A stretch of DNA of 33,310 bases, from positions 1 to 33,310 of the forward strand of contig CAMBFR010000040.1 of assembly GCA_945865815.1 (NCBI GenBank), in the 5' to 3' direction. This DNA is from Candidatus Sulfopaludibacter sp. SbA3. Lineage in GTDB: Bacteria; Acidobacteriota; Terriglobia; 20CM-2-55-15. Positions within the stretch are counted from its first letter, which is position 1; each line of letters begins with the position of its first letter. Positions 1 through 33,310 of this stretch are shown here, in pieces. The translations under genes and the position numbers were made by a program. Under the pieces are notes generated by a model. The model was not told the origin of the DNA and made no database searches. It worked only from the letters and a program-made list of their open reading frames with translations.

Positions 1-2054
1 CTCAGGCGGGCCTGTTCGTAAAGCGTGGTCGTGTTTTCCTCGAGCTCACGCCAGCTCGACGCGGGATGGACATTCACCTCGATAACGCCGGGATCGGGCG
101 TCACCTTGATCTCGCGCAACCGTGAATCGAACGGCGGCGCGTATCCTTCAATGACGACCGGCATTTTCAGGTTCGCCGCCGTGTCCTCGATCGCCGCGAT
201 GAGTTCGCAGAAATCCTCGGCCGAGCTTACCGGAGGCAGGAACACACAAAGCCGGCCATCCCTCGGTTCGATAACCAGCGCGGTTCGCACCATCCTGGCT
301 CCCGCCGGATGCTCAGGCGGCGAAGTGGGCGGGGCCTGCAATTTTCTTTGTCTCAGCGTTATCGGCAAAGGTTCGACCGGCGCCATGGGATCGATGGCCC
401 ACACCCGCCGGACCTGATCGGCGGGCTCCCACGGGAGACTTTGCAGCGGAAGCCGCAAGCCAACCGGGGAATCGCCGGGAAGGAGGAACAGATGCCTCGA
501 CCGCAGCATCCACAGTCCGGTTTGCCATTCCGGGCCGCTCTTGCCGGGGAGGCGCTGAATCGGCAAAACAAAACCGACCGGCTCCCCCAGGCCGCGGCTG
601 AATACGCGGCGCAGGCGCTCGCGGTCTTCCGGACTTTCGAGCTTGTTGTCGCGTGGATCCACGTTAATCGGAAGCTGGCGTTCCTTGAGAACGTACGCCA
701 TTGGGTCTTCGTACGCGGTCATCACGAACTCCGGATGGATAGCGAACCGCAGGGCGATCTCTTCGGCAAAACGCCGCGCATCGGCCTGGCCGAATCCGTA
801 GCTGCGCGACGGATCTGCAGCCCATTTGGGGTCATGCCACAGGGGTGCTCCGTCGGTACGCCAGTAACAGGAGAATGCCCATCGGGGGAGCGATTCGCCG
901 GGACACCACTTGCCCTGCCCGAACTGCAGCAGGCCGCCCGGCGCGAATTTATCGCGAAGGCGGTGGAGCAGTTCGGCGGCGAGGCCGAGCTTGGCGGGAC
1001 CGAGCGCAGCCGTATTCCATTCCTCGCCCTCCATATCGTCGATGGAGACAAACGTCGGCTCCCCTCCCATCGTCAGGCGAACATCACCGGCCGCTAGCTC
1101 TTCGTCGACGCGGTCACCGAGAGCGACGAGACGTTCCCATTGCTCCTCGGTATACGGTTTGGTCACGCGCGGATCCTCGTGGAGCCGCGTCACCTTTATC
1201 TCGTGCTCGAATTCCACCTCGCACGGGCTCACAAGGCCGGATACCGGGGCTGCGGATGCGGGGTCGGGCGTCGCGGCCAAAGGGATGTGCCCTTCTCCTG
1301 CGAGCAGGCCCGAGGTCGGGTCCAGTCCGATCCAGCCCGCGCCCGGAAGGTAGACTTCCGCCCAGGCATGAAGGTCCGTGAAATCGTTCTCGGGACCGGG
1401 CGGCCCATCGAGAGACTTCACGTCCGGCTTGAGCTGGATGAGGTAACCGGAGACGAATCGCGCGGCGAGGCCCAGACGCCGCAACAAGTGCACAAGCAGC
1501 CAAGCGGAATCCCGGCACGAACCTGAGCCCAGCGTCAATGTCTCTTCAAGAGTCTGAACGCCAGGCTCCATGCGGATCATGTAGCGGATCCCGCGCTGCA
1601 GCCGCTGATTCAGGCTGACAAGGAAATCGATCGTCCTCACTTCGCTGCGGTCGATGGACGCCAGGAATTTCTCGAACGCCGGACCTCCGGGCCCCGGCTC
1701 CAGGAACGCCATCAGTTCATGTTCTTCCAGGGGGTCGTAGCGAAACGGGTATTTTTCGCCGTACGGCTCGAGAAAGAAATCGAACGGGTTGATGACCGTG
1801 AAATCGGCGACCAGGCTTACCTCGAGTACGAACTGCCTGGTGGGTTTTGGAAAAACGAATCGCGCCAGGAAATTGCCGTGCGGATCCTGCTGCCAGTTGA
1901 TGAAGTGCTCCTGCGGCTCGACGCGGAGCGAATAGCTCAGGACCGGCGTGCGGCTCTGCGGCGCGGGCCGCAGCCGGACGATCTGCGGAGAAAGCAAGAT
2001 CTCCCTGTCATATTTGTACCGGGTCACGTGATGAAGTGCGACGCGAATGCCCAT
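1..2054 (-). CDS. Transglutaminase-like / DUF2126 protein (C-terminus outside window)
   Basis: About 684 residues are visible, running off the left edge of the window; the family is usually around 1100 residues, so roughly the last third is missing. The N-terminus ([16 protein letters not shown]) and residues 1-110 match the bacterial transglutaminase-like N-terminal domain. A transglutaminase/protease core follows, with the triad Cys180 (GSGSCRDSAW), His229 (DLHAWAEVYLP) and Asp245 (WIGLDPTSG). From about residue 325 the DUF2126 region begins (GGEPTFVSIDD). The ATG shares one base with the stop of the alpha-E gene (TGATG), so it is translationally coupled as the third gene of a set. Inferred role: a thiol peptidase or transpeptidase acting on a peptide tag made by the neighbouring ATP-grasp protein. 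The substrate is unknown. Confidence 0.93.
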   Translation of the reverse strand, partial: MGIRVALHHVTRYKYDREILLSPQIVRLRPAPQSRTPVLSYSLRVEPQEHFINWQQDPHGNFLARFVFPKPTRQFVLEVSLVADFTVINPFDFFLEPYGEKYPFRYDPLEEHELMAFLEPGPGGPAFEKFLASIDRSEVRTIDFLVSLNQRLQRGIRYMIRMEPGVQTLEETLTLGSGSCRDSAWLLVHLLRRLGLAARFVSGYLIQLKPDVKSLDGPPGPENDFTDLHAWAEVYLPGAGWIGLDPTSGLLAGEGHIPLAATPDPASAAPVSGLVSPCEVEFEHEIKVTRLHEDPRVTKPYTEEQWERLVALGDRVDEELAAGDVRLTMGGEPTFVSIDDMEGEEWNTAALGPAKLGLAAELLHRLRDKFAPGGLLQFGQGKWCPGESLPRWAFSCYWRTDGAPLWHDPKWAADPSRSYGFGQADARRFAEEIALRFAIHPEFVMTAYEDPMAYVLKERQLPINVDPRDNKLESPEDRERLRRVFSRGLGEPVGFVLPIQRLPGKSGPEWQTGLWMLRSRHLFLLPGDSPVGLRLPLQSLPWEPADQVRRVWAIDPMAPVEPLPITLRQRKLQAPPTSPPEHPAGARMVRTALVIEPRDGRLCVFLPPVSSAEDFCELIAAIEDTAANLKMPVVIEGYAPPFDSRLREIKVTPDPGVIEVNVHPASSWRELEENTTTLYEQARL

Positions 2055-3055
2055 CAGTGCTGCGCTCCCCCGGCGCCCACTGAGCGTTCGACAGGACCCA
2101 AAATGAAGAAGTCCTGCAACAGGCTTTCACCAACGGCATTCATTTTCGTCTGCAGTGCATCCAGGTACTCGTGCAGGCCGCTCTGAATGATGCGTGGCAC
2201 GCTCGCGGACTGGAGTTCGGCGCCCAGTACCTTCATGAGTTTCTGGGATTCGTATTCTGACGACGAGGCGGACACGCCCGTAATGGCATGCAGGGATTCC
2301 TGCGCCGATTGGACACAGTGCCGGATCGCGCGGGGAAACTCCCGGTTCATCAGCAGGAAGTCCACAATGTTGCGCGGGGAAATCCGGCCAAACCGCTTGC
2401 GATACATTTCAAAACCGCTGACGGACTTCAGCACGGCCGCCCAGTGAATATCGTCGTAGGGGGTTCCGACTCCCGTCGTGGTCGGGAGGAGAATGAAATA
2501 CTTCACGTCGAGAATCCGCGACGTCTTGTCGGCGCGCTCGATCATTCTGCCGAGGCGCAGGAAGTGCCACGCCTCGTTGTAACTCATCGTGCCGTCCGTG
2601 ATGCCCTGGAACATATGGCATGCCAGGCGGGTGCCGCGCAGGATTTCGGGAAGCGACTCGTGCTGCCGCGCGGCGCGCCGGTCCTGGAACTGGAGGTACA
2701 TGCTGTTGACCTGCTCCCACATTTCCGACGAAATCGTCTCGCGAATGGAACGCGCGTTCTCGCGGGCAGCCCGGAGACAGGAATAGATGGAGTTTGAATT
2801 TCTGTCGTCGAAGGCCAGGAACTGGATCACATTACCCTCGGTGGCTTCTCCATACTGTTCGAGGAAACGCTCGGCGTCTCCGCTGGTGTCGATCAGCGGT
2901 TGCCACTGGTATGCGGGTTCGAGCGGGAGGTCGAGTTGAAGGTGCAGGTTGACGCCAATGAAGCGGGCGACGTTTTCGGCCCGCTCGATGTAGCGCGCCA
3001 TCCAGTAGACGGAATCCGCGACCCGGCTGAGAAGAGGAGGGGTTTCACTGGTCAA
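2054..3055 (-). CDS. Alpha-E domain protein
   Basis: An all-helical protein of 333 residues with the family signature [24 protein letters not shown] near its start, read here in parts from residue 8. Family members of unknown biochemical function almost always sit beside circularly permuted ATP-grasp and transglutaminase genes, as here. I place the start at a TTG whose bases overlap the upstream TGA stop (TTGA), because an AAAGGAG ribosome site lies about 7 bases before it. The upstream ATG at 3091 would add 12 residues ([12 protein letters not shown]) and overlap the previous gene by 40 bases, with no good ribosome site. The family identity is firm; the start is a judgement. Confidence 0.9.
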
Positions 3056-4509
3056 TGCGAAGCTCCTTTCCGTCCACCGGCAAGAACCCATGTGTCCTTG
3101 CTGCCGCCGCCCTGCGATGAATTCACTACCAGCGAATCCTGGCGCAATGCCACGCGGGTCAGTCCTCCGGGCAGAACATGGATATCCTTTCCATAGAGAA
3201 TATACGGCCGCAAATCCACGTGCCGGCCTTCAAGCCGGTCGCCGATAAGCGTGGGGACTCGCGACAACGCCAGCGTGGGCTGCGCAATGTAGTTTCGCGG
3301 ATTCGCCTTGATCCGGGCGGCGAAGTCTTCGCGCTGTTCGGCGGTGGAATGCGGACCGATCAGCATGCCGTAACCGCCCGCCTCGTTGGCCGCCTTGATC
3401 ACAAGGTTCCCGATGTTTTCCAGGACATGCTTGCGATCCTTGTCCCTCCAGCAGAGGAACGTTGGAACGTTGGGCAGGATCGCGTCTTCGCCCAGGTAGT
3501 ACTTGATCATTTCCGGAACGTAGGCGTAGACCACCTTGTCGTCGGCCACGCCGTTGCCCGGGGCATTCGCAAGCGCGACAGTGCCTGCGCGGTAGGCCTC
3601 CATCAGCCCCGGCACGCCGAGAAGCGAGTCCTTGCGAAACACCTGCGGATCCAGGAAGTCATCGTCGAGACGGCGGTAAATCACGTCGACCTTCCGGAGC
3701 CCCTGCGTTGTGCGCATCCACACCGTCTTGTCCTGAACAACGAGATCGCGGCCCTCGACAAGCTGAATACCCATCTGCTGCGCAAGAAAGCTGTGCTCGA
3801 AGTACGCCGAGTTGTACATTCCCGGCGTCAGCAAGACCACGGTCGGCTTCTCACCGGCTTCCGGCAACGCCATCGCTTCGAGAGTCTCCAGCAGCCGGCT
3901 CGGATAGTTATCCACGGGACGGATACGCAATCCCTCGAAGATCCGGGGGAAAGTCCGCTTCATCAGATCCCGGTTCTCCAGCACGTACGACACGCCCGAG
4001 GGCACTCGCAGATTGTCCTCGAGAACATAGATCCGGCCATCCTCATGGCGGACCAGGTCCGTGCCCGTGATGTGACACCAGACGCCCTGCGGCGGGTTGA
4101 TGCCATGGCACTGCGGCCTGTAGTAGGCCGCGGTGCGAATGACTTCTTCGGGAATGACCTTGTCCTTGATGATCCGCTGGTCGTGGTAAATGTCGTTGAT
4201 GAATTCATTGAGGCCGAGGATGCGCTGGCGCAGTCCGCGCTCGATCCAGTCCCACTCTTTGGCGCCGACAATGCGGGGAATCAGGTCGAACGGGAAGATC
4301 CGCTCGGCCCCGGCGGAATCGCCGTAAACATTGAACGTGATGCCCATCTCCAGCAACAGCCGCTCCGCGGCGTGCTGGCATCGCTGAACTTCTCCCGGTT
4401 CGAGCGAATCGAGAGTTTCCGCCAGGAGGCGCGCCTCCGGCCGCACGGTGCCATCCGCGTTGAACATCTCGTCGTAGAAGCCGCCGGTACGATACGAATC
4501 GAAAGGCAC
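3052..4509 (-). CDS. Circularly permuted type 2 ATP-grasp protein
   Basis: A 485-residue protein, the usual length for the family. Recognisable stretches are [19 protein letters not shown] (about residues 72-90), [13 protein letters not shown], the [11 protein letters not shown] block, [20 protein letters not shown] and a late [11 protein letters not shown] loop, all characteristic of the permuted ATP-grasp family once called DUF404/DUF407. Members are predicted to form amide bonds using ATP, a carboxylate and an amine. It starts with GTG, preceded by GAGAGGA at good spacing. It is first of a three-gene minus-strand unit with the alpha-E and transglutaminase genes; the set was proposed in published comparative genomics as a peptide-tagging or peptide-synthesis system. 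The exact substrate is unknown. Confidence 0.93.
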
Positions 4510-4594
4510 GCGATCCTCTCAGTTGTTTCACCGAAAAAAAAACGCCTCGGAAACCCGCTGCAATCCAGCGCTTCCCAAGACGTCATCGTCATTC

Positions 4595-4608
4595 GTACAA
4601 CTTTGTAC
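4595..4608. promoter_or_regulatory. Perfect 14-bp palindrome, candidate operator
   Basis: GTACAACTTTGTAC is perfectly self-complementary apart from its two central bases. It lies about 85 bp upstream of the ATP-grasp GTG start, where a repressor dimer could act. The binding protein is not identifiable; TACA/TGTA half-sites resemble those of BlaI- or PadR-type repressors only loosely. Confidence 0.35.
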
Positions 4609-4678
4609 TTCAAGAGTATCCGGAGTCATCGCCGACAGTGTCAAGCAGGTTCTGTCCGTGCCGCCTCCGGCCCAACAG

Positions 4679-4786
4679 CCCTCACCCGCCGCTTCGCGGC
4701 ACCGTCTCCCAGAGGGAGAGGGACAAACTCCTCCAAGTGTGTCCTTCTCCCCCGGGGAGAAGGTGGCCCGAAGGGCCGGATGAAGG
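4679..4786. repeat. Intergenic imperfect inverted repeat (MITE/BIME-like)
   Basis: The two ends are imperfect reverse complements: the left arm begins CCCTCACCCGCCGCTTCGCG and the right arm read in reverse begins CCTTCATCCGGCCCTTCGGG. Each arm carries its own small hairpin (CCGCTTCGCGG and GGCCCGAAGGGCC), and CTTCTCCCCCGGGGAGAAG lies in the right half. I recall similar sequence as a common intergenic repeat in several phyla. It sits just past the end of the ABC permease gene and could help end its transcript. Confidence 0.6.
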
Positions 4787-4797
4787 TTTAGACGCCC

Positions 4798-5583
4798 CTA
4801 TTTGATCAGGGAGCGTTCCATGCGTTGCATGGCGACGACGAAAGCAACAGCGCCGATCAGCGCCAGGTAGGCGATGTGGACTAAGATTCCCACGTCAACC
4901 GCACCGGTCGTCAATTGACGGAGCATCTCGACTCCATGATGGAGAGGCAAGACCTGTATCAGCCATTGCGCGGGTTTCGGGAACTGAGTGATCGGGAAGA
5001 AAGTTCCGCTGAACAGGAACATCGGCATCACGACCAATCCCATTGCGATATCGAAGTCATGGACCTTCCGTACGAAGGTGGTGGCGCAGAGTCCCATGGC
5101 GGAGAAAACCGCGCACGCGAACACCGCGCCAGGCAGCGCCAGAATCGCCCATCGGGACAGGATCATCCGCGGCCCCGCTGTTTCTCCCATCAGCAGTACG
5201 ACGGAAATGAAAGCGGCGGCGTAGATCGAGCCGCGCCCCATCGCCCACAGCATCTCTCCAAACCCGATGTCCGGAACGCGCATCGGCGTGGCCAGTATCC
5301 CGTCGTAGGTTTTCTGGTGATGCAGCTTGAACCAGATATTGAAGAACCCGTCCGTTATGGCCCCATTCATGCAGCTCGTCGCCAGTAGACCTGGGGCGAC
5401 GAAGGCGCTGTAGGGTATTCCACCGACGTCGCCAACCATTCCTCCAAGCCCGAAACCGATTCCCAGCAGGTAGAACAGCGGCTCGAAGAAACCGGTGAAG
5501 ATGACCCTCCAGGTGTGTTTGTAGACGATCAGATTGCGCTGAACCATTCGGCTCGATCGCCGCAGTGAAGGGATCGCGCTCAT
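4798..5583 (-). CDS. ABC-2 type transporter permease (second of two)
   Basis: A 261-residue integral membrane protein of the ABC-2 superfamily. Five to six hydrophobic segments are visible, including FTGFFEPLFYLLGIGFGLG near the start and the LFSGTFFPITQFP motif (about residues 179-191) typical of NodJ/DrrB-type permeases. The N-terminus (RRSSRMVQRNLIVYKHTWR) resembles that of the upstream permease, suggesting ancient duplication. The start at 5583 makes an ATGA overlap with the stop of the preceding permease gene and has a GGAG nine bases upstream; an ATG at 5610 would add nine residues. It should act with the other permease and the ATPase as an exporter. The substrate is unknown (drug, lipid or oligosaccharide). 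Confidence 0.9.
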   Translation of the reverse strand: MSAIPSLRRSSRMVQRNLIVYKHTWRVIFTGFFEPLFYLLGIGFGLGGMVGDVGGIPYSAFVAPGLLATSCMNGAITDGFFNIWFKLHHQKTYDGILATPMRVPDIGFGEMLWAMGRGSIYAAAFISVVLLMGETAGPRMILSRWAILALPGAVFACAVFSAMGLCATTFVRKVHDFDIAMGLVVMPMFLFSGTFFPITQFPKPAQWLIQVLPLHHGVEMLRQLTTGAVDVGILVHIAYLALIGAVAFVVAMQRMERSLIK

Positions 5584-6347
5584 GCGTGCAATCTCCGCCT
5601 GAAGGCCCACAGCGAGGCGCCAATACCGATGACCGTCAGGCTCACCAGGTACGCGGCATGAATGAGCCAGGCCGGTGACTCGAGAGTGTTCAGCGTCAGG
5701 CCCCGCACAAGCTCCACACCATGGAACAGCGGCGTGAACCAGGCAACGGTCTGCAACGGTTCCGGCAGCCGCGCGATCGGGAAGAATACGCCTGAGAACA
5801 GGAAGAGCGGCGTAATGATGAAACGGAACAGGCCATTGAAGTGGTCTCTCTTCCGCGTTGCCGCATAAGCAATGATCGGCGCGCTGAATGCGAGGCCCGT
5901 GAGCACGGCCGCCGGTACGGCGAGGATTACGAGTGGAGACCGAGGCACCCCGAACAACGTAATTATCGCCGTAAATGCGATCGCGACCGTCGAGAGCCGC
6001 ACGGCCATCCAGGCCAGTTCGCCGAAGACGAGGTCTCGAATCCGCATCGGTGTGGCAGTGATTGCTTCATACGTCCTCTGCCAGGTCATTTTCCCGGAAA
6101 TCGGCCAACTGGATTCGAAGCTGGCGGTCTGCATGCACGCTGCTGCCAGGAGTCCCGGAGCAAGGAAGTCGAGGAAGTCAACGCCTGCCGGCAGCGAGGC
6201 GTCGCCGCGGTTGACCAGTCGTCCAACGCCAACGCCCATGGCAATGAGAAACAGCGTGGGCTGAAGAAAGCTGAAGAAGACCGAGCCGCGCCACGCGCGC
6301 CGGTAGACGAGCGCATTGCGTTGCACCATGCGAATTGCGCCGATCAT
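5580..6347 (-). CDS. ABC-2 type transporter permease (first of two)
   Basis: A 255-residue membrane protein with about six hydrophobic segments. FFSFLQPTLFLIAMGVGVG near the N-terminus and LFLFSGVFFPIARLPEPLQ around residues 177-195 are ABC-2/NodJ-like hallmarks. The ATG overlaps the ATPase stop by four bases (ATGA), and its own end overlaps the next permease in the same manner, so ATPase-permease-permease form one coupled unit. Two different permeases suggest a heterodimeric transmembrane channel. The substrate cannot be told from sequence. Confidence 0.9.
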   Translation of the reverse strand: MIGAIRMVQRNALVYRRAWRGSVFFSFLQPTLFLIAMGVGVGRLVNRGDASLPAGVDFLDFLAPGLLAAACMQTASFESSWPISGKMTWQRTYEAITATPMRIRDLVFGELAWMAVRLSTVAIAFTAIITLFGVPRSPLVILAVPAAVLTGLAFSAPIIAYAATRKRDHFNGLFRFIITPLFLFSGVFFPIARLPEPLQTVAWFTPLFHGVELVRGLTLNTLESPAWLIHAAYLVSLTVIGIGASLWAFRRRLHA

Positions 6348-7279
6348 TCGACAAGAGTGCGGCCGGTGAGCCGCAGGAAAACGTCTTCGAGTGTCGAGCG
6401 CCGCACGAGCGCGCTCTCCAGCGGAATATTGCGAGTGTGGACCTGTTCGAGAGTGCGCTCGCCATCGCCGGTGTAAAGCAGGGTCCGGTCGGGCAGCATT
6501 TCGATTCGATCGGCCAGGCCGCTGAGCCGGCCGTCGAGCTGGGCCCGGACCTCATCGCTGAATCGCAGTTCCAGTACTTCACGTGTCGAGTATTGTTCGA
6601 TCAGTTGCCGCGGCGATCCTTCAGCCACGATCTTCGCTTTGTCCATTACGACCAGCCGGTCGCAAAGCTGTTCGGCCTCGTCCATGTAGTGTGTCGTCAG
6701 CAGCAGCGTGGCGCCACGGCGCTTGAGCCGGTAAAGGCGCTCCCAGATGACGTGGCGGGCCTGCGGATCGAGCCCCGTGGTCGGCTCGTCCAGGAGGATG
6801 ACTTCCGGTTCGTTGATCAGGGCGCGCGCAATGGTCAGTCGGCGCTTCATGCCGCCTGAAAGGGATTCGACCTCGGCGTTTGCGCGCTCGGAGAGTTGCA
6901 CAAACTCGAGCAACTCGTCGGCACGCCTGCGGGCGATGGGGCCTGGAATGTCGAAGTAACGTGCGTACATTAACAGGTTTTCCCGGACAGTGATCTCGGC
7001 GTCGAGGTTGTCCTGCTGAGGTACGACGCCCAGGCGCGCCTTGATCCGGCTGGCCTCCGTGCGGGGATTCATTCCAATGACATGCAGCTCGCCCTCCGTA
7101 ACGGGCGATGCGCAGCCGATCATCCGCATCGTGGAAGTCTTGCCGGCGCCGTTTGGACCGAGAAAACCGAACGCCTCGCCGGGCTGGACATCGAAGCTCA
7201 CCGAATCCACTGCCGTGAAGTTCGCGAACCTCTTGGTCAGATTGCGCGCACGGATGAAGGGCTCGGCGGTGGAGGGCAT
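6344..7279 (-). CDS. ABC transporter ATP-binding protein (DrrA/NodI type)
   Basis: A 311-residue ATPase. Visible motifs are Walker A GPNGAGKT (residues 41-48), the Q-loop region GVVPQQDNLD, signature LSGGMKRRLTIARAL from residue 140, Walker B VILLDEPTTGLDP from residue 160 and the H-loop LLTTHYMDE with His197. A C-terminal extension of about 90 residues, seen in DrrA-like exporters, follows. It powers the two permeases encoded immediately downstream. The NodI-like sequence VVPQQDNLDAEITVRENL and the NodJ-like permeases point to the NodIJ/DrrAB branch, whose members export lipo-oligosaccharides, antibiotics or glycopolymers; which applies here is unknown. Confidence 0.95.
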   Translation of the reverse strand: MPSTAEPFIRARNLTKRFANFTAVDSVSFDVQPGEAFGFLGPNGAGKTSTMRMIGCASPVTEGELHVIGMNPRTEASRIKARLGVVPQQDNLDAEITVRENLLMYARYFDIPGPIARRRADELLEFVQLSERANAEVESLSGGMKRRLTIARALINEPEVILLDEPTTGLDPQARHVIWERLYRLKRRGATLLLTTHYMDEAEQLCDRLVVMDKAKIVAEGSPRQLIEQYSTREVLELRFSDEVRAQLDGRLSGLADRIEMLPDRTLLYTGDGERTLEQVHTRNIPLESALVRRSTLEDVFLRLTGRTLVE

Positions 7280-7330
7280 GCGGCGATTCTAGAGTGCCCG
7301 GAATGGAATGTCGACTGCCGCGTATCTGGA

Positions 7331-7361
7331 GGCACGGGGCTGAAGCCCTGCGCCCACAAGT
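7331..7361. repeat. Short palindromic repeat, family A copy 1 (degenerate)
   Basis: GGCACGGGGCTGAAGCCCTG followed by CGCCCACAAGT. Reverse-complemented, it matches the other family A copies at 18639, 23047 and 30174. The core GGGCTGAAGCCC forms a hairpin. It lies between the toxin stop and the ABC ATPase start. Confidence 0.6.
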
Positions 7362-7373
7362 GAACTGACGCTC

Positions 7374-7775
7374 TTATTGTGACTTGTTCAATCTGGCGAG
7401 AAAATCGGGTGGCGAAATTGCGGGAACGGGCGACTTACGGTAGTCGTCAACGTTTCGGGTTACGACAAAGCTCGCTCCGAACGCAAGTGCGGCGGCAGCC
7501 TGCAAGGCATCTTCGAAATCACTCATGGGAAGGTCCACCGCTTGCCGGGCTTCCTTTGTTCCGACATCGGCCACTTCCACAAATTTCAGCAATTGCCGAA
7601 TGAATTCCCGATGCGAGACCGTCAGGTACGCAATATTCGAAAGCGTATGCCATGCCACAGATGCCTGCCCTGGTTCGCCCTCTGCCCAGCGCAGCACCTC
7701 CTGACTCGCAAGGAGGAATTTGTTTCTCTTCAGGGCCACGTCCAGAAGCACATCCGTGTCGAGGAGAACTCTCAT
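7374..7775 (-). CDS. vapC: PIN-domain toxin (VapC-like ribonuclease)
   Basis: A 133-residue protein, a typical single-domain PIN length. It begins MRVLLDTDVLLDVALKR, giving the first metal-binding Asp (Asp6) and a nearby acidic residue. DFEDALQAAAAL (residues 86-97) gives the central acidic pair, and VVTRNVDDY (residues 104-112) gives the last acidic cluster. These are the expected Mg-binding residues of a PIN endoribonuclease, closest to the PIN_3 subgroup. The antitoxin stop is three bases upstream of its ATG, so the two are co-transcribed. Its targets, often tRNA or rRNA in this family, are unknown. Confidence 0.88.
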   Translation of the reverse strand: MRVLLDTDVLLDVALKRNKFLLASQEVLRWAEGEPGQASVAWHTLSNIAYLTVSHREFIRQLLKFVEVADVGTKEARQAVDLPMSDFEDALQAAAALAFGASFVVTRNVDDYRKSPVPAISPPDFLARLNKSQ

Positions 7776-7778
7776 CGG

Positions 7779-8021
7779 TCAGTCCAGGCCATAGCGCTTC
7801 TTCAGCGCTTCAAATCGCAGATCCGGCCTGGTGGGCGTCCTCAGGCGAAGCTTTCCAGTCCATTTGTCCGCGAAGGACGCCTGTTTTTTTGTCGGGGAAA
7901 TTGAAGCCGCCCGCAGGAGGTCTTCGATCAAAGCCGACACGCTCGTCTGCCTGGCATGCGCAATCTGCTTTGCTTTCTTTGCGATCTCAGGATCCATAGT
8001 CAGGGTGACTCGATTCTTCAT
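7779..8021 (-). CDS. Antitoxin of the PIN-toxin pair (DUF6364/ribbon-helix-helix-like)
   Basis: An 80-residue protein starting MKNRVTLTMDPEIAKKAKQI and continuing ARQTSVSALIEDLLRA, which resembles the DUF6364 antitoxins with a ribbon-helix-helix DNA-binding fold. The C-terminal 40 residues are basic and would wrap the toxin. I chose the ATG at 8021 because it begins the conserved domain; an in-frame ATG at 8084 would add 21 residues that look non-coding and would run through the operator-like repeats. It should neutralise the downstream PIN toxin and repress the shared promoter. Confidence 0.85.
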   Translation of the reverse strand: MKNRVTLTMDPEIAKKAKQIAHARQTSVSALIEDLLRAASISPTKKQASFADKWTGKLRLRTPTRPDLRFEALKKRYGLD

Positions 8022-8023
8022 TG

Positions 8024-8052
8024 GTATGCATTCTAGCATGGAGTATGCATAC
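8024..8052. promoter_or_regulatory. Paired GTATGCAT sites, candidate antitoxin operator
   Basis: GTATGCAT occurs at 8024-8031 and again at 8043-8050, 19 bp apart (about two helical turns). Each contains the 6-bp palindrome ATGCAT, and the second is part of GTATGCATAC. The sites begin three bases upstream of the antitoxin ATG, the classic place for toxin-antitoxin autoregulation. Binding by the antitoxin is an inference. Confidence 0.45.
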
Positions 8053-8110
8053 CCGGGCCCCGAGCGGTTCGGCGGATACGGCACCGAGAGCGATAGGATA
8101 AACTGTCAGG

Positions 8111-8131
8111 GGTCTAATTCGGGGACAGACC
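8111..8131. repeat. REP-like repeat, family B copy 1
   Basis: GGTCTAATTCGGGGACAGAC then C. The ends GGTCT and AGACC are complementary, so it can fold as a small hairpin. The reverse complement recurs almost exactly at 23101-23121 and partly at 27480-27566. Such GTCTGTCCCCGAATTA units resemble the REP sequences associated with Y1 (RAYT) transposases. It lies 11 bases before the ribosome site of the gene at 8155. Confidence 0.65.
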
Positions 8132-8154
8132 ACTACAAGTAAGGAGTACCAATA

Positions 8155-9345
8155 ATGAAAGAGCCAGGGATTGTCAGGTTTCTGAGTAAAGGCGCGCTTG
8201 TACCGGTCTTGTTATTCCTGTTGGCGGTTCCTCTGTTCGCACAGGAAGAGCAAATCGAGGGCGGCTTCATCTTCTCCAGGACCGACAGGAATCGCTATCG
8301 TTCAAATCTTCCTTCGCCACCGACGCCTCGAACTGTCGATGGTTATCCGAACTTCGGCAGAACGGAATCGGGAAGAGGCAACTGGGTCCCGAGACAGATT
8401 CCTTCTTACGAGCGCGTTCTTTCTGATGGCCAGGACGGCATTCCTTATCAGCCCTGGGCCAGGGCGCTGCGCAACTACCGCGAACACGTCACCCTGCAGG
8501 CAGACGATCCGGAGGGGTTCTGCCTTCCGCCGGGCGGGCCCCGGCTGATGACCACGTTCTTCTCAATGGAGATGATTCAGCTTCCAGACCGATTCATTTT
8601 CATCTTTGAAGGCGGATCGCACGTCTGGCGCATCATATATATGGATGGCCGGCCCCATCCTCCCGCTGAAGAGCTCGCTCAATTCCCCACCTGGCTGGGA
8701 CACTCGATTGGCCGTTGGGAGGGAGACACTCTCGTTGTCGATACCGTCGGCTTCAATGAAGGAACCTGGGTCGACTCCCTTGGCGATCCGCATACGAGCA
8801 AGATGCACCTCATTGAAAAGTTCACACGGCCGAGCCTTTTGACCTTGCACTACGAGGCCACCATCGACGATCCAGGCGCATACACGAAACCATGGACGAT
8901 CGATTGGGATATCCCGTGGGTTCCCGACAAGCAAATCAAAGAGTACATCTGCCAGGAGAATAACCGCTGGCAGGAAAACTGGATGATCGCGAACAAGATG
9001 GGCGGCGGCACCGGCAATGTCGGCGCGGATATGGGACAGGGCCACCCGGCGAAAGGCACATGGATGGGAACCTGGGGGAGAAACAATGAGGTCCTGATGA
9101 TGCTGGACTGGGACGGCAATATGATTTCGGGAACGATCAACCCCGGCGCGGATGAAGTTGTCCTCCGGAACGGATCACTCGATCCCGACAAGTGGACCGT
9201 TCATCTCGAGGGAACATCCTCCAGGGGAGTGCCGGTCGTCATCGACGGTAAATTCGAAAACCTGGGATGGGGCAACCGCTCGCTCGTTGGCACGTGGACT
9301 CAGGGAACCACCAGAAGCAACTTCAGGATTACCCGGCAACGATAG
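8155..9345 (+). CDS. Secreted uncharacterised protein
   Basis: A 396-residue protein with an N-terminal signal peptide (hydrophobic run ALVPVLLFLLAVPLFA, cleavage after AQ or nearby). AAGGAG lies seven bases before the ATG. The family, common in Acidobacteriota and some Proteobacteria, is recognised by PPGGPRLMTTFFSMEMIQ, a FIFIFEGGSHVWRIIYMDGR block, LGHSIGRWEGDTLVVDTVGF (from residue 181) and DDPGAYTKPWT. To my knowledge it has no assigned activity. The last 110 residues (WMGTWGRNNEVLMMLDWDGN onward) look like a beta-rich extension. It converges on the TonB receptor gene with a single base between the two stops. Function is not claimed; the envelope or periplasm is its likely location. Confidence 0.85.
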   Translation: MKEPGIVRFLSKGALVPVLLFLLAVPLFAQEEQIEGGFIFSRTDRNRYRSNLPSPPTPRTVDGYPNFGRTESGRGNWVPRQIPSYERVLSDGQDGIPYQPWARALRNYREHVTLQADDPEGFCLPPGGPRLMTTFFSMEMIQLPDRFIFIFEGGSHVWRIIYMDGRPHPPAEELAQFPTWLGHSIGRWEGDTLVVDTVGFNEGTWVDSLGDPHTSKMHLIEKFTRPSLLTLHYEATIDDPGAYTKPWTIDWDIPWVPDKQIKEYICQENNRWQENWMIANKMGGGTGNVGADMGQGHPAKGTWMGTWGRNNEVLMMLDWDGNMISGTINPGADEVVLRNGSLDPDKWTVHLEGTSSRGVPVVIDGKFENLGWGNRSLVGTWTQGTTRSNFRITRQR

Positions 9346-9346
9346 G

Positions 9347-11995
9347 CTAGAAGGCCCCGATGCTCAGGCCGGCGGTGAAGCTGCGGCCTCGTGAGGGCGC
9401 GAACTGGAATTGTTCGCGATAGTAGACGTTCGCGAGGTTTTCGATCGCGAATGTCAGACCCAGCCGCTCGCGGCCGCGGTCGAGGTTCACGCCCCAACCC
9501 ACCCGCTGGACCGTGAATCCATCAAGCGAGAGCAGGTCCTGCGCGACGCGGAACGGCGACGCCAGCAGCGTGGGTGTAACACGTTCCACCCTGGCCTGCG
9601 CGCGCACGCCGTACTCGGCCCACCAGCGGCCGCGAGGCTCCGTGAACCGGATGTCCGCAAGCCCCTTAATAGGCGTGATGTTGTCGGCGGGTTTTCCGTC
9701 GAGCGGTTTTTTGTCGAGAGGGTTTATGCCGCGAGTGATGGTCCCGCGCATGAACGCCGCCGAAGTGCTCAGCGTCAGCACTCCACGAGCAAAAGAAATC
9801 GGCGAGGCCGCCGAGACTTCCAGCCCGTGGATGCGCACATCGGCATAGTTGGTGGTCTGCACGAGCGGGCCGGCCGGCGTGGTTGCCGTGGTCAGGTCCT
9901 GCACGACAAAATCCTTGTACTGGTTCACGAACACATACGTTCCACCCGACACGCGCGAGAAACCGAACTTGACGCCGGCGTCGAAGTTATTCCCCTGCTC
10001 CGGCTTGACCTTGATATTGGGCGCAATCGTTCCGGCCGTTGCCGGTCCCGCAAAAAACATTTCTTCAAGGTTGGGATGACGATAGCTGCGGCCGAGCCGC
10101 ACGAACGGGCTGATACGGCCTTCGGTGTTGGCGACCAGTCCGATGTCGCCGGTGAGGGCCTTTCGAGCGTAGGTCGCCCCTTTCGGATCGGGGAGCGTGG
10201 ATGGATCGATGGCCGGCACCGCACCTGCCACGACGGATGAAACGTCATAACCCGGCGTGGGTTTGCTCGTCACGTTGTAGAAATCCCCGCGCAGGCCGGT
10301 CACAAGCGAAACCCTGGGCTGGAGCCGCCATTCGTGCTGAGCGAACACGGCGACATCTCTAAGGCTGGCGTCCGGCACGCGGACTGGGTGCGCCACGGAA
10401 GGCCGGCCCAGTTGCACGGGAAACGGAAATACGACGGGGGCCGGACCGCGCTGGCCCAGAGTCACCTGGCCGATCATCGACGTGGTGGTTGTGGTGGTGC
10501 GCCGGTCGCTCGACCGGTCGCGATAAAACGTCAGGCCGGTGCTGAGCACATGGTTCGAAGCCGGGACAAGCACGGCCTGGAAATCGATACCCGGCGTCCA
10601 GACGCGCTGCTCCGTCTCCGAGAGGACATTCAGGCGCATGACCGCGATCGGAAAAAACGCGGTGGGCGTTGGCGCAGGAAACTGGACGGGCAGCAGATTC
10701 TGAAGCATTCGGCCCGTTCGCTGGTAATGAGCCGTGAGCGAGAGGTTTGCCAGCCACGGCGTGACGGCCCGCGCCTCGTAGCGCGCGGACACGCGGTCCA
10801 GATTGCTGTAAGGCAAGGATGTCGCGTTGAAAAAGTAGGGTTGCGCGAAATCCGGAAATCCGACGTCGTCCATCCGGCGGCGCTGATAACGGATGCGCAA
10901 CGTGCGGTCCTCGCCGAGCTTCACAAGGCCCGACACGTTCAGGAATCGCCCACGGGCCGACGAGTTCAGAATCTCCGCATTCGTGCGAACGAACGGCTCA
11001 TTGAACGGATCGGGAAATGCGTTGAAGTTGAAACCGAAGTTGTCGTCGATGGTGTCGCCCCGGTCGAGCGCTCCGGATGCGAAAAACGGCCGCGTGTCTT
11101 CCACCGCAAATTCGCCGGCTTTGTAGTTGTTGTAGGACTCCAGGCCCGTCTGCACGCGCACGGCATAGCGCGGAGCGGTGACCCCGATCGTCGCCGTTCC
11201 CCGAGCGCCATTTTCGTTGGAACTGAGAAAGCCGTTGAAGCCGTAGATCCATTCGGTGCGGTCGGAGAACGTGGGTTCATTCGTGATGATGTTGATCGTT
11301 CCCGCCAGGGCGTCTGAACCATAGAGAGTTGTCCCGGCGCCGTTGACAACTTCCATCCGGTTGATGGCGTCGGGAGAGATGAGCCCGACTTCGGCGCCCG
11401 TGCGGTCGGTGGCCTGCCGCGCGGTATTCAGGCGTTCGCCGTCCACGAGCACGAGCAGCCGTGTGGAGTCGAGGCCTCGCAACCGCGGGCGCACTCCGAA
11501 AGGCCCACTGCCTACCGGCGTGATGTTGGCGGTCACGGAAAGGGCGTCGCCTGTGGAGAGGGCGTTGCTCTGTTCGACGGCTGCGCTGGAAATGCTGTCG
11601 ACGTGAAGCGGGATCTGGCGATTCTCGCGCTCGGCGCGAGCCGCCGTCACGCTCAATTCGGCGGTGACCCTTCCGAGATCGAGCTGTATCGGCAGATCTA
11701 TCGTCTCCTGCGGTGAATTGAGGATCACCGTCCGCGCGGCCTCCGAGAACCCGGGCCGGGTGAAGATCAGAAGATAAGCGCCCGCCGTGGGCACGTCGAA
11801 CTGAAACCGCCCGTCTGCGCCGGTCTCGACCACAGACTCCTGACCGGTTGCCACGCCTCTCATGACGACTCGGGCGCCCGGCAGAACTGCGCCACTCGGA
11901 TCGGACACAACGCCACCCACGCTGGCAGCGTCCGCGGACAGTGCGCACAGGAGAACCGCAAGCACCGGAAGAGCAACTCGATTGAGCATTAACAT
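9347..11995 (-). CDS. TonB-dependent outer-membrane receptor
   Basis: About 882 residues from the ATG at 11995 (an ATG two codons later is also possible; a TTG at 12034 would give 895). It has a signal peptide (LNRVALPVLAVLLCALSADA). A carboxypeptidase-regulatory-like domain spans about residues 25-110 (GGVVSDPSGAVLPGARVVMR, GADGRFQFDVPTAGAYLLIF). The plug domain contains RLRGLDSTRLLVLVDGERLN and GTTLYGSDALAGTINIIT. A long beta-barrel follows, ending in a C-terminal Phe (SFTAGLSIGAF). It imports an unidentified substrate across the outer membrane using TonB energy. An insertion sequence ends about 55 bp upstream of the start, so its native promoter may be displaced. No convincing ribosome site precedes either ATG. 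Confidence 0.94.
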   Translation of the reverse strand: MLMLNRVALPVLAVLLCALSADAASVGGVVSDPSGAVLPGARVVMRGVATGQESVVETGADGRFQFDVPTAGAYLLIFTRPGFSEAARTVILNSPQETIDLPIQLDLGRVTAELSVTAARAERENRQIPLHVDSISSAAVEQSNALSTGDALSVTANITPVGSGPFGVRPRLRGLDSTRLLVLVDGERLNTARQATDRTGAEVGLISPDAINRMEVVNGAGTTLYGSDALAGTINIITNEPTFSDRTEWIYGFNGFLSSNENGARGTATIGVTAPRYAVRVQTGLESYNNYKAGEFAVEDTRPFFASGALDRGDTIDDNFGFNFNAFPDPFNEPFVRTNAEILNSSARGRFLNVSGLVKLGEDRTLRIRYQRRRMDDVGFPDFAQPYFFNATSLPYSNLDRVSARYEARAVTPWLANLSLTAHYQRTGRMLQNLLPVQFPAPTPTAFFPIAVMRLNVLSETEQRVWTPGIDFQAVLVPASNHVLSTGLTFYRDRSSDRRTTTTTTSMIGQVTLGQRGPAPVVFPFPVQLGRPSVAHPVRVPDASLRDVAVFAQHEWRLQPRVSLVTGLRGDFYNVTSKPTPGYDVSSVVAGAVPAIDPSTLPDPKGATYARKALTGDIGLVANTEGRISPFVRLGRSYRHPNLEEMFFAGPATAGTIAPNIKVKPEQGNNFDAGVKFGFSRVSGGTYVFVNQYKDFVVQDLTTATTPAGPLVQTTNYADVRIHGLEVSAASPISFARGVLTLSTSAAFMRGTITRGINPLDKKPLDGKPADNITPIKGLADIRFTEPRGRWWAEYGVRAQARVERVTPTLLASPFRVAQDLLSLDGFTVQRVGWGVNLDRGRERLGLTFAIENLANVYYREQFQFAPSRGRSFTAGLSIGAF

Positions 11996-12055
11996 ATGGT
12001 TGGAGAGGATAGGAGAAATACGACGGCGTGACAAGCAGAAGACTGGAAACTGTAG

Positions 12056-12100
12056 TTAGCACATCAATTGTCCGGTGGTATTAGCACATCAATTGTCCGC
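12056..12100. repeat. Left terminal repeat pair of the insertion sequence
   Basis: TTAGCACATCAATTGTCCGG at 12056-12075 and TTAGCACATCAATTGTCCGC at 12081-12100: two near-identical 20-mers whose starts are 25 bp apart. They are the counterpart of the inverted pair at 13462-13507. Confidence 0.85.
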
Positions 12101-12144
12101 TTTCGCGAATCGAGGGAGGAAGCTTCAATCCCAAGGAGGCAGGG

Positions 12145-13410
12145 ATGAGGCAATATCCGGCGATCGCAATGGAGCGAGCAATGAAAGTGCAGGAAGTGTT
12201 TATGCGGGCGATGGCAAAGAAGATCAGCTGGATGCAAGCAGCCGAGATCATGGGGGTGACAGACCGGACAATGCGTCGATGGAAGCATCGGCATGAGAAA
12301 TATGGGTATGTGCTGGATCAGCGATATGGGCGTGCGAGTGAGAAGAAAGTCGCGGTAGAAACGATCGAGAATATTTTGGGATTGTACCGAGATCAATACT
12401 TCGACTTCAGCGTTCGCCACTTTCACGAGAAACTGAGCAGCGAGCATGGAATTGGCCTCAGCTATACGTGGGTGAAACGGGCATTACAGGCGGCGGGGCT
12501 GGTAGCCAAGACCCGCGATCGACGAGTGCACCGAAGAAAACGGCCACGGCGGCCGCTGCCCGGGATGCTGCTGCACATCGATGGAAGCCATCATCAATGG
12601 TTCCAGGACGACCGCTGGTATGACTTGCTGGTGGTTCTCGACGACGCGACCAGCGAGGTCTATTACGCGCAATTGGTAGAAGATGAATCGACGCGAACCG
12701 TTTTGGCCGCTCTCCGCGATGTTGTCGAGCGACGGGGCTTGTTCTGTGCTCTCTACAGTGACCGAGCCAGTCACTTCTTCCTGACGCCTAAGGGCCAACA
12801 GACAGTCGATCCTCGTGCAAAGACACAAGTGGGCCGAGCCATGAAGGAATTGGGAATTCAAATGATTCCGGCCTATTCCCCGCAAGCTCGAGGCCGAGGA
12901 GAGCGGAATTTCAGAACCTGGCAAGGACGTCTTCCCCAGGAACTGCGCACTCGCCAGATTACGACTCCCGACGCGGCCAATGCCTTCTTACGCAACGTCT
13001 ATATTCAGCAGTTCAACGCCAGCTTCACCACGCCTGCAGCTCAGCAAGGAACGGCGTTTGTTCCCGCTGGTGTTCTGAATCTGGATCGCATCTTCTCCAT
13101 CCATCATGAGCGTGTGGTGAATGCCGACAACACGGTCCGTCTGGCGAACCTCCTGTTGCAGATTCAACCCACACCGTGGCGCTCGACTCTGGCCGGGTGC
13201 AGAGTGCTCGTCGTGGAACAGCTCGATGCCTCACTGACCATTCACTATGGGCCCCACGTCATTGGGCGGTATCAGCCTGATGGGCAGCCTTTGTGCGAGT
13301 CTTTAAAAATTCGATCGACGACCAAGAGGAAGAAAGAATCGGCCAAAAGAAAGGGGGCCGATTCTTTCTCGAACAGGGAGACCTCTGCGGCACGCCCTTC
13401 GCCACGATGA
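12145..13410 (+). CDS. DDE transposase (integrase core, ISNCY-type)
   Basis: A 421-residue protein. An N-terminal helix-turn-helix occupies about residues 20-50 (SWMQAAEIMGVTDRTMRRWK) and a second helical region runs to residue 120. An integrase-type catalytic core follows with Asp146 (LLHIDGSHHQWF), Asp206 (LYSDRASHFF) and Glu253 (ARGRGERNFRTWQ), a complete DDE triad. The ATG is preceded by AAGGAGG at ideal spacing. The protein looks intact, so the element may be mobile. The last 40 residues are basic and low-complexity and are encoded partly by a strong hairpin (13332-13368), so the natural C-terminus may once have been shorter. The ISNCY assignment rests on resemblance of the core and is not verified. 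Confidence 0.93.
   Translation: MRQYPAIAMERAMKVQEVFMRAMAKKISWMQAAEIMGVTDRTMRRWKHRHEKYGYVLDQRYGRASEKKVAVETIENILGLYRDQYFDFSVRHFHEKLSSEHGIGLSYTWVKRALQAAGLVAKTRDRRVHRRKRPRRPLPGMLLHIDGSHHQWFQDDRWYDLLVVLDDATSEVYYAQLVEDESTRTVLAALRDVVERRGLFCALYSDRASHFFLTPKGQQTVDPRAKTQVGRAMKELGIQMIPAYSPQARGRGERNFRTWQGRLPQELRTRQITTPDAANAFLRNVYIQQFNASFTTPAAQQGTAFVPAGVLNLDRIFSIHHERVVNADNTVRLANLLLQIQPTPWRSTLAGCRVLVVEQLDASLTIHYGPHVIGRYQPDGQPLCESLKIRSTTKRKKESAKRKGADSFSNRETSAARPSPR
13332..13368. other. Strong hairpin inside the transposase 3' end
   Basis: GAAAGAATCGGCC at 13332-13344 pairs perfectly with GGCCGATTCTTTC at 13356-13368 across an 11-base loop. It is terminator-like in strength, although it lies within the reading frame some 40 bases before the stop. 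It might end transcripts of the insertion sequence or block read-through from outside. Confidence 0.5.
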
Positions 13411-13461
13411 AACTTTGTGGCTCAGTCGTGCTTGCGGCGGTGACTTTACTTGAAACAACAA

Positions 13462-13507
13462 CCGGACAGATGATGTGCTAATAAAACCGGACATCTGCAT
13501 GTGCTAA
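13462..13507. repeat. Right terminal repeat pair of the insertion sequence
   Basis: CCGGACAGATGATGTGCTAA at 13462-13481 and a second copy from CCGGACATCTGCATGTGCTA to base 13507. These are inverted relatives of the left pair, conserved in TTAGCACAT and TGTCCGG but different in the centre. Confidence 0.85.
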
Positions 13508-13649
13508 CAACACAACCGGGCGGGGTTGCCGGGCGGGGTTGCGGTTCTCAGTTTACCCGTGGTGGCTGCATTTGCCGAAGCCTTCCATTGGATCTGCCCA
13601 TTGAGATTGAGAATCCGGATTCAAGCACGTTGGATTACGAATCAGATCG

Positions 13650-14045
13650 CTATCTAATGTACTGATAGTGGCAGCGGGCGCACGTGATGAGAATGTCTTC
13701 TCCAGCCACCAACATGCCCTTCACGTCTTTGGCTTGCGCGGCTTTGAGGGCGGCTTCACTCGCGTCCACGAGCGCGCGCGATTCCTCCATCCATATGTTT
13801 TCGGCGACGGCGCGGCCTTCCATCATCAGCAGGTTTCCCGACTCCGCCAGAATGAGGGCGTGGTTTTCAAGCCGGGTCCATGCCGCGTCGTCTTTGGGGG
13901 GATCGATGTCGACGTCGAAGATGGCGTCCGAAGAAGGAATGATGAACGCCGTCATGAGTTGACCGTTCGTAGCGACGGGTTTGTACGCGGCCTGTTGCTG
14001 CACGACGGCAAGGCTACCCAATAAAATCAGGCCCGCAATCCGCAT
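13650..14045 (-). CDS. Cytochrome c'-like haem protein
   Basis: A 131-residue secreted protein with a short signal peptide (MRIAGLILLGSLAVV) and one haem c attachment motif, CARCH, at residues 122-126, only five residues from the end. A C-terminal CxxCH after a helical, Ala-rich body (AEENHALILAESGN-type helices) is the layout of class II (c'-type) cytochromes, which fold as four-helix bundles. I recall similar small proteins with an APKDDAAW-like block in Acidobacteriota; here it is PPKDDAAWTRLE (residues 49-60). It is probably periplasmic, with a role in electron transfer or gas-ligand binding. It lies near, but on the opposite strand to, the oxidase operon. The name is by fold logic; no activity is shown. 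Confidence 0.8.
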   Translation of the reverse strand: MRIAGLILLGSLAVVQQQAAYKPVATNGQLMTAFIIPSSDAIFDVDIDPPKDDAAWTRLENHALILAESGNLLMMEGRAVAENIWMEESRALVDASEAALKAAQAKDVKGMLVAGEDILITCARCHYQYIR

Positions 14046-14065
14046 TCTCTCCCCCCCCGGGTAAG

Positions 14066-14398
14066 CTAAGCCACATCCCTCTGCGGGTAGCCCTTCTCCG
14101 TTACGGTCTGTCCAGCGGGCTTCGAGTGAGAGAAAACGCCGCTGCCACTCATGATCATTCCGAACAGCGCCCAGCCCAGCGCGCTATAGAACGGGATCAA
14201 CGGCATCCAGGCCCACATGAACAGATCCCAGGAACCGATTATGAGGAGCTGTCCCACACCGATTGCCCAACCGAAAATCGAGCCAACCAGCATGCTCAAA
14301 ATAATGGATCGTGTTCGTGCCGCTTCTGCCCGCTGCAACTGCTCCACCAGATTGTCTGTCTTCGCAATTAATAGGACTGCGTTTGCATTAAGATTCAT
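14066..14398 (-). CDS. Small membrane protein, unknown function
   Basis: A 110-residue protein starting MNLNANAVLLIAKTDNLVEQ. A short amphipathic, coiled-coil-like segment (LVEQLQRAEAARTRSI) is followed by two hydrophobic spans, about residues 33-55 (SIILSMLVGSIFGWAIGVGQ) and 60-85, and a hydrophilic tail. AGGAGGAG just before the ATG at 14398 fixes the start; an ATG nine codons earlier has no such site. It stands 20 bases upstream of the cytochrome c'-like gene and is probably co-transcribed with it. I do not recognise the family. Confidence 0.65.
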   Translation of the reverse strand: MNLNANAVLLIAKTDNLVEQLQRAEAARTRSIILSMLVGSIFGWAIGVGQLLIIGSWDLFMWAWMPLIPFYSALGWALFGMIMSGSGVFSHSKPAGQTVTEKGYPQRDVA

Positions 14399-14752
14399 TA
14401 CTCCTCCTATATGGCGTGTCTGCACGCTTTGATGTCCTTTAGCATTTTTCTTGCCACGTTATTTCCCGCGGGGCAACGAACTCTGAATGACTTATCTGTC
14501 CCTGGCATCCGCCAAATATTCTCAACTTCTCGTTCTGTTCGACAACATGTCCAGACCGCACCCGCATCGTTGGCATAAACCAGACAAAACGACATGCCTT
14601 CGCGGACACCTCTTGACCAATCGGCCATTCTGACCAAAGGCTCTCCCGCAAACCGCTGTAACTACAACACCGGCGGCGAGGTACCACTATTGCACTGTCG
14701 GATTCGTATGGAACTCAAGGGGCTTTCAATAGTTGAAAACGGAGGTAGTGAA
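14399..14752. other. Intergenic stretch between divergent genes
   Basis: This gap of about 350 bases separates a minus-strand gene and the plus-strand DUF6152 gene and should hold both promoters. A 76-codon minus-strand frame (14407-14637) is open but lacks a ribosome site and recognisable content. No repeat or hairpin of note was seen. Confidence 0.5.
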
Positions 14753-15178
14753 ATGCGACCCAGCGTATTTGGTTACTTGGTTCTCGGCCTCGGCCTGCTT
14801 TTAGCCGCGGCTCCAGTATTTGCCCATCATTCATTCATGAAGGAATTCGACATGAGGAAGCCGGTCACTGTGACTGGAGTGGTCACCAAAATCGAGTGGT
14901 CGAATCCGCACATCAACTTCTTCATCGATGTCAAAGACGGAGCCGGGAAAGTCACGCCGTGGGGTGTGCTGTCGGCGAGTCCGACGGCGCTGGCGTCCGA
15001 GGGCTGGACGCGCGATTCGATAAAGGTGGGAGACCGCATTACCGTGGATGGATTCCTGGCGAGAGATGGAAAACCATTCGCCGCCACAAGGACAGTGACT
15101 TTGGCTGACGGTCGAACAATGCAGGCCAACTCCGACGGAGTTCCTCCCCCGCCGCGCACTCCCCGGACAGCGCAGTAG
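14753..15178 (+). CDS. DUF6152 family secreted protein
   Basis: A 141-residue protein. The signal peptide covers residues 1-24 (FGYLVLGLGLLLAAAPVFA, then HHSF). The mature part has the family signature HHSFMKEFDMRKPVTVTGVV, then TKIEWSNPHINFFIDVKDG, GWTRDSIKVGDRITVDGF and a C-terminal RTVTLADGRTM. Members are small, beta-rich periplasmic proteins of unknown function, abundant in Acidobacteriota and Proteobacteria. The start is fixed by GGAGGT seven bases upstream. It is followed by a clear stem-loop at 15210, so it is probably a single-gene transcript. The two His residues after the cleavage site might bind metal; that is speculation. Confidence 0.9.
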   Translation: MRPSVFGYLVLGLGLLLAAAPVFAHHSFMKEFDMRKPVTVTGVVTKIEWSNPHINFFIDVKDGAGKVTPWGVLSASPTALASEGWTRDSIKVGDRITVDGFLARDGKPFAATRTVTLADGRTMQANSDGVPPPPRTPRTAQ

Positions 15179-15209
15179 CGGATCTCATGTGCAGGAACTC
15201 TGCTGATCC

Positions 15210-15235
15210 AGGCTGGTGGCAGGCGCCACCAGCCT
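15210..15235 (+). terminator. Stem-loop after the DUF6152 gene
   Basis: AGGCTGGTGGC and GCCACCAGCCT form a perfect 11-bp stem with the four-base loop AGGC, 31 bases after the stop codon. The downstream bases (CACTGCTTTCT) are only weakly T-rich, so intrinsic termination is likely but not certain. Confidence 0.55.
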
Positions 15236-15352
15236 CACTGCTTTCTCCGCGACAGATTGTCGCTGCTGAACCCGAATGAAGTCTCCGTTACCGCCGATGT
15301 GTCATGCCCTCCCATTGATTGAAGACCCGAATCGCTCCTGCTTGCAGTCACT

Positions 15353-15371
15353 TGCGTCTTGGAAAGACGCA
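15353..15371 (+). promoter_or_regulatory. Hairpin in the leader of the oxidase operon
   Basis: TGCGTCTT and AAGACGCA form a perfect 8-bp stem around GGA. It ends 29 bases before the subunit II ATG and could influence translation or mRNA stability. No known riboswitch is recognised. Confidence 0.3.
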
Positions 15372-15400
15372 TGCATTAAGCGGTCCGGAAATTTTTGCGT

Positions 15401-16237
15401 ATGAATATGAAATCTCAAACACACAGTCATTCGGTTCAGGGACCGATGCTTGCGGCGTTCCTCGTTCTCCTTGTCGTGTTTTCCGCCGGCCTTTTCCTGC
15501 AGAGACAGTGGTGGCTGCCTTCGCTGGCCTCCGTGCACGGCGTGGACATCGACCGTGTATTCCTGGCTACGCTGGTGATCACAGGCGTTCTATTCATTGG
15601 CCTGCAATTGCTGCTGGCGTACTTCTCCGTACGTTACAGGGAGCAACAAGGGCGCCCCGCCCAGTGCTGGGTTCGGCCCGGACTCGAAAAACGCTTTGCG
15701 GTCATCGCTGCGGTGATCATCTTCGGCGTGGACATCGCGATCTTTGCGATGGGCGAAAGCGAATGGTTCAAGGCGTGGGGCGCGGCGCCGCCCGGGGCGG
15801 AGATCATCGAGGTTACGGGCGAGCAGTTCATGTGGCACTTTCGCTATCCGGGACAGGACAAAAGTTTTGGCCGCACCGAGCCTCGCCTGGTCTCCGCTAC
15901 GAATCCGCTTGGACTCGACCCGCAGGATCCTGCCGGCAAGGACGACGTCCTGTCGACGAACCTGCTGCATCTGGTCGTGGACAAGCCCGTTCGCCTGCAA
16001 CTGCGGGCGAAGGATGTGATCCACAGTTTCTTTCTGCCCAACCTCCGCGTAAAGCAGGACGTCGTGCCGGGAATGCGAATTGAAGTCTGGTTCCAGCCTG
16101 CGAAGGCCGGGGTGTACGAAATCGCCTGCGCCCAGCTTTGCGGGCTGGGTCATTACAGAATGCGGGCTTTCCTGACAGTCCAGCCGCAAGCGGAGTTTGA
16201 GAAGTGGCTCACGGAGTTGCGCGAAGGAGGGGATTGA
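15401..16237 (+). CDS. coxB: Cytochrome c oxidase subunit II
   Basis: A 278-residue protein. It carries the CuA site: His208 (DVIHSFFLPNLRVKQD), Cys243 and Cys247 (CAQLCGLGH), His251 and Met254. It accepts electrons from cytochrome c and passes them to subunit I. Three hydrophobic spans precede the periplasmic cupredoxin domain (about residues 16-35, 53-75 and 99-117); the first is probably the usual signal segment. There is no C-terminal haem domain. The ATG at 15401 was chosen over an ATG two codons later; neither has a strong ribosome site. The stop lies three bases before subunit I. The backbone-ligand Glu of the usual CSELC motif is Gln here, which should not abolish CuA. Confidence 0.95.
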   Translation: MNMKSQTHSHSVQGPMLAAFLVLLVVFSAGLFLQRQWWLPSLASVHGVDIDRVFLATLVITGVLFIGLQLLLAYFSVRYREQQGRPAQCWVRPGLEKRFAVIAAVIIFGVDIAIFAMGESEWFKAWGAAPPGAEIIEVTGEQFMWHFRYPGQDKSFGRTEPRLVSATNPLGLDPQDPAGKDDVLSTNLLHLVVDKPVRLQLRAKDVIHSFFLPNLRVKQDVVPGMRIEVWFQPAKAGVYEIACAQLCGLGHYRMRAFLTVQPQAEFEKWLTELREGGD

Positions 16238-16240
16238 TCG

Positions 16241-18010
16241 ATGTACCTGGTGGAAACCGGATCTGAGCACAAAGCGGGCTTCATTCGAAAATACGTTTTC
16301 AGCACGGATCACAAGATCGTTGGCCTGCAGTACTTCTTTACCGCCTTTGCGATGGCGATATTCGGCGGCCTTTTGTCGATTTTGATGCGGCTGCAACTGG
16401 GATGGCCTTCGCGGATGTGGCCCATGCTGGAAACAATCTTTCCTGTCGGCATGGCGGGCGGGGTTATGAGTCCGGAGTTCTATCTGGCGCTGCAGACCAT
16501 GCACGGCACGATCATGGCGATCTTCGTACTGACTGCGCTGTTCACCGGCGCATTCGGGAACTATCTGATCCCGCTTCAGATCGGCGCCCGCGACATGGCA
16601 TTTCCGCTCCTGAACATGCTTTCCTACTGGGTCTATCTGCTCTCGTGCATCGTTCTGGTACTCGCATTCTTCGTGGAAGGCGGAGCGCCAATATCCGGCT
16701 GGACGGCCTACGCGCCGTTGAGCGCGATTCCTGAATCGGGGCCGGGCCAGGCGATGGGGCAGAACCTGTGGCTGGTTGCGATCGCCCTGTTCACGGTTTC
16801 CTCGATGATGGGCGTTCTGAACTACATCACCACGATCGTTCAGGCGCGGACCAAAGGCATGACCATGAGCCGCGTGCCGCTGAACATCTGGGGAATGCTG
16901 TCGGCGTCCATCATTTCCATCATGGTCTTCCCGGTGCTGCTTGGCGCGGGCGTTTTGCTTCTGGCCGACCGGATTGGCGGGACGAGCTTTTTCGTGCCCG
17001 CCGGCCTGGTGATGGGCGATAAGTTGATTCCGCACTCCGGAGGGCATCCGCTGCTCTGGCAACACCTTTTCTGGTTCTTCGGTCATCCCGAGGTCTACAT
17101 CGTCATTGTTCCCGCAATGGGAATCGCCGCGGAAATCATTGCGACATTCATTCGCAAGCCCGTCTTTGGTTACAGGATCATGGCCGGCTGCTGGATCGCA
17201 GTCGTCGCCTTGAGCATGGTTGTCTGGGGGCACCACATGTTCGTCAGCGGCATGAATCCGTTCCTCGGCGGATTCTTCGCGCTGGCGACGCTCCTGATCA
17301 CGGTGCCCTCAGCCATCCTCGTCCTTTGCTGGGTAGTCAGCCTGTACGGAGCCCGGATTCAATTCACGACCCCCATGCTGTTTGCCCTGGGCTTTGTTTC
17401 TATTTTTGTGACCGGCGGCCTCGGCGGCTTTTTTCTGGGTTCCGCCTGGACGGATATTCAGCTTCACGACACCTACTTTGTCGTGGGTCACTTTCATCTC
17501 ACGATGGCCATGTCGCCGCTGTTCGCGGCATTCGCCGGAGTCTATTACTGGTTCCCCCGGATCTCTGGCCGCATGATGAACGAGCGGCTCGGCAGGGTAC
17601 ACTTCTGGATAAGCATCGCCGGCGCCTATGCCATTTTTCTTACCATGCACGTGATGGGCGTGGGCGGAATGCTCCGCCACAGTTACGACACAACGCAGTA
17701 CGACTTTCTCAAGCACCTTCAACCGCTGAATGTATTCGTTTCGTTCGCGGCATTTGCTCTCGCGGCATCGCAATTAATATTCATTCTTAACTTCCTGGTC
17801 AGCCTGTTCCGCGGTCCTCGCGCCGAGGCCAATCCATGGAAGGCAAACACGCTCGAGTGGGCGGCCCCGGCGCCGATCCCGCACGGAAACTGGGGAGCCG
17901 TCACGCCCGAAGTCCATCGGTGGCCATACGACTACATGGTCCCGGATGGCGGCGAGGACTTCCTGCCCCAGAATGCGCCCGCGGCCGTCCTCGAAAATAA
18001 GAGGTTTTGA
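16241..18010 (+). CDS. coxA: Cytochrome c oxidase subunit I (variant K-channel)
   Basis: A 589-residue haem-copper oxidase subunit I with about 12 membrane spans and a C-terminal tail. Haem and CuB ligands are complete: His88 (QTMHGT), His282 with Tyr286 (GHPEVY), His331-His332 (WGHHMF), and His417 and His419 (GHFHL). D-channel residues are present: Asp118 (GARDMAFP), Asn125 and Glu284. By gap-free alignment with Paracoccus-type enzymes, the K-channel block VPTGIKVF reads VPSAILVL, so the lysine is Leu360. The GMPRR pair near haem propionates reads GMLRH (residues 476-480). It reduces oxygen to water and should pump protons, but proton uptake through a normal K-channel looks impossible. It overlaps the subunit III start by one base. 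Confidence 0.96.
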   Translation: MYLVETGSEHKAGFIRKYVFSTDHKIVGLQYFFTAFAMAIFGGLLSILMRLQLGWPSRMWPMLETIFPVGMAGGVMSPEFYLALQTMHGTIMAIFVLTALFTGAFGNYLIPLQIGARDMAFPLLNMLSYWVYLLSCIVLVLAFFVEGGAPISGWTAYAPLSAIPESGPGQAMGQNLWLVAIALFTVSSMMGVLNYITTIVQARTKGMTMSRVPLNIWGMLSASIISIMVFPVLLGAGVLLLADRIGGTSFFVPAGLVMGDKLIPHSGGHPLLWQHLFWFFGHPEVYIVIVPAMGIAAEIIATFIRKPVFGYRIMAGCWIAVVALSMVVWGHHMFVSGMNPFLGGFFALATLLITVPSAILVLCWVVSLYGARIQFTTPMLFALGFVSIFVTGGLGGFFLGSAWTDIQLHDTYFVVGHFHLTMAMSPLFAAFAGVYYWFPRISGRMMNERLGRVHFWISIAGAYAIFLTMHVMGVGGMLRHSYDTTQYDFLKHLQPLNVFVSFAAFALAASQLIFILNFLVSLFRGPRAEANPWKANTLEWAAPAPIPHGNWGAVTPEVHRWPYDYMVPDGGEDFLPQNAPAAVLENKRF

Positions 18011-18636
18011 TGGAGACACTGGTTCATGAAAGGTCCACCCCTGAGGTGGCTGACGCGGTTGACGAGGTGGCCCAATCGCCTTTTACCGCAAACACACGCA
18101 AGTTCGGCATGTGGCTTTTCATCCTTTCGGATGCGCTGACTTTTGCCGCCCTGCTCGGCGCTTATGGTTTCATGCGGTTGACGAGCCCGGAATGGCCCGA
18201 ACAATCGGGCGTCTTTGATATCCGGTTGATCACCTTCATGACGTTCGTCCTTATAAGCAGCAGCGCCTCGATGGCGATGGCTGTATTTGCCGCTGAAAAC
18301 GGCGAGCGAAAACACACGCTCGGACTGCTTGGCGCAACCATCATCGGGGGAATCGTGTTTCTGGGCTGCCAGGCGTACGAATGGGCCCACTTCATCGGAG
18401 AGGGTGGAACGCTGTTCTTCAATCCATGGGGGGTGCCGCAATTCAGCGCGAGTTTCTTCCTGATCACGGGGTTCCATGGCTTTCACGTGCTCTCGGGCGT
18501 GGTGCTCCTGGCGGTGGTCTGGGTTCTCTCACTGCTTGGCCGGTGTTCGGCGAATGGCGTTGAACTGGCGGGTCTCTACTGGCACTTCGTGGATGTGGTC
18601 TGGGTGTTCGTATTCGCCTTCTTCTATCTGCTGTAG
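18010..18636 (+). CDS. coxC: Cytochrome c oxidase subunit III
   Basis: A 208-residue membrane protein. It has five hydrophobic spans with the family motifs GMWLFILSDALTFAALLGAY (from residue 34), FLGCQAYEWAHFI, SFFLITGFHGFHVLSGV and AGLYWHFVDVVWVFVFAFFY at the end. This is the short five-helix form, lacking the first two helices of mitochondrial subunit III. The start ATG shares one base with the subunit I stop (TGATG). No subunit IV, haem A synthase or CtaG-type copper chaperone gene follows; a palindromic repeat begins three bases after the stop and may terminate the operon. Confidence 0.95.
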   Translation: METLVHERSTPEVADAVDEVAQSPFTANTRKFGMWLFILSDALTFAALLGAYGFMRLTSPEWPEQSGVFDIRLITFMTFVLISSSASMAMAVFAAENGERKHTLGLLGATIIGGIVFLGCQAYEWAHFIGEGGTLFFNPWGVPQFSASFFLITGFHGFHVLSGVVLLAVVWVLSLLGRCSANGVELAGLYWHFVDVVWVFVFAFFYLL

Positions 18637-18638
18637 TA

Positions 18639-18677
18639 CCTGTGGGCGCGGGGCTTCAGCGCCCCGTGCCAACAGGT
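18639..18677. repeat. Short palindromic repeat, family A copy 2
   Basis: CCTGTGGGCGCGGGGCTTCA then GCGCCCCGTGCCAACAGG. The outer CCTGT/ACAGG and inner GGGGC/GCCCC parts pair. It is closely related to copies at 23047-23083 and 30174-30207 and begins three bases after the coxC stop, where it may act as a terminator. Confidence 0.7.
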
Positions 18678-18680
18678 GTT

Positions 18681-18878
18681 CGGGTAGTGGCGCACCGGAG
18701 TGTTGCTGTTCCGGATGTCAGATGTTGGGATGTCCCATGTGCGATGTCCTATGTATTTGTAAAACGACCGAACGACCAAGTGGTCAGTGAGTCAGGTGAC
18801 AAATACATAGGACATCGCACATGGGACATCCCAACATCTGACATTTATGACGAGCAACACCGCAGTGCACCACTACCC
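18681..18878. repeat. Long inverted repeat with 46-bp perfect inner arms
   Basis: Bases 18715-18760 are the exact reverse complement of 18799-18844. The loop is 38 bases and itself contains the palindrome GACCAAGTGGTC. The outer arms continue imperfectly: CGGGTAGTGGCGCACCGGAG on the left against CGGGTAGTGGTGCACTGCGG on the right strand, both running into GTGTTGCT. Within each perfect arm the motif GATGTC-N2/3-ATGT recurs about three times at 13-15-base spacing. It has no coding potential of note and may be a MITE-like or other non-autonomous element. Confidence 0.85.
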
Positions 18879-18913
18879 GGTGTTCGCGACCCGTCCTGAC
18901 ACTTTGTCATGGC

Positions 18914-18949
18914 GCCAATTCATGCCCCGGCATGCTGTGACGAATTGGC
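18914..18949. promoter_or_regulatory. Inverted pair GCCAATTC/GAATTGGC upstream of ligA
   Basis: GCCAATTC (18914-18921) and GAATTGGC (18942-18949) are perfect complements across 20 bases, with a smaller CATGCC/GGCATG pair inside. The position, about 110 bp upstream of the ligA start, suits an operator, but no regulator is identified. Confidence 0.35.
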
Positions 18950-19055
18950 AGAAAGGCAACGCGCCGGCCTTCGGATCTCTTCAGGAAACTTCCATTATTT
19001 CTATTCGATACGCCGTTGCGCCGGTTTGGCAGAAATCGTGCGACAAACGCCCAAC

Positions 19056-19412
19056 ATGAAAACAAGTCTGGAAAACCACAAGATACCGGGCACGATTATT
19101 TTTGATGGACAGCGCGCAATCGACGGATACGCGCTCAACAAGATGTGCTTTTCATTCAATAGCGCTGAAAACCGGGCGGCGTTTCTGAGCGACCCGGACG
19201 CTTACTGCCGGAAATTCAACCTTACCGACAAGCAGCGCGAGGCCGTCAAGAGCCGTGACGTGCTGGGGTTGCTCGAGTCGGGCGGGCACATTTACTACCT
19301 CGCCAAGTGGGGCGGCATTATCGGATTGGGCGTGCAGGACCTGGGTGCCCAACAGACAGGAATGACCGTGGAAGAGTTCAAGGCGATGCTTGCTCGAGGA
19401 GGAGCGCACTAA
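19056..19412 (+). CDS. ligA: LigA-like alpha subunit of a class III extradiol dioxygenase
   Basis: A 118-residue helical protein with the LigA-family pattern: GYALNKMCFSFNSAENRAAF (residues 29-48), DPDAYCRKFNLTDKQREAV and a final GMTVEEFKAMLARGG. In protocatechuate 4,5-dioxygenase this subunit caps the LigB active site. It lies three bases upstream of the LigB-like gene and is in the usual order. The start at 19056 was chosen because the conserved domain begins there and upstream codons look non-coding; there is no clear ribosome site, so it may be leaderless. The true substrate may be protocatechuate, gallate or another catechol. Confidence 0.88.
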   Translation: MKTSLENHKIPGTIIFDGQRAIDGYALNKMCFSFNSAENRAAFLSDPDAYCRKFNLTDKQREAVKSRDVLGLLESGGHIYYLAKWGGIIGLGVQDLGAQQTGMTVEEFKAMLARGGAH

Positions 19413-19415
19413 ACA

Positions 19416-20306
19416 ATGGCCACAATAGTCGGCGGTATAGCAACGTCCCACATTCCCACTATCGGCAAGGCGATCGGCAAAGGATGGTGTAACGAGCCGG
19501 AGTGGAAGCCCTTCTTTGACAGCTACAAACCCGTCCATGCGTGGCTCGAAAAGGTTCGGCCCGACGTCGCAGTGGTTGTTTACAACGACCACGGCCTCAA
19601 TTTCTTTCTGAACAACATGCCCACCTTCGCCGTCGGGGCGGCGGCGCGGTACGATAACTCCGACGAAGGCTGGGGCCTGAACGTGGTTCCACCGTTCGCC
19701 GGATATCCGGAATTCTCCTGGGGCCTCATCGAATCGATGGTTGCCGACGAATTCGATATCACTTCCTGCCAGGAGATGCTGGTGGACCACGGCTTCACGG
19801 TAGCGATGGGGCTGCTGTGGCCGAAAGAGAAGGGGCCGTGTCCTGTCCGAACCGTTCCGATCTCGGTCAACACTGTCCAATCCCCGCTCCCCTCTCCGGC
19901 TCGCTGCTACAAACTCGGGCGCGCGCTGGGCAAGGCAATCGAGGCATTCGACGAGGACCTGCGCGTTGTTGTCGTCGGAACCGGCGGCTTATCGCATCAA
20001 CTCGACGGCACCAGGGCCGGATTCGTCAACAAGGACTTCGACCTCCTGTGCATGGAAAAGATCGTCACCGATCCCGAGGCGCTCACGGACTATTCCATAC
20101 CCGACTTGATTCGGCTGACCGGAGCGCAGGGAGTTGAGGTGATTCAGTGGCTGGTCATGCGGGGCGCACTCACGGGCCAGGTGTCCAAAGTCCATAGCCG
20201 ATATCACGGCGTGATCTCAAACACCTCCGCCGCAGTGATGGTTCTCGAGAACAGCTGCGCCGATGAGCGGCATGCCCGTGAGCATGTACTCCAGGAGCAT
20301 CTATGA
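19416..20306 (+). CDS. ligB: LigB-like catalytic subunit of a class III extradiol dioxygenase
   Basis: A 296-residue protein. Metal and catalytic residues of the LigB family are visible: His12 (IATSHIPTIG), His59 (YNDHGLNFF) and Glu241 (GAQGVEVIQWL) as iron ligands, and His194 (GTGGLSHQLDG) as the acid-base catalyst. It should cleave the ring of a catechol-type aromatic acid beside the hydroxyl pair using Fe(II) and oxygen. LigA is encoded three bases upstream. No other genes of the 4,5-cleavage pathway (ligC, ligI, ligJ, ligK) occur in the window, so the substrate and pathway are unproven. The stop overlaps an ATG (ATGA) that begins a six-codon minicistron leading into the receiver gene. Confidence 0.92.
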   Translation: MATIVGGIATSHIPTIGKAIGKGWCNEPEWKPFFDSYKPVHAWLEKVRPDVAVVVYNDHGLNFFLNNMPTFAVGAAARYDNSDEGWGLNVVPPFAGYPEFSWGLIESMVADEFDITSCQEMLVDHGFTVAMGLLWPKEKGPCPVRTVPISVNTVQSPLPSPARCYKLGRALGKAIEAFDEDLRVVVVGTGGLSHQLDGTRAGFVNKDFDLLCMEKIVTDPEALTDYSIPDLIRLTGAQGVEVIQWLVMRGALTGQVSKVHSRYHGVISNTSAAVMVLENSCADERHAREHVLQEHL

Positions 20307-20691
20307 AAGCCTGCGGGCGCTAGGTGTGGCCACTATTCTGGTTTCCGACGACGAGGAGACCTGCCGCCACTCAGTACAGAAGGTCCTCGAACGAGAGGGG
20401 CACCATGTCGAGGCCGTCGAGAGCGTCGATGGCGCTCTCGAGAGGCTCAGCGCGCGGAAGTTCGATCTGATCGTTTGTGATTATCGAATGCCGGGCAAGA
20501 CCGGTATCGACCTGCTGGCGGAATTGGGAAGACTCCATTCCGTGGTGCCCGTCATATTGATTTCAGCGTACGCGGACCACAGCACCGAAGTCACCGCAAG
20601 AGCGATGGGCGCCGTGGACCTGTTGCATAAGCCTCTCCGCCGGAAGGAGCTTATTGACTGCGTTAAAAGGGCAATTGGATTTCAACGATGA
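20263..20691 (+). CDS. Stand-alone response regulator receiver protein
   Basis: A receiver domain with no output domain: acidic pair Asp29-Asp30 (LVSDDEE), phosphoacceptor Asp73 (VCDYRMPG), Ser101 and Lys123 (LHKPLRR), numbered from the ATG at 20263. The real start is unsure: the first 21 residues overlap ligB by up to 44 bases and look unlike a receiver. The domain proper begins at the GTG at 20326 (VATILVSDDEE), typical of receivers. A good AGGAG-ATG pair at 20293-20305 is out of frame. No histidine kinase is encoded nearby. Its stop overlaps the hemN start (ATGA), so it is co-translated with hemN. It may signal through a distant kinase or by protein contact. Confidence 0.85.
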   Translation: MSGMPVSMYSRSIYESLRALGVATILVSDDEETCRHSVQKVLEREGHHVEAVESVDGALERLSARKFDLIVCDYRMPGKTGIDLLAELGRLHSVVPVILISAYADHSTEVTARAMGAVDLLHKPLRRKELIDCVKRAIGFQR

Positions 20692-22034
20692 CTTCCCACC
20701 TTCAGCTCAGTGATGACCTCCTCGATCGCTACAACCGGCCGACACCCCGTTACACCAGCTATCCGCCGGCTCCGCATTGGGGCGACGCCGGCCCCGCCCA
20801 TCTGATCGGCGCGCTCGAAAAATCAACGCGGCCGCTTTCCGTTTACATGCACATTCCTTTTTGTGAGCGGCTGTGTCTGTACTGCGGGTGCAACGTAATC
20901 ATCAACAAGGATCACTCGGCGGCGGATGCGTACGTGGCACGGCTGATCGCCGAAATGGACCTGCTCGTCGCGGCTCACGGCCACAGGGTGAATCAGGTCC
21001 ACTGGGGCGGTGGAACCCCGACTTACCTGGACTGCCGGCAGATAACGGAATTGTTTAACGCCCTTCGGACTCGCTTTTGTCTGGATGATAACGCCGAAGT
21101 CTCCATTGAGATCGATCCGCGGGTCACGACTTTGGAGCAGCTTGTTACGTTGCGTTCGGCCGGCTTTAACCGGTTGAGCGTCGGCGTTCAGGATTTCGAT
21201 CCCATCGTGCAGCAGGCCGTGCGGCGCATTCAACCTTTCGCCATGACGAGCGAGCTCATCGAGCAGGCGAGGTCCCTCAATTTCGACAGCATCAATCTGG
21301 ACCTGATCTACGGACTGCCGATGCAGACCCTCACCTCGTTTGAGAGGACGCTTCAGCAGGTGTTACGGCTCAGCCCCGATCGGATCGCGATGTTCAGCTA
21401 CGCTCATGTCCCGTCTCTCAAGCATCAACAGCGAAGCTTCGAGAAGGACCTGCCGACGGAGTCCGAGAAATCGGATTTGTTCCTCATGGGACTGCAGACT
21501 CTGACCAGTCATGGCTACGAGCACATCGGCCTGGATCACTTCGCCCGGCCGGACGATCCCCTTGCGATTGCGCGCGCAACCGGATCGTTGCACCGGAATT
21601 TCCAGGGCTACACCACCCACGCGGAGACCGACCTTATAGCCCTTGGCGTGAGTTCGATCAGCCATGTGGGCAATACCTACGCGCAGAATTACCGCGAACT
21701 CGCTCCCTACAACAACGCCATCGACGAGAAACGCCTGCCGGTTTTTCGCGGGTATGTCATGTCCGCCGACGACGAGATACGAGCTGCCGTGATCGAAAGC
21801 GTCCTCTGCAACAGGGTGGTCCGCAAGCTCGATATCCAATCGGCGTTTTCAATCTCGTTTGATGATTACTTCGGTTTCGAACTGGACCGCCTGTCGGAGT
21901 TTCAGCGTGATGATCTGGTGGAGATGGACTCCCGGGAGATTCGGGTGACCGACGTGGGCCGGTTTTTCGTACGGTCTATCGCGCAGGTCTTCGACGCTTT
22001 CGCGCCCGCCGGAGTCGCCTCAAAAGCGGTATAG
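20688..22034 (+). CDS. hemN: Oxygen-independent coproporphyrinogen III oxidase
   Basis: A 448-residue radical SAM enzyme. The 4Fe-4S motif is Cys59-x3-Cys63-x2-Cys66-x-Cys68 (CERLCLYCGC), the arrangement specific to true HemN. Further signatures are RPTPRYTSYPPAPHW near the start, HWGGGTPTYL, EIDPRVTT, LSVGVQDF and DLIYGLPMQT. It decarboxylates coproporphyrinogen III to protoporphyrinogen IX without oxygen, supplying haem in low oxygen. It is coupled to the receiver gene by ATGA. A haem enzyme for anoxia in an operon with an oxygen-using dioxygenase hints at oxygen-responsive control. It converges on the hydrolase gene with 23 bases between. Confidence 0.95.
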   Translation: MTSHLQLSDDLLDRYNRPTPRYTSYPPAPHWGDAGPAHLIGALEKSTRPLSVYMHIPFCERLCLYCGCNVIINKDHSAADAYVARLIAEMDLLVAAHGHRVNQVHWGGGTPTYLDCRQITELFNALRTRFCLDDNAEVSIEIDPRVTTLEQLVTLRSAGFNRLSVGVQDFDPIVQQAVRRIQPFAMTSELIEQARSLNFDSINLDLIYGLPMQTLTSFERTLQQVLRLSPDRIAMFSYAHVPSLKHQQRSFEKDLPTESEKSDLFLMGLQTLTSHGYEHIGLDHFARPDDPLAIARATGSLHRNFQGYTTHAETDLIALGVSSISHVGNTYAQNYRELAPYNNAIDEKRLPVFRGYVMSADDEIRAAVIESVLCNRVVRKLDIQSAFSISFDDYFGFELDRLSEFQRDDLVEMDSREIRVTDVGRFFVRSIAQVFDAFAPAGVASKAV

Positions 22035-22057
22035 CACTTCAGTAGCAGACCCGCCCT

Positions 22058-22807
22058 CTAAGTAGCCCGATGCGCTCGGAGGAAGGAACGTATCTGGCGC
22101 ACCGCCACAGGAATCCGCTCCGCGGGCTCCTTCCACGGGAACATGCTCACTTCGGCCATCGGCGCGAGCATCGCGGTCTCCATGGCGACGGCGTAAGGAT
22201 GCGCCGGAATATCATCGGGCAGGATCAGCAGGGGCGTCCGGCAATTGCGCACGAAATCACGCGTCACGGTAAAGACGAAGTCGGCGTTGGTGCGGTACAT
22301 CCTGGTTAGAAATCTGCCGACCATCTCCATCGTGATGTCGGGCCGGCGCTTGACCAGCTCGGGTCCCCAACCCGTGATGTTGTTCTCGTAGAAGAGGTCG
22401 GGCATCTCCTTGCGGAAACCGCTGGGTTGCGCCAGCACGGCTGCGACGATGCGGCCAGGCGCCCGCTCCAGGAGGTTCCAGATAAAAGGGCCGCCAATGC
22501 AGAAGCCCATCACCATGAACCTGTCGATGCCCAGGTGATCTATCAGACCGAGATGATCGTCGGTATATGAATCCCACGGCCGGTCGATCTCAAGCGGACC
22601 GGAGGATTCGCCGCCATTGGCGTTGCGCAAGTCCGACACGATGCAGCGGTACTCTCCCTTGAACTCCTCGATCGCGTTAAAGGGTCCGCCGCGCACCAGG
22701 CCCGAGATCGTGGAGTTCAATCCTCCACCGGGGATGAGCAACAACGGAAAACCGGAACCGGATTCTTCATAGCGGATGCGAACGGCGCCTTTTTCGTAGA
22801 AGGGCAT
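22058..22807 (-). CDS. Alpha/beta hydrolase with Cys nucleophile elbow
   Basis: A 249-residue alpha/beta hydrolase. Visible parts are the oxyanion loop LLLIPGGGLNS (residues 22-32), strand YRCIVSDLRN and the nucleophile elbow MGFCIGG with Cys103 in place of Ser. A conserved LPDDIPAHP block (residues 196-204) can offer the acid and His203. No histidine is visible at the usual late position (PWKEPAERIP), so the triad may be rearranged. Dienelactone hydrolases also use a Cys (GYCLGG), but the rest of the sequence is not that family; I recall many close relatives annotated only as alpha/beta fold hydrolases. It lies next to, but opposite in strand to, the LigAB operon. Confidence 0.85.
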   Translation of the reverse strand: MPFYEKGAVRIRYEESGSGFPLLLIPGGGLNSTISGLVRGGPFNAIEEFKGEYRCIVSDLRNANGGESSGPLEIDRPWDSYTDDHLGLIDHLGIDRFMVMGFCIGGPFIWNLLERAPGRIVAAVLAQPSGFRKEMPDLFYENNITGWGPELVKRRPDITMEMVGRFLTRMYRTNADFVFTVTRDFVRNCRTPLLILPDDIPAHPYAVAMETAMLAPMAEVSMFPWKEPAERIPVAVRQIRSFLRAHRAT

Positions 22808-22884
22808 GGGAACTCCTGATTGATGGATGCAGCAATCATAATCCCGGCCGCGGCCAGACTGAAGAGAAAGATCCTGGTAGTGGG

Positions 22885-22990
22885 AATTCTCCTGCTGTTT
22901 TAGGAGGGGAAGACCGAGCGACAGCGAGGGCGGGGTGGTAAAAAGATCGAAAGAATCTTTGGACCTTCAACACCGCCCCGGCGTGTCAGC
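22885..22990. repeat. Probable dispersed repeat with small hairpins
   Basis: TTCTCCTGCTGTTTTAGGAG forms a hairpin (CTCCT/AGGAG), followed by GACCGAGCGACAGCGAGGGC, GGGGTGGT, a second hairpin AAAGAT/ATCTTT and ACACCGCCCC. It resembles intergenic repeats I recall from acidobacterial genomes. No second copy is in this window. Confidence 0.35.
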
Positions 22991-23046
22991 CCGATGCCCT
23001 TCCGCGGCGGCAACAACATACCTGGCTCAATCTGCGCTTTTTGTTC

Positions 23047-23083
23047 CACCAGTGGGCGCGGGGCTCCAGCCCCGCGCTGGTGG
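23047..23083. repeat. Short palindromic repeat, family A copy 3
   Basis: CCACCAGTGGGCGCGGGGCT then CCAGCCCCGCGCTGGTGG. The outer CCACCA/TGGTGG and inner GCGGGGCT/AGCCCCGC pair around CC. The core is shared with copies at 18639 and 30174. Confidence 0.75.
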
Positions 23084-23100
23084 AGTCCTGCCTTTGAGTT

Positions 23101-23121
23101 GGCCTGTCCCCGAATTAGACC
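23101..23121. repeat. REP-like repeat, family B copy 2
   Basis: GGCCTGTCCCCGAATTAGAC then C: the reverse complement of the unit at 8111-8131 with one base changed. Confidence 0.7.
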
Positions 23122-23128
23122 ACTCCTC

Positions 23129-23156
23129 TTGCGGCTGCTTGTGCTTTGCATATAAA
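23129..23156 (+). promoter_or_regulatory. Possible sigma-70 promoter for the ribH operon
   Basis: TTGCGG at 23129-23134 and TATAAA at 23151-23156 with a 16-base spacer, about 50 bases before the ribH ATG. The -10 box is good; the -35 box is weak. Confidence 0.35.
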
Positions 23157-23206
23157 GTCGCAGAACCTGTGCGCACAATCCAAAGCCGGGTGCAGCCATC
23201 AAAATA

Positions 23207-23644
23207 ATGAACCATGAATCTCGTTTCGCCATTATCGCCAGCCGATTCAATCCCGAGATTTCAGACCGGCTGATTGCCGGCGCCATGGAAGCATTCCAGC
23301 AGGCGGAAGTGACGCCCGCGCAAGTGTCGGTGTTTCGGGTGCCGGGAGCTTTTGAGATTCCACTGGCCGCGAAGCGCGCGGCGATTTCGAAGAAGTTCGA
23401 CGCCGTCATTGCCATAGGTTGTGTCATCCGGGGGGAAACGGCGCATTTCGAACACATCAGCCGGCATGTTTCGATCGGCATCGGCCAGGTCGCCCTGGAA
23501 ACCGGCATACCGGTGACCTTCGGCGTCCTGACGGCATACACCGAAGCCCAGGCGATGGAGCGTTCCGGGACGAATTCCGAGAACAAGGGTTACGAAGCGG
23601 CGGCAGCGGCCGTGGAGATGGTTAATTTACTCAAACAACTATGA
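23207..23644 (+). CDS. ribH: 6,7-dimethyl-8-ribityllumazine synthase
   Basis: A 145-residue protein. It makes the lumazine precursor of riboflavin from 5-amino-6-ribitylaminouracil and dihydroxybutanone phosphate. Family motifs are IIASRFNPEIS (residues 9-19), FRVPGAFEIPLAAKRA (43-58), IGCVIRGETAHFEHIS (70-85) with catalytic His80, and FGVLTAYTEAQAMERSG with the phosphate-binding region. It is slightly short but complete. nusB follows 16 bases after its stop, a widespread ribH-nusB pairing. No other rib genes are nearby and no FMN riboswitch is apparent. Confidence 0.95.
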   Translation: MNHESRFAIIASRFNPEISDRLIAGAMEAFQQAEVTPAQVSVFRVPGAFEIPLAAKRAAISKKFDAVIAIGCVIRGETAHFEHISRHVSIGIGQVALETGIPVTFGVLTAYTEAQAMERSGTNSENKGYEAAAAAVEMVNLLKQL

Positions 23645-23660
23645 AGGATGTTGCGCAGTC

Positions 23661-24068
23661 ATGGGTACCCGACGCAAGGCCAGAGAATACGCGCTGCAGA
23701 TGTTGTTCCAGTGGGATATCACACGCGACAACATCGAGCAGATCGCCGCAACGTTCTGGGAAAATCACGACGAGCCCGCGGTTGTCGTGGAATTTGCCCG
23801 CCAGCTCGTTACGAGAACCATCGAACATGTCGAGGAGATCGATGCGCTGATCCAGCGGCATGCCGAGAATTGGCGCCTGGACCGCATGGCCGTCGTCGAT
23901 CGAAATGTTCTTCGCCTTGCAGCGCAGGAATTTCTGTACGGCCGGGAAACGCCAAAACCCGTCGTCATGAACGAAGCGATCGAGATCGCGCGGCGTTACA
24001 GTTCGCTGGAGTCGCCCCAGTTCGTCAATGGAATTCTCGATAGCATAAAGAGAGAATTGGAGAGTTAG
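23661..24068 (+). CDS. nusB: Transcription antitermination factor NusB
   Basis: A 135-residue all-helical protein with NusB signatures: [20 protein letters not shown] at the start, [20 protein letters not shown] around residues 70-89 and [20 protein letters not shown] then GILDSI near the end. With NusE it binds boxA RNA in rRNA antitermination. It sits between ribH and lysS. Its TAG stop shares its last G with the GTG start of lysS (TAGTG), so translation is coupled. Confidence 0.96.
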
Positions 24069-25540
24069 TGGAAGAACTTGAAGCGATACGCGTTCAGAAG
24101 CTGAGCCAGATTCGGGAGCTCGGCCATGATCCTTACCCCACGTTTTATCGTTATACCCATTCCATCGGACAAGCCATCGAGGATTTCGGCCCGAAATCCG
24201 GCGAGGAACTGGAGCAGAACCCGGCCACCGTGCGCGTCGCCGGCCGGATACTGGCTCATCGCCCGTTCGGCAAGGCCGGTTTCCTGGCGCTTTCCGACGG
24301 CGAGGGACAGGTACAGGTCTATGCGAAGAAAGATCAATTGCCCGAGCGCGGCTTTCAGCTCTACCAGTTACTGGACCTTGGCGATTTCATCGGGGTCGAG
24401 GGAACGCTGTTTCGAACGCGGACGGGCGAACTCACGGTGCTGGCGAAGGAGATCACGTTCCTGGCGAAATGTTTTCTTCCGCTGCCGGAAAAATGGCATG
24501 GCCTTACAGACGTCGAGATCCGATACCGCCGGCGCTATGTCGATCTGGCTGTCAATCGCGATGTCCGCGCCGTTTTTGTAAAGCGCAGCATCATCATTCG
24601 CGAATTGAGGCGCTTCCTTGATGACCGGGGATATCTCGAAGTCGAAACGCCGATACTTCATCCGATTGCGGGAGGCGCGCTTGCAAAGCCGTTCAAGACG
24701 CATCACAACGCGCTCGACATGAACTTCTATTTGAGAATCGCGCCGGAGCTTTATTTGAAGCGTCTGATCGTGGGCGGGCTGAATCGTGTATACGACCTGA
24801 ACCGCATCTTCAGAAATGAAGGCATCTCGACGCGGCACAATCCCGAGTTCACGATGCTCGAGTTCTACCAGGCGTACAGCAATTACACGGATTTGATGGA
24901 CTTGACCGAAACCATGATCACGGGGATTGCGGAAAAAGTCTGCGGTTCCCGCGTCGTCAAATACGACGAACACGAGATCGACTTCAATAAGTGGACCAGG
25001 CTTTCGATGAAGGAGGCGATCGTCAAGTTCTGCCCGGAGAAGATCGACGAGGAGGCGCTGAAAGATCGTGCGACGGTCGAGCGGCTGCTCAAGCAGGTCC
25101 ACGCGGAGTATGACCCGCGGATGCCCCTCGGCAATCTGGTCGGGATACTTTTCGAGACGGTTGCCGAGGACCATCTCATACAGCCGACCTTGATATATGA
25201 CTATCCGATCGAGTTGTCGCCGCTATCGAAGGTCAAGAGCAACGATCCTGCGATGGTCGAGCGGTTCGAGCTGTATATCGGCGCAATGGAGATCGCGAAC
25301 GGATACTCGGAGTTGAACGATCCCGTCGATCAACGGGATCGTTTTCTTGCGCAGTTGCAGGCGCGCGAGCGCGGCGATGAAGAAGCGCACGAGATGGACG
25401 AGGATTACGTGCGGGCCTTGAGCTACGCCATGCCGCCAACCGCCGGCGAAGGCATCGGAATCGACCGGTTGGCGATGTTGCTCACGAACTCCGCGTCGAT
25501 TCGGGATGTGATACTGTTCCCCCACCTTCGTCCCGAGTAG
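24068..25540 (+). CDS. lysS: Lysyl-tRNA synthetase, class II
   Basis: A 490-residue enzyme charging tRNA-Lys. The N-terminal OB-fold anticodon-binding domain covers about residues 45-150 ([20 protein letters not shown]). The class II core has motif 2 around residues 246-270 ([20 protein letters not shown]) and motif 3 near 458-470 ([14 protein letters not shown]). The YRRRYVDL signature lies between. The GTG start overlaps the nusB stop. Length and motifs look normal and no paralogue marks such as GenX-type truncation are present. The stop is followed after 20 bases by lolC. Confidence 0.97.
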
Positions 25541-25560
25541 TCCCCAGTTATGAGATAGTC

Positions 25561-26772
25561 ATGAGATTCGAGCTCCTCGTCGCAATCCGGTATCTGAAAG
25601 CCAGGCGCAAGCAAGCGGTGATTTCCCTGATCACGGTGATTTCGATCATGGGCGTCGCGGCCGGAGTCGCGGCACTCATCATCGCACTGGCGATTAACGC
25701 CGGGTTTCGCGAGGACCTCCAGAACAAGCTGCTCGGCGCGCAACCCCACCTGAATCTTCTGAAACGGCAGGTCGGCTTCACCAATTACAACGAAGCCGTA
25801 AAAGAAGCGGAAGAGGTTGAAGGCGTTGCCGCGGCCGCGCCAGTCATACATCAGACCGTCCTGATTTCAAGCAGCGTTCAAAGCCGCGGCGTGTATCTGA
25901 AGGGCATAGTGCCCGAGATGGAAGATCGCATATCCGCTCTCTCCGGCAACATCGTCGAAGGCGGACTCTCAGAGTTCGGCCCGGACTCGATCATCATTGG
26001 GCAGGAGATGGCGCGGTCTCTCGGAACATTTCTCGGCGACCGGTTGAAGGTTTTGAGCGCCGAGACGCAGTTGACTCCGCTGGGCGCCGCTCCCCGTGTC
26101 CGGACTTTCGTGGTGTCCGGCATATTCTCGTCGGGTTTGTTTGAGTACGACAACGCGTGGGCCTATGTCAGCCTGAGCGCGGCGCAGAGATTGCAGTCCA
26201 TTGGCGACGTGGCGACGGTTATCGAGGTCAAAGTCGACGATATTTATCAGGCCAGGGAAATTGGTCAGGAAATCGTCAGGAAGCTCGGCCCGGATGTCGA
26301 ATTTACGGACTGGATCTCGATGAACCAGTCGATATTCCAGGCGTTGCGGATGGAACGGCTGGTCATGTTCATTACGATCGGTCTCATTGTCATTGTTGCC
26401 GCCCTCAACATTGTGGCAACCCTCATCATGATGGTGCTCGAAAAGACTCGCGATGTGGCCATTCTCATGTCGATGGGCGCCACGCAGCAGAATATTCGCC
26501 GGATCTTCATGTATCAGGGCGTGATTATAGGTGTTATCGGCACCGTCTTCGGGGTTGCTCTCGGACATATCCTCAGCTACACCGCCGACACCTACCGTTT
26601 GATAAGCCTCGCTCCGGACGTTTACGCCATCGCCTACGTGCCCTTCAAGGCCCAGGTCCTCGACACGGTAATTGTTGCCGCATCGGCCATTGTGATCAGC
26701 TTCCTGGCGACGCTGTATCCGTCCGCCGCGGCCGCAAGACTCCAGCCTGTCGAGTCGCTGAGATACGAATGA
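25561..26772 (+). CDS. lolC: Lipoprotein-releasing ABC permease (LolC/LolE type)
   Basis: A 403-residue permease of the FtsX/MacB-like superfamily. It has one membrane span at residues 20-45 (AVISLITVISIMGVAAGVAA), a large periplasmic domain (about 46-270), then three spans (LVMFITIGLIVIVAALNIVA, a VIIGVIGTVFGVALGHILSY segment and a final TVIVAASAIVISFLATLYPS). The MRFELLVAIRYLKARRKQ start is typical of LolC/E. It extracts lipoproteins from the inner membrane for LolA. Only one permease gene accompanies lolD, so it probably works as a homodimer. Its TGA overlaps an ATG in the lolD frame (ATGA). Confidence 0.94.
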   Translation: MRFELLVAIRYLKARRKQAVISLITVISIMGVAAGVAALIIALAINAGFREDLQNKLLGAQPHLNLLKRQVGFTNYNEAVKEAEEVEGVAAAAPVIHQTVLISSSVQSRGVYLKGIVPEMEDRISALSGNIVEGGLSEFGPDSIIIGQEMARSLGTFLGDRLKVLSAETQLTPLGAAPRVRTFVVSGIFSSGLFEYDNAWAYVSLSAAQRLQSIGDVATVIEVKVDDIYQAREIGQEIVRKLGPDVEFTDWISMNQSIFQALRMERLVMFITIGLIVIVAALNIVATLIMMVLEKTRDVAILMSMGATQQNIRRIFMYQGVIIGVIGTVFGVALGHILSYTADTYRLISLAPDVYAIAYVPFKAQVLDTVIVAASAIVISFLATLYPSAAAARLQPVESLRYE

Positions 26773-27503
26773 GCGGCCGCGAATGCAAGCCCGATAGTGC
26801 GCAGCCATCAAGAAAAATGAGCGGTATCGAAGCCAGGGATCTCACCAAGATATACAAGAGCCCGGGCGCCGAGGTCGTGGTGTTCAGGGACATCAATTTC
26901 GAAGTTCGAAAGGGAAGTCTTGTCGCCGTAATTGGCCCTTCAGGTGCAGGGAAAAGCACGTTACTTCACCTTCTGGGTGGTCTGGATACGCCGACACGGG
27001 GAAGCGTTCTCTTTAACAACCAGAATATTTTTGATTGGGGATCTCAGGAGTTGGCCCGGTTTCGAAATCGGCACATTGGTTTTGTCTTTCAGTTTCATCA
27101 TTTGTTGCCGGAGTTCACGGCCCTGGAAAACACGGTAATGCCCAGGCTGATTCGAGGCGAAGCCCGCAACGAGATCGAAGATGCGGCACAGCGGATGCTG
27201 GAGCGGCTTCAACTTGGGCATCGGCTTCATCATAAGGTTGGAGAGCTTTCCGGTGGCGAGCAGCAGCGGGTGGCAATCGCCCGGGCTTTGATCGGCGATC
27301 CCTCGCTCCTGCTGGCGGACGAACCGACGGGCAACCTGGATCATCGAACGGGGGAGGCGATCTTCACAACGATCCGCGAACTTCATCATGAGAGGGACCT
27401 GACTTCGATCATCGTTACACATAATGAGAAAATTGCTGTCCAATGTGATGAGGTCTGGGAAATGGACGCTGGAAACTTGAATAATTCGGGGACAGACGTA
27501 TAA
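26769..27503 (+). CDS. lolD: Lipoprotein-releasing ABC ATPase LolD
   Basis: A 244-residue ATPase if it starts at the ATG overlapping the lolC stop; a second ATG at 26817 would give 228 residues, nearer the family norm, but has no ribosome site. Motifs (long numbering): Walker A GPSGAGKS from residue 56, signature [15 protein letters not shown] from 160, Walker [13 protein letters not shown] from 180 and H-loop VTHNE with His218. [17 protein letters not shown] is LolD-like. It hydrolyses ATP to drive lipoprotein release with LolC. The last seven residues (NNSGTDV) and the stop are encoded by the left arm of a REP-like inverted repeat, so the native C-terminus was probably overwritten. Confidence 0.93.
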
Positions 27504-27566
27504 ATCCCAAATACGATCAAAGGCTCGTGAAGGTAATTGGGACTTATACGTTGTCCTCGAATTATT
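27480..27566. repeat. REP-like inverted repeat, family B copy 3/4
   Basis: The left arm AATAATTCGGGGACAGACGT then ATAAATCCCAA pairs with the right arm TTGGGACTTATACGTTGTCC then TCGAATTATT, about 30 bases each with a few mismatches, around a 26-base loop. The arms carry the same GTCTGTCCCCGAATTA unit as at 8111 and 23101. The element spans the lolD stop and could form a terminator-like hairpin before clpC. Confidence 0.75.
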
Positions 27567-27709
27567 AAGTTATTGTCCGGGGTAAGCGCTTCGTTTAAAA
27601 TCCGGCACAGCCGCTAAAGCTTTGGTGTTGTGTTCTTAAGAGAGGATTTGGCCCGGGTGTTCCGGACCGGTCACGGCGGATCACGGCAGTCGCGAGAGAA
27701 TTAAACGTT

Positions 27710-30154
27710 ATGTTCGAAAGATATACAGAAAGAGCACGGCGGGTAATCTTTTTTGCTCGCTACGAAGCCAGCCAGTTCGGAAGCACTACCATTGAGACCG
27801 AACACCTGCTGCTTGGCTTGATCCGCGAAGACAAGAATCTGACGAATCGATTCCTGCGCAATCACTCCTCGATCGAAAGCATCCGCAAGGAAATTGAAGG
27901 CCGGACGACCATTCGCGAGAAGGTTTCGACTTCGATCGATCTGCCGCTTTCGAATGAGTGCAAACGCATCCTCGCCTACGCAGCCGAGGAGGCTGAACGC
28001 CTGAATCATCGTCACATCGGAACCGAGCATCTTCTGCTCGGCATACTTCGCGAAGAGAAGTGTGTTGCCGCCGAGATCCTTCACGAGCGCGGGCTGCGCC
28101 TGAATGCAATTCGGGAAGAACTCGCGCGTTCGGTTGTAGACCGCCAGACGCTGATCAAGCCGAAAGAAACGCCGTTGTTGAGCGAGTTTTCGCGAGATCT
28201 CACTCAGGCGGCCATGGACGGCGTTCTCGATCCCCTGGTCGGCCGGGATCAGGAAATCGACCGCGTCATTCAGATTCTCTGCAGGCGGACGAAGAACAAT
28301 CCTGTCCTTATCGGCGATCCTGGTGTCGGGAAGACGGCCATCGTTGAAGGACTGGCCCAACGAATCGTTGACGGCGAGATTCCGTCGTTTCTGGCAGACA
28401 AACGAATTCTGGTTCTCGACCTGTCCCTGATTGTTGCCGGAACCAAGTACCGCGGGCAGTTTGAAGAGCGGCTGAAGACGATCATGAAGGAACTCGTCGA
28501 CAATCCCAACACGGTCGTTTTCATCGATGAGTTGCACACGCTGGTCGGCGCGGGATCCGCGGAGGGCTCACTGGATGCCGCGAATATCCTGAAGCCGGCG
28601 CTGTCGCGTGGCGAGATCCAGTGCATTGGCGCCACGACTCCTGCCGAGTATCGCAAGTCCATTGAGAAGGATCGTTCGCTTGAGCGCCGTTTCCAGGCTG
28701 TCAAGGTCGGAGCGCCCAGCGAGAACGAAGCGGTGCGGATTCTCCAGGGCGTGAAGCCGCGCTACGAGAAATTCCACATGGTCAATTATGTGGACGAGGC
28801 CATCGAGTCTGCCGTGTACCTTTCGAATCGATACATTCCGGATCGGTTTCTGCCAGACAAGGCTATCGACCTTCTCGACGAAGCCGGCGCCCGCGTGAAG
28901 CTGCGCCAGGCGACTCTTCCTTCGGAGATGACCGACATACAGCGGCGCATCAAGTTCATCGTCGCCCGGATGGAAAGCGCAATTTCGAGCAAGGACTTCG
29001 AAAAGGCCGAGCACTACAAGAATCAGGAGCAGCTCGAGCGCGAGAACCTGCGGAGCGTTCGAGAGAAGTTCAACATCAGCGAAACAACCAGCATGGGCGT
29101 CGTTACCAAGGGCGACATTGAAGATGTCGTGTCGCGGTGGACGGGCGTTCCGGTTACCTCTATTAAAGAAGAGGAAATGCAGCGGTTGTCTCGCATCGAA
29201 GAAGAACTTCATAGCCGCATCGTTAGCCAGGACCGCGCAATCAATGCGCTGGCGCGCGCCATCCGGCGGTCACGCGCCGGGTTGAAATCGCCGAACCGGC
29301 CGGCGGGCTCATTCCTGTTCCTTGGTCCGACTGGTGTCGGGAAGACCGAAATGGCCCGAAGTCTGGCTCAGTTCCTGTTCGGCAGCGAGAAGTCGCTGAT
29401 CCGCTTCGACATGTCGGAGTTCATGGAGAAACATTCCGTTTCAAAGTTGATCGGTTCTCCTCCCGGATATGTTGGATACGAGGAAGGCGGACAGCTGACC
29501 GAGCGGGTGAAGCGAAACCCCTACTCGATCATCCTGTTGGACGAAATCGAGAAGGCGCATCCGGATGTCTACAACATTCTGTTGCAGGTTTTTGAAGACG
29601 GCCACCTTACAGACGGTCTCGGCAACACGATCGATTTCAAGAACACGATCATTATCATGACTTCCAATATCGGTGCTCGCTTCCTGAGCAAGCATACGAG
29701 CATGGGCTTCCAGGCGCCGAGCGAAGAGAGTGCCGCGCAAAAGATGGAAGACGCGGTCATGACGGAAGTGAAGCGGCTGTTCAATCCGGAGTTCATCAAC
29801 CGCCTCGACGAGATCATCATCTTCAGCTCGTTGAGCAATGAGGACCTGGGGCGCATCGTCGAAATGATGATCAGCCAGCTTAACGAAAATCTTGTCCACA
29901 AGCGTCTTGAGGTTTCGATCACTGAAGATGCCAAACAGTGGATTCTTGAGAAGGTTTGCAAGGACAAGAACTACGGGGCTCGCCCGTTGCGCCGCGCCAT
30001 CCAGCGGTACATTGAGGATCCACTCTCTGAGGCACTGATTCAGGGCAATCTGAAGGAACTGGGTAAGGTCGAGGTCTATATGGATGCCGGCCAGCTCTGG
30101 TATCGGCCAGTCGACCGCGACCGCGAAGAAGTCGGCGTCCCGCTGACAATGTAA
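27710..30154 (+). CDS. clpC: ATP-dependent Clp protease ATPase ClpC
   Basis: An 814-residue AAA+ unfoldase. The N-domain repeats (residues 1-145, [11 protein letters not shown] and [12 protein letters not shown]) precede AAA module 1 with Walker A GDPGVGKT (202-209) and Walker [15 protein letters not shown] (269-282). A short middle domain with a UVR-like segment spans about 412-450. AAA module 2 has Walker A GPTGVGKT (539-546) and Walker [16 protein letters not shown]. The MGF tripeptide at 665-667 ([10 protein letters not shown]) is the ClpP-docking loop, so this is ClpC, not the ClpB disaggregase. It unfolds substrates for ClpP. No adaptor genes (mcsA, mcsB, ctsR) are adjacent. It has its own upstream gap of 200 bases, so it is probably a separate transcript. 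Confidence 0.96.
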
Positions 30155-30173
30155 AACACGATTTCATCCTGAC

Positions 30174-30207
30174 CTGTGGGCGCGGAGCTTCAGCCCCGCG
30201 CCCACAG
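30174..30207. repeat. Short palindromic repeat, family A copy 4
   Basis: CTGTGGGCGCGGAGCTTCAG then CCCCGCGCCCACAG. CTGTGGGCGCGG and CCGCGCCCACAG pair perfectly over 12 bp. It lies 19 bases after the clpC stop and may act as its terminator, though no T-run follows directly. Confidence 0.8.
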
Positions 30208-30302
30208 AATGTCTCCAAAATCTTCTCCCGGTTTAACCAAAAAAGCCAATCTAAGTCTAAATCCCTCCTATCTATAGTAAAATCCCCTGACTGGAGGCAT
30301 GG

Positions 30303-32963
30303 ATGACGGTCTTCACCCTATTGATGGCTTTGGTATTGGGGGGGATGGAACCTCAGGGACCACCCACTCTGCAGACGCCTAATCCGAACCGGATCGAGGA
30401 TGTCCTGGTTACGGGCAACCGCCGGATTCGGTCCGATGCGGTCCGGTTCAATCTTCAAAGCAAACGCGGAGACATCTTTGATCCGTTGACCATTCAGCGC
30501 GACATGAAGGCCCTGTATGGAATGCAGGTCTTCGACGATGTTCGTGTTGAAGAGGAAGAAGGTAAAACCGGCAAGATCGTTACCTTCGTTGTGAAGGAAA
30601 AGCCCCTTATCCGGGGTATCGAATATGAGGGAATCAAGTCGATCACCCGGGCCGAGATTCTCGAGAAGTTCCGGGAACGAAAGGTGGGCTTGAGCATCGA
30701 GTCGCCTTACGACCCCTCACGAATCCGCCGCGCCGAAACCGTCATCAAGTCCATGCTGGCCGAGAAAGGCCGCCAGAACGCAAAAATCGAAGTTATGGCG
30801 GAGGATATCCCGCCGAACGCCGTTATCGTCACATTCAATGTGGACGAAGGCGACAAGATCAAAATCGCGGAGATCGAGATTGAAGGCAATCAGGTATTTG
30901 ATGACGGCAAGATCAAGAAGGCGATGAAGCTCGTCAAGGAGGCCGGACCGCTCACTGCTTTCAACGGAAAAGACACCTATTACGACCTGAAGCTGGCGGA
31001 TGATCTCACCCGCATTCGCATCCTTTACGCCGAGAACGGATATGTCCGTGTGAACATTGTCGATCCCGTGGTCGAGACCAAAGGGACCAGCGTTTTCAGG
31101 ACACTGCCTTTCATCAAGCCGCCGTTTCCGTGGGGCATCCCCATTCCTTTCTGGAAGAAGAACGTCGACCGGTTCTTCATCACCATTAAGGTTGAAGAAA
31201 ACGAGCAGTATAAGGTTGGTGATGTAAAAATTACGGGCAGCAAAGCTTTTACCGAAGACCAGGTCAAGTTCGTTTTGGGACTGATACCTGGGCAGATCTA
31301 CAACGAAACGCAGCTTCGAACTGGTTTCGACAATTTGAAGAAGCTTTATGGCGCCCGGGGCTATATCAATTTCACTCCTCTTCCGATCCACGATTTCGAC
31401 GAGCAGAAGAAGCTGGTGAATCTGACGATCAACGTCGATGAGGATCGCCAGTTCCTGGTCAACAGAATAGCCTTTTCAGGGAACACGACCACACGCGACA
31501 AGGTTATCCGCCGCGAAATCATGGTCGATGAAGGCAATATTTTCAGCTCGACGCTGTGGGATATCAGCCGGGCGCGGCTCAATCAACTTGGATATTTTGA
31601 CGAGATCAAAGAAGAGGACGCGGAAGTGAAACCGCATCCGATCGACCCCTCAGTCGATGTAACGCTGAAGGTGAAGGAAAAAGGCCGAAATTCGATCGGT
31701 TTCAACGGCGGCGTCAGCGGCATCGGGGGGAGCTTCCTCGGCATCGATTACCAGACGAATAACTTCCTCGGATTCGGCGAAACGCTGGCGGTCAGTCTGC
31801 AGGGTGGTACGCGGCAGTCGAATTACCAGTTCAGCTTTACCGAGCCGTATTTCCTGGATCGTCCGCTTTCACTCGGCCTCTCCGTCTTCGCCAGCAACTA
31901 TCGATTCGACCAGGCCCGCGAGTTCTACGGCCTGGATCCGGAAAATCTGCCGAGTGGACTGGGTTTTGAAAACCGTTTGAACTACGAACAGCAACGCGTC
32001 GGCTTCAATGTTTATGGAAGCTATCCGTTCAAGATCTGGAGCCGGCTTGGATTGACGTATCAGTGGACGAATTCCGAGACGGGTGCGGTGAACGAAGCGA
32101 CACGGGACTACTTCACCAATGTCCGAACGCAGGAAGCCGAGAGTTTCATAACGGAGACCGGCAGCAGTTTCGGCAGATATAAGCAGCGAAAAGTCACGCC
32201 GACGTATACGTACAACACGATTCAGAATCCCTTCAATCCGACCGGCGGGCAGAACGTGACCACGTCGTTCGAGTTTACCGGCGGCCCGTTGGGCGGCAAC
32301 GTGAACTTCTACCGGCCCACCTTCGAGTACCGGTTCTTCAAGCCGCTGGGGTTCCGCAATCGTCCGATTTTCGCCATGCGTGCGATGGCGTCCCATGTGC
32401 GCGGCTTCTCCAACACAAGCGTGCCGTTCTATGAGCGGTTCTATCTGGGCGGCGACTTCGACATCCGCGGTTTTGACTTCCGCGCGATCAGCCCGATTTC
32501 GTTTATTACGCGTTCGCTGGATACGATCGATCCGGAAACAGGGAACACGGTCAAGCGTCCGTTCGACGACATCGTTTATGTTGGCGGTGACACGCAGGCC
32601 GTTGCGAATTTCGAATATCGAATCCCGGTTGTCGGCCAGACCATCACGCTGGCTCCGTTTCTGGATATCGGAAATACATGGGCCATCCAGAAACAGCAAT
32701 TGCAGCGCGACGTAATTGGTCCGGACGGGGAGGTTCGGATCGAAGGGCCGAGGTTCCTGGGAGGAACGAACTCCGGATTCCGGGCAAGCACGGGTCTGGA
32801 GCTTCAGGTTTTGATGCCCGTTATCAATCAGCCGTTCCGTTTGATTTTTGCTTTTAATCCCCAGAGAGTCGAGCGGACATATTTTGGGACCGCGACGGGT
32901 TTGCCTTTCTTTATTCGCGAGCCCGGCAGGGATATCAAATTTACGGTTGGAAAAACATTCTGA
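30303..32963 (+). CDS. bamA: Outer membrane protein assembly factor BamA
   Basis: An 886-residue Omp85 protein. A short hydrophobic N-terminal segment (MTVFTLLMALVLGGM) serves as signal. Five POTRA domains span about residues 30-430, seen as repeats such as IEDVLVTGNRRIRSDAVRFN, IRGIEYEGIKSITRAEILEK and YKVGDVKITGSKAFTEDQVK. The C-terminal 400 residues form the beta-barrel, with the lid-loop motif YLGGDFDIRGFDFR and a final aromatic residue (KFTVGKTF). It inserts beta-barrel proteins into the outer membrane. GGAGG lies six bases before the ATG. It is followed after 53 bases by an ompH/skp gene, the usual partner order. Confidence 0.97.
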   Translation: MTVFTLLMALVLGGMEPQGPPTLQTPNPNRIEDVLVTGNRRIRSDAVRFNLQSKRGDIFDPLTIQRDMKALYGMQVFDDVRVEEEEGKTGKIVTFVVKEKPLIRGIEYEGIKSITRAEILEKFRERKVGLSIESPYDPSRIRRAETVIKSMLAEKGRQNAKIEVMAEDIPPNAVIVTFNVDEGDKIKIAEIEIEGNQVFDDGKIKKAMKLVKEAGPLTAFNGKDTYYDLKLADDLTRIRILYAENGYVRVNIVDPVVETKGTSVFRTLPFIKPPFPWGIPIPFWKKNVDRFFITIKVEENEQYKVGDVKITGSKAFTEDQVKFVLGLIPGQIYNETQLRTGFDNLKKLYGARGYINFTPLPIHDFDEQKKLVNLTINVDEDRQFLVNRIAFSGNTTTRDKVIRREIMVDEGNIFSSTLWDISRARLNQLGYFDEIKEEDAEVKPHPIDPSVDVTLKVKEKGRNSIGFNGGVSGIGGSFLGIDYQTNNFLGFGETLAVSLQGGTRQSNYQFSFTEPYFLDRPLSLGLSVFASNYRFDQAREFYGLDPENLPSGLGFENRLNYEQQRVGFNVYGSYPFKIWSRLGLTYQWTNSETGAVNEATRDYFTNVRTQEAESFITETGSSFGRYKQRKVTPTYTYNTIQNPFNPTGGQNVTTSFEFTGGPLGGNVNFYRPTFEYRFFKPLGFRNRPIFAMRAMASHVRGFSNTSVPFYERFYLGGDFDIRGFDFRAISPISFITRSLDTIDPETGNTVKRPFDDIVYVGGDTQAVANFEYRIPVVGQTITLAPFLDIGNTWAIQKQQLQRDVIGPDGEVRIEGPRFLGGTNSGFRASTGLELQVLMPVINQPFRLIFAFNPQRVERTYFGTATGLPFFIREPGRDIKFTVGKTF

Positions 32964-33016
32964 CAGACCGAACTTCAGATTTGGCTAGTGATCCAAATCA
33001 CATTCGAGGCTACGAC

Positions 33017-33310
33017 ATGAAACGACTTGGTTTGATGGTTTTACTGCTTTTGCTGCCCGCGGCGATGTTCGCGCAGGCACCCGCGCCCGCGCAACCCGCA
33101 GCGCCGGCACCGGCGCCCCGGGCGGCAGCTCCTGCCGCCGCGCCTCGTCCGGCGGCCGCAGCCGGCGCATCAAAATTAGCGGTCATTGACATGCGCCGCG
33201 CCATGACGGAAAGCACTGACGGCAAGAAAGCAGCCGATCAGTGGGTCGCCGAAATGACAAAGAAGCAGACCGACTTCGACAAGCTGCAGAATGAACTCCA
33301 GGATCTGCAG
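33017..33310 (+). CDS. skp: OmpH/Skp-family periplasmic chaperone (C-terminus outside window)
   Basis: The first 98 residues are present; the gene runs off the right edge. A signal peptide (KRLGLMVLLLLLPAAMFAQ) is followed by an unusual 30-residue linker made almost only of Ala and Pro with two or three Arg (residues 20-51). The OmpH domain then begins: SKLAVIDMRRAMTESTDGKK (residues 52-71) with the start of a coiled coil (EMTKKQTDFDKLQNELQDLQ). Skp-like proteins hold unfolded outer-membrane proteins for BamA, whose gene is immediately upstream. GAGG lies nine bases before the ATG. The low-complexity linker is not in E. coli Skp. Confidence 0.88.
   Translation, partial: MKRLGLMVLLLLLPAAMFAQAPAPAQPAAPAPAPRAAAPAAAPRPAAAAGASKLAVIDMRRAMTESTDGKKAADQWVAEMTKKQTDFDKLQNELQDLQ

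Follow-up and report, generated by a model that had tools for sequence, protein, structure and literature searches.

A family A oxidase subunit I without the K-channel lysine in an acidobacterium, and a serine or threonine that accompanies hydrophobic replacement of this residue

The need for two proton channels in haem-copper oxidases and the role of the K-channel lysine have been debated for decades, mainly on impaired laboratory mutants. The window analyzed here, a stretch of 33,310 nucleotides from Candidatus Sulfopaludibacter sp. SbA3 (Acidobacteriota), brings the same question to a natural enzyme, as it encodes an oxidase subunit I (CoxI) with a leucine at the position of this lysine: is the lysine truly missing and, if so, how does the enzyme load its protons? 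The K-channel is used for 1 to 2 protons during the reductive phase, and all others come through the D-channel (PMC6423279). When the lysine is replaced in the R. sphaeroides K362M mutant, an electron reaches the binuclear centre and transfer is incomplete, and K362 is regarded as necessary for delivery through the K-channel (PMC10341450). Considering this requirement in the studied enzymes, the original prediction that the window enzyme loads protons differently is a fair inference.

K-channel residues and class of the window oxidase

The translated coxI gene (Table 1) matches TIGR02891 (CtaD_CoxA) with E=1.1e-173 and 578.6 bits, which is below the curated cut-off of 670.75, and matches PDB sequences with E values down to 6.9e-112. 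Residues were numbered by a phmmer alignment to P. denitrificans 1AR1_A, gap-free through the block of interest, counting along the alignment. Positions 360, 357, 297, 286 and 284 of the window CoxI correspond in this way to K354, T351, S291, Y280 and E278 of the P. denitrificans (Pd) enzyme; R. sphaeroides (Rs) numbers are given where the literature uses them, and residues were placed in the channels from this numbering and from the literature. The alignment and the codon, CTC, bear out the absence of the lysine, whose position is taken by Leu360. The VPSAILVL block that contains it had been placed at 17306-17329 and actually lies at 17303-17326.

Two trivial explanations were rejected. An alignment slip hiding a lysine is contradicted by the gap-free alignment and by helix 340-368 of the CoxI model, which contains zero Lys, Arg, His, Asp or Glu, so that the helix offers no other charged residue as a substitute for the lysine. 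A sequence error is contradicted by an ortholog from another genus with the same block, and by the three base changes that are needed to pass from a Lys codon (AAR) to CTC.

Judged from the aligned residues, the K-channel is dismantled by more than the exchange noticed at first: besides K354 to Leu, the Pd S291 position is Ala297, the Rs S365 site, a K-channel residue (PMC9687966) that is Asn in Lys-bearing kin, is Cys363, and a hydroxyl has been gained at Thr354. The original prediction also noted that the nearby Thr is Ser; Ser357 is indeed present, but it was rejected as a part of the loss, since Ser is usual in the Lys-bearing kin (54/58). Thus, for the K-channel set Lys354, Thr351, Ser291 and Tyr280 (PMC3084760), the window enzyme has L360, S357, A297 and Y286.

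The rest of the catalytic machinery is retained. Residue comparison confirmed that Asp118, Asn125 and Glu284 of the D-channel and all metal ligands are kept, as had been proposed: of the A1 D-channel residues (PMC3084760), Asp124, Asn113, Asn131 and Glu278 are found as D118, N107, N125 and E284, and the haem and CuB ligands with the active-site tyrosine (Tyr-I) as H88, H282, H331, H332, H417, H419 and Y286. The AlphaFold model of CoxI, for which an alignment of 52 family members was the input, has a mean pLDDT of 91.7; its superposition on R. sphaeroides CcO gives Z 50.7 and rmsd 1.9 Å over 516 residues, and that on the K362M mutant (PDB 3OM3) gives Z 50.6.

Table 1. Oxidase features in the window, with positions counted from its first nucleotide
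Feature	Position	Strand	Observation
coxII / ctaC	15395..16237	+	CuA ligands present; Glu98, the K-channel entrance Glu (Rs II E101), kept
coxI / ctaD	16241..18010	+	589 aa, A-family haem-copper oxidase subunit I without K-channel Lys; open ORF
Glu284-Val-Tyr286	17090..17098	+	Pd E278, the gating Glu, and Pd Y280, the cross-link Tyr, are retained
Ala297	17129..17131	+	K-channel Ser site (Pd S291 / Rs S299); Ser in 58/58 closest Lys-bearing kin
Thr354	17300..17302	+	covarying hydroxyl (Pd A348 / Rs A356); Ala/Gly in 144/148 Lys-bearing relatives
VPSAILVL block	17303..17326	+	helix VIII; from the CoxI translation
Leu360	17318..17320	+	K-channel lysine position (Pd K354 / Rs K362), codon CTC; codon reading and alignment
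Cys363	17327..17329	+	Rs S365 site; Asn in Lys-bearing kin
coxIII / ctaE	18007..18636	+	PF00510, 1.3e-19

By tree, fold and active site, the window CoxI is a member of family A; lacking the full K-channel set, it is a variant and not a canonical A1 enzyme. With the A1-type aa3 oxidases of P. denitrificans and R. sphaeroides it shares the fold, the six His ligands, Tyr-I, the Glu of the A1 D-channel, a CuA subunit II and a subunit III, and differs by Leu for K354, Ala for S291, Cys at the S365 site and Thr for A356. The K362M mutant resembles it in fold and in carrying a hydrophobic residue for Lys; however, it is laboratory-made and impaired, and has neither the Ser/Thr at A356 nor the changes at S291 and S365. 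A proton channel without Lys is a defining trait of types B and C (PMC3084760), and B-type (ba3) enzymes share the missing lysine with the window enzyme, but they have Thr, Ser and Tyr for the K-channel residues and no D-channel (PMC3084760), whereas the window enzyme has Leu, Ser and Ala and a D-channel.

Relatives, selection and repeated loss of the lysine

A search among relatives for the VPSAILVL block showed that the lysine is also absent in an ortholog (L084) from another genus of the same family, which is 79% identical to the window CoxI and reads VPSAILMLCW. The window genome encodes CtaA and two CoxI; the second copy is 61% identical to the first, keeps the Lys (VPSAVKTFNW) and is split across two contigs. 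The genome of the ortholog also has a Lys-bearing paralog, and the paralogs are 60-61% identical in both genomes. This coexistence extends to 6/6 genomes of the window clade and of a second K-less clade (L101-L104). By the NG86 method, dN/dS is 0.124 for the K-less ortholog pair; the Lys-bearing pair from these genomes gives 0.096, both values being rough with dS of about 1.2, near saturation. At the level of these sequences, the K-less coxI is under purifying selection. With the D-channel, the ligands, the Tyr and the CoxII Glu retained, and a dN/dS of about 0.12, the window CoxI looks functional, and the enzyme is very probably a real, working K-less oxidase of family A.

The neighbourhood shared with the locus of the ortholog is limited to CoxII-CoxI, the LigAB genes and CoxIII not being adjacent to the ortholog; the context is not conserved and therefore gives no function. 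Directly downstream of coxIII, at 18909-20306, the window encodes subunits of an aromatic-ring-opening dioxygenase, LigA (PF07746) and LigB (PF02900), which do not adjoin the ortholog in L168. An ORF similar to transposases with an integrase core (rve) lies at 12145-13410, about 2 kb upstream of coxII, and a HemN-like ORF (oxygen-independent coproporphyrinogen III oxidase, named by eye) lies at 20688-22034, shortly downstream of the oxidase set.

The comparison was widened to 252 A-family CoxI, collected by searching at class and phylum level and by taking in the genomes of named loci; the set is heavy on Acidobacteriota and most of its genomes are metagenome-assembled. The active-site Tyr is present in 252/252, and the residue at the lysine position is Lys in 148, hydrophobic in 91 and polar in 13. 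In a tree of 56 sequences, built without the K-channel columns, the window enzyme is nested among Lys-bearing A-family CoxI; the sister group of its K-less clade is formed by the Lys-bearing paralogs of the same family (96/95 support), and six changes are needed at the lysine position. A single loss uniting the window clade with the K-less clade of Acidobacteriaceae was rejected (AU p = 5e-06). The grouping of the window and L101-L104 clades gave AU p = 0.21, and these two may share one lysine loss. The missing lysine is thus not the oddity of one enzyme for which it was first taken: according to the compared sequences, it is replaced by a hydrophobic residue repeatedly, with several independent origins, and the nearest relatives of the window enzyme hold the Lys in the paralog.

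Other departures from the canonical channels were seen in the same set. CoxI-like proteins of Acidobacteriota and other phyla (L128-L133, L024, L177) have the CuB His replaced (Gln282; Gln, Glu or Tyr at 331) while the Tyr and the haem ligands are kept, together with Leu, Val or Glu for Lys and Glu for D124; they may be members other than oxidases, in which the CuB site is altered or missing. The opposite change, Arg for D124 with the K-channel Lys kept, is found in family f9 and its neighbours (L136, L140, L141, L143, L145-L147). Ser, Gly or Gln occupies D124 in L144, L148, L149, L151, L155 and L158, and both channels are altered in L142 and L152 (D124 to Arg and K354 to Glu). Bradyrhizobium, Mesorhizobium and Methylocystis enzymes (L060, L062, L079, L242) carry Gln for K354 and Asn for D124, both amides. 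In addition, two public bins are probably mislabelled: a 'Klebsiella pneumoniae' MAG contig that carries a Myxococcota-type CoxI (L049), and an 'Acidimicrobiia' MAG whose CoxI (L001) is identical over the tree columns to the acidobacterial L112.

A hydroxyl residue that accompanies loss of the lysine

Loss of the lysine covaries with the residue at position 354 of the window CoxI (Rs A356), which by helix register is a turn away from both T359 and T352 and is among the residues that delimit the K-channel volume in simulations (PMC9687966). Ser or Thr is found there in 82/82 CoxI with a hydrophobic residue for Lys and intact CuB and haem a3 ligands, in 4/148 Lys-bearing CoxI, in 1/13 with a polar residue for Lys, and in 0/9 with a hydrophobic residue and changed ligands. 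When only sequences with the Asp of the D-channel entrance are taken and dereplicated at 90%, Ser/Thr occurs in 57/57 vs 4/98 (Fisher p = 4e-38, kinship ignored). Position 354 is the best correlated of 530 columns, 360 itself excepted; the next are 297 (S291), 364, 321 and 363, of which three belong to the channel region. A further column, 223 (Ala to Ser), was discarded as a correlate, as it held for the first set only and Ser also occurs there in 24 Lys-bearing rows.

Independent pairs were used against kinship; supported branches yielded five of them, and all branches together seven. For the five supported pairs, in which D124 is kept, nearly every draw pairs Ser/Thr with Lys loss five times out of five, and the sign test gives p = 0.0625, the minimum attainable with n=5. 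The pattern, noticed at first in 119 sequences, persisted when new groups joined, including enzymes in which Lys is replaced by Phe, Tyr or Val and enzymes of Chloroflexota.

One K-less group, the Myxococcota/Verrucomicrobiota-type CoxI with an IP(I/V)AEM block (L036-L053), resembles the window enzyme in having a hydrophobic residue for Lys, Ser at 354 and a kept D-channel; on the contrary, its origin is separate, T351 is Ile or Val, and the CoxII entrance Glu is mostly lost. This Glu is kept in the window and L101-L104 clades. Two clades that share the Ser/Thr gain have lost it, the K-less one of Acidobacteriaceae and, for the most part, the Myxococcota-type one. A general solution can tentatively be proposed, which we would sooner doubt than accept: each hydrophobic replacement of K362 in an intact enzyme would be paired with Ala/Gly356 to Ser/Thr, the hydroxyl would take over the role of the lysine for the Tyr/water cluster, and the D-channel alone would suffice.

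Proton supply and alternative readings

The explanation that we favour for the window enzyme, with a probability of roughly 0.45 on the sequence data, is a working second A1-like oxidase with a dismantled K-channel, a proton supply through the D-channel only, and Thr354 supporting the Tyr cluster. Leu360, Ala297 and Cys363 give the K path a more hydrophobic middle than Lys-bearing kin have, and this part would no longer conduct, so that the D-channel probably supplies all protons; those for chemistry and those for pumping would both enter by Asp118, Asn125 and Glu284. The hydroxyl of Thr354, one turn above Ser357 toward Tyr286, would hold the water/Tyr cluster below haem a3-CuB in an ordered state that can be protonated. 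A slower reductive phase would be the cost, tolerable for an auxiliary oxidase. Two facts count against this explanation: the impairment of K362M and the need for K362 in K-channel delivery speak against turnover supported by the D-channel alone, and the kept Glu98 of CoxII is unexpected were the K path wholly dead.

That same Glu98 is the starting point of the main alternative, namely that a Lys-free K path still conducts, from Glu98 through a transient water wire to Ser357, Thr354 and Thr350 and on to Tyr286, as in families B and C. The hydroxyl gained at a channel-lining site (PMC9687966) and the B-type enzymes, which run on an alternative K-channel without Lys (PMC3084760), are consistent with such a path. 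The more hydrophobic middle of the window channel, where type B has Thr, Ser and Tyr, makes it rather unlikely, and as a general answer it meets the loss of the entrance Glu in two other K-less clades with the same Ser/Thr gain.

The enzyme could also not be chiefly an O2 reductase and act as a proton-pumping cytochrome c peroxidase or as a slow, redox-balancing oxidase. Oxidase activity is lost in K-channel mutants, but peroxidase activity persists, as it can do without the K path: block of the K-channel spares a partial peroxidase activity (PMC10095113, citing Vygodina 1998). Such a role would also suit an enzyme that, in each of the six genomes of the window and L101 clades, accompanies a Lys-bearing oxidase as a second one. 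We consider this improbable, as Tyr286 and all ligands are kept, no change points to a new substrate, and a peroxidase role alone would not account for the Ser/Thr covariation.

Relaxed selection on a decaying duplicate, in which the K-channel was lost as unneeded, would agree with the longer stem branch of the window clade (0.37 vs 0.12 for the Lys-bearing sister); it is quite improbable considering the dN/dS of the K-less pair, the full-length frames, the kept catalytic residues, the same block in two genera, and a change that is repeated and patterned. Finally, a nitric oxide reductase derived from family A, conceivable since the superfamily has several such branches that count oxidases among their relatives and possess no proton channels (PMC8756737), is highly improbable, because the window enzyme has the Tyr of oxygen reductases (Tyr286) where cNOR and qNOR have Glu, sNOR Asn and eNOR Gln (PMC8756737, Table A4).

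Loss of the K-channel within family A is already known from archaea. Seven independent K-channel losses were considered for archaeal family A oxidases, in which this channel is lost or variant (Degli Esposti et al. 2021, PMC8239418), and the repeated loss within family A is common to those enzymes and to the present ones, here in bacteria. For Acidobacteria, several caa3-type A1 and A2 oxidases used at nanomolar O2 have been described, with no mention of the lysine (PMC8407424). No description of the Ser/Thr356 covariation or of bacterial K-less clades was found in the open-access literature searched; both may be undescribed, or may in part be known already.

In conclusion, natural Lys-free enzymes with one candidate compensating residue make the role of the lysine testable. 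Moreover, annotations as 'aa3 oxidase' in Acidobacteriota and Myxococcota conceal enzymes for which no pumping yield per oxygen can be taken for granted.
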